Source of the DNA: a virus
DNA length: 64,000 nt
IMG/VR virus record: IMGVR_UViG_3300045972_000132
Location: 35,408 to 99,407 of that record
Strand: one strand, 5' to 3'
In this document: piece by piece, positions 1-64,000 of the stretch
Numbering within the stretch: position 1 is the stretch's first letter
Layout of the letters: each line of letters starts with the position of its first letter
Notes under the pieces: model-generated
Seen by the model: the letters and a program-made list of their open reading frames with translations, nothing else
Database searches by the model: none
What the model was told of the DNA's origin: nothing
Made by a program: the position numbers and the translations under genes

Positions 1-23
1 ATTTATAAATATTGGAATGAATC

Positions 24-758
24 GTGGCTAGAAAAACTCTTGGTGATGTTCTACAGAACCATGCTTTCTGGCTTATGGACCTTGCCCCAATTGGAGCAGG
101 TAGTATTCCCTTATTTGCACCTCTTGGTGGCTTCAGTAGCATAACCGCACCCGAAATCCAAGTAGAGACCGAAGAAATAACAGAGGGAAACTGGTACTAC
201 AAGACCCCTATTGTTAAGCGTGCTCAAGTAAGTCCGATTACGCTGAAGAAGGGGTCTACTTGGCAAAACGCCGATTTCTATCGTTGGATCAACAGCGCCA
301 TTAGAGGCAATACTGTATTCGAGAGTGGATCCTTCGCTGCGGGGCAGTCCCTTATAGACTCCTTTGGCGGCCCTACCTACCGTCGAAATTTACTTCTAAT
401 CCAGTTCCTTCGTAGTTCACCTATTAATTTAGGTGATGTTACCAGCGGCGTACAGCAGGCTGCCGCCATTGGGGTTCTTGCCGGGGCCGGAATTGCTGCG
501 GGGGCTATTAGTGGCGGTGCAGCATCTGCTGTAGCCTCCGGAGTCGCATCCGGAGTTTCTCTGGGAATTGATAAAACCATAGGCGGCGAACTTCCTCTTC
601 TAGCTCTTAGGATTCCAGCCAAGGCTTGGGTCCTTTATGAATGCATCCCCACCAGATACAAAGCCTCTGGCGACTTTGATGCCATGTCTGCTAGTGTCTC
701 TATTCAAGAACTTGAAATCAAACCCTCATATATTGAAGAAATTTCACTATTCAGTTAG
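24..758 (+). CDS. Tail tube protein (T4 gp19-like family)
   Basis: Probable tail tube subunit, 244 residues. The segment around residues 62-95 (VKRAQVSPITLKKG, then WINSAIRG) matches the pattern of the gp19/conserved phage tail-region family, whose members stack into the inner tube of contractile tails. The start is GTG at 24 with GGAA six bases upstream. Residues about 140-185 are a long Ala/Gly/Ser/Val stretch with almost no charged residues, absent from the roughly 160-residue T4 protein. It could be a flexible loop or surface insertion, or this may be a tube-initiator relative rather than the main tube. The next genes (chaperone, tape measure, baseplate) support a tail-tube role. Confidence 0.7.
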   Translation: MARKTLGDVLQNHAFWLMDLAPIGAGSIPLFAPLGGFSSITAPEIQVETEEITEGNWYYKTPIVKRAQVSPITLKKGSTWQNADFYRWINSAIRGNTVFESGSFAAGQSLIDSFGGPTYRRNLLLIQFLRSSPINLGDVTSGVQQAAAIGVLAGAGIAAGAISGGAASAVASGVASGVSLGIDKTIGGELPLLALRIPAKAWVLYECIPTRYKASGDFDAMSASVSIQELEIKPSYIEEISLFS

Positions 759-767
759 GATCTCTAG

Positions 768-1022
768 ATGATTCCCTTTCCAAATTACATTGATGTAGAG
801 GAATTGATTCAATCCAACCAAGCTGTTGAAATGACCCTTTCCGGAAATGTCGGAAACTTCATGGTTCCACTTGGTTCAGAAGTTCTACGTCCCCCTATTG
901 CTCCTTGGTCGGCAGGTAGAAGTGGTCCTATGGCGAAAATCTATTCAGTCCTTGCTAATCGTGAGCGTAGGAAGCATTTAGGTAAGCAAGCCTCAAAGCT
1001 TTACATGCCTGAGGAAAGCTAA
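768..1022 (+). CDS. Small protein of the tail module, function unknown
   Basis: 84 residues, not recognised. AGGA lies about eight bases before the ATG and the stop overlaps the next start (TAATG), so it is translationally linked to its neighbour. The C-terminal third is basic (RERRKHLGKQASK). It lies between the tube and the tail chaperone, where small tail-assembly or completion proteins are common, but nothing in the sequence identifies a fold. Confidence 0.6.
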   Translation: MIPFPNYIDVEELIQSNQAVEMTLSGNVGNFMVPLGSEVLRPPIAPWSAGRSGPMAKIYSVLANRERRKHLGKQASKLYMPEES

Positions 1023-1288
1023 TGATTCTAGAAAGCTTAATCTCCATTGGAGACCTTCTTCAAGAGGTTAGTAAAAACAATCCGACTACTACTACACAAG
1101 TTGGAACCTACACCATTAATACCTTCTCCAAGGTAACAATCACTACTGCGGTCAAGGGCAAGACAGCTAAGGTATCTACGACCTTTAAGTTGAATCCTCG
1201 TACTTCTGACGGGTTTGATCTTGATGGTGCAGATAGTTATCTGAGTAAGAGTCGTAAAGCCAAGGTCCAAGTCGGCGCTGAATTGTAA
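1022..1288 (+). CDS. Small Thr/Lys-rich protein of the tail module, unknown
   Basis: 88 residues, not recognised. GAGG is placed seven bases before the ATG, and the start overlaps the preceding stop by one base. Residues 20-60 alternate Thr/Val/Lys in short strands (TYTINTFSKVTITTAVKGK), suggesting a small beta-rich fold. It is the last gene before the promoter at 1290. Confidence 0.6.
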   Translation: MILESLISIGDLLQEVSKNNPTTTTQVGTYTINTFSKVTITTAVKGKTAKVSTTFKLNPRTSDGFDLDGADSYLSKSRKAKVQVGAEL

Positions 1289-1289
1289 T

Positions 1290-1318
1290 TTGTACTTACT
1301 TCACTTTTGAAGTATAAT
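1290..1318 (+). promoter_or_regulatory. Sigma70-like promoter with 18-bp inverted-repeat operator (site 1)
   Basis: -35 TTGTAC (1290-1295), 17-bp spacer, perfect -10 TATAAT (1313-1318). The spacer and first -10 bases form a perfect inverted repeat TACTTCA-CTTT-TGAAGTA at 1297-1314. The same box in the same position relative to the -10 recurs at 18597 and 20163. The start codon of the next gene is six bases after the -10, so the transcript should be leaderless. A protein bound to the repeat would block the polymerase. Confidence 0.75.
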
Positions 1319-1324
1319 GATTGA

Positions 1325-1831
1325 ATGGTAAATTCAATCGAGTGGGAAAAATCGGTTCTAGAGCAGCACTCCGTATGTGCTAACTGCGGTGATAGTAAGA
1401 ATTTAATTGTGCGGCCTCTAGTGGCACCACTAAACGGGGGGCAATCAAGAGCTTCCAACGCCTCGGTTCTCTGCCGTGGCTGCGAGATCAACTCCTTCTT
1501 ATCCAATACAGAAACCCAAGAAAAACAGCTAGTGAACTTTTGGCTCTCCGCATCACTCTATGAGTGGCTCAAGACAAACGCCGAGAAGTCTTCAATGGGT
1601 TCCTTGATTCGATATATGATCTCCCGCTACACTGGTTCCCCTAGTGCCTTCGAAGACCTTGCTCTTTGGGTAGATGTCCAATCTGAAGTAAAGGTAAACA
1701 TCTGGGTTCCACAGAAGGAATATCTGGAATTCAAGACCCTAATTGAGGAGCGCGGCAGTACTGTCACCGACGCTCTCAAGTCCCTCTTACTAATTTTCAA
1801 AAACGAACAAACCGAGGCCCACCATGACTAA
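1325..1831 (+). CDS. Putative double ribbon-helix-helix regulator with degenerate HNH-like zinc motif
   Basis: 168 residues. Residues 18-53 hold CANC and CRGC with GG between them, spaced as in an HNH fold, but the usual DH pair is replaced by R-P, so catalysis looks lost and only a zinc site remains. Two internal repeats follow (about 69-102 NFWLSASLYEWLK and 122-158 NIWVPQKEYLEFK), each reading strand-helix-helix as in ribbon-helix-helix DNA-binding proteins. The gene has its own promoter with an inverted repeat over the -10, so autoregulation is plausible. The ATG at 1325 has no Shine-Dalgarno and begins six bases after the -10. The 3' end overlaps the chaperone gene by eight bases. The regulator role is inference. 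Confidence 0.55.
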   Translation: MVNSIEWEKSVLEQHSVCANCGDSKNLIVRPLVAPLNGGQSRASNASVLCRGCEINSFLSNTETQEKQLVNFWLSASLYEWLKTNAEKSSMGSLIRYMISRYTGSPSAFEDLALWVDVQSEVKVNIWVPQKEYLEFKTLIEERGSTVTDALKSLLLIFKNEQTEAHHD

Positions 1832-2603
1832 TGCAGTTGACATTGCAGTACGAGCAATTGATGACATGAAGTCTTCTACCGGGCTATTTAAACTCCCTGG
1901 TGGATACTTGGATGAAAAGGGCATCTTACACGATGAGATTCAAATCAGAGAAATGACCGGTGCTGAGGAGGACATCCTAGCTGGTAAGACGGATTCTATC
2001 ACTCTGAAGCTAAACGCTATTATGGCTGGATGTCTAGTGAGGATCGGTTCCATCACAGATCCTGGTGAAATTGCCAAGGTTATCAATCTTTTGCCCTCAG
2101 GGGATCGTATTTATCTTCTAGTTCTGATTCGTATGGTTACACTAGGGGACGACTTTGCCTTCGATGAGAAATGCCCTGAGTGTGGCGACAAGGCTACCTA
2201 CAATATTTTTCTAAGCAGCTTGGAAGTTACACCAATGAAGGACAAGAACAAGCGCGAGTTTGAATTCACTGCACCTTCTGGGAAGAAAATCATCATAAAG
2301 ACCCTCCTGGGAAAAGATGAGGGCTTGGCATCTAAATACGGTGAAGAGTATCCAAATGACGTTGTAAGCGCCATCATGCTTGCTAGAGTGGTCTCAATTG
2401 ACGGTGTTCCTGCCACCGTAGAGTCCCTTAAAAAATTGGGCTGGAAGGATCGGTCCTTTGCCCGCAAGTCCATTGAATCAATTGATGGAGGGGTCGAGCT
2501 TGGGGTTACGAATGAATGCAAGAAGTGCAATTTTGAATTCACCAAGGACTTACAGATTGGAAGCCAAAGTTTTTTCTTCCCTTCGGAGACCCTGAACTCC
2601 TAG
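1824..2603 (+). CDS. Tail assembly chaperone, unshifted product (T4 baseplate-protein family)
   Basis: 259 residues read without frameshift. The text IQIREMTGAEEDIL near the N-terminus, LPSGDRIYLLVLIRM in the middle and a CPEC (about residue 115) plus CKKC (about residue 235) pair match the T4 bacteriophage baseplate protein family (gp26-like), which binds zinc. In many contractile-tailed phages the gene just before the tape measure is a tail-assembly chaperone made in two lengths. The slippery heptamer at 2570 and an open -1 frame downstream support that role here. The stop at 2601-2603 ends the short form. Confidence 0.75.
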   Translation: MTNAVDIAVRAIDDMKSSTGLFKLPGGYLDEKGILHDEIQIREMTGAEEDILAGKTDSITLKLNAIMAGCLVRIGSITDPGEIAKVINLLPSGDRIYLLVLIRMVTLGDDFAFDEKCPECGDKATYNIFLSSLEVTPMKDKNKREFEFTAPSGKKIIIKTLLGKDEGLASKYGEEYPNDVVSAIMLARVVSIDGVPATVESLKKLGWKDRSFARKSIESIDGGVELGVTNECKKCNFEFTKDLQIGSQSFFFPSETLNS

Positions 2604-2746
2604 AGGCTCAGTATTTTAGCTTCCTTGAGTACTGGCACATAAGTTACACGGAGTTTTTAAATATCCCGTGTAGTCTCCGATTTAGATTGCTAACTAGAAA
2701 GGACGAACTGGAACGTAGGCGTCAAGAAGCATATAATAGGAAGTAA
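1824..2746 (+). CDS. Tail assembly chaperone, -1 frameshifted long product
   Basis: A -1 slip at the heptamer 2570-2576 joins the first 251 residues of the preceding product to 56 residues read in the -1 frame, ending at TAA 2744-2746 (307 residues in total). The extension starts LPFGDPELLEAQYFSFLEYW and ends with a charged helix (RKDELERRRQEAYNRK). It has no start codon or ribosome-binding site of its own, and it fills the gap up to the tape-measure gene. This mirrors the gpG/gpGT scheme, where the long form (a few percent of product) binds the tape measure during tail assembly. Confidence 0.8.
2570..2576 (+). promoter_or_regulatory. Programmed -1 ribosomal frameshift site
   Basis: T-TTT-TTC heptamer in the zero frame (codons TTT 2571-2573, TTC 2574-2576). 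This fits the X-XXY-YYZ rule exactly, since both tRNAs can re-pair after a one-base backward slip. It lies 25 bases before the zero-frame stop, and the -1 frame stays open for 56 more codons. Confidence 0.85.
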
Positions 2747-2764
2747 TTCTAAAATGGAGTCTTG

Positions 2765-4906
2765 ATGGCACTTCCAGGGCTAGGTCTAGCATATTTATTC
2801 GTTGGTAAGGACGCTGGTCTTGGTAAAGCCCAAGACGAGGCTACCAGCGGTTTCGAAAAACTTGGAAAGTATGTATCTGGGGTTGCCTCCAGAATGGGTG
2901 AACTTGCGACCAATACTGGTCAGCTAATGACTGCCTTCGAAGCTCGTAATTTTGATGCAAAGAATTCTATTTACGGTGTCTTTGCAGGAATGGGCCAAAC
3001 AGCCGCTTCGTCCGCTAAGGCTAGCGATCAACTAATCAGCATGGCTCGCAAACTGAACACGATGGATAAAGTTCCCGAAATGGCGGAAGCCTTTAGAGAG
3101 CTTACTAATATAAAATTCAATGGTGGCGGCGCAAAAGACGTAAACTCTATGGTTGAGCAGCTTACTCGCCTATCTGGGGTCACGGGGGCATCAATCACGG
3201 GTTTATCTAGGTCACTTGTCGCGCTAACAAACCAGAAAGTATCTGCCGGGGGTATCACAGATATTCTTGATTCCGTTATTAGTATGGGTAAAGAGTTTGG
3301 TACTGGAGACACTGCGGTTAAGAATCTGGAGCGCATAGTCGCCGCTGTTAGAGATGCTACTCAGAAAACCGGATCAGATCCACAAAAGTTTATAAAAGAA
3401 ACCTCCGGTCTTGCATCCATCATCGACACATTTTCCCCCGGTAAAGGAGCAGACGCCGCTATTGGGATTATGAGCAAAACTCAATCAGAATACGATACTT
3501 TTCAAAAAATGTTTACTGGGGATGCTACTCAATTAGACAAGAGTACTGTATTAGGTGCGCTCTTATTGGGTAGCGCGGACAAAGGATTCGGACTATTTAA
3601 GAGTTCTCCTCTGAAATGGATTCAAGAGGTAACTAAGGGTCTAAGGGATCTCGGTCCCGCAAGTACTGTATTCAAAAAATTTAAAAAGGATTTAACTACA
3701 AGTGGTCAAGGTGATTTGTGGAGAGTAATTGAAAGTGAATTAGAACAGGCAGGAAATATTGAAAAAGCTATAAAAGCTAGTGAGAACGCAAAAGGCGCTT
3801 CAGGTAAAATGGCTGCGGAACATAGAAACAAGTACAAGCCTGACGAACAGATAGCCTTAAATACGGATTCTGCATGGACTAAATTTAGAGGCATGTTTGG
3901 TGACAAGCAATCTAAATATGTTAAAGATTCCACCAAGGTATTCAATGATTTTTTTAAAACCCTTCAGGAGGGTGCTAAAACCAATCCAGACTTAAAAACC
4001 TTATCAGATACAGTATCTAATCTAGATAAATTCGGTATGAAGGGATTTTTTGGAGAGTCTACTAGGTCAAAATTTGGTGCCTTGGGTCAGGTTCTGGATA
4101 AATTAGGCCCAAGCTTAGACTCCCTGTCTAAGTATGGTTTCAAACTAGAGAACTTATTCAGCCCATCCGGATTACTCCAAACAGGGTTACAGGCCCTCGC
4201 CGGGGACTTTGCTGCTAACTTTATGGAGTCCGGCAGCTTCTCTAAAGCCATGTCAGCAACCATAGAAGATGTTAAGAAATTCTACGCCAAAGTTAAATAC
4301 TATGGCAAGAAGGTCTGGGGCTTCCTAAAAACTTATTGGGACGCTCACGGAGAGGAAATAAAGAAGGAGATCAGCGAAATATGGAAAGAACTCAGCGAGA
4401 CCTTCGGACCCACAGTTTCCGGATGGGGAGAATCCTTCAAGAAAACATTGAATGAATTCTGGAAAGAATACAGACCGGCATTCGTAAAACTAGGTACCGC
4501 GATAGGTGAGGGAATTCAAGAGGGTCTAAAAAAGATGCTTCCCAAATGGATGCAAAAGGAAGTAAGTGCCTCTGGTGGTGGTGGGGACATAGTTCCCCTA
4601 TTCGATATCAACGATTACCTGAAACGAAAGCACGAATCCGAAGGCCCCCTGCTCCCACCATCACCAACAAAACACGAAGACGCTGCATCTACTGCGAGTA
4701 CTATGGCTGCTTTGAAAAAAGCACAGTCGAACCCCATCTTTGACTTTCCTAGTGGTCCGTCGTCCAATGCAAACTCCTCTTCTGTATCTGTAGTGGATAA
4801 ATTGGACAAACTAATTGATTCTAATAATGCTCTCGCTAACGCCTTCAAGACTTGGCTTCCACCATCTAAAAGACCCGTGTCCTCCGCAGGATCTCCGAGT
4901 AAATAA
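2765..4906 (+). CDS. Tail tape measure protein
   Basis: 713 residues. The start is ATG 2765 with GGAG five bases upstream; a TTG one codon earlier is less likely. Position directly after a frameshifted chaperone, largest size in the assembly block and alternating helical, Ala/Gly/Lys-rich composition all fit a tape measure. Residues about 505-570 are very rich in Lys, Trp, Phe and Tyr (KFYAKVKYYGKKVWGFLKTYW). The tail from about 610 is Pro/Ser-rich. At 1.5 angstroms per helical residue the protein would specify a tail of roughly 100 nm, ordinary for a myovirus. No peptidoglycan hydrolase motif was seen. Confidence 0.8.
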   Translation: MALPGLGLAYLFVGKDAGLGKAQDEATSGFEKLGKYVSGVASRMGELATNTGQLMTAFEARNFDAKNSIYGVFAGMGQTAASSAKASDQLISMARKLNTMDKVPEMAEAFRELTNIKFNGGGAKDVNSMVEQLTRLSGVTGASITGLSRSLVALTNQKVSAGGITDILDSVISMGKEFGTGDTAVKNLERIVAAVRDATQKTGSDPQKFIKETSGLASIIDTFSPGKGADAAIGIMSKTQSEYDTFQKMFTGDATQLDKSTVLGALLLGSADKGFGLFKSSPLKWIQEVTKGLRDLGPASTVFKKFKKDLTTSGQGDLWRVIESELEQAGNIEKAIKASENAKGASGKMAAEHRNKYKPDEQIALNTDSAWTKFRGMFGDKQSKYVKDSTKVFNDFFKTLQEGAKTNPDLKTLSDTVSNLDKFGMKGFFGESTRSKFGALGQVLDKLGPSLDSLSKYGFKLENLFSPSGLLQTGLQALAGDFAANFMESGSFSKAMSATIEDVKKFYAKVKYYGKKVWGFLKTYWDAHGEEIKKEISEIWKELSETFGPTVSGWGESFKKTLNEFWKEYRPAFVKLGTAIGEGIQEGLKKMLPKWMQKEVSASGGGGDIVPLFDINDYLKRKHESEGPLLPPSPTKHEDAASTASTMAALKKAQSNPIFDFPSGPSSNANSSSVSVVDKLDKLIDSNNALANAFKTWLPPSKRPVSSAGSPSK

Positions 4907-5223
4907 TGTCTACTAATATATCCAAGAACAGCCGTCTTACCTTTTCAGATCTGCTAGACACTGATCAAGTAGAGTTTTGGGATCTACCCAACTATCCTAG
5001 AATCCCCACTTCAGCCGGGGACATTCTTTACATGGTTCTAGTGAACGATAGACTAGACTTATTAGCCCATAAGTATTATGGTGACTCTAACCTCTGGTGG
5101 GTAATTGCGGTCGCTAACTCACTGGACTGCCTTCCGATTGATCTCGTCGCTGGCAGTCAAATTCTAATCCCTTCCCCACAGATAGCGCTTAACAAGGTAA
5201 TGAAAGATACTGGCACAAACTAA
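4906..5223 (+). CDS. LysM-like baseplate protein (gp53-type)
   Basis: 105 residues. The core (residues about 45-90) reads LDLLAHKYYGDSNLWWVIAVAN followed by PIDLVAGSQILIPSP. This is the LysM-like pattern of T4 gp53 and related baseplate wedge or hub-bridging proteins (HKYYGD..LWWVIA..N, then G..L.IP). The start overlaps the tape-measure stop (TAATG) and the stop overlaps the next start, so the three genes are co-translated. It likely joins the tape measure end or tube to the baseplate. Confidence 0.75.
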   Translation: MSTNISKNSRLTFSDLLDTDQVEFWDLPNYPRIPTSAGDILYMVLVNDRLDLLAHKYYGDSNLWWVIAVANSLDCLPIDLVAGSQILIPSPQIALNKVMKDTGTN

Positions 5224-6641
5224 TGCCTACTTATGATTTCTTCTCACCCATGATGTCTACCGCAATCGTTGCCAAGGATGGAACGGTAGTTCCACTTTGG
5301 ACTAATACTCATGGAGATAACGTAGAGAATCCAAACGCAGCTAGTATTAAACGGATAGCCGGAATCACAAGTATCCCCTATGTGACTAGCATTAGAATCA
5401 CAGTTGGTTTAGCCTGTCTACCGATCATCACTATTACCTTAACACCTCCCTATGAGGATGCAATTAAATTATTAGATAGTGAGTTTCTAGATTGGAGTTC
5501 CTGCGCGATTCGTACCCAAGTCGGATATACAGGCAAAGATACTATTCTATCCCCAGTTTTTACAGGATTCATGCTTCAACCTGCTATTACATTTGGATCC
5601 CAAATCTCCATCACTTTAAACGCTCAAGGTCCCTTTAGTGTTTTTTCTAACGAGAAGAGTGTAATATTTCCCGGAACACATAGTTCTAAGGAAATTTTAG
5701 AGCAGGCATTGCGGGGAAAGAAGGACCATCCCAGACCAGCAGTAGGCCCTGATAATGTTATTATAAATTTGTCCGTTGATTGGTCTGAGGTAGACAAGGA
5801 TCCTCAAGTCAAAAAGATTTGGGAAGACCCTAAGACGAATACACATTACGCAGACATGACAGATTGGGATATAATTGACCGTCTGTGCAGAGAATGCAGA
5901 TCTTGGTTTATGATAAACAACTCCAAGTTAGTCGTCGTTCCCAATAAAAACTTCGAATCTGAAAAGCCCGCAAGAGTATTCCATGTTTATGGAGCGCCTA
6001 ACGGGACCTTTGGGGATATGGAGTACCCTGCATTTCACGTTACTTCAAATTACACAGGAAACCTATTACCGGGGACTCTAGATTCCCTTCGCGCAGAAGT
6101 AATCTCGTATACAGATAAAACTATAACTAGCTACCCGATAACAGCAAAATCCATAAAAGCATCTCTTGTAGGCGATAAGGAAATTACATTCAAGGACCCT
6201 AATATTTCATCCGCCAAGGCTGATCTTCAAATAAAGGATCCTGGTTCTACTCTACCCAACTTTATTAATACTCACGGCAGTAAGCCTGAATCATTAAAAC
6301 TAGTGGAATCCAGACTAGAGCAAATAACTTCAAAACAAGGACCAACCTGCACGGTAGACACCATCGGAATCCCTGATTTATTTCCAGGTGAAATAGTAGA
6401 ACTCAGAGGCTGTAGTCTACGACTCAATGGAGCCTACATAGTTCAGGAGTTTACCCACAACTTCAACTCATCTGGTTTTACAACTTCTTTGACCCTAAAC
6501 ACAGCAGCGTTGAAAGTATCTAAAGAGTCCGCCGAACCTACCGCAAATACAAATGATTCGAAGGCGAAGTCTTCAGAAGATACCGGTAAGCCTAAACCAA
6601 AAGGCAGCAAGACTAAGCAAGCTAAACCTTCTACTAAGTAA
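5223..6641 (+). CDS. Baseplate hub protein (gpD / gp27-like)
   Basis: 472 residues. Features of the late-control-D family are visible: an early beta-rich half with GPFSVFSNEKSVIFPGTHSSKE, a central WDIIDRLCRECRSWFMINNSKLVVVPN element, and a late GIPDLFPGEIVELRGCSLRLNGAYIVQEFTHNF segment. These proteins form the trimeric hub that carries the spike and fits the end of the tube. The last 50 residues are a low-complexity Lys/Ser/Thr tail, probably disordered. The spike gene follows eight bases later. Confidence 0.75.
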   Translation: MPTYDFFSPMMSTAIVAKDGTVVPLWTNTHGDNVENPNAASIKRIAGITSIPYVTSIRITVGLACLPIITITLTPPYEDAIKLLDSEFLDWSSCAIRTQVGYTGKDTILSPVFTGFMLQPAITFGSQISITLNAQGPFSVFSNEKSVIFPGTHSSKEILEQALRGKKDHPRPAVGPDNVIINLSVDWSEVDKDPQVKKIWEDPKTNTHYADMTDWDIIDRLCRECRSWFMINNSKLVVVPNKNFESEKPARVFHVYGAPNGTFGDMEYPAFHVTSNYTGNLLPGTLDSLRAEVISYTDKTITSYPITAKSIKASLVGDKEITFKDPNISSAKADLQIKDPGSTLPNFINTHGSKPESLKLVESRLEQITSKQGPTCTVDTIGIPDLFPGEIVELRGCSLRLNGAYIVQEFTHNFNSSGFTTSLTLNTAALKVSKESAEPTANTNDSKAKSSEDTGKPKPKGSKTKQAKPSTK

Positions 6642-6649
6642 GAATAATC

Positions 6650-7621
6650 ATGTACCTAGAAATTGAAGACTTACAGCAGCGCGTAAACAGCTTAGAGAAG
6701 AAGTGGCCTGACTTTCTAAGAGACATCAATCACTTTGGACTAGAATGGTTCCGCAAGTACTACGGTCTTTATCGTGCAATTATAAAGTCCAATGAAGATC
6801 CTGAGAAAAGAGGGCGGGTTCAAATTCTATGTGCAGAAGCGGGACACAAGGATGAAGTTTACCCTAGGGATTGGGTAGATCCTATTCTACCTACCGCAGG
6901 CCCCTCCAGAGGAAGCTTCGTAGCTCCTCAAGTAGGGGATTGGATCTGGGTAACATTCGCTCAAGGTAATCCCGCTTGGCCGGTGGGATACATTGGTTCC
7001 TATTTCGGTGGCAAAGAAATGCCCCCTGAGTTTGCCTATACAAACAAAAAACCAGAAACCCAAGGAATTATTACTAGAGGTGGGCATACTCTAGTAATGT
7101 CCGACACCCCCGGTGAAGAAAAGGTAACCCTCTCGTGGCACCAGCCGGATGCATGGCCCACCAATCCCCAAGAGACCCCTGATCGTACCAAGGGTAAGTC
7201 TTCCAGTATGGTATTTAAACCAGACGGGTCAATTGAAACTACTTCATCTGATAAGGCCAAAATTACCCTAGATAGCCCCAATCAAGTCATCACAGTTGCC
7301 GATTCCAATGGAAATACGGTGACTCTAGACAAGAACGGCATTACAGTGAAGGATAAGAGCGGTAATAACATTAAAATCATAGGTGGGGATGTTACTGTCC
7401 AAATGTCAGGGGACTTCAATGTCACTGATGGCAACAACTCCAATCTAAAGACCCAGAATGTCAATTTAGGACTTTCTCCTACATATTCTGCGGTTCTTGG
7501 AGAGTTATTCATGACTCTCTTCAACGCACATGTTCATCCGCACCCCTTGGGGCCTACCGCAATTACTCCAACCCAAATGACTCCCGCCGCCTTATCCAGT
7601 ACTGTAAAATTATCTAAATAA
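6650..7621 (+). CDS. Baseplate spike protein (gp5/gpV-like), no lysozyme domain
   Basis: 323 residues. Residues 40-125 form the OB-fold of gp5/VgrG-type spikes (YRAIIKSNEDPEKRGRVQI, then VGDWIWVTFAQGNPAWPVGYIG). From about residue 170 there are short repeats of beta-helix type (GNTVTLDKNGITVKDKSGN). The C-terminus has HVHPHP, a possible metal-binding tip. The T4 gp5 lysozyme domain is absent, so this spike is probably only mechanical, with cell-wall cutting left to other proteins. Confidence 0.8.
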   Translation: MYLEIEDLQQRVNSLEKKWPDFLRDINHFGLEWFRKYYGLYRAIIKSNEDPEKRGRVQILCAEAGHKDEVYPRDWVDPILPTAGPSRGSFVAPQVGDWIWVTFAQGNPAWPVGYIGSYFGGKEMPPEFAYTNKKPETQGIITRGGHTLVMSDTPGEEKVTLSWHQPDAWPTNPQETPDRTKGKSSSMVFKPDGSIETTSSDKAKITLDSPNQVITVADSNGNTVTLDKNGITVKDKSGNNIKIIGGDVTVQMSGDFNVTDGNNSNLKTQNVNLGLSPTYSAVLGELFMTLFNAHVHPHPLGPTAITPTQMTPAALSSTVKLSK

Positions 7622-7625
7622 AGGT

Positions 7626-7643
7626 TACGTCAAATTTGAAGTA
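7626..7643 (+). promoter_or_regulatory. Imperfect copy of the 7-4-7 inverted repeat
   Basis: TACGTCA-AATT-TGAAGTA differs by one arm base and by the central four bases from the operator at 1297-1314. It is not overlapped by a -10 element. The nearest promoter-like element is the extended -10 at 7669. It may be a weaker site or chance. Confidence 0.35.
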
Positions 7644-7668
7644 AACCCCTGCATTATAGCCATATTTG

Positions 7669-7677
7669 TGCTATAAC
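7669..7677 (+). promoter_or_regulatory. Extended -10 promoter element
   Basis: TGC-TATAAC is a near-consensus extended -10. No good -35 lies 17 bases upstream. A transcript from here would start near 7684 and supply the gp25-like gene with a very short leader. This favours the ATG at 7695 over those at 7680 and 7683. Confidence 0.45.
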
Positions 7678-7694
7678 CAATGATGAGGTTACGA

Positions 7695-8069
7695 ATGGAC
7701 TATTCATTTAGGGGTCTTGGCTTTCCCTTTTCAATTAAAGAAGGTGCTTTTCCAGCACCTACTCAGGATGCCGACCTGATTGCACAGTCGATCATGCAGA
7801 TCATCGGTGTGACTCCCACCGAACGAGTCTTCGATCCCAACTACGGCTGCAACGTTATGGACATGGTATTTGAAAACAACGACTCTCTCCTACAAGAAAT
7901 TGCAAAAATAAATATCCAGAACGCAATCTCCAGATACGAACCTCGTGCGATTCTGCAAGACATTACCTTCTCTAAAAACTCTGATGGGAATGCGCTATAC
8001 GTAAACATTATATTTACCGTAAAATATACAGGGGAAACAGGCACTGTTTCTCAGAAGCTTGGAGCCTAA
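7695..8069 (+). CDS. Baseplate wedge protein (gp25-like)
   Basis: 124 residues from ATG 7695, which has AGG six bases upstream; the in-frame ATG at 7680 would lie on top of the promoter. The protein matches the GPW/gp25 family: GLGFPFSIKEG near the start, TPTERVFDPNYGC in the middle, then QNAISRYEPRAIL with a final beta-strand pair. gp25 is a core wedge component that starts sheath assembly in contractile tails. It is followed without gap by the J/gp6-like gene, as in most myoviruses. Confidence 0.85.
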   Translation: MDYSFRGLGFPFSIKEGAFPAPTQDADLIAQSIMQIIGVTPTERVFDPNYGCNVMDMVFENNDSLLQEIAKINIQNAISRYEPRAILQDITFSKNSDGNALYVNIIFTVKYTGETGTVSQKLGA

Positions 8070-10262
8070 ATGCCCGTCAATACTTTAACTAGCGCCAAGT
8101 TCGGCGGATACGACTTCGATACTCTGACTGACGAGCTTAAGGCACGCCTTCAGGTAAACTTCGCAGCCCAGTTTAACGACTTCGCCCAATCCTCCATGGC
8201 AATGGTTCTTTTGGACCAATTTGCATACGGTTTGAACAATCTAGCCTTCTATCTAGACCAACGCGCCACCGATAACTATCTAGTTACAGCTAGAACAGTT
8301 GGGGCCATTACTAAGCTGGCTAGACAACTCGGGTATAAGATCGCCCCAGCCACCGCATCTACAGTAGACGTTGATATCTATCTAACTAGCCAGTACGCCT
8401 TCGATGTACCACTTGCCAGAGGAAGTCAGCTAAGAAGCACCAACGGTATTATTTTCGAAACCTCCCAAGCTCTTACCTTCCCTTCCGGAACTCTTCCCAA
8501 CGTATCCAAGACAGTTTCCTGCTATCAGGGTCAAACCAATAGCCAAGTATTTACCTCTACTGGAACCCCTAATCAAAAATTCCAATTCAATGCCTTGGCC
8601 TCTAACTCCTTTATCGTTTCAGGATCAGTCATTGTAGATGTCGGAGGTAGTGCTTACACTGAAAGTAAATTCATTACCTTTGACCAAACCAACCAATTTG
8701 AAATCGACTACCAAGCATCACCTCCTACGATCATGTTCGGTGATGGTAATGCAGGTAATATTCCTCCAGTAACCTCAGCCATAACTGTTACCTACATTGT
8801 CTCTCAAGGCTCCTCCGGTCGAGTAACTCAAGGTTCCATCAATAGCCTAGTGACACCTCTAGTAGTCTCCGGTACCTCAATTGGAATGGTAATCAACAAC
8901 CCACTCAGTACAGTTGGTGGGGATGACCCTGAGAGTCTCTCAAGTATCCAAGCAAACGCCCCTAAGGTATTTGCTTCTAGGAATGTTGCGGTAACCCAAT
9001 CAGATTTTGAGGGCCTATCCAGTGCCTTCTCAGACCCAATCTTTGGTCGGGTGAGTGTCGCCAGGGCCGTGTCTACAAAATCCTCCGATACTGATGTTGA
9101 GCTTCAGAGTGCTACCTCTACGATTACAACCCTAGTGAGTGCTCCTGCCACCACGGTGGATGCCTTGGTTGCGGCTGCTGCGGTGAATACCACCGATGCT
9201 TCAGCACAAAATACTACGTTAGTTAGAAATCTAAACATCCTAGACTTAAAAACTACTGCCATTGGTACTGCCGCCACATCTGCTGCTACTGCCGCTGCGG
9301 ATGTCAAAGCCAAGTCTATCCAGTTTGTAAATGATACTTCTTCTGCACAAACAGCCATCAATGCAATTACAAATTCTTCCTCAGGTAGTGCTTACTCCCT
9401 GGTAAATGGATTCATCTCTTCCACTGGAGTATCTACCATAACTGCGGCTGACAAGGCCCTCTTACTGGGTTACTTGAGTACGATTCAATCTACCATAGAC
9501 TCTCTAGCCCCATCGTCTACTGCGATTAATGCTTCCGCTGCATCAATTTCAGCAGCCACCAATACAATCCTCGCCAGACTATCTGAAATCGGTACCACCA
9601 CTACCTCCGGTACAGTCTCAAACCTGATCAGCACTACCAACCAAGCTATCATGCTCGATGTGTCAGCCCTAAGTACCGCCCTAGGTAGCTGCCAAACTAC
9701 TGTCGATGCTGCCTATACTGGAGTTCAAGCTCAACTAGCTAGCATCCTATCTCACTATAATGCTCTGTTCTCCATGGACGCACGTTCAAACATTGTTACC
9801 GTACCGATTCTATCGAAGGACATCGACGGATTCTACGCAGCACCTTCCATGTCTCTAATTCTAGCCCTCCAGAGCTATCTAGACGCCCGTAAGGAAGTTA
9901 CCCAAGGAGTTGTCGTTACTTCTGGATCTTCTTCCCTTGTATACACAGCCATTACTATCCGACTAGGCATTGATAAATCCTTCATTCAATCCGCCGTTGT
10001 CTCTGACGTTACTGCGAAGGTAGACACGGTTCTGAAGAATAGAAAATTCGGTCAGACACTGTACTTGAAGGAAATCTATGACACCATCTACACGGTTGAC
10101 GGAGTTAAGTTCGCCAACGTAAAGATCACCGGTATTTCTGGTTTCAACACCATTGACAATGCCTTGGACTCTGATGGAAACCTAGTTGTTAAGGATACCT
10201 ACATTGTTACCAAGGACAGAACTAATTTCGTAGTAAACCCTGAAACCTACAAAGGACAGTAA
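8070..10262 (+). CDS. Baseplate wedge protein (gpJ / gp6-like) with helical insertion
   Basis: 730 residues. The N-terminus (LLDQFAYGLNNLAFYLDQRATDNYL) and the GGDDPESLSSIQANAPKVFA element near residue 290 are typical of the Baseplate_J family, which builds the wedge ring. Residues about 343-567 are a long Ala/Ser/Thr/Val-rich, apparently helical block breaking the family domain. After it the family pattern resumes (VPILSKDIDGFYAAPS, then SYLDARKEVTQGV). The insertion could project from the baseplate and hold fibers. The gene follows gp25 directly. Confidence 0.8.
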   Translation: MPVNTLTSAKFGGYDFDTLTDELKARLQVNFAAQFNDFAQSSMAMVLLDQFAYGLNNLAFYLDQRATDNYLVTARTVGAITKLARQLGYKIAPATASTVDVDIYLTSQYAFDVPLARGSQLRSTNGIIFETSQALTFPSGTLPNVSKTVSCYQGQTNSQVFTSTGTPNQKFQFNALASNSFIVSGSVIVDVGGSAYTESKFITFDQTNQFEIDYQASPPTIMFGDGNAGNIPPVTSAITVTYIVSQGSSGRVTQGSINSLVTPLVVSGTSIGMVINNPLSTVGGDDPESLSSIQANAPKVFASRNVAVTQSDFEGLSSAFSDPIFGRVSVARAVSTKSSDTDVELQSATSTITTLVSAPATTVDALVAAAAVNTTDASAQNTTLVRNLNILDLKTTAIGTAATSAATAAADVKAKSIQFVNDTSSAQTAINAITNSSSGSAYSLVNGFISSTGVSTITAADKALLLGYLSTIQSTIDSLAPSSTAINASAASISAATNTILARLSEIGTTTTSGTVSNLISTTNQAIMLDVSALSTALGSCQTTVDAAYTGVQAQLASILSHYNALFSMDARSNIVTVPILSKDIDGFYAAPSMSLILALQSYLDARKEVTQGVVVTSGSSSLVYTAITIRLGIDKSFIQSAVVSDVTAKVDTVLKNRKFGQTLYLKEIYDTIYTVDGVKFANVKITGISGFNTIDNALDSDGNLVVKDTYIVTKDRTNFVVNPETYKGQ

Positions 10263-10448
10263 ATGAGAGCACCTAAGATTAAAATAACCATGGAAGGTAA
10301 AGTGATTCGCACTGGCGAGATAATTGAGTGGACTGCGTGGGGCGAACCCGATTATTGGGGTAGATTTCAGAAAAAGTTCCACCCCTCAGATCTACACGAC
10401 ATAAAAGTTAAAGGTGGCCCTGTGAGAAGGGCCGCAATGGAGGATTAA
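10263..10448 (+). CDS. Small basic protein of the baseplate operon, unknown
   Basis: 61 residues, not recognised. It starts immediately after the wedge gene stop and its own stop overlaps the next start (TTAATG). It is rich in Lys and Trp (IIEWTAWGEPDYWGRFQKKFH), with no clear motif. Confidence 0.55.
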   Translation: MRAPKIKITMEGKVIRTGEIIEWTAWGEPDYWGRFQKKFHPSDLHDIKVKGGPVRRAAMED

Positions 10449-10810
10449 TGCTTCTACCCACCAACGGTATCTCCATCGCACAAGGAGAAGACCAGACGCT
10501 TGAAATCACGGTAACTGATTCTGCTGGAAATACAGAAGACCTTACAGGAGCCAGGTTAGTCCTAAATGTCAAAGCAGATCCTAGTGATAAGACTCCAGTT
10601 ATTTTAAAGACCACAGACAACGTTCAGCAAGCACAGATCATCAAGGCCCTAGCAGGTTACGTTAGGTTCTACATAACTTCAGCAGATACGAGCAAACTAG
10701 AACCTGCTCGATATTTCTATGATGTCTGGGTCATCCTTTCATCAGGCAAAAGATATCCGGTAATCAAAACTTCCGTATTCCAAGTAACAGGTTCTACTTT
10801 TAGATTTTAG
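10448..10810 (+). CDS. Beta-sandwich (BppU-N-like) structural protein
   Basis: 120 residues. The order QGEDQTLEITVTDSAG, LTGARLVLNVKAD, YVRFYITSADTSKLEPARYFYDVWV resembles the immunoglobulin-like N-terminal domain found in BppU-type upper baseplate proteins and many small phage baseplate genes. It probably joins fibers to the wedge. It stands directly before the first tailspike. Assignment is from pattern only. Confidence 0.5.
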   Translation: MLLPTNGISIAQGEDQTLEITVTDSAGNTEDLTGARLVLNVKADPSDKTPVILKTTDNVQQAQIIKALAGYVRFYITSADTSKLEPARYFYDVWVILSSGKRYPVIKTSVFQVTGSTFRF

Positions 10811-10818
10811 AGGATCAA

Positions 10819-13785
10819 ATGACTACATCAGCCAAAATGGGATGGCCCATCAGCAATCCTAGGGACAGCAGCTTCTACGACTCCTATATTGGCACCGTTG
10901 CAGCCATTGATGCGTCTGCCGCCGCTTTGAAGGAAGACCGAAATCTTATCATTCAAGGTCTTTCTAATCTTGTTCTAGCACCGGCTAGCAACCCCTCCGT
11001 AAGTTGGTCTAGCAATATCCTGATCTTCTCCCCCAATGGGTTCGTCCTCACGATTCCTCCAGGGTCTGCTAACGTCCTAGATGGGCAGATGCTTGTCGTT
11101 AATGTAGTACGCTCCCCTACGGGAAATGTAACTCTAACTCCCTATGTTTCTAGTGTAATAAACCAGCAGGTTGAATCCGTAGTTCTAGCCAGAAGAAGCG
11201 GAAATACCCTTCTATCTAGAGCGGGATTCCAAATCCCCGCTTCAGGATCCGGTACCACCGTAGCATCCTTCGTATCGGTTCCGTATTCAACCTCGATGAC
11301 AATTGATGCAGCCAACGGAACCTTGTTCCAAATAATTGCTACCAATGCAGTCAATTTTACAATCAACAACCCATCCACTTTCCAGTTCAACGGTCAGAGA
11401 ATTTCAATCCAAATTCTCAACCAAACCAGCCCCTCTGCAAATCTGGGTACCATCACATGGGGTTCTCAATATACTTTCCAGAACGCCTATAACAAGCCGA
11501 ACGCGGCTGGAAAGATAACCACGGTTGACTTTGTGTTGGATCAATCCGCAAGTAAATGGCGGGAAGTCTCTAGAAGCGAAACCGCCGTTACTGTTACGTC
11601 CTCAGGTCATCTTTTTGATGTTACTGCCTTTGGTGCCGATCCTACTGGAATTTCAGACTCACAACCGGGGTTCGCTGCTGCCTTAACGGCAATGGCGGCA
11701 GATACTCAAGCGGTCAACGGAGCCTCATGGGGTCCCGCAGGATATGCTACCTCTCCGATTGGACTTGCCAGCGGCGGTGAAATCTGGGTCCCTAGAGGGG
11801 TATATTTATTCAACAACCCTTTTCATATCGGTGCTTATGTAACTATCCGAGGTGAAAACTCCGTCCTAGTTGCTAAGGACTTCTCCACAGATATTTTTGT
11901 ATTTGATCAGATCTATCGTCAGCAAATATATAATCTACAGTTCCTTGGCGGTAGGTACCAAGTTACTGGCGTTAATGGTACCGATGATATTAGATTCTCA
12001 AACTGTGTTTGGTGTCACCCCGGTACTGCCGGTATCTATAATCAGTCAAATACCACTAATCGATGGCATTTTGAAGATTGTGATTTTCTTGGTCAATTCT
12101 CTGTTGGCTCTGGACAGATGTGGTTGTCATCTGGTGCAGCAACGGATGGTCGAGGTGGCGTCGATACACTGGTTATGCGGCGCTGCATGTGTCTATCGTC
12201 ACAGACTGTACCGTTCGTGTTTGGTCCAGGTGATTATCGTCTTAGCCAATGTTTCTTCGTACAAGGCGGTGTTGGAGCGTCTTGGTTTCAGCTATATGGA
12301 TCAAACCTTGTCATCACTGATAGTAAATTCACTGGTGAGTCCGGATCACCAAACTTGTTTGAACTTCGTCCACTAAACCGACCCGGTGATGGTTTTTATC
12401 CTCTTGATGGTAACAAGGGTAATATTCAACTAGTGGATAGCGTAATTTACTCACGCCAGTATATGTTCTATACTCTGCCTGAGAAGTTTGTGACGCGCGG
12501 TCTGTCTGGTGTGCAGGATGCATTTTATTTTGATTCAGGCATTTCTGAATATCAACTAGCCAATACCAACATTGAGGATTGGGAAATAGACTTCTCTAGC
12601 GGTAGAAACTGGGTGATGGCGTATAATTATAATGCCTCATGGCCGGTGACAAACCAGCGTATTCATTCAGATGTCATGAATAGACTTCTTTACAAAAACG
12701 GTCACAGAACAAACACGAATCAGAAGCCGACATCAGACCAGTTCCTTGGATATGCACGTTTAGGTCAATATCCGGTAGATGGTACTGCAATCTGGACCGG
12801 TGGTAACAATGGTATCTTCAACAACGTAACCCCAGTACGTCCGACTGACGCAGTTACTGGTCGTCAGGTATTTGAATTGACATCTACCGCTAACGGCGGA
12901 AACTTCACATTTGGACCATACGCAGGTTTATGGAATACGCTAGCAGGTCCAGGGCAATATACACTCTCTATTCCGGTCGAGGTGGTGACGCGCAGCACGC
13001 TCACGGTTAGAGTTGTGGCAGGTACAGCTAGCAGAAATAACGAACTTTCTACTGGACGCCATGTAATTAATCTTCCCTTTAGCTGGACTACACAGCCTAA
13101 GGTGTGGCACCCTAACACCATATATACACAGGGTGATATCGTAACAGTTGGTGGCGGCCCCTATGCTCCCGGCGCTTATGGTGTAACTCTGTACTGCATT
13201 TCAACAGGCACAAGCGCCAGTACATATACGCCAACGGGCGCAGGATCGTTCGCCTCGCCATATATCGACGGATCTGCTCAGTGGGTTCGTTTTGACTACA
13301 TGATGTATAATATCGGTGTCCCCGTCATGGCAAACGGTGACAAGGTACGTGTTGGGGATGCCCGTGTTTTCAAGGGTACTTATACTGGCGACGATTGGCG
13401 TGTAGTGACAGTTGGCGCTGCGATTCCGACACGCGGTACTTGGACTGCCGGTGATATTGTGGAGAATGGACAGCCACAGTCTGGATTTCCTATGGGCTGG
13501 GTATGTGCAACCTCCGGAACAATTGCCCCAGCTTGGACTACTAATACTGTTTATTATGCTGGCGACACTGTTCTAGCCAATGGTGCATATTGGATCTGTA
13601 CAAATCCAGACCTATCAGGACACACATCAGCATCGTCCGGTACCGGACCATCAAATTCACCTACCTACATATGGCCTGCGAACGATCTAGCTATCGCCCC
13701 ATTCTTCAATGATAATGGCGTTCAGTGGTGTTATTATAATGCCGGTGCAACTGCAACCTTCCTAGCCTACGGCTTAATCGGATAA
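10819..13785 (+). CDS. Tailspike / receptor-binding protein with pectate-lyase-type beta-helix (first)
   Basis: 988 residues; AGAGGA precedes the ATG. The N-terminal 60 residues (GWPISNPRDSSFYDSYIGTV) form a probable baseplate-attachment domain. Residues about 255-620 start with VTAFGADPTGISDSQPGF, the usual opening of Pectate_lyase_3 beta-helices, which cut or bind surface polysaccharide. The C-terminal third has carbohydrate-binding-like units (HPNTIYTQGDIV; GWVCATSGTIAPAW; TNTVYYAGDTV) and ends YGLIG. The next gene shares the beta-helix opening and the whole C-terminal pattern, so the two are paralogs. Base composition shifts from about 12.0 kb on, suggesting the distal part was acquired separately. 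Confidence 0.75.
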   Translation: MTTSAKMGWPISNPRDSSFYDSYIGTVAAIDASAAALKEDRNLIIQGLSNLVLAPASNPSVSWSSNILIFSPNGFVLTIPPGSANVLDGQMLVVNVVRSPTGNVTLTPYVSSVINQQVESVVLARRSGNTLLSRAGFQIPASGSGTTVASFVSVPYSTSMTIDAANGTLFQIIATNAVNFTINNPSTFQFNGQRISIQILNQTSPSANLGTITWGSQYTFQNAYNKPNAAGKITTVDFVLDQSASKWREVSRSETAVTVTSSGHLFDVTAFGADPTGISDSQPGFAAALTAMAADTQAVNGASWGPAGYATSPIGLASGGEIWVPRGVYLFNNPFHIGAYVTIRGENSVLVAKDFSTDIFVFDQIYRQQIYNLQFLGGRYQVTGVNGTDDIRFSNCVWCHPGTAGIYNQSNTTNRWHFEDCDFLGQFSVGSGQMWLSSGAATDGRGGVDTLVMRRCMCLSSQTVPFVFGPGDYRLSQCFFVQGGVGASWFQLYGSNLVITDSKFTGESGSPNLFELRPLNRPGDGFYPLDGNKGNIQLVDSVIYSRQYMFYTLPEKFVTRGLSGVQDAFYFDSGISEYQLANTNIEDWEIDFSSGRNWVMAYNYNASWPVTNQRIHSDVMNRLLYKNGHRTNTNQKPTSDQFLGYARLGQYPVDGTAIWTGGNNGIFNNVTPVRPTDAVTGRQVFELTSTANGGNFTFGPYAGLWNTLAGPGQYTLSIPVEVVTRSTLTVRVVAGTASRNNELSTGRHVINLPFSWTTQPKVWHPNTIYTQGDIVTVGGGPYAPGAYGVTLYCISTGTSASTYTPTGAGSFASPYIDGSAQWVRFDYMMYNIGVPVMANGDKVRVGDARVFKGTYTGDDWRVVTVGAAIPTRGTWTAGDIVENGQPQSGFPMGWVCATSGTIAPAWTTNTVYYAGDTVLANGAYWICTNPDLSGHTSASSGTGPSNSPTYIWPANDLAIAPFFNDNGVQWCYYNAGATATFLAYGLIG

Positions 13786-13789
13786 ACTT

Positions 13790-16360
13790 ATGACACTTAT
13801 TGCACCTAGAACACCGGGACCGTTCAATCCAACCACTGCTGCCGCTGCATTGGCAGCGGGCGTAAAATGGCAATACCCAAGCGGTATGACTTCAAAATGG
13901 GTCAACGTTCTCGACTTCGGAGCCGATCCTACCGGTACTGTTGACTCGTTAGCTGCTTTTACTGCTGCAATAGCTGCCGTGGCTGCTACAGGTTCAGGGG
14001 GAGCACCTCATCAGGCTGGATATGCTACCGGTGAACCTTCTGCACCATTTGGTGTCTACAGCGTTCCGACTCTATATATTCCAGCAGGCTCTTACATCTT
14101 TAGTGGTCCTTTCACAATTTCATCATACATGAGTGTAGTTGGAGATAATTGTTTTCTAATCCCTAAGGATTACAACACCGACTGCATGTTGATTGACCAA
14201 ACTAATCGCAAAAATATTTATGGAATCAAGTTCTTGGTTGGAAAAAATCAGATCAAAGTACTGGCGCATATGGACAACTTCTCCATCCGCCGCTGTTCAT
14301 TTATTCACCCCGGATACTGTGGCTTAAATAACTCTGAGTGGTTTGGTGCCCCAGTTACCACAGATTCGCCTGGAAATCCGCCTGCAACTGCTAAGTTCAA
14401 CGCAACCTTTAACGGAACCAACTTGACCGTAACCTCTATGATTTCGGGGACGATTCAAGTTCCAGGCGTCGGATTGAATGGTATGTCGGTTTACGCAGCG
14501 TGGGATCCTTATGATTACGCAGCTAGTCAGGCAGGAGTAACGAACTTCAACTTCGTTTCCCAGACCTCCGGTACCCCCGGTGGTGCTGGAGTTTATGTAA
14601 TCAACGCATCCCAACCCGTTGTAGGCCCATTCCATATTCAGGCATCTGTTCCGGCTGTAGGTACCCATGAGCTATGGATGGATGAGTGCGAGTTCCTTGG
14701 TCAGTACGGAGATACTTCAGGCAGCATGATGAACTGCTTCGGCAGCGATGTTACCTATTTGAACAATTGTCGAATTCACACATCGAAAGCAATTCCGTTT
14801 ATCTTAAACCACGGGGAATTTCGTATAACAAACAGCTTCTTCGTACAATCTGGTGGCGTTCAATCATGGTTCAAGGTTACGGATGGATTTCTATCTATCA
14901 ACAACTGCAAGATTACAGGCGAAACAGGTGCGGGGGCTATGTTTGAATATCACTCTTCCACAGGGGGTGATGGTGCCTATGCAATGGGGCCGGGGGTGGG
15001 GGGCATTCAGATCGTAGACTCTACAGTAGTATCAGCCCTCTTGAAGTTTTATAATCTTCCCACTTATCCTGTTAAAATCAAAGGCACCACTGGATCCTAT
15101 TACGGATTTTGGTTCGATACAGGTATTAATAATTTGCAACTTCAATCAGCGGATCTTGCTAGCTGGGATATAGATTGGGCTTATTCAAGCGCCATTCCCC
15201 CTCTTGCGGCCCCCGCTGTAGTGGGCAATAATCTAGCCCTAGCAACTTCGGTATTCCATAGGGTTCCACACAAATCCGACAAACATTCCTACCCACTATC
15301 TACGGACTTTCTTGGTTATGTTAGACCGGGTGGCTACCCTCAGGATGCCACAGTTATCACAGCCGCGCAGGGTGGTGGAGGTGGTGCAGCAGGATATACT
15401 TCAGTATATGCGACTGATTCCCGTTCAGGAACTTTTCTAATCAAGAACACTTCTACTACTGACGCATACGTGGCTACCTCCTTCTATGGAACGTCTATTC
15501 CACTTTCCATTGGTAAGGGGCAGTATACGCTGTCTCTACCCATCGAAATAGAAACCGATCACACTCTAATGTTCGGTATGTCCTACGGAGCAGTAAAACA
15601 ATTCTACACAATCTCGAAGGGTCGGCATGTTCTAAATCTTCCATTTACGGTTGATTTCGACGTAATCCCCGGTGTTCCAGGTACGACTGTAGCAGTTGGA
15701 GATATGGTTGGCTTCAATAGCAATGTCACCAACAATAACTTCGTTACTGTAAACATGGTAACTACTGCCGGAACTATTGGCGATTGGGATACTAAATCAT
15801 GGTTTGGTCCCGCACTTACCGGATCGTTTGATTTTCCCTTCCAGTGGACTGACGGCCACACTGCACAGCTTGTAAGCGTCGATGCTCACACTCTAGGGCT
15901 AAATTGCTATCGTATCCCTAGCGGCTGTAAGTTTAATTGGGGAGACTTTAGAATATTCCGAGGATATTACGATAGAGAAGAATGGGAGGTAATATCACAA
16001 GGAACTAGTATACCTGTAAAGGGCGTATGGCATGTCGGAGATAAGGTTGTCAATACTCTACCTACATCGGGGGGGCCAAGTGGTTGGGTATGTACTACCT
16101 CTGGTATCCTAGCCCCTGCGTGGACTCAAAATACTGCCTACTCAGTCGGTGATTTCGTATCCGCAAACAGCGTAATTTGGTCCTGCATCAAAGCTGGAAC
16201 CTCATTAGGATCTGGAACCGGCCCAACCAACTCGACTCAGATTTGGCCTACTGCAAATTATCAACAACATCCATACTTTAATGATAATGGTGTGTATTGG
16301 GTATATATTGCTGCTACAGGTACCCCGGCAGTCTTCTCACCCTATGGGCTAATAGGATAA
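13790..16360 (+). CDS. Tailspike / receptor-binding protein with pectate-lyase-type beta-helix (second)
   Basis: 856 residues. Residues 38-50 (VNVLDFGADPTGTVDS) open a beta-helix like that of the previous gene, and the C-terminal units (GWVCTTSGILAPAW, final YGLIG) are shared. The N-terminus differs: PFNPTTAAAALAAGVKW resembles the start of the following fiber, not of the first tailspike. Relative to its paralog it has about 110 extra residues (roughly 182-291, nucleotides 14333-14662) inserted in the beta-helix, probably a separate adhesin domain. Upstream spacing is tight, with only a weak GGA as ribosome-binding site. Confidence 0.75.
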   Translation: MTLIAPRTPGPFNPTTAAAALAAGVKWQYPSGMTSKWVNVLDFGADPTGTVDSLAAFTAAIAAVAATGSGGAPHQAGYATGEPSAPFGVYSVPTLYIPAGSYIFSGPFTISSYMSVVGDNCFLIPKDYNTDCMLIDQTNRKNIYGIKFLVGKNQIKVLAHMDNFSIRRCSFIHPGYCGLNNSEWFGAPVTTDSPGNPPATAKFNATFNGTNLTVTSMISGTIQVPGVGLNGMSVYAAWDPYDYAASQAGVTNFNFVSQTSGTPGGAGVYVINASQPVVGPFHIQASVPAVGTHELWMDECEFLGQYGDTSGSMMNCFGSDVTYLNNCRIHTSKAIPFILNHGEFRITNSFFVQSGGVQSWFKVTDGFLSINNCKITGETGAGAMFEYHSSTGGDGAYAMGPGVGGIQIVDSTVVSALLKFYNLPTYPVKIKGTTGSYYGFWFDTGINNLQLQSADLASWDIDWAYSSAIPPLAAPAVVGNNLALATSVFHRVPHKSDKHSYPLSTDFLGYVRPGGYPQDATVITAAQGGGGGAAGYTSVYATDSRSGTFLIKNTSTTDAYVATSFYGTSIPLSIGKGQYTLSLPIEIETDHTLMFGMSYGAVKQFYTISKGRHVLNLPFTVDFDVIPGVPGTTVAVGDMVGFNSNVTNNNFVTVNMVTTAGTIGDWDTKSWFGPALTGSFDFPFQWTDGHTAQLVSVDAHTLGLNCYRIPSGCKFNWGDFRIFRGYYDREEWEVISQGTSIPVKGVWHVGDKVVNTLPTSGGPSGWVCTTSGILAPAWTQNTAYSVGDFVSANSVIWSCIKAGTSLGSGTGPTNSTQIWPTANYQQHPYFNDNGVYWVYIAATGTPAVFSPYGLIG

Positions 16361-16364
16361 TAAA

Positions 16365-18584
16365 ATGACACTAAAGTTCACAACATCCTCTTACGATCCG
16401 ACAGCCGCTGCTGCCGACCTTACGAAGGGAATCCTCTGGGAGCAAGAGTTTCCTATTGCCACAAAGGGTGACATGCGGGTAGGTACTGCCGCAAATAAAA
16501 CAGTGAATCTAACAGTAGGTTCAGATGGTAAAATACTGGTAGCTGATAGTACCCAAACGGGAGGTATGCGTTGGGACACACTAGCGGCATTAGGGATCGC
16601 TACCACCGCAGCCACCGTTGCATTAAATCCCGGTTCTGCTCAGACCGGGGCCACAGTCCAACTTACTGGTGCATCCAACATCAGCACCCTCGACTTAACA
16701 TCTCTCGGAACCGGCGCTGTTCTTCGTCTTCACGGATCTAATACCGCATCTTGGATGATCCTTGGTGACGGTGCCATTGGTACGAATGCTAACACCCCTA
16801 ATTCACCAGCATTCCAAGGTACAGGTAATGGGCTTGGCGCTGGCGGAGTTTTCTATGGTGGAACTAGCGGGTTAGGTGTTCGTGGTCAAGGATATGGCAC
16901 GAACCAGGGTGTACTAGGTGTGGGTGGCGATGGTGCCGGTGTAAGTGGTGTTGGCGTTCACGGGCAAGGTGGAAATACTAGTCACGGTGTTATTGGAATA
17001 GGTGGAGCTACTTCTGGACATGGTGTAGTTGGAACAGCAGGCGGTTCAGGCATCGGAGGAGTATTTACTGGAACAGTTACTAACCCTGGTGTCCAGGCAA
17101 CTGGCGGTTCGTCTGGTGGAGTTGGTCTATATGCCGCAGGCGGCTCGGGTGGATCTGGATCAGCCTACGGTGCGGATATTGTGGGTGGTGCCTTGGGTCA
17201 CGGACTTAGGGCAACCGCAACTGGCAACGGATACTATGGTGGTTTATTCTATGGCGGGCCTGGAACTGGCGGCGGTATCCAAGCTACTGGTGGCGGAACA
17301 GGCTCAGGTGGACAGTTCGTTGGTGGTGCTACAAATGGCGCAGGCGCAACTGGAACCGGTATCGGCGCGGGGTCGGGTCTTGTTGGAATATCAGGCAACA
17401 CAGGCGTTGGACACGGCCTCCAAGGTATTGCTATGGATATTGGGCAAGGCGCAGACCTTTATGGCGGTCTAAATGGTGGATATGGCGCAGCCTCCACTGC
17501 GCGTGGGGGTAATTCAAACGGGTTTGTCGGCACTGGACATGGTGGTGGTGCTGGTGTTTATGGTATTGGCGGGGCCAATGGTCACGGTATTCAAGGTACA
17601 GGTCAGGGCACCGGCATGGGCGGTAACTTCGGTGGCGGCGCAGGTGTTTCAGGTAATGAGCATGGTATCTATGCCGTAGGTGGTTCTAATGCTGGATATG
17701 GCGCGTTTGCTCAGTCAAATACCAACTATAGTGCAGTTTATGGCCTATGCACAGGAGCAAGCACTGGGTCTGGTGTTCAAGGTATTAAGTGGAATGGTGG
17801 CGGTGGCTGGGCTGGATATTTCCAAGCCACAACTGGAGCAGATGGTGGTATTAGATCAGAGACACAGGGCACATCAGGCATTGCTGGGTTTTTCTTTCAG
17901 TCAAATGCTTCTACTGGAACCGGGCAGGCTATTTATGCACAAGCTGACGGTGCAGGCCCAGGAATTGAAGTTTACGGTGGCACAACTGGCGTTGCCTCAT
18001 ACGGCATCTACGCCCACGGTAGATCCAACACCCCCGTAATCCTTGCACTCAATGCAAACGCAGGGGGTAACGCATGTGGTATTCGTGCCATCGGTGGCGG
18101 CGCGGCAGTAGGTGCCCAATTCCAAGGTAACTCCGTTCGTGGGCAGGTTTTGTTTGAGCCGTCCACTACTACACCAACGACACCGCTCGATGGTGAACTC
18201 TGGGTAGAAAATATCGGCGCTGGCGTTATGAGTTTCTGTGCTCACCTTAATAGCCAGAATAAGGTGCTTAGTCATGCATTTTGGACTCTAACATACTCAG
18301 CCAGTATCACGCCTATTGCAGGACCGGATACTCAAAGCATCGTGCCAAATAACGGCACTGCATTTACAATCAATGCTCCTGCTCTTGCATTCTCTGGTGC
18401 AATTTTAAATATTCAAATTAAGAACACCTTTGGTACACTAGGTGCTCTTACGTTTGCAGCAGCTTATAAGACAGGTGCAGCTTGGACGCAACCCGCAAAC
18501 GGATTCTCGCGTACCATTACCTTTATGTACAACGGTACCGACTGGATTGAAATCAGTAGAACAGCCGCTGACGTTTCCAATTAA
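16365..18584 (+). CDS. Glycine-rich tail fiber protein
   Basis: 739 residues. The N-terminus (YDPTAAAADLTKGILW) matches the start of the second tailspike and is probably a common docking segment. Residues about 140-590 are a repetitive Gly-rich region with units like GVxGxGGATSGHGVVG and GVFTG, resembling polyglycine or triple beta-helix fiber shafts. A conserved DGELWVENIGAGVM-type segment, also common in fiber C-termini, appears near residue 610. The remaining C-terminal domain is beta-rich. A similar shaft occurs in the gene at 25890. Confidence 0.7.
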   Translation: MTLKFTTSSYDPTAAAADLTKGILWEQEFPIATKGDMRVGTAANKTVNLTVGSDGKILVADSTQTGGMRWDTLAALGIATTAATVALNPGSAQTGATVQLTGASNISTLDLTSLGTGAVLRLHGSNTASWMILGDGAIGTNANTPNSPAFQGTGNGLGAGGVFYGGTSGLGVRGQGYGTNQGVLGVGGDGAGVSGVGVHGQGGNTSHGVIGIGGATSGHGVVGTAGGSGIGGVFTGTVTNPGVQATGGSSGGVGLYAAGGSGGSGSAYGADIVGGALGHGLRATATGNGYYGGLFYGGPGTGGGIQATGGGTGSGGQFVGGATNGAGATGTGIGAGSGLVGISGNTGVGHGLQGIAMDIGQGADLYGGLNGGYGAASTARGGNSNGFVGTGHGGGAGVYGIGGANGHGIQGTGQGTGMGGNFGGGAGVSGNEHGIYAVGGSNAGYGAFAQSNTNYSAVYGLCTGASTGSGVQGIKWNGGGGWAGYFQATTGADGGIRSETQGTSGIAGFFFQSNASTGTGQAIYAQADGAGPGIEVYGGTTGVASYGIYAHGRSNTPVILALNANAGGNACGIRAIGGGAAVGAQFQGNSVRGQVLFEPSTTTPTTPLDGELWVENIGAGVMSFCAHLNSQNKVLSHAFWTLTYSASITPIAGPDTQSIVPNNGTAFTINAPALAFSGAILNIQIKNTFGTLGALTFAAAYKTGAAWTQPANGFSRTITFMYNGTDWIEISRTAADVSN

Positions 18585-18589
18585 TACTA

Positions 18590-18618
18590 GTGACTTTACT
18601 TCACTTTTGATGTATACT
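18590..18618 (+). promoter_or_regulatory. Sigma70-like promoter with inverted-repeat operator (site 2)
   Basis: -35 GTGACT (18590-18595), 17-bp spacer, -10 TATACT (18613-18618). The box TACTTCA-CTTT-TGATGTA (18597-18614) differs by one base from the perfect palindrome of site 1. It lies at the same place relative to the -10. It drives the fiber gene at 18644, whose leader carries AGGGG. Confidence 0.7.
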
Positions 18619-18643
18619 TTTCAAGTCAGGGGTTATTTAAAAA

Positions 18644-19705
18644 ATGGCATATACACTTGAAAAAACTTGGCAATACGCTCCCAATATTCCGCCTAGCGAT
18701 ATCTCATCTGTTACAGCACTACAGAAAAGCTATTTATGGTTTATTAAGGCAGCCTTAACGGGTCAGACTGGTGGCCTCTCGGCTGGTCTCTGGACTTGTT
18801 ATTATTCATGTGATGGTACTACAGCCGGAACTGCTGGGGACGGAATAGACCGGTGGACGGCATCCTACGACGCCACCAAGATTGTAAATGCTAATGCGGG
18901 AAGTGCCCACTCTTGGATGGTGCTTCGTAGCCCCGCCAACTTTGTCAGAACCGGTGTCTACCTTTACATGATCATCGATGTCGTAGCCAGCACCAACGCA
19001 CTGACACTGACATTCTGTGTGGGTGCGCCCACGGCTGGGAGCACTACAGCCGCACCTACACAAGGTGCATCGGCTTGGCACCACACCGGGATCCAGTGGT
19101 CCGACGGTACACTTACCCAACATTTTCATTGCTCTCTCTCTTCAGAGGGTGCGTTCTTCCTGTTCAACAGTAAGGACACTACCTACTTTGTAATGGGTGG
19201 ACTAATTGTGTCCAAGCTCGCAGATACGCGCACGCTCGACACCGTACCAGTAGTCTCGTTCATCAGTTACGGGTCCTCATCCCCTGGTGCGTTCGGTATC
19301 CCCTCCGAGACGTACAGTACAATGGGCATCCAAGCCTATCGCCTTGCTGGAGTGTCCGGCTTTGGGTGGGGTAGTAGCTATGGTGGAGGCGAGCAGTCTG
19401 TTTGTGTTCTGTTATACAACATTCTAGACACGTTTACAGGTGGCCGACAACCGCTTGCGACCAACCTTTCTTACGCCCAGTTCTACGATTCGTTTGAGAC
19501 TACATCGGGTACTGATTTGCCTGTGTATCTATTCTGCCCTGCCGGGCAGGCTGGAGGATGGACTATCAAAGGCCGCGTACCTGACCTTCGTATTTGCAGC
19601 TCAAATGGTATCAATGTCGGGTCTGTTGCTCCTGGGCCTGCTGGACCTGTTACTACAATTTCAATGGGTGCAACTTGGTTCCCGACCGGTGCTGCGCTGG
19701 TATAG
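18644..19705 (+). CDS. Fiber / virion surface protein, module A copy 1
   Basis: 353 residues, not assigned to a named family. The N-terminus (YTLEKTWQYAPNIPP, then YLWFIKAALTGQTGG) parallels that of the gene at 20419 (TTWERTWQTLPNNTP, then YAFWFFKAFLTGTGG), and both have an HSW(M/Y)VL(R/K)SPA segment near residue 90-110. They are clear paralogs. The composition is Gly/Ser/Thr-rich and beta-like, with no signal peptide. The downstream gene is also duplicated, so the pair acts as a unit, probably an adhesin with its partner. Confidence 0.6.
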   Translation: MAYTLEKTWQYAPNIPPSDISSVTALQKSYLWFIKAALTGQTGGLSAGLWTCYYSCDGTTAGTAGDGIDRWTASYDATKIVNANAGSAHSWMVLRSPANFVRTGVYLYMIIDVVASTNALTLTFCVGAPTAGSTTAAPTQGASAWHHTGIQWSDGTLTQHFHCSLSSEGAFFLFNSKDTTYFVMGGLIVSKLADTRTLDTVPVVSFISYGSSSPGAFGIPSETYSTMGIQAYRLAGVSGFGWGSSYGGGEQSVCVLLYNILDTFTGGRQPLATNLSYAQFYDSFETTSGTDLPVYLFCPAGQAGGWTIKGRVPDLRICSSNGINVGSVAPGPAGPVTTISMGATWFPTGAALV

Positions 19706-19708
19706 CCG

Positions 19709-20149
19709 ATGGCCTACGTCAATCACAACCACGCAGAGGCCGCACCTACTGATGCCCAAGTACAGTCACGCTTCCCGTACTACCGCCAATTCATTTTGGG
19801 CCGCGTAGGGCTTGGCAGTTTCAGCGGGGCTGTTTCTTATACTCCTCCCATACCCACTATTACAAATATATTACCTCCATCCCCTACCATTCTACCTCCT
19901 AATTCTTCTATTCAGTTTGACGCCATTGCCCTTGGGGTTCTCAAGAAGACTATCATTATGGTTCAGATGGGTACCTCATACGAAGTCATCTTCGACGGAG
20001 ACTCCTTCGCTCCTAATTATGTTGGTAGTGTTAAATCCACGATTTCCAATGGCTTTAGATTCACGGTCGCCCGAATAGGTGGTTGGCTATCTACCTCTAT
20101 ATCTTTAAACATCTTTGCAATCGATGGATTTGCCCAAATAGCCCCGTAG
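19709..20149 (+). CDS. Fiber-associated protein, module B copy 1
   Basis: 146 residues. The C-terminal half (VIFDGDSFAPNY, then FTVARIGGWLSTSISLNIFAIDGFAQ) matches the C-terminal half of the gene at 21579 (VVFDGYVFTVRY, then IQRKDGWPTGATVSLRAIAIDTYGQ). Both follow a module A gene within a few bases. The N-terminus is His/Ala-rich with YYRQFILGR. Its function is unknown; it may be a tip, collar or chaperone for the preceding fiber. Confidence 0.55.
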   Translation: MAYVNHNHAEAAPTDAQVQSRFPYYRQFILGRVGLGSFSGAVSYTPPIPTITNILPPSPTILPPNSSIQFDAIALGVLKKTIIMVQMGTSYEVIFDGDSFAPNYVGSVKSTISNGFRFTVARIGGWLSTSISLNIFAIDGFAQIAP

Positions 20150-20155
20150 GGAGAG

Positions 20156-20184
20156 GTGACTCTACTTCACTTTTGATGTATAGT
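20156..20184 (+). promoter_or_regulatory. Sigma70-like promoter with inverted-repeat operator (site 3)
   Basis: -35 GTGACT (20156-20161), 17-bp spacer, -10 TATAGT (20179-20184). The box TACTTCA-CTTT-TGATGTA at 20163-20180 is identical to site 2. The transcript would have a 30-base leader carrying AAAAGGAG before the gene at 20221. Confidence 0.7.
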
Positions 20185-20220
20185 TATTCCAGCTAGATTC
20201 TTTATTAAAAGGAGCCGAAG

Positions 20221-20415
20221 ATGGCACTCAGCGCGAAATGCAGTGTATGTGGTAAAGACTTTGAGCAAACAAATCCAGGTGATGGATTGGTTTTCTTCGT
20301 TCTTAGGGATCAGCCAAACCCAGCCACACAATGGGAGCTACCTAGAACGTTTGCCTGCTATACTTGTATCCCTAATCTAAAAACGGCCCTTTTGGCGTTA
20401 CTACCTAAGGCTTAA
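20221..20415 (+). CDS. Small zinc-ribbon-like protein
   Basis: 64 residues. CSVC near residue 8 and CYTC near residue 48 suggest a zinc ribbon around an otherwise hydrophobic sequence. AAAAGGAG stands upstream, and it has its own promoter (site 3). It separates the two copies of the duplicated fiber module. Function unknown. Confidence 0.6.
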   Translation: MALSAKCSVCGKDFEQTNPGDGLVFFVLRDQPNPATQWELPRTFACYTCIPNLKTALLALLPKA

Positions 20416-20418
20416 TCA

Positions 20419-21567
20419 ATGGCGACTACTTGGGAACGCACTTGGCAGACGCTGCCGAATAATACTCCCGTTACTCCTGCGGATTTCTATAAGTACGCCT
20501 TCTGGTTCTTCAAGGCGTTCCTAACGGGAACAGGAGGTACCGGCACCACTGGAGCAGGTAAGTGGTCTTTATATCAGGTATGTAACTCTGTTACAGTATC
20601 TGCAACTAATCCAGTAGACCCTTATGCGACCTTCTCCGCAGGAGATTGGGTTCAGGGTACGATTGCTTACAACCTCGTAAATCCTGGTCTTACCGGGGCT
20701 GGGCTTCCGGCTCACTCTTGGTATGTTTTAAAATCTCCAGCCATGGGTACTGGACCATACTACTTAATCTTTGATTATCTTGGTCTAGACTATAGTTACT
20801 GTGGCATTTATATGACCAAGACTCCACCTACAGGTGGTACTACCACTGCCCGTCCTTCTTCTGTCATCGAAACGGGTTGGGCTGGTAACGCCGACTCTAA
20901 CTTTGGGTTAGGCGGGACCAACAACCAGTACGCCTCGTATCAGAGTTATAGCAATCAATTTTGTTACTATGGCACCCCTCAATTTATAAACGCTAGCCTC
21001 TCTACCAACGGCGACTTCTATTTCGCAATGTCCGTGCAAGGGTCAGCCACCTTTAGCAGCTTCTTCATGTTTCAAGAGCTTGCAGAATGCCAGCCCTCCG
21101 ATACCTGTAGAGCCATTATGTTTCGTCATGTAAACGGGGCCGGAGTATTTGAAGATGTTAACGGATGTGGTATTGCTTCGCGCCAGCACTGCTTTAAAAC
21201 ACTTCGTGCGGACGGTACCACTTACGCTAACTCGGGCGGTATCGCCCTCATGGGTATTGCTCCCTACGGTTCCTCCAGTATCAATAATCAGTATATGTGT
21301 GCCTATCAGTGGGATACCATTCTTGCGGGTTATGTAGATTGGCCCTACTACATCATGACAGGTGGCGCATACAACAACTATTCTCGTAAGGGTCGGCTCG
21401 TTGACTTAGTACTAACACAAACCAGTACTGATTATTATTCCGCCAATAGCGGCCTAGGGCATAAGCTGCCCATGGGTTCAGTGGAGCCGGTAAGTCCTCC
21501 GTATGCAAGTGTAGCTATTGGAGGGCAGTGGCTTCCTTGGATCTCTTCATCCGTTCCAGCAATGTAA
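20419..21567 (+). CDS. Fiber / virion surface protein, module A copy 2
   Basis: 382 residues, paralog of the gene at 18644 (see the shared TW(E/Q) start, FFKAFLTG, HSWYVLKSPA). It is rich in Tyr, Gly and Ser, with two low-complexity segments (GTGGTGTTGAG; NQYASYQSYSNQF) but no catalytic motif. It keeps the position of module A directly ahead of module B. Different loops with a conserved frame are what one expects of receptor-binding proteins diversifying after duplication. Confidence 0.6.
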   Translation: MATTWERTWQTLPNNTPVTPADFYKYAFWFFKAFLTGTGGTGTTGAGKWSLYQVCNSVTVSATNPVDPYATFSAGDWVQGTIAYNLVNPGLTGAGLPAHSWYVLKSPAMGTGPYYLIFDYLGLDYSYCGIYMTKTPPTGGTTTARPSSVIETGWAGNADSNFGLGGTNNQYASYQSYSNQFCYYGTPQFINASLSTNGDFYFAMSVQGSATFSSFFMFQELAECQPSDTCRAIMFRHVNGAGVFEDVNGCGIASRQHCFKTLRADGTTYANSGGIALMGIAPYGSSSINNQYMCAYQWDTILAGYVDWPYYIMTGGAYNNYSRKGRLVDLVLTQTSTDYYSANSGLGHKLPMGSVEPVSPPYASVAIGGQWLPWISSSVPAM

Positions 21568-21578
21568 GGTAAGTACTC

Positions 21579-22085
21579 ATGGGCGTTGTTCGTTACCAAA
21601 ATCCTCTACCAAGCGTAGCTAGACAGACCAGATATGGTGTAACTAGCTACGCCAGCGTAAGACGCCCTACTATTTATCCGCCTACCCCCTCAAGGCAGGT
21701 TAGATACGGCCAAAAAAGCTTTGCCATCGGAAGTCGTCGCCAAGGCTTCGTACCGGGATTACCAGATCTACCTATCGCCCCCTCTGTTGTTATTATTTCC
21801 CCTACAGTGGGAAACCCACTGGCTCCGTCAGACTTAATTAGGGTCAATGTAATTTACCCTAGAAGCCTTCGCAGATCTGTATTATTAGTAAATTTTGCCG
21901 AACTAGGTTCAGATGAAGTTGTCTTCGACGGATACGTTTTCACAGTCAGATATTCACTTTCCATAGTTTCCGTTGGAACGAGCAATTCACTATTCGTAAT
22001 ACAGCGTAAGGATGGCTGGCCTACAGGAGCCACCGTGTCACTAAGAGCTATCGCCATTGATACCTACGGCCAGGAGGCCGCATAA
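21579..22085 (+). CDS. Fiber-associated protein, module B copy 2
   Basis: 168 residues, paralog of the gene at 19709 in its C-terminal half. The N-terminal 75 residues are Arg/Tyr/Pro-rich with an approximate internal repeat (RQTRYGVTSYASV and RQVRYGQKSFAIG), about 40 residues apart. Its end carries AGGAGG (22072-22077), the ribosome-binding site of the next gene. Confidence 0.55.
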   Translation: MGVVRYQNPLPSVARQTRYGVTSYASVRRPTIYPPTPSRQVRYGQKSFAIGSRRQGFVPGLPDLPIAPSVVIISPTVGNPLAPSDLIRVNVIYPRSLRRSVLLVNFAELGSDEVVFDGYVFTVRYSLSIVSVGTSNSLFVIQRKDGWPTGATVSLRAIAIDTYGQEAA

Positions 22086-22086
22086 T

Positions 22087-25000
22087 ATGCCTGTATTTAC
22101 TTGGCCGGTTCTATCTCCTAGCTTGATTACGCCTACCTATGTAGACAGATCTGGTGTTTACCTCGGTATGGGTACTTTTGATACTGGATTCTTTAATTGG
22201 TCCAAATGGGCACAAATGACCCTCTGGGATCACTTGCCCATGCTATATAAGAATTCAGATGAAAATGGACTCTTGGAAGCCATGCTAGTTGGGCTTGGCG
22301 AAACTATGGAAGAGTTCCGATACAAGATATCAAAGCTAGATACCTTGAAGGATCCTCTTCTAGTCCCTACTAGTTCTGATGCTAACGAGGTCCATCTAGT
22401 TCTAGGCCCTGTCGTAGACTCTCAACCAGTAATTGATCAATCTGGTCTAAATGGTTGGGTTAGCGCACTAGGTCTGTTCACGGCCCCCACAGCAAGGTTC
22501 ACTAATGATGATGTCGGTAAGTACCTTAGGATCTCTGGAAGTGCCAATCCTCTGAACAATACCAAGGTTAAGATCTCCTCAATTATCTCAGGTACCTCTG
22601 TATATACCTATCCAAAACTAGCTACTGATGCTGTGGTTCCTGGAATTCTTTCTTGGTCAGTATCTCCTTCCGTTGATCCTGCTGCGGACTACACTACCGT
22701 TGAAATTCAAGCAGGCGATACCAGCAACATTCGTCTAGGTTGGACCTTGTGGGATGGGTTGTCTAAGAATGAAATCATAGGTAAAGACAGATTCCCAGTT
22801 GCTACTAATAACCATAACGTCTTGAGCCAAGAAGCTCTCGACGGAGTAGTTGCTCTTGGTAATGATGGGCGAACATACTTGTTCTCAAAAAAGATTGTCT
22901 TCAAGACTTCTGACAAGGGCAAGCCACTTAGTATTCGTGGTTCCAGCATTGTGTCTAACAACAATACCTTGTGGTCGGTTGGATCCCTAGTTAGCTCTGC
23001 CAACACCCCTACAGCATTCAGTGGATATAGTGGAATATCTGTAATTGATGCCGCTACTTCTGGTAGGGAGGCTGGGGTCACTCATACTTATCCGACAGTG
23101 GACGCTAACCCTATTTACTTTGCTGTCCTAAACAGACCCTTTATTTATTTGAAAAAGGGAGCCAGACCGCTAGGTATCTTGGAAAACAGCGGAGCAGATC
23201 TCTCTATTATTTCCTATACTGACGGAACAATTTCAATCCCCGGCATGTCTTTCGATGCTGTTAAGCACGTTGGTAGAGTAATTCGTATTTGGGGAACCTA
23301 TGGGGTATTTCCAACTACCGCTGCTCAATTCTTTGAAGCTAAGATTCTCTCTATTAGTGACGCTACACACGCTACCTTGGATCGAGCACTTCCGTTGGAT
23401 CCAGGTGTGTCGTTGAACTGGGAAATAAGAAGCGCACCTACGACAGATACAGCAAATGCAAGCGATACGTCAGACGTAGCTAACATGTCCGCTGTGGACA
23501 TGTATCCCCCTTCAATGGCGAGACTCCTAGCTCAAGAGTTTGGATCAGACATCTCGCTGGCAGAGCGGGAATCCCGACAGAGGGCTTGGATTGTAAATCT
23601 AATAAACTGGATTGATAAAAAAGGTACTGCGGAAGCCTATAGGATCATTGGAATTCTAAGCGGTTATCTAGTCCAAGCATCCCAGCTTTTCAGTGTCCGC
23701 TTGAGTTCAATTTACGGACAAATGCTTCCACCTAACTGTTTTTACGAACAGCCTGAATCAGTCAAGGGTCGTTTCGGAACTGATGGTGTCCTGATACTAA
23801 CCGGATCTACGATTCAATTCTACTCCCCCAGTGCGTCGTTTTATCAAATAGACATCGGTCGTTGTGTCCGATTAAGAAATTGTGCAAATCCATTTAATGC
23901 TAAACGATATACCATTAGTAACGTCCTGGACACTCACACAGTTCAATTTCTCGCGTCTGATTATGTATCAGGTGTGCAGACATTCCCAGATACTAGTACT
24001 AGCTGGGCACTGGTAGTCCTACTAACTGAAAACCCTCCTTCCGTTGCACCTTATGATGAAGTCAACTCTGATATTATGACTTCCTATGTGGGTTCGACCG
24101 CATTCTCTCCCGACATGTTCTCTTGGGATCCTAACTTTGCACCCATAATGCACGTTGGGAACGGCCCCACAGCGCCCGTTAAGATCAGTAACTCTACATT
24201 TCAAGTTACCTTGAAAGATATAACTGCTCTGGATTACTCAAGCACCTCTGGAACTATTTCCATCGGAAATACAGTTACTCAAGGATCTGCCTCTGGTACG
24301 GTAGTTTATGGGTCTAGCTCTGGTTCCGGAACCATCTGGGTCTACACTACTTCCTCAGCTCAATTCACCCCAGGTGCAGCCACCTTTACTGGAGGCAGTT
24401 TAACTATTACTTCTACCCCTATCTATACATCCGCTTCAGCGGGGGTTAGATCAGGAACTGCGGCAGTAATGGGGGATTCCCCAAATTGGACCCTAACTGA
24501 CTCCGCAGGTAGTATTTTTCATATAATCAGCCGCTCGACAGTCATCGCTGGTACACCCAATACCTACACTGCATTAATCGAATCTACATCAGTCCCAGTT
24601 ACAAATTCATCTGCCCTCTGGAAACTAACCTACGTTTGTCCAAGATTATCTGGCACAAATAGAGACTTTGCCCCAAGTGCAACCATGAAGCTTAACTACT
24701 CTTCCCAAGTAGCTCCTAATAATCCTGACATTACAGAAGAAGCATTCATAGACAGACTTGCAGCTGCAAAACCCGTTCATGTGACTTTCTATAAAAGTTC
24801 CCTAGGTAGACCCCTTCTAGGTGGTCCTACAACCTCCATCGGAGCGCCTAAATTCGGAGTTTCGGGTCTCTCTGGTATCGGTTCTAATAAATTCGGGGAT
24901 CTAATTATCTCTGACACTGGATACATCAGGACTCTAGATACCAATGGAAACGTAAAGACCGTCAAGGGCATTACAGGCGGCGCTTGGACTCCATATAAGA

Positions 25001-25857
25001 GCCGGGATCCAGTGACAGACTCCAACGGGAACATATTCTTCGCCAACTTACAGAATGTTCAAAAACTAGATCCGTTTGGAAACTTGACTGTGTTTGCGGG
25101 AAGTCCAAGCACTTCGACTGATACCGGATACATTGATGGTATCGGGACCATAGCTAGATTTACCAACATCGAGCACATGTGCATTGACTCCTCCGATAAT
25201 ATCTACGTAGCTGATACCGGCGCGTGGAACAACTCGGGCGCGTGGGGTGTACCGGGGTCTCTTATTAGAAAAATTGATAAATACGGCAATGTTACCACTT
25301 TAAGTGGTGCCTCTACTGCGGCTTACGCAGGCACGGGAGTGTCCGGATCCGGAAACTTAGCACAATGGATGCATATAAAAGGATTGCAGTGGGTAGCAGG
25401 TACCAGCACTACGCCAGAATACCTGCTAGTAACGGACTACTTGGATAAATGCATCAGTAAATATACCTTCAGTACCTCCACGGCTACCCTGTTGCTTGGC
25501 ACCCACGGAACCGGCTTTGGTTATTCTAACTTAAGTGGTGTGGTTGTTGGTCCAATTTCAAAAAATATGTATATACTGGCTGGAAACTCAGGGTTCAACT
25601 CCTCTGCAATTATTAAAATAACTTCAGCCTTAGTCGTTTCCATATATGCAGGAAATGTGTCTTCCTTGGGACACACGGATGCTGTAGGTGGAAGTGCTCT
25701 TTTTGGAAGTTTGACAGGACTTACAGTCGATCAAGATGAAACCCTGTATGTTTGCGGCCAAGATAGTATAATTAGAAGAATTGCGTACTCTCCTACGGTC
25801 GGAACGGTAACTACGATTGCCGGGGTGTATAATGTGGCAGGTTCTAACGATTACTAG
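22087..25857 (+). CDS. Large baseplate protein with C-terminal NHL-type beta-propeller
   Basis: 1256 residues. The ATG at 22087 has AGGAGG nine bases upstream; an in-frame TTG at 22057 is rejected. Residues about 30-95 (LWDHLPMLYKNSDENGLLEAML, then RYKISKLDTLKDPL) and about 480-560 (YPPSMARLLAQEFG, RAWIVNLINWIDKKGTAEAYRIIG) resemble P2 gpI-like baseplate periphery proteins. From about residue 920 to the end there are repeats of the form GxxxLxVDxxxNIYVADTxxxxIRKI(D)xxGNVTTLAG, typical of NHL blades, which bind sugars or proteins. The fusion of a baseplate part with a propeller suggests a built-in adhesin at the rim of the baseplate. Confidence 0.65.
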   Translation: MPVFTWPVLSPSLITPTYVDRSGVYLGMGTFDTGFFNWSKWAQMTLWDHLPMLYKNSDENGLLEAMLVGLGETMEEFRYKISKLDTLKDPLLVPTSSDANEVHLVLGPVVDSQPVIDQSGLNGWVSALGLFTAPTARFTNDDVGKYLRISGSANPLNNTKVKISSIISGTSVYTYPKLATDAVVPGILSWSVSPSVDPAADYTTVEIQAGDTSNIRLGWTLWDGLSKNEIIGKDRFPVATNNHNVLSQEALDGVVALGNDGRTYLFSKKIVFKTSDKGKPLSIRGSSIVSNNNTLWSVGSLVSSANTPTAFSGYSGISVIDAATSGREAGVTHTYPTVDANPIYFAVLNRPFIYLKKGARPLGILENSGADLSIISYTDGTISIPGMSFDAVKHVGRVIRIWGTYGVFPTTAAQFFEAKILSISDATHATLDRALPLDPGVSLNWEIRSAPTTDTANASDTSDVANMSAVDMYPPSMARLLAQEFGSDISLAERESRQRAWIVNLINWIDKKGTAEAYRIIGILSGYLVQASQLFSVRLSSIYGQMLPPNCFYEQPESVKGRFGTDGVLILTGSTIQFYSPSASFYQIDIGRCVRLRNCANPFNAKRYTISNVLDTHTVQFLASDYVSGVQTFPDTSTSWALVVLLTENPPSVAPYDEVNSDIMTSYVGSTAFSPDMFSWDPNFAPIMHVGNGPTAPVKISNSTFQVTLKDITALDYSSTSGTISIGNTVTQGSASGTVVYGSSSGSGTIWVYTTSSAQFTPGAATFTGGSLTITSTPIYTSASAGVRSGTAAVMGDSPNWTLTDSAGSIFHIISRSTVIAGTPNTYTALIESTSVPVTNSSALWKLTYVCPRLSGTNRDFAPSATMKLNYSSQVAPNNPDITEEAFIDRLAAAKPVHVTFYKSSLGRPLLGGPTTSIGAPKFGVSGLSGIGSNKFGDLIISDTGYIRTLDTNGNVKTVKGITGGAWTPYKSRDPVTDSNGNIFFANLQNVQKLDPFGNLTVFAGSPSTSTDTGYIDGIGTIARFTNIEHMCIDSSDNIYVADTGAWNNSGAWGVPGSLIRKIDKYGNVTTLSGASTAAYAGTGVSGSGNLAQWMHIKGLQWVAGTSTTPEYLLVTDYLDKCISKYTFSTSTATLLLGTHGTGFGYSNLSGVVVGPISKNMYILAGNSGFNSSAIIKITSALVVSIYAGNVSSLGHTDAVGGSALFGSLTGLTVDQDETLYVCGQDSIIRRIAYSPTVGTVTTIAGVYNVAGSNDY

Positions 25858-25889
25858 TTTGTGGTACCATATTTAAAAAGAGGTTCCCC

Positions 25890-28598
25890 TTGGCCGCTAT
25901 TCTTCTAAATACCTTCGCAACATCAGCGGTATCGGTTCAATACAAAGAGCCGTATCTAACTGATGCTATCAATAACAAGTTATCCGTCGTGGTTCCTACT
26001 GGAATCTACGAAGGGTTTGTCATGATCGGCAGTTCCGTCAACACGATACAACTTCTCACCGAAGTAGGGACCAATGGGACTGCATCTAGTCTAGCAATCG
26101 TCAGGGATGCCACTAACGGTAGAACCCTTACTGTCTCTAGTTCTAGCGTTATTACCTTCGATACTACCCCTGTAGGTAATGCCAACGATGTAGTATTCGT
26201 ACTAGAAGCTTCCTATGCTGCTTCTGGAAACCGATCTGTTGTAGTAAACGCCTACTCTGCTTCAGATTGGGCCGCACTAACTAGTGCTCAAAAACTTCCT
26301 CTTGTGGTCCTAGGAACTGCCAATACTCTAGTGGGTGGCACTCCATTTGTAAAACTTTCGGGTAGAACTGAAGCTTGGGATAGAACTTCAAAATATGCCA
26401 TCCCTATGGTTAACGTGGTTAAGAACTCGGGGTTTGAACTAGGACAAGCTAGTGCAACTTCAAACGTCCGTAGAATACCATTTTGGGATTATTCTTCAAG
26501 TGGAACCTCCTCATACCCTGCGGTTTCAACCACTTCGGCTACAGGTAATTATTCTCTAGTAGTTCACTCAAATCAATTAACCGGCTCCACCAACTTTTCT
26601 GCTTCAATTTCCCAGAAGTTAAATATCCCAGTTGTAGCGGGAGATCTTTTACGACTTAAGTATTCTAAACGGACATTAATTGCTAGCACTTCTGGTGGTG
26701 CTGTTGGAATTGTCTACCTATATTTCGACAACGCTTCCGTCATCGTATCCACGTTTACCTTTTCATCCACAGATGCATCCTTTGTAACTACGGATATATT
26801 TGGAGCGGTACCTGCCGGGGCTAAGTCTCTAACTTCCATTAGCATTGATTTAACTGGCTATGTGTTTCCGGCTTTTACCGGGGACGCAATCCTATTCGAC
26901 TCAGTTCAAGTTCTAATGCGCCCAAGTGTTGCTCAACGGGATCCAATTAACCAGACCCAAATTGGAATCCCCCAGTTCGCAAGCTCACTAACTTTGGATA
27001 ATGGTTCTGGGATAACCTTCGGAACTGGAGCCACTAGATTATATTCAGATGGGACCAATCTTGTAATCGCTGATCCCGATGGAACCTCTAGTACTCAACC
27101 TGCTATTGATGCTAAGGGTCAATTACTAGTTGCTAAGAATGCGGTAATCAATTCTAGTGCAGCGGCTGGAAACGGCCTCACGGTTAGTTCCGGGGCGACG
27201 GGAAATGGTATCGTTGCTTCTGGCGGTGCTACTTCAGGTGCCGGTGGTGTATTTACCGGTGGCCCTACCTCAGCAGGTGTTGCATCTACAGGTGGCTCTG
27301 GCGGCTCCGGTGTTCAAGGTACTGGTGGTACTGGCAATGCTGCGGGCATATCGGGTCAAGGTTCTGGTAACGGCTCTGGTGTTCAAGGCACAGGCGGTCC
27401 CACAGTCGGTGCCCATGGTTTAACTGGTACCGGTGGAGCCTCGGGTGGATACGGCTTAAACGCAGTCGGTACTGGTGGATTCTCCGGTTTAAATGCAGTT
27501 GGTAGCGGAAGTGCGGCTGGTGCCACCTTCACTGGTGGAACCACCACTGGAGCGCCTGGATTAACCGCATCAGGCGGTCCCACTGGTGGTCCAGGAGCCA
27601 CTTTTCAGGCGATTGGTTCTAATCCCGGCATTTCTGTTACCGGTGGAACTAGAGGTGGAGTATTTACAGGATACATCGGTATAGAGGCTACGGGTAGTGG
27701 CACGGGTAGTGGCGCTGTCCTCACGGGTGGAAATACTCTTGGTGGATACGGAGCCATCATAAATTCTGGAACCTCCGGTGGAACAGCGATTCTAGCTTCC
27801 GCTGCTATCTCTGGGACCAACACTGGCGATGGTATTCAAGCCTCTGGTGCCTACACAGGAGTTGGTGGTAGATTTACTGGTGGAAGTGCCGGTCAAGGTG
27901 TTATAGTTTCAGGAACTGCTGGTGGTACTTTCACAGGGTCATCAAGCTATGGAATTTCCGCTTCTGCTGGTGGAAGTGCGACCGGAGGATTATTCAGTAG
28001 TGCTGCGGGAATTGGGGCATTTGGACAAGGTGGTTCATCGGGAGGCTTCACTGGAAAACAAGGTCTAATGGCTCAAGCGGGAGCTTCTCCTGCAAAGGGA
28101 GCATTGAATCTAGTCTCTCAATCCACTCCGATAAATCCGGATCAAGGGGACGTTTGGTATGATGGTACTAGCCTTGTAGTTAAGACTCCAGCCTCTCAAA
28201 ACTATATTCTATCTACTCCTGCTAGTAATAGTTATTGGGGGCCTATAAATTCTGGTGTTGTCGATACTACAAGTCCCTCTTATGCATCAGTTTGTTCCAC
28301 TTCTATATCCTTACTAGAGCCTAAAATTGTTCTTGTGATTCTTCAGCCCACTGCAAGCTTAGTTCATAGCATCTCACTCGGTGGTGCCACCTCTGCAACA
28401 TTTAGAATCACCGCCGGTGGATTCGAAATAACATCGTGGACTCTAGGCTCTACGGAACCTATCCCTAAATCATACTCATTTATATGTTCAGGATTGCCCT
28501 CTGGAACTAATACCGTCTCTTTTGACGTTAAAGGTCCGGGTGGCCCGCACATTATTGTAAGCAACATCACTATGTATGTTAAAGCTCTAGCTTGGTAA
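25890..28598 (+). CDS. Glycine-rich tail fiber protein (TTG start)
   Basis: 902 residues starting with TTG at 25890; AAAGAGG stands six bases upstream and no ATG or GTG fits. Residues 1-340 form beta-rich N-terminal domains, including a segment typical of carbohydrate-binding jelly rolls (NVVKNSGFELGQ, then FWDYSSSGTSSYP). Residues about 395-720 are a Gly-rich shaft with GVFTGG, GVQGTGG and GVxATG units like the gene at 16365. The last 180 residues contain DQGDVWYDGTSLVVKTP, a fiber C-terminal pattern, followed by a globular domain. Confidence 0.65.
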   Translation: MAAILLNTFATSAVSVQYKEPYLTDAINNKLSVVVPTGIYEGFVMIGSSVNTIQLLTEVGTNGTASSLAIVRDATNGRTLTVSSSSVITFDTTPVGNANDVVFVLEASYAASGNRSVVVNAYSASDWAALTSAQKLPLVVLGTANTLVGGTPFVKLSGRTEAWDRTSKYAIPMVNVVKNSGFELGQASATSNVRRIPFWDYSSSGTSSYPAVSTTSATGNYSLVVHSNQLTGSTNFSASISQKLNIPVVAGDLLRLKYSKRTLIASTSGGAVGIVYLYFDNASVIVSTFTFSSTDASFVTTDIFGAVPAGAKSLTSISIDLTGYVFPAFTGDAILFDSVQVLMRPSVAQRDPINQTQIGIPQFASSLTLDNGSGITFGTGATRLYSDGTNLVIADPDGTSSTQPAIDAKGQLLVAKNAVINSSAAAGNGLTVSSGATGNGIVASGGATSGAGGVFTGGPTSAGVASTGGSGGSGVQGTGGTGNAAGISGQGSGNGSGVQGTGGPTVGAHGLTGTGGASGGYGLNAVGTGGFSGLNAVGSGSAAGATFTGGTTTGAPGLTASGGPTGGPGATFQAIGSNPGISVTGGTRGGVFTGYIGIEATGSGTGSGAVLTGGNTLGGYGAIINSGTSGGTAILASAAISGTNTGDGIQASGAYTGVGGRFTGGSAGQGVIVSGTAGGTFTGSSSYGISASAGGSATGGLFSSAAGIGAFGQGGSSGGFTGKQGLMAQAGASPAKGALNLVSQSTPINPDQGDVWYDGTSLVVKTPASQNYILSTPASNSYWGPINSGVVDTTSPSYASVCSTSISLLEPKIVLVILQPTASLVHSISLGGATSATFRITAGGFEITSWTLGSTEPIPKSYSFICSGLPSGTNTVSFDVKGPGGPHIIVSNITMYVKALAW

Positions 28599-28610
28599 TC
28601 AGGAGAAACT

Positions 28611-29018
28611 ATGTCAATTCGCGTCCGCTACAAATTCATTCCTTCAATTTCATCTGATGCCAACGAAGCCAGAGATCTTGGGAATCCGCTGATTGAAGTC
28701 TACAGCGATGCCTTGGTAGACGGCGGCTCATTCAGGGCTACTGTTCCAGCCTTGGCGACCAATTTACAAATCGCTATGCCGGGAATCGCTAACGTTAGCT
28801 TCCTAGCCATTAGAGCTACCTCAACCGATTCCTCACTAGCTCCTGTAACGGTTAACTTGACCAAAAACTCCCCCTCAGGTGAAGTTATTGCCTTGGTTCC
28901 ATTCGGAGGTAAAGAGTCACTTCTTGTGCTAACCACCTCCGGTATCACTAGCATCTATGCTAGCAACCCTAGCACCACTACCTCAATGGACTTAACCTTC
29001 TACGTCGCCGGTAACTAA
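28611..29018 (+). CDS. Small virion-type beta protein, unknown
   Basis: 135 residues, not recognised. CAGGAG precedes the ATG. It alternates Val/Thr/Ser strands (PVTVNLTKNSPSGEVIALVPFGGKE) and ends in a short strand, like small beta-sandwich structural proteins. It lies between a fiber gene and a small acidic protein, and its stop overlaps the next start. Confidence 0.5.
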   Translation: MSIRVRYKFIPSISSDANEARDLGNPLIEVYSDALVDGGSFRATVPALATNLQIAMPGIANVSFLAIRATSTDSSLAPVTVNLTKNSPSGEVIALVPFGGKESLLVLTTSGITSIYASNPSTTTSMDLTFYVAGN

Positions 29019-29368
29019 TGACTAAGCTAGTTCTAAGACCATGTAGGGTTAGAAGTACCTTCTTCAGCACCGAGGAAGAGGATCCCGTTACTTATGATTT
29101 AAAACAGCTTAGAAACGAATTAACCAATACTTACGATAGGTTAGAGTCTCACAAGATTTCCATGCTCCAACAGGATGCCTATATTGGTAGTTCTCAGACC
29201 GCGACGGGAAATAAAATCTTCGTACTGATAAATCCAGATAAATCTGGTAATATTGCATGGGTATTAGCAAAAGACCCCTCTTTCAGGGACCGTATTTTAA
29301 AAGTTTATAAAGTACAGTCCATTGATTGGGGTTCACAGATTGAAGAACAAAACTTCCTAGGAGCTTGA
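29018..29368 (+). CDS. Unknown protein with coiled-coil segment
   Basis: 116 residues. Residues 28-55 (LKQLRNELTNTYDRLESHKISML) are a likely short coiled coil, followed by a beta-rich half (GNKIFVLINPDKSGNIAWVLA). No family recognised. It is co-translated with the preceding gene (TAATG). Confidence 0.5.
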   Translation: MTKLVLRPCRVRSTFFSTEEEDPVTYDLKQLRNELTNTYDRLESHKISMLQQDAYIGSSQTATGNKIFVLINPDKSGNIAWVLAKDPSFRDRILKVYKVQSIDWGSQIEEQNFLGA

Positions 29369-29372
29369 AATT

Positions 29373-29738
29373 ATGTCTAAACTACTTGAATCCATTGATG
29401 CCGTGGGGGAATTGTTCAACCTCTCAGAGGGTCACGAAAAGAAACACAACCCCTTCCGTCACCACTCCAAACTAGGCAATAAGACTCCACGCTCCAGAAA
29501 CGGCGCTGATGAAGTCGAAAAGTGGGAATGCACCAAGAAGGGTGCATATCTTCAGGTCTGCAAGGGCGTAGGCCCCGGTAATGAAGGTCGTACCAAGATC
29601 GTTCATGTTGACCCCTCTTGGAAGAAGCAGTACAACGCTGAATATAAGAAAGGAATGGCGAGTGGAAAATATGTTCCAGCAGTCAGAAGTGGCGGAACTA
29701 AAAAAGCAAAGAAAGCCAAGCTTTCAAGCCACGAATAG
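29373..29738 (+). CDS. Basic protein whose 3' end was replaced by a mobile endonuclease element
   Basis: 121 residues, strongly basic, with a Lys/Arg-rich C-terminus (VRSGGTKKAKKAKLS). The N-terminus MSKLLESIDAV resembles those of the genes at 34016 and 35041, so it may share a targeting signal. The 3' end is unusual: codons for 25 residues (29652-29726) encode exactly the same peptide as a displaced copy at 30435-30509, but 17 of 25 codons differ synonymously. The body of the gene uses AAG/TAC-type codons like the displaced copy; the attached tail uses AAA/TAT-type codons. The tail therefore probably came with the GIY-YIG gene that overlaps it. Confidence 0.7.
   Translation: MSKLLESIDAVGELFNLSEGHEKKHNPFRHHSKLGNKTPRSRNGADEVEKWECTKKGAYLQVCKGVGPGNEGRTKIVHVDPSWKKQYNAEYKKGMASGKYVPAVRSGGTKKAKKAKLSSHE
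29652..29726 (+). repeat. Recoded copy of the host-gene 3' end (imperfect direct repeat, first copy)
   Basis: Encodes the same 25 residues (starting GMASGKYVPAV) as 30435-30509. Only 8 of the 25 codons are identical. Protein identity with low nucleotide identity means selection kept the peptide while the DNA changed, as expected where the DNA must escape the endonuclease's own cut. Confidence 0.85.
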
Positions 29739-30417
29739 ATTTCTGATTTACGCGCTAGTAGATCCTACAGATCCGTCTAAATTCCGATATGTAGGTCAAA
29801 GCCGCCAAGGAATGAAGCGTCCCGCTATTCATTGCATGGAATCTACGCTAAGGAACGATAAAAATCTTCATAAAACAAACTGGATTAGATCAGTTCTAGC
29901 CAAGGGTGTAAAGCCGGATATCATAGTTCTAGACACACTACCTGACCGAACTGAAGAGTATTCTAAGAACGAAATCATGCTCTGGCTAAATGAGTCTGAA
30001 ACTAGATTTATTAAAAAATACAGATTAGAGGGGCATCCTCTGACAAACCTAACAGACGGCGGATCTGGTCCGGTTGGTTTTAAAATGCCAGAAGACGCTA
30101 AGAGAAGGATATCTAAAACCCTGAAGGGTAGAGTATTTTCAGACTCCCATAAAGAGTTGATTTCTATTAGAAAATCTGGAGTCCCTCAGTCGGATGAACA
30201 TAAGTTAGCCTTATCTAAAGTACGAGAGGGTAGAATAATTTCAGAATCAACTAAAGCTAAAATTTCAGCTAGTCATAAGGGTAAAGTTCTCCCAGAAGAA
30301 ACCAAACGCAGAATATCTATCGCAAAGAAAGGTATTCCTAAAACAGAAGACCAAATGAAAAAAATGTGGGATACTAGGAGAGCAAAGTATGGTCCCCTTG
30401 GGAGGTCTATAAAATGA
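29671..30417 (+). CDS. GIY-YIG homing endonuclease with NUMOD3-type repeats
   Basis: 248 residues from ATG 29671, overlapping the host gene's end by 68 bases in the +1 frame. The domain begins LIYALVDP and FRYVGQS (variant of GIY-YIG), with Arg and Glu residues further on (R near RPAIHCMES, E in NESETRFIKKY). The C-terminal half has at least four short repeats of NUMOD3 type (DAKRRISKTLKGR; STKAKISASHKGK; ETKRRISIAKKGI), which bind DNA. The start codon exists only because the recoded tail reads TAT-GTT where the displaced copy reads TAC-GTT. Such enzymes cut uninvaded alleles and spread by repair. Its base composition is more A-rich than its neighbours. Confidence 0.75.
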   Translation: MFQQSEVAELKKQRKPSFQATNRFLIYALVDPTDPSKFRYVGQSRQGMKRPAIHCMESTLRNDKNLHKTNWIRSVLAKGVKPDIIVLDTLPDRTEEYSKNEIMLWLNESETRFIKKYRLEGHPLTNLTDGGSGPVGFKMPEDAKRRISKTLKGRVFSDSHKELISIRKSGVPQSDEHKLALSKVREGRIISESTKAKISASHKGKVLPEETKRRISIAKKGIPKTEDQMKKMWDTRRAKYGPLGRSIK

Positions 30418-30521
30418 CTAAAACAAAACAAACAGGCATGGCTTCTGGCAAATACGTTCCCGCCGTTCGTTCGGGTGGAACCAAGAAGGCTAAGAAGGCC
30501 AAGCTCTCAAAGAAGGATTAA
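30414..30521 (+). pseudogene. Displaced original 3' end of the gene at 29373 (35-codon relic)
   Basis: An open frame of 35 codons begins ATGACTAAAACA, overlaps the endonuclease stop by three bases, and from 30435 encodes the 25 residues of the host C-terminus, then KKD and TAA. Codon choice matches the body of the host gene. It has no domain of its own. AAGGA at 30513-30517, inside its last codons, is the ribosome-binding site for the GTG-started gene at 30527, which would explain why the relic is kept. It may still be translated as a small basic peptide. Confidence 0.75.
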
Positions 30522-30526
30522 CCTAA

Positions 30527-31291
30527 GTGGCCGGTCTTTCATCACTAGCATCTTCCATGAATATGACAGTCAACTCCAAGAGAGTTGGCTTTAATATTCT
30601 CACGCTCGATGAGAAAGACAATGTAATTAGCTATAAGAGTCTTCAATACTTTCCAGAATCCCTTAGGGACTCCAAATCAGTAGACTATTCTAGAAAGGCA
30701 ATGCCGGGAGGCTCCCTACCGATCTACCAGTGGGTTTCCGGGGGCGCTAGAACTCTTTCCCTGACTGCCATTCTTTCTTGTGATAATGACCTATCCGATA
30801 TTAATACGGGTGTAGTGAATTCCTTTATGAAGTTAGAAGATTTAAATAGTAAGGGACTTCAGCGGAATAATATAGACATCCGAAGTGCGGTGGTCTGGCT
30901 TCGACAACATCTATACCCTCGGTACTCTCAAAATCAACAAACACCCTCTGGGTACCAAGTAAGTGCCCCTAGAAAGGTATTTTTAAATATACCCAACTCT
31001 GGAATTGGTTTTGCGGGTATGGGATCCCTCTCTAGACCTGACTCGGTTCTATGTATTATGACTCAATGTGAAGTGGACTATAAGAGCTTTTTCCCTAACG
31101 GACTACCTAGGCTAGCCAGTATCCAGCTTTCTTTTGAAGAAGTAGCTCAGTATCAGGGGCTAATTACTTTCCCCGCAGCTTCTAAGGGCTTGGATGCACT
31201 TTATGAGCAGAGAGGTTTATATAGTGATGCGCCCGATAACTATAGAAGATATGAAGTTGGATCCAAAGGTACTATTGTTGGCGGTGGTTAA
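30527..31291 (+). CDS. Baseplate / tube-initiator-like structural protein (GTG start)
   Basis: 254 residues starting GTG, with AAGGA nine bases upstream. Residues 30-80 (YFPESLRDSKSVDYSR, then LPIYQWVSGGARTLSLTAIL) have the order seen in contractile injection system tube/hub-adaptor proteins (CIS tube N-terminal domain): a strand, KSVxY, then GGxxxLxL. A second beta domain includes SVLCIMTQCEVDYKSFFPNGLPRLASIQLSFEEV, matching the usual late segment (NGxPxRAxLxLxFxE). It probably connects tube and baseplate. It is far from the main tail cluster. Confidence 0.55.
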   Translation: MAGLSSLASSMNMTVNSKRVGFNILTLDEKDNVISYKSLQYFPESLRDSKSVDYSRKAMPGGSLPIYQWVSGGARTLSLTAILSCDNDLSDINTGVVNSFMKLEDLNSKGLQRNNIDIRSAVVWLRQHLYPRYSQNQQTPSGYQVSAPRKVFLNIPNSGIGFAGMGSLSRPDSVLCIMTQCEVDYKSFFPNGLPRLASIQLSFEEVAQYQGLITFPAASKGLDALYEQRGLYSDAPDNYRRYEVGSKGTIVGGG

Positions 31292-31294
31292 CTA

Positions 31295-31465
31295 ATGAAA
31301 TCTACCCAAGTAAGTGAACCTGCCACAAGCGACCTGATGATCCTAGCTCTACCCATATCTAGTTTTAAAAAGCTACATGCCCTCTCTAGCGTGAATGACA
31401 AAACCGTAGCACAATTGTTAACTGAGGCAATAGATGCCTATATTGGCAATTTAAAAAAGGAGTAA
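31295..31465 (+). CDS. Small ribbon-helix-helix-like protein
   Basis: 56 residues (ATG 31295, TAA 31463-31465). The pattern DLMILALPISSFKKLHAL, then DKTVAQLLTEAIDAYI, is a single strand followed by two helices, as in Arc/CopG-type DNA-binding proteins. It fills the gap between the baseplate-like gene and the membrane protein. AAAAAGGAG at its 3' end serves the following gene. Likely a transcription regulator; target unknown. Confidence 0.55.
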   Translation: MKSTQVSEPATSDLMILALPISSFKKLHALSSVNDKTVAQLLTEAIDAYIGNLKKE

Positions 31466-31468
31466 CCC

Positions 31469-31822
31469 ATGAACTTAGACGCAATGTTAACCGGACAGAA
31501 CGGAGTGCTAGCTGGTGCCATTATTGGAATTGTAATGGCACTAAAGCGTTCTGTTCCATGGCTCACTGAGTCCAAGGCAGGCCAACGCCTACTCCCCATC
31601 GTCCCCCTTATTCTCGGGGCAATCGGAGGTGGCTTTGGTAGTGTTATTGTAGATCCCGTAACTATGGCTAACAAGATCATCGCCGGTATTATGGTTGGCG
31701 GCGCTGCCAGCCTAGGTTTCAAAATGCTCAAGACCACCGTATTTGGTCACGGGCTAGATGATGTGGACCCTGAAGTAGAAACCCCTCACGAGGCCCCTAA
31801 GCCTCCTAAGGCGGAAGGATAA
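31469..31822 (+). CDS. Membrane protein, holin candidate
   Basis: 117 residues with three predicted membrane segments (about 13-28, 42-62 and 67-87; Gly/Ala/Ile-rich) and a charged, Pro-rich C-terminal tail (EVETPHEAPKPPKAEG). Size, topology and position some 4.7 kb ahead of an endolysin fit a class I holin, which makes holes for the endolysin. No family signature is decisive. AAAAAGGAG is upstream. Confidence 0.45.
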   Translation: MNLDAMLTGQNGVLAGAIIGIVMALKRSVPWLTESKAGQRLLPIVPLILGAIGGGFGSVIVDPVTMANKIIAGIMVGGAASLGFKMLKTTVFGHGLDDVDPEVETPHEAPKPPKAEG

Positions 31823-31830
31823 ATTAGACC

Positions 31831-32301
31831 ATGGCACTTCCTGCTAACTGGCCCCCAAAGGTTTCTTCCGGCCTCCGCTCGATTCGGGCGTATGTCACTG
31901 CAACCTCTACAGTCAACTTCTCTGATAATGCGTACATGTTTGCCGATCTCGTCGCGGGAACGGCAAACACCTTTACCCCGACCCCGGTAGTTTCTCCTAG
32001 CCAGCAGACGATGACCGGCCCAAGCGGTGAAGGTACTAACGCCAATACTGCACTTGGTAAAACCCCCAATGGTACTGGCGCAAATGATGCAAATGATCAG
32101 AAACCCCAAACTTGGGCATTTGGAATTCGAATCTGCAATGACGGGACCACTACTGACAAGATCGACTACTCCTTCGACGCTGTTAACGTCCATGGTCAGC
32201 TAAAGGCAGGAGAGACTGTCGTATATCTTCACCGTCATGAATCCGGCATCGCTATCCGCGCCTCAAGCGGAACGCCTTCATTCCGCATCGAAGCATGGTA
32301 G
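31831..32301 (+). CDS. Small virion-type protein; 3' end is target of the HNH element
   Basis: 156 residues, Thr/Asn/Ala-rich, with a beta-like second half (QTWAFGIRICNDGTTTDKIDYSFD, ETVVYLHRHESGIAIRASS). It resembles small decoration or adaptor proteins but is not recognised. Its last codons (TTC CGC ATC GAA GCA TGG TAG) recur, slightly changed, downstream of the HNH gene at 33058-33075, just ahead of the terminator. The gene's original 3' end and terminator were thus separated by insertion. Confidence 0.55.
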   Translation: MALPANWPPKVSSGLRSIRAYVTATSTVNFSDNAYMFADLVAGTANTFTPTPVVSPSQQTMTGPSGEGTNANTALGKTPNGTGANDANDQKPQTWAFGIRICNDGTTTDKIDYSFDAVNVHGQLKAGETVVYLHRHESGIAIRASSGTPSFRIEAW

Positions 32302-32314
32302 GATATCAGACTAC

Positions 32315-33055
32315 ATGGTAGCAGTTGATATAGTTCGCCTAATAGGTCTATACCAAAGCGGTAAATCTACTAGAGTAGTAGGTTCTGAGTTAGGTGTAGA
32401 CCACGTTACCGTTTTGAACATTTTAAAGAAAACAGGTACTACTATACGTTCTAGAGTAATGCCCAGAAAAGTATCTGTATCTGAGGTAGTAGAAGCTCAC
32501 TATAGTGGGCTTACTGGTGGAGAAATTGCCACAAAGCTTGGTGTTGATAAGGCTCTAGTCTATGCAAGACTTAAGGAGGCCAATGTAACTCCTTGGTCAT
32601 TTATAGAAAAGGATTGGGTATCTCTAGCAGTAGAGCTTTACGAGGCAGGTATGGACTGTCCTGTAATTTCAGACTTCATAGGCCCATCTACGGCTTTCAT
32701 ATACTCAGAACTAAAGAAGTCTGGTGTTAAATTCAGATCTAGTAAGGCATGTGGTAGGAATTTCACAAAAGGTTATGCTAAATCCTTCAATTCGGAATTG
32801 AAGTTAAAAATACGCACCAGAGACAACTTTGTCTGTAAATCCTGTGGTCTTACTGAAGCTGAGAACAAGGAACGAATTAAGATTCAGGGTCGTGGACAAC
32901 CTCTTACGATTCACCATATAGATTTTGATAAAATGAATTCTTCCGAAGACAACTTGATCACTCTTTGCATTAGATGCAATGCACAAGCCAACACGGATCG
33001 TGAACACTTCAAAACACTGTATTCAGAAAAGGTCAGAGAAATTCTGAACAGCTAG
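32315..33055 (+). CDS. HNH homing endonuclease with helix-turn-helix repeats
   Basis: 246 residues from ATG 32315; weak AGGA eleven bases upstream. Three helix-turn-helix-like units lie at about 20-45 (VVGSELGVDHVTVLNILKKT), 68-92 (IATKLGVDKALVYARLKEA) and 115-140. The HNH domain follows: CKSCGL at about 180, then LTIHHIDFDKMNSSEDNL and LCIRCNAQ, with the metal Cys pairs and the HH motif intact. It sits between a structural gene and that gene's apparent terminator, flanked by a 12-bp repeat (TCGAAGCATGGT), so it looks like a recent mobile insertion. Confidence 0.75.
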   Translation: MVAVDIVRLIGLYQSGKSTRVVGSELGVDHVTVLNILKKTGTTIRSRVMPRKVSVSEVVEAHYSGLTGGEIATKLGVDKALVYARLKEANVTPWSFIEKDWVSLAVELYEAGMDCPVISDFIGPSTAFIYSELKKSGVKFRSSKACGRNFTKGYAKSFNSELKLKIRTRDNFVCKSCGLTEAENKERIKIQGRGQPLTIHHIDFDKMNSSEDNLITLCIRCNAQANTDREHFKTLYSEKVREILNS

Positions 33056-33057
33056 TC

Positions 33058-33075
33058 AGGGTCGAAGCATGGTGA
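33058..33075 (+). repeat. Displaced copy of the 3' end of the gene at 31831
   Basis: AGG GTC GAA GCA TGG TGA encodes RVEAW-stop. This parallels CGC ATC GAA GCA TGG TAG (RIEAW-stop) at 32284-32301. The identical core TCGAAGCATGGT (12 bases) flanks the HNH gene as a direct repeat. The copy is short, so chance cannot be fully excluded. Confidence 0.55.
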
Positions 33076-33101
33076 CGAATTTACAATAAAGTTCAGAGTT
33101 C

Positions 33102-33133
33102 AAAGCCCCTCTGGTTGATTCCAGAGGGGCTTT
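33102..33133 (+). terminator. Strong hairpin terminator
   Basis: Perfect 13-bp stem AAAGCCCCTCTGG / CCAGAGGGGCTTT around loop TTGATT (33115-33120). The A-tract on the left and T-tract on the right could stop transcription from either side. It probably ended the transcript of the gene at 31831 before the HNH insertion. Confidence 0.8.
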
Positions 33134-33143
33134 CTGCTATATA
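33115..33143 (+). promoter_or_regulatory. Promoter overlapping the terminator hairpin
   Basis: -35 TTGATT is the loop of the terminator. A 17-bp spacer (the right stem) leads to TGC-TATATA, an extended -10 at 33138-33143. The Nudix start codon follows six bases later, without a convincing Shine-Dalgarno. Confidence 0.6.
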
Positions 33144-33149
33144 GGCTAC

Positions 33150-33644
33150 ATGAGCGAAACTCCTGTAGTCCCCGCGACCCCTACCCATGCAGGCCCCACC
33201 TACGCTACTACCAAGTGGACTTCCGCTGGTGGGGTTGTCCTTAAGGGCTTGTCACGACAAGCAATTGACTACGTTTGGGTAATTAAGCCCTCCGGTAGCT
33301 ACGGCAGCAGTTGGTCCCTTCCAAAGGGTAGAAAAGACGAAGGAAGCACCCTAGAAGAGACCGCGACCAGAGAAGTCTTGGAAGAATCTGGGCTAATGGC
33401 TAAATTCATTCCCAATGGCTATCTAGGCTCCCACGAGGGATCCAGCAGCACTACCCATTATTACCTCATGGTCCAAACTACTGGAAACCCCTTGGATCAT
33501 GACTTTGAAACCGAAAAGGTTCTACTCCTTAAGATCGATGACGCCATTGCTCTCATGGAGAAAGACTATAATCGTCGGGACGAGAGGGTCCTCAAGCTGG
33601 CTAAAGAGAAAATCGACCTTTTAAAAAGCAATCTAGGCTATTGA
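33150..33644 (+). CDS. Nudix hydrolase
   Basis: 164 residues. The Nudix box lies at about residues 61-83 (GRKDEGSTLEETATREVLEE, then SGL): the metal-binding REVLEE part is intact, but the first conserved Glu of GX5EX7REUXEEXGU is Ser. SLPKG before the box is typical. The enzyme would hydrolyse a nucleoside diphosphate-linked compound, possibly damaged dNTPs, dinucleoside polyphosphates or an RNA cap; the substrate cannot be told. Transcript probably leaderless, since ATG 33150 is six bases after the -10. Confidence 0.8.
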   Translation: MSETPVVPATPTHAGPTYATTKWTSAGGVVLKGLSRQAIDYVWVIKPSGSYGSSWSLPKGRKDEGSTLEETATREVLEESGLMAKFIPNGYLGSHEGSSSTTHYYLMVQTTGNPLDHDFETEKVLLLKIDDAIALMEKDYNRRDERVLKLAKEKIDLLKSNLGY

Positions 33645-33654
33645 GCTTAATTGG

Positions 33655-33688
33655 TTGGTATTTGAGGATTTCACTGTTATAATCCTCA
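33655..33688 (+). promoter_or_regulatory. Promoter with perfect 8-bp inverted repeat around the -10
   Basis: -35 TTGGTA (33655-33660), 17-bp spacer, extended -10 TGT-TATAAT (33678-33683). TGAGGATT (33663-33670) and AATCCTCA (33681-33688) form a perfect inverted repeat with a 10-base gap that encloses the -10. This is an operator candidate different from the 18-bp box. The start codon lies at 33690. Confidence 0.65.
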
Positions 33689-33689
33689 C

Positions 33690-34019
33690 ATGACCACTCC
33701 AATTCTGACGACTCTTGAGTACTACTGGAAAAACACCAAAGTATTCCTTTGGGGGTTTCTAGCGGTTGTTGCAGCCATTCTTGGTATCGTCGCCAAGTCA
33801 TTATTCGATAATAAAGTTCGTGGATTGGACTTTACCCCTCCAGCACCAAACCCCAATTTAATAAAAAAGGTAGAGGAAGCCAAGGAATCGGCAAATTCTG
33901 CTAAGATTAAGGCCAAGGTCACTGAAGAGGCCGAGCACGCTAAATTGGAAGAAATCCACACTATTACCGACGACGTTGAGCGTCGTAAGAGGCTAGCCGA
34001 AATGGCTAATTCCCTATGA
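33690..34019 (+). CDS. Membrane-anchored coiled-coil protein, spanin candidate
   Basis: 109 residues. One N-terminal membrane segment (about 17-37, VFLWGFLAVVAAILGIVAKSL) is followed by a Pro-rich hinge and a long charged helix (KKVEEAKESANSAKIKAKVTEEAEHAKLEEIH). This N-in, periplasmic coiled-coil layout fits an inner-membrane spanin (Rz-like), which would help rupture the outer membrane. Position between holin candidate and endolysin supports a lysis role. No outer-membrane partner (lipoprotein) was found. ATG is six bases after the -10, with no Shine-Dalgarno. Confidence 0.45.
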   Translation: MTTPILTTLEYYWKNTKVFLWGFLAVVAAILGIVAKSLFDNKVRGLDFTPPAPNPNLIKKVEEAKESANSAKIKAKVTEEAEHAKLEEIHTITDDVERRKRLAEMANSL

Positions 34020-34315
34020 TCAATATTACCCAACTACTTGAAAATATTAGAGCAATCCGTGCGGAGATTGAGACTCAAGAACTAACAGAGTCCGATCCAG
34101 ATCTTTGGGACGGTAAAGATGTAATTGGAGCAAACGCAGCAAACGATGCTAAAGCTATAGCTAAGGTCCGTAAAGAGGGCGGCGGTGCGTTTAAATTTAG
34201 TGAGAGACCTAAGAAGCCATCTGAGAGACACATCTGGAATAGTAAACTAAACAAGTGGGTCGAGTTAGGCAAAGCCCCTGGCTCAGGAACCATCCCCGCC
34301 TTCAAACCTAAATAA
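34016..34315 (+). CDS. Unknown protein with shared LLExI N-terminal segment
   Basis: 99 residues; start overlaps the previous stop (ATGA). The N-terminus TQLLENIRAIRAEIETQ is nearly the same as MKLLESIKNIRAEIETQ at the start of the gene at 35041, while the rest is unrelated. A shared short N-terminal helix on different basic proteins suggests a sorting or packaging signal. The C-terminal 60 residues are Lys/Pro-rich (SERPKKPSERHIWNSKLNKWV). Confidence 0.5.
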   Translation: MINITQLLENIRAIRAEIETQELTESDPDLWDGKDVIGANAANDAKAIAKVRKEGGGAFKFSERPKKPSERHIWNSKLNKWVELGKAPGSGTIPAFKPK

Positions 34316-34328
34316 AGAAAGGCTGTAA

Positions 34329-34709
34329 ATGACTCCCGAAGAAACGTGGAAAGAAGTCGGCTTCAAGGTTCGTCCCACCGGTAGAAAGATATTCTGTAGG
34401 ACGGTTTTAGAAAAGAGCAATTCACTGTTAGTCTTACCTCTTGCTGCCCAATCCTTCTTCTACGGGGACGCAAACAAGAAAATTTTGAATCTTAAGGTGC
34501 TCTCGGTAGGTCCAAACGTGAAGGCAGTAAAAAAAGGTGCTATTATATGTTGCAGACGCATGGAATTTGGACGTATTTGGGAATTCAAAGACGGTACCAA
34601 GGGCGGCTGGATAGACGAATCCCAGGTTTTGGGGTTCGACACAGTAGAATCGGAGGCGGAATCATATGTTCTTCCTAGTAGGAATGAAAAGCCTAGCAAG
34701 CATGGCTAG
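34329..34709 (+). CDS. Possible second GroES-fold protein
   Basis: 126 residues. The order VRPTGRKIFCRTVLEKSN, LLVLP, LNLKVLSVGPNVKAVKKGAIICC and GGWIDESQVLGF follows the GroES strand order (xRPxxDRVxVKR, GIxLP, GxVxAVGxG, VKxGDxVxF, xxxxExDILAV). Identity is low and the mobile-loop region is short. A clearer GroES is encoded at 39534. It may be a co-chaperonin variant or an unrelated beta-barrel. Confidence 0.4.
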   Translation: MTPEETWKEVGFKVRPTGRKIFCRTVLEKSNSLLVLPLAAQSFFYGDANKKILNLKVLSVGPNVKAVKKGAIICCRRMEFGRIWEFKDGTKGGWIDESQVLGFDTVESEAESYVLPSRNEKPSKHG

Positions 34710-35013
34710 AGGGTTCAACCCCGAAATTAGCTCGCGTCTGGACCAAGCTGGTTACAAGCTAGCCGTGGATCCCACTTTTTCCGCCGATCCGTATCAGAAT
34801 TATCCTGCGACAGCAGTAAATCCTAATTATACAGTAGATGATCCAGGTGGAAGGGATAATATGTGCCCTCCTTGTCCTCACTGTGGTGGTACTCTGGGTC
34901 ATACTGCTGAGTGTTATCAAGCCGGGCCGTTTAAATCCAAATTTCCCGGTCTAGGTAAGAAAATCCGCAAGGCTTCCAAGAGCAAATCTAAGAAGTCCAA
35001 ATCTAAGAAGTAA
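34666..35013 (+). CDS. Lys/Ser-tailed zinc-finger protein, unknown
   Basis: 115 residues from ATG 34666, which has GGAGG nine bases upstream; the in-frame ATG at 34684 lacks a well-spaced site. It overlaps the preceding gene by 44 bases. Residues about 66-85 (CPPCPHCGGTLGHTAEC) form a likely zinc knuckle. The last 20 residues are a KSKK repeat tail typical of nucleic-acid-binding or DNA-packaged proteins. Confidence 0.5.
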   Translation: MFFLVGMKSLASMARGFNPEISSRLDQAGYKLAVDPTFSADPYQNYPATAVNPNYTVDDPGGRDNMCPPCPHCGGTLGHTAECYQAGPFKSKFPGLGKKIRKASKSKSKKSKSKK

Positions 35014-35040
35014 ATCCTTTTTCCTCTCGGGGCTACGAAC

Positions 35041-36138
35041 ATGAAACTACTAGAATCAATCAAAAACATCAGGGCTGAAATCGAAACCCAGCTTGTAGAA
35101 AGGGAAGACTCTGAAAACGTTCAGCGCAGAATCGACTCGCGGGATGCTAAGAGATTAGCTAAGGGTGGGCATAAGCAAGCTGCGGGCCGAAAGTTTGCTG
35201 GAGCGGCAGTTAGTGCCCAATCTAAGGCTATGGGTGCAAAGGGTACCAAAAAGTCTAGACTAGAGAAACTCTCTACTGGTTATATGCGTAGAGCAAATTG
35301 GACTGCAAACCCTGACGAGGCCCACGCACGTTACAAGGAATTTGCCGATCACGCCTCAACCTACGAAGGTCACGCAGCTAATCTAAACGATAGAGTCGAT
35401 GCCGAGCACGCCAAGGGCATGGACAAGAACCTGAGTCAGATCCACGACACTCATGGTCACCTAATGGACAAACACTTCCTCGCCCACCAAGCGCACTTGT
35501 TAGCGGCGCACCACGCTCGTCCAAATAGCCCAGAAGAGAAAATGCACTTATCTGACGCCGAGACCTCACTAAAGGCTCATCACAAGGCAAAGAAGGACCA
35601 AGCGGACACCGAAGATGAGATCAACAAAGATATCCATGCCCACATGGGTCCAGGAGTTGAGGCTCAAAAAGCCAAAGAGCGTAAGCTAAAGCAACATGTT
35701 AAATCTTCCCCTGACGCAAGCACCAAGACTCCTGAGGGAGCAGAAGCCGATAAGGTTGTAGATGCTACAACTCATATTGGTGGAATTGCTAAGGAAAAGG
35801 CCAAGGCTGCGACTGCCGGTGCCGTACATAATCTGGTTAAGGCTGACCAGTACAAGATGAACAAGGGTAATTCTAACCGCGAGAAACGCCTAGCCCAGCT
35901 AGACGCTAAGACTCCAGAAGGAAAGCCCAAACTACACAGACTCCCAGATGTCTCCACTGGTCCCGCAAGCCAAGGCAACAAGGCTCTCGATATGACCAAG
36001 CACAACCGCTTCTTCTCCCCGGAGCAGGTTAAGGCTCGTGCAGCAAGAAAAGCAAAGACTGCCGCAGAACACGACACCATCAAGAAAGGTCATGACACTA
36101 TCAAGCACTCCGATGTTAAGGATGGTGTGGTGGTCTAA
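35041..36138 (+). CDS. His/Lys/Ala-rich helical protein, possible packaged internal protein
   Basis: 365 residues, highly charged, with very many His, Lys, Ala and Asp and almost no hydrophobic core; it should be helical or disordered. The first 17 residues match the start of the gene at 34016. Such composition with a short conserved N-terminal helix is like proteins packaged in phage heads and injected with DNA, where the N-terminal peptide is a capsid-targeting signal. This is inference; no prohead protease site was clearly recognised. The start lies 27 bases after the preceding gene. Confidence 0.45.
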   Translation: MKLLESIKNIRAEIETQLVEREDSENVQRRIDSRDAKRLAKGGHKQAAGRKFAGAAVSAQSKAMGAKGTKKSRLEKLSTGYMRRANWTANPDEAHARYKEFADHASTYEGHAANLNDRVDAEHAKGMDKNLSQIHDTHGHLMDKHFLAHQAHLLAAHHARPNSPEEKMHLSDAETSLKAHHKAKKDQADTEDEINKDIHAHMGPGVEAQKAKERKLKQHVKSSPDASTKTPEGAEADKVVDATTHIGGIAKEKAKAATAGAVHNLVKADQYKMNKGNSNREKRLAQLDAKTPEGKPKLHRLPDVSTGPASQGNKALDMTKHNRFFSPEQVKARAARKAKTAAEHDTIKKGHDTIKHSDVKDGVVV

Positions 36139-36593
36139 TGACAACCCCGGTATCTCTTCATTTTACTTTAGAAGAACTTGTAACTAGTCAACATCGGGAT
36201 ATTGATAATACTCCTAATGCTGATCAGTTAAAGAATCTAACTACCCTTCTAGCTCCCAAGCTGGAAGAGGTTAGGGGGCTACTGGGACCAATGCACGTTA
36301 ACTCCGCACTAAGAGTAGAAGCCTTGAATTTGGCCGTAAACGGAGCCAAAAATTCACAGCACGTTTTAGGGCTTGCTTGTGATTTTGTCCCTACTCAGAT
36401 GGATATGAAGCAAGCTTACGAACTAATTCTGAATTCCTCAATCAAGTTCGACCAGTTGATTGCAGAGTACTGGGGGAATGGTGGTGGCGGTTGGATCCAC
36501 ATAAGCACCACCACTCCGGATAAACCCTTCCGTAGACAAGCTTTGATGATCAGCAAATCTACTGGTGGAGTGTATTTACCTTATAGATCATGA
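36138..36593 (+). CDS. Endolysin, peptidase M15 family
   Basis: 151 residues. The zinc ligands of M15 D-Ala-D-Ala / L-Ala-D-Glu peptidases are visible: H75 in SQHVLGLACD, D82 in the same motif, and H121 in GGWIHIS. The preceding SALRVEALN segment is typical of the Peptidase_M15_3 group. It would cleave stem peptides of peptidoglycan at lysis. No signal peptide, so export needs a holin. No binding domain, which suits a Gram-negative-type endolysin. It overlaps the previous stop by one base. Confidence 0.8.
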   Translation: MTTPVSLHFTLEELVTSQHRDIDNTPNADQLKNLTTLLAPKLEEVRGLLGPMHVNSALRVEALNLAVNGAKNSQHVLGLACDFVPTQMDMKQAYELILNSSIKFDQLIAEYWGNGGGGWIHISTTTPDKPFRRQALMISKSTGGVYLPYRS

Positions 36594-36630
36594 TTCCTAC
36601 CTTTCGACGCCTCAAAGATTCCATAAGGGC

Positions 36631-36659
36631 TTGCAATTCTAATCCACCTGGGGTATGAC
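36631..36659 (+). promoter_or_regulatory. Sigma70-like promoter
   Basis: -35 TTGCAA, 17-bp spacer, -10 TATGAC (36654-36659). The spacer contains ATCCACCTGGGG, much like the spacer of the promoter at 43416. The following gene has AAGGAG. Confidence 0.6.
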
Positions 36660-36692
36660 TGTTCTTAGCTCTAACAACCCAAGGAGATCACA

Positions 36693-37073
36693 ATGCGAGT
36701 CGAAGGAATTTTTGGTAAGTACTACGGTGTGTTTAAGGTAACCAAGCTTAAGGATTCAAATCAATTTCTGGTTTGCTCCGCATTCAAGCACGTTCTTGAG
36801 TGGGCCAATGCAATTACGGTTGGTCAGTTCCCTACTACTCTCAAGGAAGACTCAGCTTATCCCTTCCGCAGCGTAGTCGGCGCAGAGGCTCTAGGGCTTC
36901 TCCTCAATCTAGTGGGTCAGACCTGCGTGACCTACGATAGCTTCTCCAAGGCTGCGGCTGCGGCGCTTCCTCCGGAACTCGTGGAAGCTAAGAAGAAGTT
37001 TGAGGAAAACCTCAAGAAGATGATGGGCAGCGTCGAGGGTTTGGACGTTCCCGGCACCGACTTCAAGAACTAA
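36693..37073 (+). CDS. Unknown protein, tandem paralog 1
   Basis: 126 residues. Residues 10-30 (YYGVFKVTKLKDSNQFLV) parallel those of the next gene (SFGVLKIHKFKDSVMVS), and both have a charged C-terminal helix. These are tandem paralogs. No family is recognised. AAGGAG precedes the ATG, with its own promoter upstream. Confidence 0.6.
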   Translation: MRVEGIFGKYYGVFKVTKLKDSNQFLVCSAFKHVLEWANAITVGQFPTTLKEDSAYPFRSVVGAEALGLLLNLVGQTCVTYDSFSKAAAAALPPELVEAKKKFEENLKKMMGSVEGLDVPGTDFKN

Positions 37074-37075
37074 CA

Positions 37076-37486
37076 ATGCCCGCCGAGATCTCCCTAGTGG
37101 CTCCGTCCTTCGGAGTCCTTAAAATCCACAAATTCAAGGATTCCGTAATGGTTTCCGCTCCCACTAGGGAAGTCATTGTAGCTGTTGCTGACCGATTAGG
37201 GCTTCCATCCTCCAGAATTATGGAATCTAAGAACACCGGATGGACTGCGGTAGTTCTAGATGAGCCGTTTGGTACTAACGGCCTTTCTAGCCTTATTGGC
37301 TTCCTACTCGTAAAAGATACCTTTCTAGAGGAGGGGTCTGCTGAAGAGGAGTCTCTTCAAAAGACTACCTTGGAGATCAAGTCTAAGATCGGATCCTACA
37401 AGATGGATAAGGCTAAACATCTAAAAGAAATCCTGGCGTCTAGAGACTTTAAGGCCAAGCAGCGAAATCTGTTCAAGAAACCCTAG
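37076..37486 (+). CDS. Unknown protein, tandem paralog 2
   Basis: 136 residues, paralog of the preceding gene, starting three bases after it. The N-terminal half is beta-rich; the last 40 residues form a basic helix (KMDKAKHLKEILASRDFKAKQRNLFKK). Function unknown. Confidence 0.6.
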   Translation: MPAEISLVAPSFGVLKIHKFKDSVMVSAPTREVIVAVADRLGLPSSRIMESKNTGWTAVVLDEPFGTNGLSSLIGFLLVKDTFLEEGSAEEESLQKTTLEIKSKIGSYKMDKAKHLKEILASRDFKAKQRNLFKKP

Positions 37487-37491
37487 TAAAC

Positions 37492-37538
37492 TTGACGCTT
37501 TAGCGGTTTATTTGATATCCTCTGTTATCCTAGAGGAT
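37492..37538 (+). promoter_or_regulatory. Promoter with inverted repeat
   Basis: -35 TTGACG (37492-37497), 18-bp spacer, extended -10 TGA-TATCCT (37516-37521). ATCCTCT (37517-37523) and AGAGGAT (37532-37538) form an inverted repeat that covers the -10, the expected start of transcription and the AGAGGA ribosome-binding site of the next gene. Confidence 0.55.
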
Positions 37539-37541
37539 TCA

Positions 37542-37793
37542 ATGAAAAAAACTGAAGGGCTTAGGTGGGATGAAGATGACCCACGGGACGTAAAAGCTAA
37601 AACTAGCCAATACAATTTGAGAGTAAAAGCCGAACAGAGAGGAACCGTCTGGGTAGTCTACCTGACAGGCAAAAACTTGGATCATAAGTCAGAACATGTC
37701 TCCAAAGATGCTGCGAAACAAAAAGCTGCAAAGATCCTGCGAGAACTATTAAAGAAAGACAAGGCTAATGAAACTCAGGTGCCCGAAGTGTGA
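37542..37793 (+). CDS. Small protein with dsRBD-like C-terminal half
   Basis: 83 residues from ATG 37542 (AGAGGA upstream). Strands YNLRVKAEQRGTVWVVYLTG are followed by SEHVSKDAAKQKAAKILRELL, the signature-like last helix of double-stranded-RNA-binding domains (SKxxAKxxAAxxxLxxL). The first helix of that fold is missing, so this may be a partial dsRBD or look-alike. Confidence 0.4.
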   Translation: MKKTEGLRWDEDDPRDVKAKTSQYNLRVKAEQRGTVWVVYLTGKNLDHKSEHVSKDAAKQKAAKILRELLKKDKANETQVPEV

Positions 37794-38088
37794 CCTACTT
37801 AGTAATTCAGAAGTAGTGCTTAATCTCAAGACCTGCCCACAATGCAATACCAGTGTTCTTCCAAGGGACCCGGCGGGCGACGTTAGAATTAACTGGGACG
37901 ACATTCGTCTTCTGGTTGAACTAGCAGGTCGTTACATCTATAGTCAAAAAACTACTAGCTATCTAGTGGATGAATTTGATACAGTCCTATCTAGCCTTCA
38001 GAGAGTAAAACCTGAAGGTGCTCTGGAACTTGAACCCTTACCTTTAGAAATGAAAGCGAGCTATGTACCCAGCACCCTTAGGAATTAA
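37768..38088 (+). CDS. Zinc-ribbon protein, unknown
   Basis: 106 residues. CPKC (residues 5-8) and CPQC (23-26) make an N-terminal zinc ribbon. The rest is helical (INWDDIRLLVELAGRYIY, LVDEFDTVLSSLQ). It overlaps genes at both ends (26 bases on each side). Confidence 0.6.
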   Translation: MKLRCPKCDLLSNSEVVLNLKTCPQCNTSVLPRDPAGDVRINWDDIRLLVELAGRYIYSQKTTSYLVDEFDTVLSSLQRVKPEGALELEPLPLEMKASYVPSTLRN

Positions 38089-39520
38089 AAATCAAGTAGG
38101 AAAGGTTTTAGGAACTAAAATCATAACGCAGTATCTACGTTATAAAGGTTCCAACTGCTGGAAAACCAAATGCTCTGTATGTGAGTATGAATCAATTGCG
38201 CCGGATTCTTTAGTAAGAAAGAATAAGATTAGGTCTTGTAGGTGCCAGAGACCTAATCTAGGTGCTCACAAACTAGAAATATTTAATTGCGAATTCGGTA
38301 TTTCCAATAAATGTAAGGTTAGTTGGAAAATGCCTAAAAGAGTCGGAGACAGAACCAGAAAGCTAAATGAGGGTAAAATAATTTGTTTGTTCTGCTCTAG
38401 AACCCTAAAATTTTCAGGTAGAGCAAATCCAAACTGCCAATACAAAAATCTAAACGATAATTTTTTTGAGGTGGTAGACTCTAGTGATAAGGCATATATC
38501 CTAGGCTGGATCGCCAGCGACGGACATTTAGACACTGGTTCTATCTCAATCTTTATTCAACAAGAAGACATAGAGTGCATAGAACATATTAGAGACATGA
38601 TATGCCCAGAGATACCTATAAGCTATAGAAGAGAAGACAATCATACTCTTATGGTCGGATTAACTCTTAGCTCACAGAAAATGGTTAAAGATGTGTGTGG
38701 ATGGTTAAGGATACTCCCTGGAGAAAAAGCAAGCACTGTAGATTTTCCAGACTTGGCTTCAAACGAGTTTAAATGGTCCTTTCTTCGAGGTTTATTTGAC
38801 GGAGATGGATCTCTAAATACCACGCAGCCAAAAAACGGTTGGCCTTCCCCTGTTGCAAGCATTTCTAGTTATTCAGACTCAATGAGAAGTAAGATTAAGG
38901 AACTTTCCCCTAGCGCCAATAATTATCCTAACAATGGTGTCATCGAGTGGAACGGTGTCAATGCTTTAGATTTCCTAGGAAAGCTGTACGCCAATACTAC
39001 AAACACTAATAGATTAAGGCGCAAGTATGAACTTTTTGAGAATTGGTGTCTGTGTGTTCCAGGATTAAATGGACCTATAGTTAATCGCAAGTCCGCACAC
39101 TTTATATGGGCTAGATCAAGAAAAGATGCTGTTCCGCCGTCTAAAGCCAATATCTCAGATTCAGGGTACGATCTAACTTTACTAGAAAAAGTAAAATCTG
39201 CTGGAAACATAGACTTTTACGATACAGGTGTCAAGATTCAACCACTCCACGGCTGGTACTTCGACCTTGTACCTAGATCGTCGATTAGTAAATCTGGGTA
39301 CATGTTGGCTAATTCCGTTGGAGTAATAGATAGAAGCTACATAGGATCTATACTAGTTCCACTAATAAAGACGAATACAAATGCAGAAGACCTAAAGCTT
39401 CCCAATAAACTGGTCCAGATCATACCTAGACCAATCATCCATGCTGAAATAGTTGAAGTAGAGCAGCTAGAAACTACCTCCAGAGCCGAAGGCAGCTTTG
39501 GAAGCACTAATAATAAATAA
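38063..39520 (+). CDS. LAGLIDADG homing endonuclease fused to dUTPase
   Basis: 485 residues. Residues 30-61 hold a zinc finger common in phage homing endonucleases (CSVCEYESI, then SCRCQ); a second Cys cluster follows at 84-125. Two LAGLIDADG-type motifs lie at about 144-156 (YILGWIASDGHL) and 239-251 (FLRGLFDGDGSL). Residues 346-483 are a complete dUTPase with all five motifs: DSGYDL (365-370), VPRSSIS (403-409), NSVGVIDRSYIG (417-428), LVQIIPRP (450-457) and RAEGSFGSTN (474-483). There is no usable start codon between the domains, so dUTPase must be translated as a fusion. Intein splice signals are not seen. dUTPase keeps uracil out of phage DNA. The ATG start is 26 bases inside the previous gene. 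Confidence 0.8.
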   Translation: MYPAPLGIKNQVGKVLGTKIITQYLRYKGSNCWKTKCSVCEYESIAPDSLVRKNKIRSCRCQRPNLGAHKLEIFNCEFGISNKCKVSWKMPKRVGDRTRKLNEGKIICLFCSRTLKFSGRANPNCQYKNLNDNFFEVVDSSDKAYILGWIASDGHLDTGSISIFIQQEDIECIEHIRDMICPEIPISYRREDNHTLMVGLTLSSQKMVKDVCGWLRILPGEKASTVDFPDLASNEFKWSFLRGLFDGDGSLNTTQPKNGWPSPVASISSYSDSMRSKIKELSPSANNYPNNGVIEWNGVNALDFLGKLYANTTNTNRLRRKYELFENWCLCVPGLNGPIVNRKSAHFIWARSRKDAVPPSKANISDSGYDLTLLEKVKSAGNIDFYDTGVKIQPLHGWYFDLVPRSSISKSGYMLANSVGVIDRSYIGSILVPLIKTNTNAEDLKLPNKLVQIIPRPIIHAEIVEVEQLETTSRAEGSFGSTNNK

Positions 39521-39533
39521 AAGGAAAATAAAA

Positions 39534-39887
39534 ATGGCATTCAAGATTCAGCCCCTTCTCGATAGAGTCATTATCGAGCGCATTGGTGGTGTAACCCGGA
39601 TCGGCGCAATTTATCTTCCTGAGTTGTCTCAGGAGCGCGCCTCTGAAGGTTATGTTGTCGCAGTAGGAACTGGTAAGGAACTTCGTGACGGCACTACTCG
39701 ACCCCTAATGGTCTCCATCGGTGACCGTGTAATCTTTGAAAAGATGGGGCCTACAGATTTAAAGGTTGACGGTAAGGAATACGCACTAGTCAGGGAAGAC
39801 CAGATATTTGCCGTAGTGGCTCCTGAGGCCCTTCAGGAGGGTGCTGCGCCCGTGATCTCAGTCGGCTGGGGTCCTCCTCCACAGTAG
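39534..39887 (+). CDS. GroES-like co-chaperonin
   Basis: 117 residues from ATG 39534 with AAGGAAA upstream (an in-frame TTG at 39498 is less likely). The sequence follows GroES throughout: IQPLLDRVIIERIGG, AIYLPELSQERASEGYVVAVG, VSIGDRVIFEKMG, YALVREDQIFAVV. Phage GroES homologs such as T4 gp31 replace the host cap so that GroEL can fold the capsid protein. The final 20 residues are a Gly/Pro-rich extension beyond the usual end. It follows the dUTPase fusion by 13 bases. Confidence 0.85.
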   Translation: MAFKIQPLLDRVIIERIGGVTRIGAIYLPELSQERASEGYVVAVGTGKELRDGTTRPLMVSIGDRVIFEKMGPTDLKVDGKEYALVREDQIFAVVAPEALQEGAAPVISVGWGPPPQ

Positions 39888-39896
39888 CTTATTAAA

Positions 39897-40385
39897 ATGA
39901 GTACAGACCGCTTTTTAGATAAAAAGATAGCTAACCGAAAACAGGGGGTGGGTCCCAACGGACTCCCCACTTGTCGGTGGTGTCGCGGAGAGGTAATTCC
40001 TCCCAAGCGGACGTTCTGTTCTCAGAAGTGCATTCATGAGTGGCGCATCCGCAGCGATGTGGGGTACGCCAAGATGAACGTCGAAGATCGTGATAAGGGA
40101 ATCTGCGCTTATTGTAAACAAGACTGTACCAGCCAGAAATTACTACTTGATGAAGTCCGCAAAGATGACAGACTCTTATTCCTAAGGGAAATCAAGAAGT
40201 TAGGTCTGAGTGAATCTACTTACGACAAGCGCAAAGTTCTATGGGATCTGGATCACAGAGTCAGAGTCGCGGACGGTGGTGGAAGTGCAAGTTTAGATAA
40301 TTTACAAACTTTGTGCCTCACTTGTCATAAAACCAAAACAGCTTACGAGAACAGCGTTACCAAGAAAGGTAGAAAGCGAAAATGA
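39897..40385 (+). CDS. HNH endonuclease
   Basis: 162 residues. N-terminal CRWC, then RTFCSQKCIHEWRIRSD, then RDKGICAYCKQDC, then LWDLDHRVRVADGGGSASLDNLQTLCLTCH. This is the extended HNH arrangement with four CxxC pairs known from phage and ZRANB3-type HNH nucleases, with the catalytic DH and terminal CxxCH intact. It may be homing or serve in DNA processing. It overlaps the following gene by four bases (ATGA). Confidence 0.75.
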   Translation: MSTDRFLDKKIANRKQGVGPNGLPTCRWCRGEVIPPKRTFCSQKCIHEWRIRSDVGYAKMNVEDRDKGICAYCKQDCTSQKLLLDEVRKDDRLLFLREIKKLGLSESTYDKRKVLWDLDHRVRVADGGGSASLDNLQTLCLTCHKTKTAYENSVTKKGRKRK

Positions 40386-40624
40386 AGCGAGTTTACAAAG
40401 AGAAGAGAATCTTTCAAGACGACGACGGCACCCTCTCGATACGCGAAGTTTGGTTCGGACCCCAAGATACTCCCTATAGTTTTTCCGCACCAATCAAACT
40501 ATCCAGCGATAGTCTACCCGATCTAATCCGCCTACTAAACGCTTGCTCTAGACTCGCCAGTCCCTTGAACTTCGAACCTGCGTGTGAGGTTCTGAGTCGC
40601 AAAGATTTTCAAGCGCCAGATTAG
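40382..40624 (+). CDS. Unknown small protein
   Basis: 80 residues, beta-rich first half (KRIFQDDDGTLSIREVWFG), then a helix (LPDLIRLLNACSRLA). Co-translated with the HNH gene. Not recognised. Confidence 0.5.
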   Translation: MKRVYKEKRIFQDDDGTLSIREVWFGPQDTPYSFSAPIKLSSDSLPDLIRLLNACSRLASPLNFEPACEVLSRKDFQAPD

Positions 40625-40627
40625 TAC

Positions 40628-40656
40628 TTGAACAAACTAGCGTTTCACGATAGTGT
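40628..40656 (+). promoter_or_regulatory. Possible sigma70-like promoter
   Basis: -35 TTGAAC, 17-bp spacer, -10 TAGTGT (40651-40656). Weak -10, but placed in the only gap of this block, ahead of the gene at 40706 whose leader has GGAG. Confidence 0.4.
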
Positions 40657-40705
40657 ATTCAGAACGCGCAATTCTTTCCCGCGCGCCTAACTTGGAGATC
40701 TAATA

Positions 40706-41014
40706 ATGGATGCTGAAGTACTTTACGAGCGAGTCGAAGAATTACCATGGGGACCCGGCAGTGTTGAACTTCAGGATGAATTAGAAATTTCTGTCTCCGA
40801 GGATCCTGAAACTGGACATTTTGAAATTTGGTGTGAAGAATTTCAACTATCCGGTACAGGTGAATCCTACGAGGAAGCACTAGCGGATCTCTCAGGCAGC
40901 ATGGAATCAGTCATTGATGATCTCGCAATCGTTCTAGAGTCCAAGCTAGGAAAAAAGAACAAGCAATTGCTAGAAAAATACAAACACTACCTTCCAGACG
41001 AAATATTTCCATAG
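40706..41014 (+). CDS. HicB-like acidic protein
   Basis: 102 residues, acidic. The segment FEIWCEEFQLSGTGESYEEALADLSGSMESVIDDL resembles the HicB antitoxin fold (G-G-S-x-EEAL-x-x-l). No HicA toxin or DNA-binding tail is seen, so it is more likely a stand-alone HicB-like domain protein of unknown role. Confidence 0.45.
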   Translation: MDAEVLYERVEELPWGPGSVELQDELEISVSEDPETGHFEIWCEEFQLSGTGESYEEALADLSGSMESVIDDLAIVLESKLGKKNKQLLEKYKHYLPDEIFP

Positions 41015-41023
41015 GAATATAAA

Positions 41024-42127
41024 ATGCCCAAAACCAAAACCTGTCGTTCGTGCAGCGCAAGTAAGGAAGCAACCCTTAAACATTGGCGCTCCAACGGTCG
41101 GGGAGGTTTTAAGCCTGACTGTAAAAATTGCCTTTCTAGCTTGGGGCATTTTGAACGCCCTAAGGCTTCCGATAGGGAAATCCCCTTTCAGGAATATGAA
41201 GCTGATTTAAATGAAGGTGAAGCAGAAGAGTTTGCGGAAGAACTGACCGAAACACTTAAAAAGACTAAGAAATATCTAGGGTTTGTAAAACCTGGATTTG
41301 AAACCGGATTTGAGCCAGATGAACAAGAGCGTCTGCTGGGTAAGGTTCCCAAATTCGTGGAAACCAAGAAGGTATTTGTCCCCGGCAAGAAGCCTTACAT
41401 GATTGTCATCTTCAACGATGTTCATGTTCCGGTACACGATTTAAAAGTCTGGAAGACGGCACTGAAGTTTCTAAAAGATACTCAGCCAGATGAGCTAATT
41501 CTAAACGGCGACTACGGTGAACTTGATTCGTGCAGCCAGCACGGTGGCAATGTAGAAATTACCCCTCTTTCCAAGGACTTGGAAGCCATCAGAGGAACCT
41601 TAGAAGAAATTAGAGAAGTAATCCCTGACTCCAAGATCACCTATTTGGAAGGTAATCACGAGACTAGATTAACTAGATTCCTCACCAGCCGTGCCCCCAG
41701 CATCGTTAGCTCGCTCACTCTCCCCGAGTGCCTACACCTCAACGAATTAAATATCGAGTGGGTTCCTGAGACCGCCCAGCCCATCCGCAGGGGCAAGCTG
41801 ACAATCCTACACGGACATCAAATGAACTCTCTGCCTAAGTACCATGCTGGCAGAATCATTGAGCTTTATGGTGAAGCCAACCATAAGGTTGTATTCGGAC
41901 ACTCCCACAGAGCACAGGTTGTTAGTACTCCAGGTGCTGGTGGAAATAAATGGGGTATTGCATTTGGAACTATGCGTACATTGGATCCTAAATGGTTACA
42001 TGGAGCCAATAGTGGCTGGTCCCACCAAATGGGTGTAGTGTATATTGACTCCGATGGTTCTCCTGATGTGTACCCTGTAACATTCCGCGACGGTGGATTT
42101 ATTTGGAATGGACAAAAATACGGCTAA
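41024..42127 (+). CDS. Calcineurin-like metallophosphoesterase with zinc-ribbon N-terminus
   Basis: 367 residues. Residues 7-36 have CRSC and CKNC (zinc ribbon). The metallophosphoesterase metal ligands appear in order: D132/H134 in FNDVHVP, GD in LNGDYGELD, GNHE in EGNHETR, H in LHGHQ, and GHSHR near residue 290. It could act on nucleotides, RNA ends or proteins; the substrate is unknown. The linker (50-110) is acidic. AGGA upstream. Confidence 0.8.
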   Translation: MPKTKTCRSCSASKEATLKHWRSNGRGGFKPDCKNCLSSLGHFERPKASDREIPFQEYEADLNEGEAEEFAEELTETLKKTKKYLGFVKPGFETGFEPDEQERLLGKVPKFVETKKVFVPGKKPYMIVIFNDVHVPVHDLKVWKTALKFLKDTQPDELILNGDYGELDSCSQHGGNVEITPLSKDLEAIRGTLEEIREVIPDSKITYLEGNHETRLTRFLTSRAPSIVSSLTLPECLHLNELNIEWVPETAQPIRRGKLTILHGHQMNSLPKYHAGRIIELYGEANHKVVFGHSHRAQVVSTPGAGGNKWGIAFGTMRTLDPKWLHGANSGWSHQMGVVYIDSDGSPDVYPVTFRDGGFIWNGQKYG

Positions 42128-42136
42128 GGAGGTCTC

Positions 42137-42424
42137 ATGTCTGGAAAACGCACCAAATCAGGTGAAGACTTTGAAGAAGAAGTTTTTTCAGACGATAAGA
42201 TAGATGGTGGAGCAGCCATCGCCGGTAGCTCCGAACTCCCCGATTTACTTCTACAGTTGATCGGGGAGATCACCAAGTTAGAGACTCTAATGTCTGAGCT
42301 TGACGAGCAGGAGTACAAGGTGGTACAGAGGAGATACAAGACTCTCTTGAAGGCTTGTGAAAGACTTCCTAAAACCTTCCTAAAAGTGAAACGAGTTGGA
42401 TTTGGACAAGAGTCAACCGAGTAG
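42137..42424 (+). CDS. Unknown helical protein
   Basis: 95 residues with strong AAGGAGG upstream. Acidic, disordered N-terminus, then helices (LPDLLLQLIGEITKLETLMSELD, YKVVQRRYKTLLKACERL). Not recognised. Confidence 0.55.
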   Translation: MSGKRTKSGEDFEEEVFSDDKIDGGAAIAGSSELPDLLLQLIGEITKLETLMSELDEQEYKVVQRRYKTLLKACERLPKTFLKVKRVGFGQESTE

Positions 42425-42605
42425 TATTTTAGACACACCCTTGAGAGTATTCTTGGCGCTAGGTATTCTAGCCATCACGGCTGGCAACGTCTATTCAAAC
42501 CCAGATAATATTCGTTGTGCAAAGGCAGTATTTGAAACCTGTCTGGCTCTTGTGGCCTTAATACTGATTGCCAAGTATATCAACTCAGACGACATAGCGG
42601 GATAA
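42396..42605 (+). CDS. Small two-span membrane protein
   Basis: About 69 residues if read from the TTG at 42396; no ATG or GTG fits and no clear ribosome-binding site exists, so the start is uncertain and may be a later TTG. Two membrane segments (about 18-34 FLALGILAITAGNVY and 45-62 TCLALVALILIAKYI). It overlaps the preceding gene by 29 bases. Unknown role. Confidence 0.45.
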   Translation: MDLDKSQPSSILDTPLRVFLALGILAITAGNVYSNPDNIRCAKAVFETCLALVALILIAKYINSDDIAG

Positions 42606-42606
42606 A

Positions 42607-43305
42607 ATGAACCTCATCTACCAAACCAACGACATTGCCATCGTATCCTCCGGAATATGCTCTGCTTTCCCTGATGCTCAGGATCACGTATCCATCGGAA
42701 CCCGCTACATGCTGGGCTGGAACAGAGAACCATTTTTCTCAAAACTAGTTCCACTACTCTCATATGATGAGTCTGGACAGACATTCATTAGCATGGATGA
42801 CTGTGCTCATATGTTTTACCCTGGTGTGGTCCCCTTGAAGCAGACTTTTGCACAGGAAGCGGGGGATTTTGTTTGTAGAGAACACCGCGAAAAGTTTCAT
42901 CTATACCTCAAGAGAACCGACGAGGTTAAAAATAATCATTTCTGCAAGTCCCTATCAGTAGTGGTCTACACTGAGAAGGCATATCGCGCCGATCCCGACT
43001 TCACTAAGCACGATGAAATGTATCTGGAGCTTATCAAGAACAGGTTATCTCTTGAGGCCGCAAACAACCTCCATGTAGTTGTGGCAGTTCTTGGCTCTAC
43101 TGAGGAAACTTCACCATATCCGGCTGGGACGCTAGTACATAACATGGCGGGAGGAAATAGATCATTCTTACCAGCTACCGGCGCAGACTTAGATAGTGCA
43201 GCTATTCCAGAGGTTTACTCGGATGTTAAGATGCTGCACAAGTGGATCAAGCTAGCCAAGGAATCTGATGAATTCTGGAGTACTCACGCGAGGGTAGCGG
43301 ATTGA
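42607..43305 (+). CDS. Unknown protein
   Basis: 232 residues, not recognised. Mixed alpha/beta: LSVVVYTEKAYRADPDF and LHVVVAVLGSTEETSPYPAGTLVHNMAGG suggest a Rossmann-like or metal-binding fold. Several His and Cys residues (CAHMFYPG, CREHREKFH). Its stop overlaps the TTG of a small downstream frame. Confidence 0.55.
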   Translation: MNLIYQTNDIAIVSSGICSAFPDAQDHVSIGTRYMLGWNREPFFSKLVPLLSYDESGQTFISMDDCAHMFYPGVVPLKQTFAQEAGDFVCREHREKFHLYLKRTDEVKNNHFCKSLSVVVYTEKAYRADPDFTKHDEMYLELIKNRLSLEAANNLHVVVAVLGSTEETSPYPAGTLVHNMAGGNRSFLPATGADLDSAAIPEVYSDVKMLHKWIKLAKESDEFWSTHARVAD

Positions 43306-43412
43306 GCGATTACAAAGACGGCAAGGACGACAAAAACGTCACAGAAAAACTAATAGAAACTATCATAGTAATTCTAATTGTGGCTACTGCCGTGGCTACA
43401 ATTCCTAGGTAG
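43302..43412 (+). CDS. Tiny single-span membrane peptide (TTG start)
   Basis: 36 residues from TTG 43302 (AGGG eight bases upstream, overlapping the previous stop). A charged N-terminus (SDYKDGKDDKNVTEKLIE) is followed by one membrane segment (TIIVILIVATAVATI). The arrangement is coherent for a coupled small gene, but expression is not certain. Confidence 0.4.
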   Translation: MSDYKDGKDDKNVTEKLIETIIVILIVATAVATIPR

Positions 43413-43415
43413 GTC

Positions 43416-43444
43416 TTGCAAATCCCACTGGGGCTTGCTATAGA
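43416..43444 (+). promoter_or_regulatory. Strong sigma70-like promoter
   Basis: -35 TTGCAA (43416-43421), 17-bp spacer ending in TGC, -10 TATAGA (43439-43444). Its spacer includes ATCCCACTGGGG, resembling the promoter at 36631. CGGAGG follows in the leader of the gene at 43465. Confidence 0.7.
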
Positions 43445-43464
43445 TCTTTCTACGGAGGCAGCAC

Positions 43465-43902
43465 ATGCGAACCATTGCGAAACTTACTGGCTACACGATT
43501 CTTGCGATTCTTGCTTCTATCCGCTGGACCCTCAACCTCACTCTTGGGGTGATTGATGCTGTGGGGTCTCATGTGGCTGAGACCATGATCGATGAGCGAA
43601 AGGCCCCCACCAGCCCTCAGGCACGGCATCGAATGGTCAAGCGGGCTTCCGCTAAGTCCGAGCCTAAAATGGTTGAGCCAGAGGAGATCGAAGAGGAAGT
43701 GACTAAGCCCTCCAACCTCGTTAGTCTGCGTTCCACTGGTTCTTCCAGTGAAGGCAAGAAGGCTCAGTTGATTGTTGAGGGTTGGAAGGTTGTTCAGGAC
43801 ATGAAGAAGGATGGCATGGCAGTCCTTTCCAACGGCAATGAGGAAATGATCGTCAATACCCGTACTTGGGATCCAATCGGAAAGGTTTCTAACGATGTCT
43901 AA
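43465..43902 (+). CDS. Membrane-anchored protein, unknown
   Basis: 145 residues. N-terminal hydrophobic segment (about 7-33, LTGYTILAILASIRWTLNLTL), then a charged linker with acidic stretch (EPEEIEEEV), then a small C-terminal domain (AQLIVEGWKVVQDMKKDGMAVLSNGNEEMIV). CGGAGG upstream. First gene of a run driven by the promoter at 43416. Confidence 0.55.
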   Translation: MRTIAKLTGYTILAILASIRWTLNLTLGVIDAVGSHVAETMIDERKAPTSPQARHRMVKRASAKSEPKMVEPEEIEEEVTKPSNLVSLRSTGSSSEGKKAQLIVEGWKVVQDMKKDGMAVLSNGNEEMIVNTRTWDPIGKVSNDV

Positions 43903-44098
43903 TTACCTAAACCAGCAGTACAGTTTTACGATCTTAAGGATAACTTCCTTTGTGCAGTGTCCGACCTTACCTTCCTTCCTTCCTAGAATTGGTGAGTGCG
44001 TAATATTAAAAAACGATCTGAAATTCAGGGTTTCAGATATCACTTGGGACATCTTTGACAACACTGTGAGGATTGACTGCTGGAGACCTAATGGCTAA
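43895..44098 (+). CDS. Unknown small beta protein
   Basis: 67 residues; starts inside the previous gene (ATGTCTAA). Pattern LPRIGECVILKNDLKFRVSDITWD resembles a small SH3-like barrel, unproven. It overlaps the next gene by eight bases. Confidence 0.5.
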   Translation: MSNYLNQQYSFTILRITSFVQCPTLPSFLPRIGECVILKNDLKFRVSDITWDIFDNTVRIDCWRPNG

Positions 44099-44678
44099 AC
44101 ATGAAGAATACGAGAAGTACAAGGAACAATGGACCTGCTTCCCTTGCATGATCTATAATCATAAGGCATGTGATAAGCCCTGTGCTTGCGAAGAAGCGGG
44201 ACACCCTAACAGCTTACCTTGCCCCGCCCCTTTAGAATATCAGGATGCTCAAGCTATCATGCGTAACTTGTCGGCTCTACAGGATAAGTTCGATGGAACG
44301 CTAGATATTATCCAGAGAATCTGTGCAGGGGAAGATGACTCCCTTCTAGCCTTGGATTACGGCGGTACTGGGTGGGAAACCCACCCTGCGGTTAAGGCTG
44401 TTTACAAACTGAGAGAACAGTTAGACTCTGTTGTACTATCTAGAGAAATGTCGCAAAAATTAGCCCTAGCCCTAGCTAGTCCCGGTAGAGTGCTCCCAAG
44501 ACTAGCTGAGGCACTCGGTAGGACCGAACCCAAGGTAAACCCAGATGAATTAGCAGAAGCCTTAAGAAAGTTGTGTTATATGGCTACAGGGGCCAGTACT
44601 GCCCAGATGGAGGCAATTGGGGATGCCAAGGAACTAGTAAACAAGTACTTCGGGAAGGAAGTGTTTACAGTAAAATGA
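44091..44678 (+). CDS. Unknown protein with N-terminal zinc knuckle
   Basis: 195 residues from ATG 44091 (TGGAG six bases upstream). Residues 11-42 contain CFPCMIYNHKACDKPCAC, a C-x2-C-x5-H-x2-C-x3-C-x-C knuckle, also present at the start of the gene at 44881 (CIACQYGFHAECEKFPCSC). The rest is helical with a central low-complexity part. The knuckle type is common in small phage proteins. Confidence 0.55.
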   Translation: MAKHEEYEKYKEQWTCFPCMIYNHKACDKPCACEEAGHPNSLPCPAPLEYQDAQAIMRNLSALQDKFDGTLDIIQRICAGEDDSLLALDYGGTGWETHPAVKAVYKLREQLDSVVLSREMSQKLALALASPGRVLPRLAEALGRTEPKVNPDELAEALRKLCYMATGASTAQMEAIGDAKELVNKYFGKEVFTVK

Positions 44679-44884
44679 ATGATCATATCTATCCAGAGGC
44701 AATTGAAGCACATATGCGGGAGCTAAAACGACTAGCAGATCATTTTGAATTTACCGCCAGTAAGCTAACCAGTTTAGCTGAAGCTTTAAAAGTTGTCGGA
44801 TTATCTAGTCTCGAAGTTCAACTTCGGGGCTGTGCTATGGATTTAGTTTTTAGAACTCAACAGCTAAGAGAGGAAATCCAGTGA
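44675..44884 (+). CDS. Unknown small helical protein
   Basis: 69 residues; ATG 44675 overlaps the previous stop (ATGA). Entirely helical heptad-like sequence (MRELKRLADHFEFTASKLTSLAEAL). Not recognised. Confidence 0.5.
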   Translation: MNDHIYPEAIEAHMRELKRLADHFEFTASKLTSLAEALKVVGLSSLEVQLRGCAMDLVFRTQQLREEIQ

Positions 44885-45366
44885 AACTATGCATCGCATG
44901 TCAGTATGGATTTCACGCAGAATGTGAAAAATTTCCTTGTTCTTGCGACCATTCATTTAAACACGGCGGCTCTGCACCTAAACCTCCCAAGCCACATGAT
45001 ACCAAGTGCGCTTCTTGCGGGCACGACCCCTTGGAAATTCGAGTGATTAGTGTTCCCGAGGGTTCCATTTGTGGTCGCTGCAAGAGACCTCGCAGGACTA
45101 ACTCAACCCCCTTGAATGCCGTCTGCTGCGGTAGATTCGACTCTATGTTACCTACTAACGTGTGCGTCATAGAGTGCGAGCAAATCGGTGCTGCTTACGC
45201 TGAGTTAGTGCGAGTCGAGACCTACGAGGAACATGCAAAAAGAATGGAACCTATCAACGCCCATCTTTTCAAAAAGCCTTTCTCAAAACCTGGAAAGGTA
45301 GTCGAATCTACCGAGCAATGGGATGAAGTTGAACGGTTGAATCTTCTAGACCCTGAAGAGAAGTAG
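44881..45366 (+). CDS. Cysteine-rich zinc-binding protein (GTG start)
   Basis: 161 residues from GTG 44881, with GAGGAAA upstream, overlapping the previous stop. N-terminal knuckle shared with the gene at 44091, then CASCGHDP, CGRCKRPRR and CCGRFDS, giving at least three metal sites. C-terminal half is charged. It may bind nucleic acid. Unknown family. Confidence 0.55.
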   Translation: MKLCIACQYGFHAECEKFPCSCDHSFKHGGSAPKPPKPHDTKCASCGHDPLEIRVISVPEGSICGRCKRPRRTNSTPLNAVCCGRFDSMLPTNVCVIECEQIGAAYAELVRVETYEEHAKRMEPINAHLFKKPFSKPGKVVESTEQWDEVERLNLLDPEEK

Positions 45367-45382
45367 TGCTACTAGTATTCCC

Positions 45383-46003
45383 ATGATCACTACCCCGAAG
45401 CAGCACACCGACCGCCCCCTCATGATCGATCTCTTCTCTGGCCTCGGCGGCGCTAGCGCAGCAATGCGAGAGCGCGGCTGGGACGTTGTTCATGTTGAGC
45501 TTAATGAGGAAGTCCTCAAGAAGGCTCCATACACGCCCTATCACGGGGATGTAACTACCTTCAAGTGGGATGGTAAGACTCCAGACCTTATCTGGGCCTC
45601 TCCTCCCTGCACGGAATTCGCAAGGGAATCAATGCCTTGGTGCCGCACCGGCAAGACCCCCTCGATGGATCTTGTTCTAAAGACGATTGCCTTGATTGAA
45701 GAGATCAAGCCCAAGTATTGGATTATTGAGAACGTTCGCGGTGCCGGAAAGTATTTCGAACCTCTCCTAGGCCGCTGGAAGGTTCATTGTGCTAGCACCT
45801 TCCTTTGGGGTAACATTCCCCCTAATGTAGAGTGGCCTAAGGGCCTCAAGAGCGGCAAGGAAAAGCTTTCTAGCAAGCAGCGGGCCGAACGATCAAAGAT
45901 TCCATACGAAATTAGCTTTGCCGTAGCACAGGCCACGGAGGCAGCTACTTTCTTCAGCAGACTACCCCTTCTAACGAAGATCCGGATTAAATATGCTAAA
46001 TAG
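45383..46003 (+). CDS. DNA (cytosine-5) methyltransferase-like protein, short form
   Basis: 206 residues. Motif I DLFSGLGGASAAM (16-28), motif IV ASPPCTEFA (72-80, the PPC nucleophile) and motif VI IIENVRG (113-119) are present and in order. The usual target-recognition domain and C-terminal motifs IX-X are very short, so it is about half the size of bacterial C5 enzymes. It may protect phage DNA or modify cytosine in a different way. No restriction partner is adjacent. No Shine-Dalgarno precedes ATG 45383; an extended-10-like TGC-TACTAG ends seven bases upstream. Confidence 0.7.
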   Translation: MITTPKQHTDRPLMIDLFSGLGGASAAMRERGWDVVHVELNEEVLKKAPYTPYHGDVTTFKWDGKTPDLIWASPPCTEFARESMPWCRTGKTPSMDLVLKTIALIEEIKPKYWIIENVRGAGKYFEPLLGRWKVHCASTFLWGNIPPNVEWPKGLKSGKEKLSSKQRAERSKIPYEISFAVAQATEAATFFSRLPLLTKIRIKYAK

Positions 46004-46211
46004 AACCGAAGTTAACCAGTTGTTTACAGCAATTTGTCACGCTTCCGATACAGCGATCAACGGTGAATCTGTAGTAAGTGTTCTGTCAGTTTTAGAACTA
46101 CTGGCTACTTATTCTGACTGCCCTGTGACAAACATTAGTGTAAAGCTCGATAACGGTAAGGCTAGTATGGGTTGGTTTATTCCAGAAAGGAAGGAAACTT
46201 CCAGTGACTAA
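45993..46211 (+). CDS. Unknown small protein
   Basis: 72 residues, overlapping the methyltransferase end by 11 bases. Helix (VNQLFTAICHASDTAI), then a strand pair (NISVKLDNGKASMGWFIP). Not recognised. Confidence 0.5.
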   Translation: MLNRTEVNQLFTAICHASDTAINGESVVSVLSVLELLATYSDCPVTNISVKLDNGKASMGWFIPERKETSSD

Positions 46212-46590
46212 TGGGGACCTGAGGGATTGTCTTGAGGATCTAGACAATGAATTTAAACAGTTAGAGAAGAGAATCCTTTTCATTCAAGGGGAGCTAGGCT
46301 CTATCCTGAAAAATATCAACGAGGCTAACCCCGATCTCTACTCTAGCGATCTAGTTGTCTCCAGAGCAGCACTTCAGGATAAACTCACTTACTTAACCCA
46401 TAAGACCGGACAAATCGCCGCAACCGCTACTTCTCTAAACAGGAACTCTCATTCGCTCTTGTACGAGATTCCAGGTACTGCCGAGAAGATGGCTGTTAGT
46501 ATGGTGGAGACCATGTTTTATAATCTAGGTAGGTCCATTTCCACCCTCTTTAAAATCGCCTTCTCAATTAGGAAAGTTTTTGTAAAGTAA
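46204..46590 (+). CDS. Unknown helical protein (GTG start)
   Basis: 128 residues from GTG 46204 (AGGAAGGAA upstream), coupled to the preceding gene. The first 40 residues are a coiled coil (LEDLDNEFKQLEKRILFIQGEL). A weakly hydrophobic C-terminal helix (YNLGRSISTLFKIAFSI) could touch a membrane. Not recognised. Confidence 0.5.
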   Translation: MTNGDLRDCLEDLDNEFKQLEKRILFIQGELGSILKNINEANPDLYSSDLVVSRAALQDKLTYLTHKTGQIAATATSLNRNSHSLLYEIPGTAEKMAVSMVETMFYNLGRSISTLFKIAFSIRKVFVK

Positions 46591-46657
46591 TTTAGGATCT
46601 ACTGTAGCTGAAATCCTTCTAGTGCCTTACCATTAACCTCATGTCGTCGGAGGTTAA

Positions 46658-46972
46658 ATGGAAAAAGACTTAAGCGGGTTTGAAGCTCATTGCGAAGAGT
46701 GTCACCTCGCAATGAAACTAGCCGAAGAAGACTACGACTACAAAGAATGTGGCATACCTAACATAGTATTAAAAAACGTAGTCACTAGAACCTGCAAGGA
46801 CTGCCATAGAGTTGAGTACATATTCGATGCAGAGGAGGCAGATAAGAACATTGCCTCCTACATTGTAGAGAAAGAAGAAAAGTTGTCGTTCGAAGAGACT
46901 AGATTCCTGTTTAATTTTGCGATTGCCAGAATGGAAGGACACCAGTATTTCGGTGTAGATGCGGAGGCATAA
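46658..46972 (+). CDS. YgiT-type zinc-finger protein (antitoxin-like N-terminus)
   Basis: 104 residues with CGGAGG upstream. CEEC and CKDC frame a segment ending IPNIVLKNVVTRTC, and then DKNIASYIVEKEEKLSFEETRFLFN. This fits the zinc-finger domain and linker of MqsA/YgiT-like antitoxins (IPxVxxxxCxxCG, IAxxIxxK, LxxxExRFL) but stops before a complete helix-turn-helix. No toxin is adjacent. It may be a phage decoy or a diverged regulator. Confidence 0.45.
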   Translation: MEKDLSGFEAHCEECHLAMKLAEEDYDYKECGIPNIVLKNVVTRTCKDCHRVEYIFDAEEADKNIASYIVEKEEKLSFEETRFLFNFAIARMEGHQYFGVDAEA

Positions 46973-47311
46973 GTGGCTAAATTCCTATGTGTTTGCCAAG
47001 GTGCTGTTTGCAGAAGCGTCGGCATGGCACTTGCCTTAAAGAATAAAGGACAAGATGCTATTGCCATTTCTCTTCTATGGAACTCCAAGGAAACATTTGA
47101 GTTGCTTAGTAACTGGGCAGACTATATAGTGCTGATGGAGCAACGCTTTAGGTTCATGGTTCCAGCCCCGCTTTTGACTGCTGCCGCGCTAGATAAAACC
47201 AGAGTGGTTGATGTTGGACCTGACACCTACAGTGATGCTCAAGATGACGATCTCCAATTACAAGTAAAGCGAGTGGCGGCAGAATGGCAACTAAAAAACT
47301 GGAAAATCTAG
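46973..47311 (+). CDS. Low-molecular-weight tyrosine phosphatase-like protein
   Basis: 112 residues from GTG 46973 (GGAGG six bases upstream). VCQGAVCRSVGMA has the C-x5-R-S loop of low-molecular-weight phosphatases; WADYIVLMEQRFR and RVVDVGPDTYSDAQDDDL match the short (about 110 residues) predicted phosphatase group rather than the 150-residue enzymes. The conserved Asn after Gly is Ala. It could dephosphorylate host or phage proteins. Directly follows the zinc-finger gene. Confidence 0.65.
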   Translation: MAKFLCVCQGAVCRSVGMALALKNKGQDAIAISLLWNSKETFELLSNWADYIVLMEQRFRFMVPAPLLTAAALDKTRVVDVGPDTYSDAQDDDLQLQVKRVAAEWQLKNWKI

Positions 47312-47634
47312 AAAACCCCAAGTCTCCGGAGGAACTCAAGATTGATACACTTGAGTCCCAAGTAGAAGAACTCAAGACCAAACTATCACAGTCCGATGCC
47401 AAGCTAGCTGCGCTGGAAATAGCCAACAAGGCTATCTGGGCAACACTGAGTGACGAAGCTAAGACATCCTTGGTTGAATTCAAGCCAACCAATGCAGTGG
47501 CCTCTAGAGTACTTTCAGAACTAGAGTGGCTAAGACGCAAGGTTAAACCTGAAGATCCAAAGGGTGCTGCATCTACACTAAATAGTAAAATCCTTAAGAT
47601 CTCGGCACTTAAGGCAAAGTTAGCTGCGAAGTAA
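47284..47634 (+). CDS. Coiled-coil protein, unknown
   Basis: 116 residues, Lys/Glu/Leu/Ala-rich, with a long coiled coil in residues 15-55 (LKIDTLESQVEELKTKLSQ) and another helix at the end (KISALKAKLAAK). It overlaps the phosphatase gene by 28 bases and is followed directly by a terminator. Confidence 0.6.
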   Translation: MATKKLENLENPKSPEELKIDTLESQVEELKTKLSQSDAKLAALEIANKAIWATLSDEAKTSLVEFKPTNAVASRVLSELEWLRRKVKPEDPKGAASTLNSKILKISALKAKLAAK

Positions 47635-47658
47635 AAGCCTCCCCAGCGGAGGCTTTTT
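47633..47658 (+). terminator. Rho-independent terminator
   Basis: Perfect 10-bp stem AAAAGCCTCC / GGAGGCTTTT with loop CCAGC and a run of five T. It overlaps the stop codon of the preceding gene by two bases. Confidence 0.85.
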
Positions 47659-47752
47659 CATTTAATGCGATTAGCATACTTAAGCTAAAAAACAAAGCCC
47701 TCTTCAATTATTGTCGCAACTAGCGCATAGTTAAATTGAGGCTAGTTCGCAC

Positions 47753-47986
47753 ATGCGTATTTTAGTAAAAACCTTCTCTAGAGACCGCGCCAGGATAGGC
47801 ATCGATTGCGCCTGCGGAATAAGCTTATTCCATCAGATTAAAAATGGGCAGAATGTAGAGTGTCCTGCTTGTGGTGCCTTGGAAGATATCAGTACCTTGC
47901 TGTCTCAACTACTAAAAACAAAATCATATGAAACTGTTCTCAAGGAGGTAGAACAGAGGTCTGATCTATTGTCTAAAGAAGAATAA
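47753..47986 (+). CDS. Small zinc-ribbon protein
   Basis: 77 residues. CACG and CPACG (residues 20-43) form a zinc ribbon. The C-terminal half is helical and charged. GAGG lies eleven bases before the ATG. First gene after a terminator; no convincing promoter was identified in the 94-base gap. Confidence 0.55.
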   Translation: MRILVKTFSRDRARIGIDCACGISLFHQIKNGQNVECPACGALEDISTLLSQLLKTKSYETVLKEVEQRSDLLSKEE

Positions 47987-48009
47987 GAATCAATGCTTAG
48001 GAGGTCCAT

Positions 48010-48300
48010 ATGAAGAATGAAAAAACTACACCCCTTGACTCACTACGAAGCCTACCGCACAAACTATGCTTGAAATTGTACCAAGAGGGTGTCACTACCG
48101 TAGAAGATTTATTGGAGTACTTCATAAATAGAGACAAAAGAAGTATAATCTTGGAATTCCTTTCATTGAAACCTAAAGAGGTAGCGGTAATTGAGTATGA
48201 GTCAAGGATGCTGATGCCCGCCTACTTGGCTAAAATAGAGAAAGCACGGAGAATAAAGAATGATAACTGGGCCGGGGTGGGCGACTCCCTATATAGCTAA
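48010..48300 (+). CDS. Unknown protein with helix-hairpin-helix-like start
   Basis: 96 residues, strong AGGAGG upstream. LRSLPHKLCLKLYQEGVTTVEDLLEYF resembles a helix-hairpin-helix (as in DNA polymerase or RNA polymerase alpha C-terminal domains). Overlaps the next gene by 41 bases. Confidence 0.45.
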   Translation: MKNEKTTPLDSLRSLPHKLCLKLYQEGVTTVEDLLEYFINRDKRSIILEFLSLKPKEVAVIEYESRMLMPAYLAKIEKARRIKNDNWAGVGDSLYS

Positions 48301-48622
48301 ATTAAAGCAGGATGGGAAGGTCCAGCTTAAGGTTTACGGGACGGCCATGATCCCCCTGTTGGCACCGGGGGATCAAGTCATACTGAGGATCATCACTAAT
48401 AACGAGGTTTATCCCGGCGATATCGTACTCTGTAGAGTCAATGGTCGGGATTATCTACATAAGATAGCCAGTGTCCGTCTGGATAGGTATCAGATAGCTG
48501 ATAATAAAGATTTTATAAAAGGCTGGGTAACCCTTAGCGGTATATTTGGAAAGTGTGTTAAGATAATAAAACGTGAACCTGCCCCCGCCAAGCCAAAACA
48601 ACCAGGAACTTCAACCAAGTAG
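48260..48622 (+). CDS. S24/S26-type peptidase fold with the catalytic Ser replaced by Ala
   Basis: 120 residues. G27-T-A-M-I-P followed by L-L-A-P-G-D-Q-V matches the GxSMxPxLxxGDxV signature of LexA/signal-peptidase-like proteins, but the nucleophile is A29. YPGDIVLCRVNGRDYLHKIASV, DNKDFIKGWV and GIFGKCVKI follow the family order, with the His of H67 retained. It should be proteolytically inactive, perhaps a regulatory or structural relative. C-terminus is Pro/Lys-rich. Starts inside the previous gene (GGAG eight bases upstream). Confidence 0.65.
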   Translation: MITGPGWATPYIAKLKQDGKVQLKVYGTAMIPLLAPGDQVILRIITNNEVYPGDIVLCRVNGRDYLHKIASVRLDRYQIADNKDFIKGWVTLSGIFGKCVKIIKREPAPAKPKQPGTSTK

Positions 48623-48626
48623 TGGC

Positions 48627-48655
48627 TTGTCAAGGAAGATGTTATAAGGTAGAAT
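48627..48655 (+). promoter_or_regulatory. Sigma70-like promoter
   Basis: -35 TTGTCA (48627-48632), 17-bp spacer, -10 TAGAAT (48650-48655). Serves the gene at 48694, which has AGGAG in its leader and its own terminator, making a single-gene transcript. Confidence 0.7.
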
Positions 48656-48693
48656 TTTCACATATTCTCTTTCCCCACAGGAGTTGCCAATTT

Positions 48694-49248
48694 ATGAGCA
48701 ATGAAAAAGTAGCAGGACTTGATCAAGTAAGTGGTGGCCTCCAAATGGGTGCCCAGATTAACGACGATTCTTTCTTCCCTCCCGCATTCAAAGCTGACTT
48801 CCAATGCATTGGTGCTGACGGGCAAGTTCGTTGGGAAGCACCTTGGCAGAACGCCGTAGTTAACCAAGCCAAAGTAGACCTTATCAACAACTACCTTGGT
48901 CGCACCAACGTAGCTCACAACTCTTGGTATGTTGGTCTTCACTCCCTAGCCGCCACTAACGTTACCCACTCTCTATCCCACATTACGGGTTCTGAGATCG
49001 GTGGATACTCCGCTAACCGTGCATCATTTACGGTTTCCAACACCTACACCACCAACTCCGCTACCTTCTCTGTAAGCTACGGCTTCACTGGTGCAGGTCC
49101 CTACACTGTCTCAGGCGCATTTATTGGCGACGTAGCTGCTACCGGAGGCACCAACGGTCTTCTTTACTCAGAAGGCAACTTCGGTGCTTCACGCCAGATT
49201 CTGAACTTAGATACGTTAAATGTCACTATCACGCTTTCCTATGCCTAG
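48694..49248 (+). CDS. Virion-associated structural protein (WYVGL family)
   Basis: 184 residues from ATG 48694 (AGGAG ten bases upstream). The sequence NAVVNQAKVDLINNYLG, then NSWYVGLHSL, then GYSANRASFTVSNTYTTNSATFSVS and GTNGLLYSEGNFGASRQI, follows a common phage structural family with the pattern NxxxxxxxNxLL, WYVGL, ATFTIS, GTLYA...F. Probably a decoration or tail-associated beta protein. It is a stand-alone transcription unit with strong promoter and terminator, suggesting high expression. Unlike its neighbours it prefers C-ending codons. Confidence 0.55.
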   Translation: MSNEKVAGLDQVSGGLQMGAQINDDSFFPPAFKADFQCIGADGQVRWEAPWQNAVVNQAKVDLINNYLGRTNVAHNSWYVGLHSLAATNVTHSLSHITGSEIGGYSANRASFTVSNTYTTNSATFSVSYGFTGAGPYTVSGAFIGDVAATGGTNGLLYSEGNFGASRQILNLDTLNVTITLSYA

Positions 49249-49272
49249 CATTCGCTTAACCTAGGTTAAGCC

Positions 49273-49305
49273 ACCCTGTGTACCTCTTGGTACACAGGGT
49301 TTTTT
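49273..49305 (+). terminator. Rho-independent terminator
   Basis: Stem ACCCTGTGTACC / GGTACACAGGGT with loop TCTT and six T, perfect in 12 base pairs. Confidence 0.9.
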
Positions 49306-49316
49306 ATTGCTTAAAA

Positions 49317-49344
49317 TTGACTTTCAAGGCGAATGTGATATCCT
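49317..49344 (+). promoter_or_regulatory. Sigma70-like promoter with extended -10
   Basis: -35 TTGACT (49317-49322), 16-bp spacer, TGA-TATCCT (49339-49344). The same TGATATCCT element occurs at 37513-37521. Confidence 0.6.
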
Positions 49345-49365
49345 AACGTAATAGGAGACACATAC

Positions 49366-50001
49366 ATGAGCAACGAGAAAATAGTTTCACACGAAATCAA
49401 GTTACAAATAAAAGCTGAATACGAGGCGGGAGAAGTATTGAAAAGTGTAGCCAAAAAGCATGGGCTATCTCCGCAAACGTGCGTAAAGATAATCTATTCT
49501 CTAGGTGGAAAAGTAAAAGAGAGGAAAGGATTCTCTTCCGACACTGAATTAATCCTTAGCCTTGCAGAAGACTATAAGGCGGGAAAGTCCATCTTAGATA
49601 TAATTACAGATAGAAAACTAACTGTAGATAGATCTACGTTGCTAGGTGCCTTTCACAAGCACCAGATTCCGATGCGGGAATCTGGAAAGAGAAGATCAGT
49701 AAAAAACTATGTAGATAGCAACGGCTACTCACTTATTCGTATTAGAAATACCGATCCTATGTGGTCCATGGCCCGCGTAGATTCCTCCCATAAGAATCCC
49801 ACTTCAGGCACCGTCCTAGAACACAGATATATTCTAGCCAACAAACTTGGTCGTCCGATGGAGGAACACGAAACAGTTCATCACAAGAATGGGAATCGTC
49901 TAGATAACCATCCGGACAATTTAGAATTACGAGTAGGGCAACACGGGAAGGGTGCCACGGAGGCGCATTGCAAAACCTGTAGCTGTTTTAGCCACCAGTA
50001 G
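49366..50001 (+). CDS. HNH endonuclease (HNH_3 type) with helix-turn-helix
   Basis: 211 residues, TAGGAG upstream. Residues 18-45 form a helix-turn-helix (VLKSVAKKHGLSPQTCVKII). The HNH segment LEHRYILANKLGRPMEEHETVHH, KNGNRLDNHPDNLELR has all key residues of the HNH_3 family. It sits between two hairpins with its own promoter and looks like a free-standing homing gene. Confidence 0.8.
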   Translation: MSNEKIVSHEIKLQIKAEYEAGEVLKSVAKKHGLSPQTCVKIIYSLGGKVKERKGFSSDTELILSLAEDYKAGKSILDIITDRKLTVDRSTLLGAFHKHQIPMRESGKRRSVKNYVDSNGYSLIRIRNTDPMWSMARVDSSHKNPTSGTVLEHRYILANKLGRPMEEHETVHHKNGNRLDNHPDNLELRVGQHGKGATEAHCKTCSCFSHQ

Positions 50002-50051
50002 GTACAATCCCTACCTAGTCAGTCTCGCCACACCATGTTAAAGTTGCTCCT

Positions 50052-50076
50052 AGCGTCCCGAATTTAGGACGCTTTG
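50052..50076 (+). terminator. Probable terminator
   Basis: Stem AGCGTCC / GGACGCT with loop CGAATTTA, followed by only three T. Weaker than others, but it lies in the gap after the HNH gene. Confidence 0.45.
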
Positions 50077-50130
50077 TCGGATCTAATGTACTCTAAGTAA
50101 GAACCGTTAGATACTAAAAGGAGCTACCGC

Positions 50131-50706
50131 ATGAGACCTGAAGACGAAGATACAGATCCCGGCTTTAAAGCCCCAAGGGTAAAGAGCCACGCTTCCCTAA
50201 AAATAGAGCTTGATGCAAACGATGAAGAGGAAGCACCTCCCCGCCCTAGAAGTAATCCATCCCTAAGGGCCTTAGAGGAAGAGGAAGAGGGTAGGTTTAA
50301 GCCAAAGAGCAATTCCGAGATAAAGACCCCCGTGGCCCGCCCTAGAACAACGGGTCGTAGAGAGATGGATCATATTCACCAAAAGGGCTGGTGGGTACTA
50401 GTGATTGGAGTTCTCATGCAGGGTGGATTTATGACCATGGCTTGGAAACTAATGTCTACCAATGCCGAACAGGTCAAAGACGAACGTGAGGCCTCTCAGA
50501 AGCAGTCAGACGCTTATCGTCTTCAACTGGCCGTTCAACACAGAGAATTAGTAGATGTTGTTAGAGAGCTTGCTATATCCAATAAGGAAGTAGCCAAGGC
50601 ATCCCATGAGGGTCTGGAAGAACTACATAAGGGACAAGACGAAATTGAAAAAATGAAGAGAAGCTTAGAGCTTGAAAGAGCTAAACTGTTGAAAAAAGGA
50701 AAATAA
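50131..50706 (+). CDS. Single-span membrane protein with coiled coil
   Basis: 191 residues, AGGAG upstream. Charged, Pro/Glu-rich N-terminal 80 residues, one membrane span (about 87-105, WWVLVIGVLMQGGFMTMAW) and a long C-terminal coiled coil (EQVKDEREASQKQSDAYRLQ). The next gene also couples membrane and coiled-coil parts, so they may interact. Function unknown. Confidence 0.55.
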   Translation: MRPEDEDTDPGFKAPRVKSHASLKIELDANDEEEAPPRPRSNPSLRALEEEEEGRFKPKSNSEIKTPVARPRTTGRREMDHIHQKGWWVLVIGVLMQGGFMTMAWKLMSTNAEQVKDEREASQKQSDAYRLQLAVQHRELVDVVRELAISNKEVAKASHEGLEELHKGQDEIEKMKRSLELERAKLLKKGK

Positions 50707-50707
50707 A

Positions 50708-51205
50708 ATGAATTTACACCTGTTTCAACATTTAAATAGTATTCTGAAATCTATGATCTATGCTGGACCTATCCCCGCCGCTTCCAGCATAGCTGGAATA
50801 ACAATCCTAAGCACTTCCTTATTTGCGGACAGCACCAGAATGGATATCTTGTTGGCAATTGGCGTGTTTCTACTGATCCTATCATTCGTTGAGTGGGCGC
50901 TAGCTAGAAGATTCTCTACCCATGAAGAGGCTGAAAAAAAACAATCTGAAGCGGTCCTTAAGGCGCAACACGATACCTATCGGACTATCTTAACCGCTTC
51001 TTTGGAGCCGCTTCGTAATGAAATGAACAGACTTGTTATGGTATTCGACGGTAATCAAGCCGCCTTCGACCAATACAGTCGTGAATTCAAAAGTCTAAAG
51101 GCATCTATCGACAATATCCAAGCTAGTCTAGATTCACTACACTCTCAGAAGCTAGAGGAGCGAGTAGCAAGAATTGAAAAAATCCTCAGGGACAAGGCTC
51201 TATAG
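50708..51205 (+). CDS. Two-span membrane protein with coiled coil
   Basis: 165 residues. Membrane segments at about 17-38 and 46-67, then about 90 residues of coiled coil (EEAEKKQSEAVLKAQHDTYR, LESLKAS-like). It starts one base after the preceding gene. The two could form an envelope complex, for example in superinfection exclusion or lysis control; this is speculation. Confidence 0.55.
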   Translation: MNLHLFQHLNSILKSMIYAGPIPAASSIAGITILSTSLFADSTRMDILLAIGVFLLILSFVEWALARRFSTHEEAEKKQSEAVLKAQHDTYRTILTASLEPLRNEMNRLVMVFDGNQAAFDQYSREFKSLKASIDNIQASLDSLHSQKLEERVARIEKILRDKAL

Positions 51206-51208
51206 GTG

Positions 51209-51217
51209 TGATATTAT
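51209..51217 (+). promoter_or_regulatory. Extended -10 element
   Basis: TGA-TATTAT (51209-51217) with no clear -35. TAGAGG and then ATG 51235 follow. Confidence 0.4.
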
Positions 51218-51234
51218 TCCCCTAGAGGTTAACA

Positions 51235-52185
51235 ATGCCTATTTCACATTTTAAAACTCTAACCATGGGTGACACTACGGATACGTCCGTGGTTCGCCCG
51301 TCTGATTGGAATTCTAGCCACGTAATGCAGTATAATCTTTTGGGAAACACAGCAGGAACCTCCCAAGTATCCGGTGGTGATATTCAATGGGCAGGCGGTC
51401 AAGATATCCAGTTAAGTGCTAACGGATCTACTATTAGCATCAACAAGATTAGGGATTATCTGTATTCATATGAGCCAACCCCACTGAACGGTCTAAGCAC
51501 TGCCTCACAGTCGGTAGCCAACAACTCCTCCGCCAATGTCGCTTATTTCTTTCCTTTTAACGTAGGTGAAGATATTACTTTTGGCGCTATGAACATGATC
51601 TTCTCTAACAGTTACGTTACAAGCTCTGCGGCATTTACACAGAACGGCGGCCTGTGGGCGGGCCTATACACAAGAGGCACCGGGGCCAGCTCAACCTACA
51701 TATCACAGTTTGAATCTCTTAGCTTCTCTTGGGCTGTTACTGGAAGCAGCTTAAGCAATACCGTTAGCCAGCCAACTTCTACAAACTACGCCGGATATAC
51801 TTACGGAACCCAATCTAGCAACGCCGCAGCCTTTTCTTCCCAATATACTGGCCTTAAGCTGATAGCCTTCCCTTACTCCACAAGTATGTCCCCCGGTGTT
51901 TACTGGCTGGGACTTCTCGGGACAAATAAAACCACTGGTGCGGCGGGTGGAATTTCATTGCACGTTGTTGGTGGGGTTGCATCTGGCGCAATTAGCATTG
52001 CTCCTATGGGTTCGCTTTCATCAGCTTTCTCAATTGGTACAAACCCTTGGGCCGATTGGAATATCGGTGCTGGAAGTTACTCTAGCGTAGGAAATTTTAC
52101 ATCCTTGCCTGCCAGCGCACCTTTATCAGGCATCACCGAAGGCGCAGTCAGCGTAATTCCTTACATGAAATTCTGGAGCACCTAA
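51235..52185 (+). CDS. Fiber-type structural protein
   Basis: 316 residues, TAGAGG upstream. N-terminus TMGDTTDTSVVRPSDWNSSHVM is the segment by which many phage fiber-like proteins begin (VVRPSDWNxxH). The body is Ser/Gly/Thr-rich, beta-like, with Tyr/Trp (GVYWLGLLGTNKTTGAAGGIS). Likely another adhesin or virion surface protein, set apart from the main fiber region. Confidence 0.6.
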   Translation: MPISHFKTLTMGDTTDTSVVRPSDWNSSHVMQYNLLGNTAGTSQVSGGDIQWAGGQDIQLSANGSTISINKIRDYLYSYEPTPLNGLSTASQSVANNSSANVAYFFPFNVGEDITFGAMNMIFSNSYVTSSAAFTQNGGLWAGLYTRGTGASSTYISQFESLSFSWAVTGSSLSNTVSQPTSTNYAGYTYGTQSSNAAAFSSQYTGLKLIAFPYSTSMSPGVYWLGLLGTNKTTGAAGGISLHVVGGVASGAISIAPMGSLSSAFSIGTNPWADWNIGAGSYSSVGNFTSLPASAPLSGITEGAVSVIPYMKFWST

Positions 52186-52188
52186 GTC

Positions 52189-52416
52189 ATGATCACTATT
52201 GACCTTAACCTGTGGTGTATGTCAGATGGATGTGGCGTCAGCGCCCCCTTACGTGTGAGGCTTCTAGACTCCTTTGGAGACTTGGACTTAACTGGCGTTA
52301 CCCCGAGTGAAGGCCCTTGGAGCAAGGAGTCGATGACAGTGCCATCAGGTTGGAAAATAGTAGATGCAACTGGTTTAGTTAAGTTATATGCTTTATGTCC
52401 AGCCCACTCATCCTAA
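52189..52416 (+). CDS. Unknown small protein with paired Cys
   Basis: 75 residues, C-x4-C near the start and CPAH near the end, possibly a zinc site. Starts four bases after the preceding gene. Not recognised. Confidence 0.5.
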   Translation: MITIDLNLWCMSDGCGVSAPLRVRLLDSFGDLDLTGVTPSEGPWSKESMTVPSGWKIVDATGLVKLYALCPAHSS

Positions 52417-52444
52417 AGCTGCACTGATTTATAGTATATCAGAC

Positions 52445-52473
52445 TTGAATTTGTACACCGGCTCTGTTAGTAT
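52445..52473 (+). promoter_or_regulatory. Sigma70-like promoter
   Basis: -35 TTGAAT (52445-52450), 17-bp spacer, TGT-TAGTAT extended -10 (52468-52473). Drives the glycosyltransferase gene. Confidence 0.65.
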
Positions 52474-52503
52474 CTTCAAGGCTTAACCACCTTGAAAGGG
52501 CCA

Positions 52504-53286
52504 ATGTCCGAAAATAAAATTCCACTGGAAACTATTCAGGTTCCAGTTGAAGCGCAAGTAGATGTTCTAGTTACCCCACATGATGCCGGTAGACACAATC
52601 AGGATCTTGAAAACTCCAGATTAAGAGTCATCCGAGGCGGTAGCTGGAAGAAACAAGATATCATCGTCCTAGTTCCTGCCGCCTCCATGGTACCTACAAA
52701 GGTTGCCATGTCGTGGTGGAATCTTATCTTCCCTCCCAACAATGGTGTAATCAAGATTGCCATTGAAGGGGCCGAGGTAGGCAAGGCATACAGCGAAGCA
52801 ATAGAGAACATAATAAATCACCCACAATTATCCAAGTTCAAATACATCCTCACGCTTGAGCACGATAATATTCCACCTCCAGGCGGTGTTCTGAGATTAC
52901 TGGAATCAATGGAAGCACATCCGGAATTCTCAGTTATTTCCGGACTTTACTGGACTAAGGGTGAGGGGGGACAGCCTCAGATCTGGGGCGATGCCAAGGA
53001 TATCGTGAAGAATTATCGTCCTCAGCCTCCTGCCCACCCTAGTGATCCAAACCAACTAGTCGAATGCTGGGGCACCGGAATGGGATTTGTTCTCTGGAGG
53101 CTCGATATGTTTAAGGATTCAAGGCTTCGTCGCCCTTGGTTCAAGACTGTTTGTGATCCAAACGCAGGGGTAGGCACACAGGATCTTTACTTCGCAGATG
53201 ATGCGAAGAAGAATGGTTACAGATTTGCCGTCGATTGCAAATGTTTGGTTGGACATCACGATCACGGTAGTGGCATCACTTGGTAG
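52504..53286 (+). CDS. Glycosyltransferase (GT-A fold)
   Basis: 260 residues from ATG 52504 (GAAAGG upstream; the TTG at 52492 is rejected). TLEHDNIPPPGGV is the acidic nucleotide-sugar/metal motif, VISGLYWTKGEGGQPQIWGD, VECWGTGMGFVLWRLDMF and VGTQDLYFADDAKKNGYRFAVD follow in the order of family-2-like phage glycosyltransferases. The N-terminal 50 residues are a short extra domain. Followed 33 bases later by a methyltransferase. The pair may decorate DNA, virion protein or host polysaccharide. Confidence 0.75.
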   Translation: MSENKIPLETIQVPVEAQVDVLVTPHDAGRHNQDLENSRLRVIRGGSWKKQDIIVLVPAASMVPTKVAMSWWNLIFPPNNGVIKIAIEGAEVGKAYSEAIENIINHPQLSKFKYILTLEHDNIPPPGGVLRLLESMEAHPEFSVISGLYWTKGEGGQPQIWGDAKDIVKNYRPQPPAHPSDPNQLVECWGTGMGFVLWRLDMFKDSRLRRPWFKTVCDPNAGVGTQDLYFADDAKKNGYRFAVDCKCLVGHHDHGSGITW

Positions 53287-53319
53287 TCAGATAACTTTAA
53301 TTGAAAGGAACAAATACTA

Positions 53320-54063
53320 ATGTCTAACGAGAATGATCTAAAACAGATGATTGAGCTTAATAAGGTTTTACTTGCGGAAGTAGAAGCTCTGCGATCCAAG
53401 GTAGTTGCCGCAGGAGTTCCCGATTTCAAGCAACCCCAAAAGAATCCTGATGGGAGTCTAAAACCCCTTAAGCTAGATCTAGGGTGCGGTAATGACGCCC
53501 GCCGGAATCAAGAAACTGGCTTCATTGGAGTAGATATCGAAGCTCGTCCCGGTGTAGATGTTGTTTGGGATCTCACCAAGGCTCCATGGCCTTGGGCGGA
53601 TAACTCAGTAGATGAAGTGTTTGCATCCCATTTAGTTGAGCACCTTCCCGGCATGGATCATGAGCTTGAAATCGTAAATGGCAAGATCGTCAAGAAGACT
53701 ATTTACCCCAGAGCAGTCTTCTTCAATGAAATGTGGCGCGTTATGAAAGAAGACGCTAAGGCGATGATTGCAACTCCTCACTGGGCATCCAATCGGGCCT
53801 ATGGGGACGTTAGCCACGTATGGCCTCCCGTTAGTGAAATATTCTGGTATAGCTTAATGCCGGGATGGCGCAAGGTTAATCAGGTACATCTTGCTAATGT
53901 TTATACCTGTGACTTCCTCCCCTCGGTCGGTTATGCTCCCGGCCCTGAATTAACCGGTAGAAATCCAGAGTTCTGCAAGTTCGCCCTCGCTAACTATAAG
54001 GAAGCTGCCGCAGACATGTTAACGACGCTAGTGGCAAAGAATAAGAATCCTCCCAAGACCTAA
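53320..54063 (+). CDS. SAM-dependent methyltransferase
   Basis: 247 residues, AAAGGA upstream. LDLGCGNDARRNQ, then GVDIEARPGVDVVWDLTKAPWPWADNSVDEVFASHLVEHL, is a class I SAM-binding domain (motif I LDLGCG, acidic D after strand 2, motif IV). N-terminal coiled helix (LKQMIELNKVLLAEVEAL). Proximity to the glycosyltransferase suggests joint modification of a glycan. Ends with a strong terminator. Confidence 0.8.
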   Translation: MSNENDLKQMIELNKVLLAEVEALRSKVVAAGVPDFKQPQKNPDGSLKPLKLDLGCGNDARRNQETGFIGVDIEARPGVDVVWDLTKAPWPWADNSVDEVFASHLVEHLPGMDHELEIVNGKIVKKTIYPRAVFFNEMWRVMKEDAKAMIATPHWASNRAYGDVSHVWPPVSEIFWYSLMPGWRKVNQVHLANVYTCDFLPSVGYAPGPELTGRNPEFCKFALANYKEAAADMLTTLVAKNKNPPKT

Positions 54064-54090
54064 ATAACGCTCTAAATAGGTTGCCATGAC

Positions 54091-54129
54091 CCCCGCTTGA
54101 GGCTAGAATAGGCCCTAAGCGGGGTTTTT
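54091..54129 (+). terminator. Rho-independent terminator
   Basis: Stem CCCCGCTT / AAGCGGGG with an 18-base interior and loop, followed by five T (54125-54129). It ends the glycosyltransferase-methyltransferase transcript. Confidence 0.8.
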
Positions 54130-54134
54130 CATTT

Positions 54135-54407
54135 ATGGAATGCGCGTGCAGCCTAATAAGCGGTGCTTCTATGGTCGAGACCGTTATGGTCTCCGATGGG
54201 GAACCTATTGTTAAAAGCACGATCAAAGTGTTTATCCCGGTGGTTTACGTTTTCAAAAAGATTGAACTACCTAGAATTGTTACCAAGAGAGTTCACGCTA
54301 ATTTAAAAACAGGACCACCCCTAGTGATTCAAAATCTAGACTCTAACGGGACTCGTGTATCCAAAGTGGACTACACGGGTCTTTTTATTTCCAAAGGTAG
54401 GGTCTAG
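54135..54407 (+). CDS. Unknown small protein
   Basis: 90 residues if read from ATG 54135; there is no ribosome-binding site and the ATG touches the terminator's T-run, so ATG 54171 (78 residues, MVETVMVSDGEP) is as likely. Beta-rich (TIKVFIPVVYVFKK; LVIQNLDSNGTRV). It may be linked to the large repeat protein that follows three bases later. Confidence 0.4.
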   Translation: MECACSLISGASMVETVMVSDGEPIVKSTIKVFIPVVYVFKKIELPRIVTKRVHANLKTGPPLVIQNLDSNGTRVSKVDYTGLFISKGRV

Positions 54408-54409
54408 CG

Positions 54410-57400
54410 ATGGCTGTTTTTCAAACAAATGCATTCCAGACTGATGCGTTTCAGCAAAATTCGGTCGCGGCTCCAATCAATCTAGCTGTTACCCCTGAGG
54501 AAACAGTAACAGCCTCGGATGGGTTAGCTTGTGCAATCAAGAGTACTAATACGCTTGCGGCGGAATCAACTGCTGCATCAGAGGCACTAGTCCCCGGCGC
54601 CAAGTTCAGCAACCCTCTCACTGTGGCTGAGATTGTCTCGCCTTCTGACACAGAACTTGCTGGCGTCAAGGCAAATTCTGTTTGGAATGCAGTCTCTGGG
54701 CCTGTCTTGGATGCAACAGCTTGTCCTACTGGCCTTGTTAGCGCGCCAGTTTATAACAGCGCAGGTGTTGCTGTTCTAAGCGGTGTTTCTAGCTCGTTCT
54801 CTACAAGCGGTCCTGGGCTTGTTGTAGTTCTGATCAGCTCAGACGGCTTCAGTTACCCCAACGTGTCCAGCGTTGTGCCGAGTGGCGGAAGCTTCTCAAC
54901 AGCGTTTACGCAACTGGTGGGACTCTCCAACCAGACCAACTCTGCTATTTGGTACGCCGTTTCATCAGTGGCTCTTTCTTCTATCACACTGACAGTCACA
55001 CAAAGCGTATCCCAAGATCTGGCTTTTTGGGTTGTACCGTTTTCAGCCAGTGGCGGCATTGGCGCTGCCACTCCAGGCATCTATGGTGATCCTAGCGTCA
55101 CCATCACGCCCCAGCAGACGAACTCCCTGATTCTTGCCACGGGCGCAGACGACAACAACTTCCCCCACACACCGCTGCTCGGCAACACCACCACCATTGC
55201 AGATCTTGCCAATGGCTTTGGTGGCTCAAACTGGTTCCTACGCCTCACTGGTCTGACGACAGACACGACTCCTGACACCATCGGTTGGACCGGTTCTGGT
55301 GGTCCTCAGACGATGGCGGCTGTCGAAATTCTTGGAGTGCCAGACAACGTAGTCACCCCTACTGTCACTGATGCTACTGGTGCAAAGACTGCCAACTCTC
55401 TTAGTGGAGCAACAGTACCAGTACAATTCGACGCGCTGCTGCTGTCGTACAAGCCTAACGCTGCTGCTGGCACTACGGTTTGGCCTACCAGCACGTTCAG
55501 CGCCTCCGCAAACCGGACGCTGGTGTGCTTGATCGGTATGGACGGCGCGCCCTCCATCGTCAGCGAGACGATTACTTGGACAGGTGGCACTCCCTCGGGC
55601 GCGACCGCTTGGGTGAAGCGCGTCGAGTCCGTCAACGGCAACGGCAGCGACCAGACCGTAGCGATCTGGACCGCTGATGTATCGAGCGCACTCACGGGTG
55701 TTTCGGTCACACTGACCTTCGGCGTTGCGCCAACAACCTATAACGATATTGGCATCTACGTTCAGTCGTACTCCGGCGTCACCGGATACGCTGCGCCGAC
55801 CACGTTCTTCAACAGTGCGTCAGGTGCGCAGTCATTTCCGATCAGTGTTACCGCTGCCGGGTCACAGGTTGCGTGGCTAGCAGGGAATATGATTGGTGGC
55901 GCTTCGCTCGTTACCCCAGCGACTAACTGTGTCATCGATGATGCCGGTGCATTGGTTGCCGGGGATACCGCTGGCGTCGGGCACCTTTCCTCCACGACAA
56001 GCGGCGCGGGAAGCATTACGGTTGGCGCAACCGAGGTACAAACTAGTCGCCTCGGCGCGGCGCTGGAGTTGTTGGGTGGTGGTGGTGGCGATGTTACGCC
56101 GCTAGATTCATATGATGCCACAAAGATCAGTCCAAGTGGTGGCACTATATCTGAAGTTGTTACACCTTCGGCTTCGGATTTAAATACCTCTGTTCTGGTA
56201 ATTGTAAATACCCCTGAATCTGTATCGACTTCTGCCACCGATTCCAGCGCAGGTATTCTAGTTGTATCTACTACCCCAGAGTCCACTGCTGCCTCTGACT
56301 CAGTAGATGCTACGGTTACGCCAGGTTCTTCACACGTTAAGAATGATAGCTTCTCGGAATCTGTTACTCCTTCAGAGTCACTAGTCACTTCTGCCGTTAC
56401 TACCAATTCCGTTTCTGAGCCTCAGGCATCTAGTGACCAGCTAGCTCCTGGTATTATTATCTCTCAGTCTGTACCTGAATTTACGACTCCTTCGGATTCA
56501 TATCTTTCTGCCTCAACCAAGGTAGTCACCGGTACTCCAGAATCTGCTGCTGCCTCTGATACCTATTCTTCCACGGCTAATCTAAAATTAACAAATTCCG
56601 CAGAAAGCGCCACTACATCAGACTCCTACTCCGTAATTGGAAACCCTGCCTCATATTTCTCTGAGTCCTTAACCGCATCCGATGGGGGTGCTGGTTCTGG
56701 AAGCATCACTTACGTCGGTGCCGGGGCGGCCTCAGTAGCGGCATCATTCTCTTCACCAACTGGCCCAGTTGCTCTGCCCGCAGGCATCGTAGCTGGTGAC
56801 ATCCTGCTGATGATCACCGCGGATCCCAGCGCTGCGGCAGTTTCAGGTTGGACCGTAAAGTCAAACGGTACTCCATATGGACTTACTGTCTATTGGAGGC
56901 GGGCGACAGGTAGTGACACAGCCCCAACTATCCCCGCTGTTTCGGAGAACGTTGCCTTTATCGTTGCCTACCGTGGGTGCGTTTCTTCAGGTGACCCGTT
57001 TGAAGCCTTCAGCCACAATGAAAGCCCCAACGGGAACGTCACCACAGCGAGCGTAACAACACTCTCCAGCAATGCAATGCTTGTCAGTGTTGGCTTTGGC
57101 TTTGATGATGCATCCAATTTCCAAGCTAATGCAATTGCTTTTATCGTCAGCGGTCCTATCTCTTCATATGATGTTAATAGCGTCCAATCTGTAAATGGTA
57201 TAAATGGTCCACAGTTTGCAATCAGTGAGGGCCACACTGTCCAAGCAGTTGCTGGAGCCAGCGGCTCTCAATCTTGGACCTCTGATGGTGCTCTTAACTT
57301 TTATAGCTCTGCCGCATTCCTTGGTGCACTGACCCCAGCAGGAGGCGTCGGATACAGTACCACCTCCCGAGTTACTGCCGCCGTTATTGAAGGCCCAATT

Positions 57401-59443
57401 ACTGGCGACGCTCAGATCTCCGCCTCAAAGCTAGTTATACTCAATGCTACTGAGTCTGTCGCAGGCTCCGATACGGTTGACGCTACTCTGATTTCTGGGG
57501 CTGCTCACGTTAAGAGTGATAGCTTCCAAGAATTCCTAACGATTTCTTCAGAATCTTTTAATACGCTGCTAATCTCAGCTAATTCGTTTAACGAGTCCGA
57601 GGCTGCACAAGACCAGTTGAGTGCTGGTGACTCCTATACATTAACTCTCAGTGAGTCTCAAGCTTCAAGTGATCAGCTAGTTGCGGCTGAAGCCGCTGCA
57701 CGCTCTATTAGTGAATCAGCAACTCCTCAGGATACGCTTGCAAGCACCTCCGTTGATTCAGTTTCAAATACGACAGAATCAATCACGGCTTCAGATTCGG
57801 CAGGTTCTGTTGGCGTTATTGGAGGAAGCACTTCAGAGTCTCACGCTCCCTCGGATGCATATACTGTCCAAGCAATTGACACCGTTACTACCTCAGCAGA
57901 CTCGTCTACGGCTTCTGATACGACTTCAAGTCAAGTAAACGTATCTGGCGGTGTTTTGGAATCACTTGGTTCCTCAGACACCCTGTCGCAAACATTTGTT
58001 ACCACTGGCTCTTTTAACGAGTCGGTAACAACGTCTGCTGCTGACTCCAATGCTTCTGTACTAGTAGTCGTAAACTCCGCAGAATCAACTACTCCTTCAG
58101 ATACAGTTGACTCTACGGTTACTCATGCAACCGGTCACAATACATTTAACGACAGCCTACAAGAGTCCGTAACTCTCCAAGACTTACTATCGACCACAGC
58201 CATTGACGCAGTAACCTCAGCGGCTGAGTCTGTAACCGGATCCGATACTGCCTTAACCGGTCAGGTAACCACCAATGGTGCTTCAGAATCTCAGGCGGCT
58301 TCTGACGCCCTACTGGCTGGTATTAAGTTCTCAGCTTCACTAAATGAATCTCAGGCTTCATCCGATACTGTTGACGCTACAGTAACTCCAGGTAGCGCCC
58401 ACAGCAAGTTCGATAGCTTCTCAGAGAGTTTGACGATTTCTTCAGAAAACCTCAATAATATTGCGGTTCTAGCCAATTCATTTAACGAGTCCGTACTTAC
58501 ACAAGACGGTCACGACGGTTCTGTTAAGAGCAACAACCCTCTATCTGAAGCGCAAGCCTCTAGTGACACGTTATCTGCTGGTAATAGCTACTCAACTTCA
58601 GTCTCTGAGTCCCAAGCTTCTTCAGATTCGCTGTTCGCATTAGTCTCAAGTGCTAATTCGGTTTCTGAATCCACTACTCCTTCGGATTCCGCTCTAACCG
58701 TCCAAGTATCCGCCAATAGTGTTAATGAAAACCTAACGCCTTCGGATCAACTAACCGGCAATGCCAAGCTAGTAAGCTCACAGTCCGAGTCCGAGGCGGC
58801 ATCTGACACCGTTGAGGGTGCAAGACTCGTCACATTAACACTATCCGAGTCCGAGGCGGCATCTGACGCTTCCATTGCTAATACCTCCGGTACTGGTTCT
58901 ATTTCAGAATCCACCAGTCAGCTTGATAACTTCGTATCAACCCAGACTCTAACTGGAACCGCTAGTGAGTCAATCCTAGCCTTAGATACCCCTGACTCTA
59001 ACGTCAAGGCGTCGGGATCGGTAAATGAGCCTGTTTCTACCAGCGACACCCAAGCAGGGGCGGTCACACTTGGTAAAACACTTTCCGAGTCTGTAACGAC
59101 AAGTGAAGCCGAGTCCGCTCAGAAACTGTTAGGGGCCACGCTAAACGAGTCTACTTCAGGCTTCGAATCCTATTCAAATATCGCTTCTCTCGCATCCTCC
59201 GTTGCTGAGTCTCCCCTAGCTAGCGACACCGAAGCCGCTGGAAGTACTCAACGGGCAAGCCTCATAGAGACCTTAACTGCTTGGGATCTACAGAATTACA
59301 CCTCAAGTACCAGTGCAGCTACTTCCGGAATGAGGTTCGCCGGGGTAAGAAAACAGATTATTCTCTCAACTCCCTACAAGCCCACCTCGATTACCAAAGT
59401 AGTAACTCTAACTTCTACCAGAAAGCCACTAAAGAAGAAGTAA
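54410..59443 (+). CDS. Giant Ser-rich repeat protein, fiber/adhesin-like
   Basis: 1677 residues, the largest gene here. N-terminus FQTNAFQTDAFQQN is common at the start of phage structural proteins. Most of the protein is a 20-residue repeat of form xxSxSESxxxSDxxxxxxxx (residues about 20-85, 565-755 and 1000-1640). Three non-repeat domains interrupt it: about 90-315, 315-560 and 760-1000, each beta-rich with WYAV/VWRR-type strands. The DNA of the first two (54,680-56,090) is visibly more GC-rich than the repeats, as if acquired from another genome. The end is basic (STRKPLKKK). No signal peptide. Probably a long flexible virion fiber. Confidence 0.6.
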   Translation: MAVFQTNAFQTDAFQQNSVAAPINLAVTPEETVTASDGLACAIKSTNTLAAESTAASEALVPGAKFSNPLTVAEIVSPSDTELAGVKANSVWNAVSGPVLDATACPTGLVSAPVYNSAGVAVLSGVSSSFSTSGPGLVVVLISSDGFSYPNVSSVVPSGGSFSTAFTQLVGLSNQTNSAIWYAVSSVALSSITLTVTQSVSQDLAFWVVPFSASGGIGAATPGIYGDPSVTITPQQTNSLILATGADDNNFPHTPLLGNTTTIADLANGFGGSNWFLRLTGLTTDTTPDTIGWTGSGGPQTMAAVEILGVPDNVVTPTVTDATGAKTANSLSGATVPVQFDALLLSYKPNAAAGTTVWPTSTFSASANRTLVCLIGMDGAPSIVSETITWTGGTPSGATAWVKRVESVNGNGSDQTVAIWTADVSSALTGVSVTLTFGVAPTTYNDIGIYVQSYSGVTGYAAPTTFFNSASGAQSFPISVTAAGSQVAWLAGNMIGGASLVTPATNCVIDDAGALVAGDTAGVGHLSSTTSGAGSITVGATEVQTSRLGAALELLGGGGGDVTPLDSYDATKISPSGGTISEVVTPSASDLNTSVLVIVNTPESVSTSATDSSAGILVVSTTPESTAASDSVDATVTPGSSHVKNDSFSESVTPSESLVTSAVTTNSVSEPQASSDQLAPGIIISQSVPEFTTPSDSYLSASTKVVTGTPESAAASDTYSSTANLKLTNSAESATTSDSYSVIGNPASYFSESLTASDGGAGSGSITYVGAGAASVAASFSSPTGPVALPAGIVAGDILLMITADPSAAAVSGWTVKSNGTPYGLTVYWRRATGSDTAPTIPAVSENVAFIVAYRGCVSSGDPFEAFSHNESPNGNVTTASVTTLSSNAMLVSVGFGFDDASNFQANAIAFIVSGPISSYDVNSVQSVNGINGPQFAISEGHTVQAVAGASGSQSWTSDGALNFYSSAAFLGALTPAGGVGYSTTSRVTAAVIEGPITGDAQISASKLVILNATESVAGSDTVDATLISGAAHVKSDSFQEFLTISSESFNTLLISANSFNESEAAQDQLSAGDSYTLTLSESQASSDQLVAAEAAARSISESATPQDTLASTSVDSVSNTTESITASDSAGSVGVIGGSTSESHAPSDAYTVQAIDTVTTSADSSTASDTTSSQVNVSGGVLESLGSSDTLSQTFVTTGSFNESVTTSAADSNASVLVVVNSAESTTPSDTVDSTVTHATGHNTFNDSLQESVTLQDLLSTTAIDAVTSAAESVTGSDTALTGQVTTNGASESQAASDALLAGIKFSASLNESQASSDTVDATVTPGSAHSKFDSFSESLTISSENLNNIAVLANSFNESVLTQDGHDGSVKSNNPLSEAQASSDTLSAGNSYSTSVSESQASSDSLFALVSSANSVSESTTPSDSALTVQVSANSVNENLTPSDQLTGNAKLVSSQSESEAASDTVEGARLVTLTLSESEAASDASIANTSGTGSISESTSQLDNFVSTQTLTGTASESILALDTPDSNVKASGSVNEPVSTSDTQAGAVTLGKTLSESVTTSEAESAQKLLGATLNESTSGFESYSNIASLASSVAESPLASDTEAAGSTQRASLIETLTAWDLQNYTSSTSAATSGMRFAGVRKQIILSTPYKPTSITKVVTLTSTRKPLKKK

Positions 59444-59444
59444 G

Positions 59445-59474
59445 TTGAAGTCCTAGGTGGAAGTGTGCTAGATT
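59445..59474 (+). promoter_or_regulatory. Sigma70-like promoter, leaderless type
   Basis: -35 TTGAAG (59445-59450), 18-bp spacer, extended -10 TGC-TAGATT (59469-59474). The start codon lies seven bases further at 59482, with no Shine-Dalgarno close enough to act. Confidence 0.6.
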
Positions 59475-59481
59475 CCCGGCA

Positions 59482-60132
59482 ATGTCCGAAGTAGGCCAAA
59501 AGCGTCTAACAGATCGGCTTAAAAACTACCGTTACCTACATTGTAAGATGCGGGCTAGGTCTCGCTATGAGTTTGACCTGACTTGGGAAGATTATTTAAA
59601 AGCCTGTAATAGCTTCAATGAACCGGGCTTCCATTTTTGGAAAACCGACACTGGAGACTTGGAAGCTTGGGTGGATATCCATGGGATCAAGGTATGTGCC
59701 CACTACAAACCCCTTGAAGGACTCATTAGTACGCTCCTAGAGCCTCCAGAACAAATAGGCAGTGAGCTAGAGGAGTCTGGGTCCAACCAGATTAAATTAC
59801 TCAAAGCCGAGCTTCATAGGCTTAAGAATCATAAGATTCACGATTCCGACTATGACAGATCATTTAAAATAGGCGAATATATCCTTTTCTTGAAAGAAGA
59901 ACTCAAGGAGTCCAGAATGTCGGAAGAAGCGTTAGGGTCTTGGTACAAGGGTCAATTTCAAAAGATAACCAGACTTCTCAAAGAAGGGGACCAAGATAAA
60001 GCTTGGGCGCTAGCTAGCTGTCTAGCCAGTTCCCCAAGAGCGTTCGACCCTCTCTTGGACCCCGAGAAGGCTTCGGAATTGCTTGAGATTCTGGCTGAAA
60101 AGAAACTCCAACTAAAGAAAGAAGAAAAATGA
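59482..60132 (+). CDS. Unknown protein
   Basis: 216 residues, charged and helical. N-terminus (LTDRLKNYRYLHCKMRARSRYEFDLTWEDYLKAC) looks like a nucleic-acid-binding helical domain seen in some phage endonuclease-like proteins, but no catalytic motif is present. C-terminus is Lys/Glu-rich. First gene of a long overlapping run that holds the DNA ligase. Confidence 0.5.
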   Translation: MSEVGQKRLTDRLKNYRYLHCKMRARSRYEFDLTWEDYLKACNSFNEPGFHFWKTDTGDLEAWVDIHGIKVCAHYKPLEGLISTLLEPPEQIGSELEESGSNQIKLLKAELHRLKNHKIHDSDYDRSFKIGEYILFLKEELKESRMSEEALGSWYKGQFQKITRLLKEGDQDKAWALASCLASSPRAFDPLLDPEKASELLEILAEKKLQLKKEEK

Positions 60133-60437
60133 TCAAGATTAGTTATCAGGTAGACACTACCCATACGTTCGGGGGCGTCGAACACACTATTTATTTTAAT
60201 AGTTACTTGACCAATGACCAGCGGTCCAAGTTTCCTAACCATATGACTTACTTGAAGTTCCCCCTTAGTCAAAGCTATGGGGCAAACAAAGACAAGGTTG
60301 AACACCTGTTAACCTTATGGTCGCACATCACCTGTATCCTATATGGGATCAACCACGTTAATCTATTGGGACGAGAGACTATCAACTTTTGGGATGAAGA
60401 CACAGACACCTTGACTCTCACTAGAGAAGTGGGGTAA
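60129..60437 (+). CDS. Unknown protein
   Basis: 102 residues, overlapping the previous stop (ATGA). Aromatic/His-rich beta pattern (TTHTFGGVEHTIYFNSYL). The gene at 62180 has a similar size and ending context. Not recognised. Confidence 0.5.
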   Translation: MIKISYQVDTTHTFGGVEHTIYFNSYLTNDQRSKFPNHMTYLKFPLSQSYGANKDKVEHLLTLWSHITCILYGINHVNLLGRETINFWDEDTDTLTLTREVG

Positions 60438-60464
60438 GTTCCTCTTCTAACCAAGGGAGAACAT

Positions 60465-61826
60465 GTGACTGAGCGATACTTCATCCATCCTGAGAACAAC
60501 CGATTCTGGAGTTGCCGTCTTGAAGGTGCCACCGTCCATACCCGCCATGGGCTTGTCGGCGGGGCACTAGTGGATGCCAGCGAGACTTTTCTAGGTAAGA
60601 ACCAAGGCAAGAAGAACGAACTGTCCCCTGCTGAGGATGCTGCGTCCAGAATGGACTACAGCGCCAGCAAGAAGATTCGTGAAGGATATCAAGAGTTTAG
60701 CAAGAAGGGCAACGAGTTCTACCCAATTAGTGGAGCCATTGCCACTAATGAGATCGACTTCGATAACCTCTCTGAGAACTTCTGCTGCTACAAGCCCTAT
60801 TCAGAAGTAGTTGGGCCTCTTGAGAAGAAGATGCAGGCCGGAAAGGTCTGGTACGGCATCAAGCGTAACGGTGCGGCCTTCTTTATCGCCAAGGGTCCCA
60901 CTGGGATTGTCCAGATGTATTCCCGTCGCATGTTCAAGCAGCACGACAAGGAAAAGAATACCAAGTTCACTTGGAACGACCGCTTTCCGAACATCGTAAA
61001 GACTGCTGCTCAGGTGATGCCGAACAACTCCATTATCTGCGGGGAACTAGTGGTCCCTAAGGTGGGGATGGGGTATCAGGACGACTTCAAGAAGATTCAA
61101 AAGATCACCAAGAGCCTGACCCCCGAGGCAATTGATCTCCAGAAGGATCCCGCCTTCACGGTAGCCTTTTATGTCTGGGATACCCTGTTCTGGGACGGCA
61201 AGTGCTCTGCGGCTGAGGAGAAGGTTAGTGTTCGCTATCAACGCATCAAGATGAATTTCTCTAATTTCCAAGCATTTATCCCCATTCACTGTTTCCAGAG
61301 CGCCTTCTTTAAGGACTCCAAGGCTGCAATTGAATACGCCAAGACCAACAAGCTTGAAGGCTTCGTGGTAGTGGACCCTGACGGGATCTACGGGGAAGAT
61401 GCCTATAACTTCAAGGGAAAGCCCGACCGTCCCAAGAAGTTCTGCGGCAAGCTTAAGCCTGAGTACGAGGCGGATGTTATTGTCGAGTGGGACCCAGATA
61501 ACAAGATCGGTAATTACTCAACCAAGGACAAGTTCGGAACCGGCAAGCCGGGTATCAAGAGTGTGGCGATGTTCCAGTATCGTCCAGACGGTACCAAGGT
61601 ATACTTGAGTGATCTCGGGGTCGGTCTGTCCGACGAAATGAGAATCAAGTATGCTGACAAGTCGTTGTTTCCCGCCGTCTGGAAGGTGATTTATACGGAT
61701 CGCCGCTTCATGGGCCTAGGGGATGACACCAACGCAATGGACTTCGCTAGATTTGATAGTATCCGCTGGACCGTTAAAGACGGTGGCGATAAGCCTCCAA
61801 AGGAGTGCGTCGATGACAGGATCTAA
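60465..61826 (+). CDS. ATP-dependent DNA ligase with WGR domain
   Basis: 453 residues from GTG 60465 (AGGGAGA upstream). Residues 5-75 are a WGR-like domain (RYFIHPENNRFWSCRLEG). Then the nucleotidyltransferase: K133-R-N-G as motif I (usual KxDG, here D is N), SRRM, IICGELVVP (III), AFYVWDTLFWDG (IIIa), EGFVVVDPDG (IV) and FCGKLKPEYEADVIV (V). The lysine that takes AMP is present; the Asp-to-Asn change is unusual. It seals nicks in phage DNA. Codons are G/C-ending, unlike nearby genes. An RNA ligase begins at the window's end. Confidence 0.8.
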   Translation: MTERYFIHPENNRFWSCRLEGATVHTRHGLVGGALVDASETFLGKNQGKKNELSPAEDAASRMDYSASKKIREGYQEFSKKGNEFYPISGAIATNEIDFDNLSENFCCYKPYSEVVGPLEKKMQAGKVWYGIKRNGAAFFIAKGPTGIVQMYSRRMFKQHDKEKNTKFTWNDRFPNIVKTAAQVMPNNSIICGELVVPKVGMGYQDDFKKIQKITKSLTPEAIDLQKDPAFTVAFYVWDTLFWDGKCSAAEEKVSVRYQRIKMNFSNFQAFIPIHCFQSAFFKDSKAAIEYAKTNKLEGFVVVDPDGIYGEDAYNFKGKPDRPKKFCGKLKPEYEADVIVEWDPDNKIGNYSTKDKFGTGKPGIKSVAMFQYRPDGTKVYLSDLGVGLSDEMRIKYADKSLFPAVWKVIYTDRRFMGLGDDTNAMDFARFDSIRWTVKDGGDKPPKECVDDRI

Positions 61827-62190
61827 GCATACTCAGTTTACCTCTAGACTCAAGAGCTTCAAGCTCCACAGGGTCTCAGGACTTTCTACTGAGTGGACAG
61901 CAGTGATACCCAAGGACACCAGGGTTATTTCTGCCAGGGTCGGCTGGGACGGTCTCTATGTCACTGGAATTTACCAAGTTGACCTGAATGGTAATAAGAC
62001 TTGGGTAAATATGACTGCGTATTTCGATGTAATTCCCGAGAATCCCTACGGGGACGGGCCTGTCTTCGAGTGCCCTAGTGACAGCACTTTCCTATGTACG
62101 CATGTTACTGATCATCTATCGCATTCCAACGTTGCGAATACCTTTCACTTTTTCCTAAAGAACAAGGTTGGTATTGCTCATGAGTGGTGA
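61813..62190 (+). CDS. Unknown protein
   Basis: 125 residues from ATG 61813 (AGGAG seven bases upstream), overlapping the ligase end by 14 bases. Beta-rich, aromatic (GWDGLYVTGIYQVDLNG). Many His near the C-terminus. Not recognised. Confidence 0.5.
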   Translation: MTGSKHTQFTSRLKSFKLHRVSGLSTEWTAVIPKDTRVISARVGWDGLYVTGIYQVDLNGNKTWVNMTAYFDVIPENPYGDGPVFECPSDSTFLCTHVTDHLSHSNVANTFHFFLKNKVGIAHEW

Positions 62191-62518
62191 TAACACGCTT
62201 CCAAACTCAGTCCTTGAGGCTGAGTGGTATGTTAGGTTCTATCGGATTCTCCTAATGGAGGAAATTCCATGGATTGAACCCCATAGGTCTATAGTCAGCT
62301 ACACGACCACCTATGAATTCTGGCATACAGTTAAACCTGGCCTGCACAGGAAGATAACGATTTATCTTAACCCACAGGAAAGAGACTTTGACCTAGTTAC
62401 GGTTCCAGAGTTTCACGATGAACCTGTAAACCTAGATACTCTTCCATGGGAAAATTCCACTAGAATCATCAGTGCTTTCAATTGGTTGAATGGGAGAAGC
62501 GATGTCGAAACCCTCTGA
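62180..62518 (+). CDS. Unknown protein
   Basis: 112 residues from ATG 62180, overlapping the previous gene by 11 bases; no strong Shine-Dalgarno. YVRFYRILLMEEIPWIEPHRS, then HRKITIYLNPQERDFDLVTV. Not recognised. Confidence 0.5.
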   Translation: MSGDNTLPNSVLEAEWYVRFYRILLMEEIPWIEPHRSIVSYTTTYEFWHTVKPGLHRKITIYLNPQERDFDLVTVPEFHDEPVNLDTLPWENSTRIISAFNWLNGRSDVETL

Positions 62519-62813
62519 TTATTACTTGAAGCTAGTTGAACTAGGTCGGCTTGCCGATGACGCCAAGGTGAAGGCCAAGAAGGATAAATATATGGAGCAA
62601 GTAGGCCGAATGGTTCAAATACGATCCATTATTGATCAAGTCCTAGCGTGGCCGATGCTATGTGAGCAATGCGGAAAGCCTGTCGAAGAGGTTCGGAAGG
62701 TATATGCAAATCCGGTGTGTCACTCCTGTCTTGCCCCGCCAGATCCCTTGACTAAGCCTTTAGTTGTGACGACAAAGCCAGTAGATGAAGACGTATTCCC
62801 CGAGGAAGACTAA
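62502..62813 (+). CDS. Small zinc-finger protein
   Basis: 103 residues from ATG 62502 (GGGAG upstream; in-frame ATG 62490 less likely). CEQCGKPVEE and CHSCLAPP form a zinc ribbon; the first half is a charged helix (LVELGRLADDAKVKAKKDKY). Unknown role. Confidence 0.55.
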   Translation: MSKPSDYYLKLVELGRLADDAKVKAKKDKYMEQVGRMVQIRSIIDQVLAWPMLCEQCGKPVEEVRKVYANPVCHSCLAPPDPLTKPLVVTTKPVDEDVFPEED

Positions 62814-63016
62814 TGCCATACTTCAGATTCCAGATCAACGTTATCGGTGTGGCTACTGTTACTGAAGAGGCTGAGACCTTAGAGGAAGCTAGGGAACTAG
62901 CCATCGAAGCCTTCAAGGATATTAGGGAGCAAGCCAAGCTGGAAGAACACATGTGTGACACTGAATACTTCAAGCTAGACTTGGACACTATTTCATTGTA
63001 CAAGGAGCAAGACTAA
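62813..63016 (+). CDS. Unknown small acidic protein
   Basis: 67 residues; start overlaps previous stop (TAATG). YFRFQINVIGVATVTEEAETLEEARELAIEAF is the strand-helix pattern of small DpnD/PcfM-type or HicB-like folds. Not recognised with confidence. Confidence 0.45.
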   Translation: MPYFRFQINVIGVATVTEEAETLEEARELAIEAFKDIREQAKLEEHMCDTEYFKLDLDTISLYKEQD

Positions 63017-63258
63017 TGGTTACCCCAAGAAAGGCACTAGCGGATTGTGCTGGTTTTATCGTCATGCACTTCGGTGAAAACCCAACAGATGAGGTAGCCA
63101 AGGCTGTATTGGAACAAGCTCTGACTGTCCTTACTTCCGGCGTAGGAACCTGCGGAATACCCCAACATGGTCAGTTACATGCGGCAAAATCTACTTGCCG
63201 CAACTGGGTCAGAAACGATACTATGTCTGACTACTTAGAGAAAGCGAGTGGAAAGTGA
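63016..63258 (+). CDS. Unknown small protein
   Basis: 80 residues, AAGGAG upstream, overlap of one base with the preceding gene. Helical first half, Cys/His in the second (TCGIPQHGQLHAAKSTCRNW). Not recognised. Confidence 0.45.
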   Translation: MVTPRKALADCAGFIVMHFGENPTDEVAKAVLEQALTVLTSGVGTCGIPQHGQLHAAKSTCRNWVRNDTMSDYLEKASGK

Positions 63259-63614
63259 ACGAGCGATTAACAATTGCAGCAAGGATACTAGCTAACAAGC
63301 TAATCAATGCGGCTGGACAGCCTAACCCGATTCCCTTGGTTAAACAATCACTTATGTATGCGGATGAGCTTCTTAAGCAGAATGCGGAATTTGAACACAC
63401 TTTCCTAGGTAATTGCGGGTTAGAGTATCCCGTGGAAACCAACGAGGAGAGGGAGCTTCGACAAAAAGGTTATCTGATCGGGCTGTTGGCATCTAATTCT
63501 AGACTCCTCACGCCAATTGCCGATCATAAATTCGAAGACTGTAAATTCAAGAATGATTGGAAACCCAACCTACTCTCACCTCTACAAAAAAGCGACAAAC
63601 CGACCAATGGATGA
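63255..63614 (+). CDS. Unknown helical protein (GTG start)
   Basis: 119 residues from GTG 63255, overlapping the preceding stop. Helical, with LTIAARILANKLINAAGQPNP at the N-terminus, resembling the next gene's LTERMVIALEKAIVEKLVK. Possibly related small genes. Unknown role. Confidence 0.45.
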   Translation: MNERLTIAARILANKLINAAGQPNPIPLVKQSLMYADELLKQNAEFEHTFLGNCGLEYPVETNEERELRQKGYLIGLLASNSRLLTPIADHKFEDCKFKNDWKPNLLSPLQKSDKPTNG

Positions 63615-63894
63615 TCTTACTCTTACTGAGCGAATGGTTATTGCGCTGGAGAAAGCGATAGTCGAAAAACTGGTCAAACACCAGTACTCGACTCCAGCCA
63701 ACTATGCAGAAGTACAGAAGTGTATCCAAATAGTTGAGCAGGTATGTCAGGTTACCTTAAAGAATCTCGGTGGTGGTTTTGAAGTAGCTGAGGAAGCCGT
63801 GGAGGGAAACTGCTTTGAGAAGTACTGCCCCCATAGTTCTGGACTTCATACCCGTGCGGAGTGTACTATACCTGAAATGTGGGTTGAAAATTAA
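63607..63894 (+). CDS. Unknown protein
   Basis: 95 residues from ATG 63607, overlapping the preceding gene by eight bases. Helical first half, with Cys/His near the end (CFEKYCPHSSGLHTRAEC) that could bind zinc. Unknown. Confidence 0.45.
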   Translation: MDDLTLTERMVIALEKAIVEKLVKHQYSTPANYAEVQKCIQIVEQVCQVTLKNLGGGFEVAEEAVEGNCFEKYCPHSSGLHTRAECTIPEMWVEN

Positions 63895-63905
63895 GCGAGG
63901 AAGCC

Positions 63906-64000
63906 ATGTCAGAATTTCACGTTGAAGTAGTGCGAATTGGAAAAATAGAACCACTCCCAAATGCCGATGCCCTTGAGATCACTCAGGTTTACGGCGGATA
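63906..64000 (+). CDS. RNA ligase, N-terminal part (cut by window end)
   Basis: The 31 visible codons read SEFHVEVVRIGKIEPLPNAD followed by ALEITQVYGG. The pattern VxVVxIxxIxPxPNADxLExxxVxG is the usual start of the DRB0094-type (Rnl5) RNA ligase family and of some tRNA-binding domains. GAGGA lies upstream. With the DNA ligase 2 kb away it suggests a nucleic-acid repair block. The catalytic lysine lies beyond the window, so the call rests on the N-terminus only. Confidence 0.55.
   Translation, partial: MSEFHVEVVRIGKIEPLPNADALEITQVYGG

Follow-up and report, generated by a model that had tools for sequence, protein, structure and literature searches.

Why should the end of one phage gene be encoded twice, with an endonuclease gene between the two copies? 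The question is raised by a locus in a 64,000-nt stretch of DNA (the window), which lies inside a 99,407-base IMG/VR phage record, a metagenome assembly. The locus reads as follows, with homologous positions in related sequences (L035, L059, G007) given where they exist.

29018 to 29368, + strand: neighbour gene on the upstream side, with synteny in L059 and G007; homolog L035:7143-7526, with L059:2021-2389 as its counterpart by position and sequence resemblance.
29373 to 29651, + strand: body of the host gene, encoding a small lysine-rich protein; homologous to L035:7551-8075 and L059:2386-2991; GC3 0.55.
29652 to 29738, + strand: attached, putative replacement 3' end, GMASGKYVPAVRSGGTKKAKKAKLSSHE, stop TAG; contains, in the +1 frame, the start of the endonuclease; GC3 0.28.
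29671 to 30417, + strand: GIY-YIG endonuclease with NUMOD3 repeats; probable start ATG 29671 (or GTG 29689).
30414 to 30434, + strand: linker MTKTKQT, overlapping the endonuclease stop (ATGA) and leading into the displaced copy.
30435 to 30521, + strand: displaced, probably native 3' end, GMASGKYVPAVRSGGTKKAKKAKLSKKD, stop TAA; GC3 0.60.
30527 to 31291, + strand: downstream neighbour, a weakly CIS-tube-like tail protein; directly after the host gene in the empty allele.

The gene terminus is doubled, with one copy on each side of the GIY-YIG gene. The peptide GMASGKYVPAVRSGGTKKAKKAKLS is encoded at 29652-29726, in the terminal part of ORF 29373-29738, and a second time within ORF 30414-30521, at 30435-30509. 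The original prediction had reported that the same peptide returns after the endonuclease with 17 of its 25 codons synonymously different, and direct comparison of both copies confirmed this: all 25 residues match, whilst 21 of the 75 bases differ and every change is synonymous. Beyond the shared residues the tails part, ending SHE* in the upstream and KKD* in the downstream copy. No same-strand peptide repeat at 250-3500 bp spacing is longer in the whole 99 kb record (runner-up 9 aa). In a comparison of GIY-YIG flanks the tail pair scored 130, against a 95% level of 40 and a maximum of 51 for unrelated flank pairs.

Under neutral simulation, 21 random substitutions altered a mean of 12.9 residues and never fewer than 6 over 20,000 runs. 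The tails agree at 8 of 25 codons, and independent draws from the phage's codon usage gave a mean of 9.1. Because codon agreement equals the independent-draw level, the synonymous sites of the two tails are effectively saturated. Tails that keep their residues despite saturated codons would have evolved apart nearly throughout under protein-level selection. Most likely, the two tails were brought together recently from diverged functional genes. An assembler could instead have joined strains that have the endonuclease to strains that lack it, the record being a metagenome contig. The longest exact run common to the copies and their flanks is however 8 nt, too short to confuse an assembler, the linker is unique and comparable layouts occur in cultured phages (see below), making such a chimera very improbable.

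By domain content, the gene between the copies encodes a putative GIY-YIG homing endonuclease. Residues Y27, Y40, G42, R50, E110 and N126 were invariant in the 15 sequences compared, indicating an intact catalytic motif. The profile of the protein matched the catalytic domain of I-TevI (1mk0, E=4e-7) and, further along, I-HmuI (1u3e); it also matched a PHROG homing endonuclease (E=3e-15). NUMOD3, a DNA-binding region typical of phage homing enzymes, was found above cut-off (E=1.6e-7). I-TevI (PDB 1mk0, 1ln0) thus shares the GIY-YIG catalytic motif and domain with the window enzyme, but I-TevI is intron-encoded and the DNA-binding part of the window enzyme consists of NUMOD3 repeats. The structure model had pLDDT mostly 82-95 in the catalytic part (mean 76.5 overall, pTM 0.49). 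Foldseek matches to this model were weak, the best (E=0.0045) being a 5hmC-specific restriction endonuclease.

The only plausible start codons of the endonuclease, ATG 29671 and GTG 29689, both lie within the attached tail, which is therefore dual-coding and holds the enzyme's translation start. Host and endonuclease reading frames overlap by 68 nt, with the endonuclease in the +1 frame. A frameshift fusion of the two proteins was rejected, since a shift on the A-rich run would be expected towards -1. At the junction, RNA structure was nothing unusual (z=-0.67).

We then compared the locus with relatives retrieved via the major capsid protein and via the downstream gene. L059, a syntenic phage fragment of 3.6 kb from the bin of a Sulfotelmatobacter MAG, has no endonuclease: its host homolog follows the upstream gene, and only 9 nt separate the host stop from the start of the downstream gene. 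In the window, the host body and the displaced copy join in frame as an intact 121-residue gene, whose stop would lie 5 nt ahead of the next start. The L059 spacing, this matching position of the relic ahead of the homologous start and the in-frame join together place the displaced tail where the native 3' end would lie. These comparisons support the GIY-YIG gene as an insertion that separated the host gene from its neighbour downstream, and the empty syntenic site in L059 bears out the original prediction of an element inserted near the host 3' end. That prediction also expected endonuclease-free relatives to read straight from the host gene into the sequence at 30435-30521. In L059 the host gene does lead directly to the downstream gene, but with another tail than that sequence.

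The second relative, G007, has the window's gene order: upstream neighbour, host homolog, GIY-YIG gene and downstream gene. Its endonuclease, 34% identical to the window enzyme, likewise starts within the host 3' end in the +1 frame. No relic follows it, showing that a relic is not a constant feature of occupied sites. The host homologs end KAWRKKQKF (L059) and KAWRKHQRS (G007), both shorter than and unrelated to the GMASGK tail, and among the relatives retrieved no allele combined the window-type tail with absence of the endonuclease. Further relatives of the host protein were found neither by exact peptides in IMG/VR nor by tblastn in INPHARED. A DNA pattern for MASGKYVP matched unrelated proteins only, and the pattern WKKxYNxx[YF]K gave G007 as its only relevant match. 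In a sample of 396 genomes from the phylum of L059's genome, the downstream gene matched only L059 itself and a distant tube-like protein.

An intact gene formed by body plus displaced copy is also what an intron or intein would leave, and introns often carry GIY-YIG enzymes. Rfam nevertheless gave no intron match in 28600-33700, no intein lies in frame, and the Pfam matches of the ORFs include no intein or Hint-type domain. Splicing is moreover unneeded, because the attached tail, open and in phase with the body, already ends the protein at a stop of its own. We regard an intron or intein as extremely improbable, and mobility by neither route, as first proposed, agrees with these searches.

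Alternatively, the downstream copy might be a separate functional gene of 35 residues (MTKTKQTGMASGK...KKD) from an old duplication, with both copies under selection and the endonuclease merely between them. Its ORF is intact, its residues are perfectly conserved, and it may be expressed, since its start is coupled to the endonuclease stop by an ATGA overlap. Yet this ORF has no homolog in 50,697 phage records, in the empty allele the next gene follows the host gene with nothing in between, and the codons of the displaced copy fit the host body, which it joins in frame. Retention of the copy has another explanation: the last codons of the displaced tail carry a ribosome-binding-like AGAAGGA, 9 bases ahead of GTG 30527, and the relic may persist since the next gene uses these codons as its ribosome-binding region. 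A separate gene is thus unlikely.

Which of the two tails is foreign was judged from codon composition. GC3 is 0.55 in the host body and 0.60 in the displaced tail, against 0.28 in the attached tail; the endonuclease has 0.32. The attached tail differed from the body (p=0.024) and from the displaced tail (p=0.045) whilst body and displaced tail did not differ (p=0.82), p values that are individually weak and uncorrected for multiple choices. A codon model from the 93-codon host body preferred the displaced tail by 11.5 nats. The model from the whole phage preferred it by 1.1 nats only, barely separating the tails. The attached tail is the compositionally foreign copy and the displaced tail is native-like, with modest support. 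The original prediction had argued both points, that the body shares its codon habits with the downstream copy and that the attached tail is foreign, and GC3 and the body codon model agree with it at that modest strength. In G007, the last 24 codons of the occupied gene had GC3 of 0.42 against 0.67 (p=0.02, with the window size chosen by us), and the empty L059 host gene showed no such drop at its 3' end. The drop in G007 would fit an imported 3' end, to which the frame overlap may contribute.

The attached tail had initially been called recoded. Its codons do differ, but change in place fits less well than a tail acquired from a diverged relative. Recoding in place would have been driven by the need to encode the endonuclease N-terminus in the +1 frame or to escape cutting, and the position of the endonuclease start inside the tail, with 68 nt read in both frames, is in its favour. 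Saturating synonymous change is slow, however, and a dead relic would not hold 25 of 25 residues until saturation was reached; the relic has lost none. Outside the overlap, in the stretch ahead of that start codon (GGA ATG GCG AGT GGA), the changes also lie as close together. We therefore prefer acquisition and consider recoding in place quite unlikely.

Quite probably, then, the locus holds a free-standing GIY-YIG homing element that brought in, from a diverged relative, a 3' end to replace the host's and left the native end behind as a relic. Such an element would sit at the 3' end of a gene in the phage structural region. Its enzyme would cut the endonuclease-free allele near the codons for NAEYKK/GMASGK, and repair from an occupied donor would copy not only the shared body but also the endonuclease and the donor's tail. 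On the right side, repair may join just ahead of the recipient's own tail, which would be left behind the endonuclease. The altered tail, with 28% of its bases changed, and the split site would then protect the occupied allele. With this new end supplied by the element, the host protein would retain its C-terminus unchanged. The net effect would be a natural 'home and rescue' drive.

A second endonuclease gene of the same phage lies a short distance downstream.

31831 to 32301, + strand: host gene of the second element, ending RIEAW*; its uninterrupted homolog L035:11247-11723 ends LEAW*.
32315 to 33055, + strand: HNH endonuclease, probable start after the host stop.
33062 to 33075, + strand: 3' end displaced from the second host gene (VEAW*, TCGAAGCATGGTGA), six bases beyond the stop of the HNH gene.

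An exact 12-nt repeat flanks the HNH gene (32288-32299 and 33062-33073; 2 matches against 0.00 expected). It holds the last codons of the host gene plus the stop, and reads RVEAW* after the HNH gene. The G007 homolog of this host gene has no HNH gene and ends LEAW*. Around the HNH gene the displaced-3'-end layout recurs in a shorter form, the second case in the same phage.

To find further cases, we surveyed other GIY-YIG loci. None of 36 other related loci in IMG/VR showed a convincing duplication; one candidate (L074, flank score 60) was rejected as low-complexity, and the GIY-YIG gene of G001 had no obvious flank repeat. The flanks of 25 GIY-YIG loci of named phages yielded two real duplications, independent cases in cultured phages and both mirror images at the 5' end. 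In Agrobacterium phage Atu_ph07 (L100), a displaced 5' end (1367-1495) precedes the GIY-YIG gene (1492-2205) and a complete gene (2205-2801), the 42-residue ORF ahead of the GIY-YIG gene repeating the start of the gene behind it. The uninterrupted gene of the endonuclease-free relative Phosso has the leader MESVKD, compared with MDNVKD in the displaced copy of Atu_ph07 (both 13 residues before GHVLIRD) and MTTLDL in the resident copy (12 residues). Scored against the Phosso leader, the displaced copy reached 77 and the resident copy 71, whilst over the next 20 residues the resident copy was marginally closer (14 vs 13). In Achromobacter phage Motura (L103), a relic (1161-1223) encoding 20 aa from the start of a gp25-like baseplate gene lies ahead of the GIY-YIG gene (1267-2148) and the complete gene (2145-2564). 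BcepSauron has the gp25-like gene uninterrupted.

A flank match in Acinetobacter phage SH-Ab 15599 (L118) was rejected as a duplicated terminator hairpin only. There, the GIY-YIG gene behind the capsid gene lies between two near-identical terminator hairpins AAAGCCCCGCAAGGGGCTTTTT, at about 1414-1450 and 2475-2511, as though a terminator had been supplied anew.

Phages may host a general class of free-standing homing elements, outside introns and inteins, that bring a replacement 5' or 3' terminus for the gene entered and would act as natural home-and-rescue drives. The window GIY-YIG gene, its HNH neighbour and the GIY-YIG genes of Atu_ph07 and Motura would be members. We consider such a class about as likely as not.

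Mobile ORF elements of the same anatomy have been described in atp6, atp9, cox2 and nad3 of Glomus sp. and in atp6 of Allomyces macrogynus (PMC3630166). In them too, an endonuclease ORF lies at the gene's 3' end; the gene is fused to a foreign C-terminus whose differences are mostly synonymous, and its native C-terminus remains downstream (PMC3630166). The original prediction had named this Allomyces parallel, and the layout is indeed described there. The two C-termini of Glomus atp6 share 63.5% DNA and 91% protein identity (PMC3630166), the window tails 72% and 100%. Unlike the fungal elements, the window element is in a phage, its endonuclease overlaps the attached tail out of frame, and its relic carries the ribosome-binding region of the next gene. 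For mitochondrial elements of such anatomy, an alternative to horizontal transfer has been put forward, namely transposition to a place behind the stop codon (PMC4019555).

The Seg, Mob and Hef genes of T-even phages resemble the window element as free-standing GIY-YIG or HNH genes near conserved genes (PMC2988022). Overlap with the upstream ORF is frequent among them (segC, segF, mobA, mobC), and spread is by repair with co-conversion of flanks (PMC2988022). T-even free-standing endonucleases are however typically intergenic or gene-splitting (Aeh1 mobE), unlike the window element, and their review makes no mention of duplicated gene ends (PMC2988022). HomeR home-and-rescue drives couple a homing nuclease to a recoded end of the targeted gene; they are engineered, Cas9-based and in insects (PMC7968924). 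The likeness is one of logic and not of descent.

No phage report of a duplicated terminus was found in the literature searched, most subscription papers lying outside the search. As far as we found, the layout of an endonuclease with a replacement tail is known in fungal mitochondria and apparently undescribed in phages. The initial statement that no phage case was known thus holds for the literature searched, but the short HNH case and the 5' mirrors in Atu_ph07 and Motura now stand beside the window element.

If our reading is correct, a selfish endonuclease could enter an essential gene without splicing, by means of a spare synonymous end. To our knowledge, home-and-rescue logic has so far been seen in nature only in fungal mitochondria, and phages make the idea easy to test. 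Foreign ends and sudden synonymous shifts of phage structural genes would be accounted for as well, and the relics offer a genomic signature usable for systematic survey.

Several other features of the window were observed. The genes at 29373, 34016 and 35041 open with similar LLE(S/N)I...-like peptides, two of them having IRAEIETQ in common; these starts are perhaps a capsid-targeting or protease-cleaved leader. In ORF 38063-39520, a LAGLIDADG-type endonuclease reads in frame into a dUTPase; this ORF is in the +1 frame relative to the preceding gene, whose 3' end it overlaps. Intergenic repeats of 27 nt (TACTTCACTTTTGATGTATA), nearly identical to each other, lie at 18590-18616 and 20156-20182, ahead of two genes, and are possibly a phage promoter.
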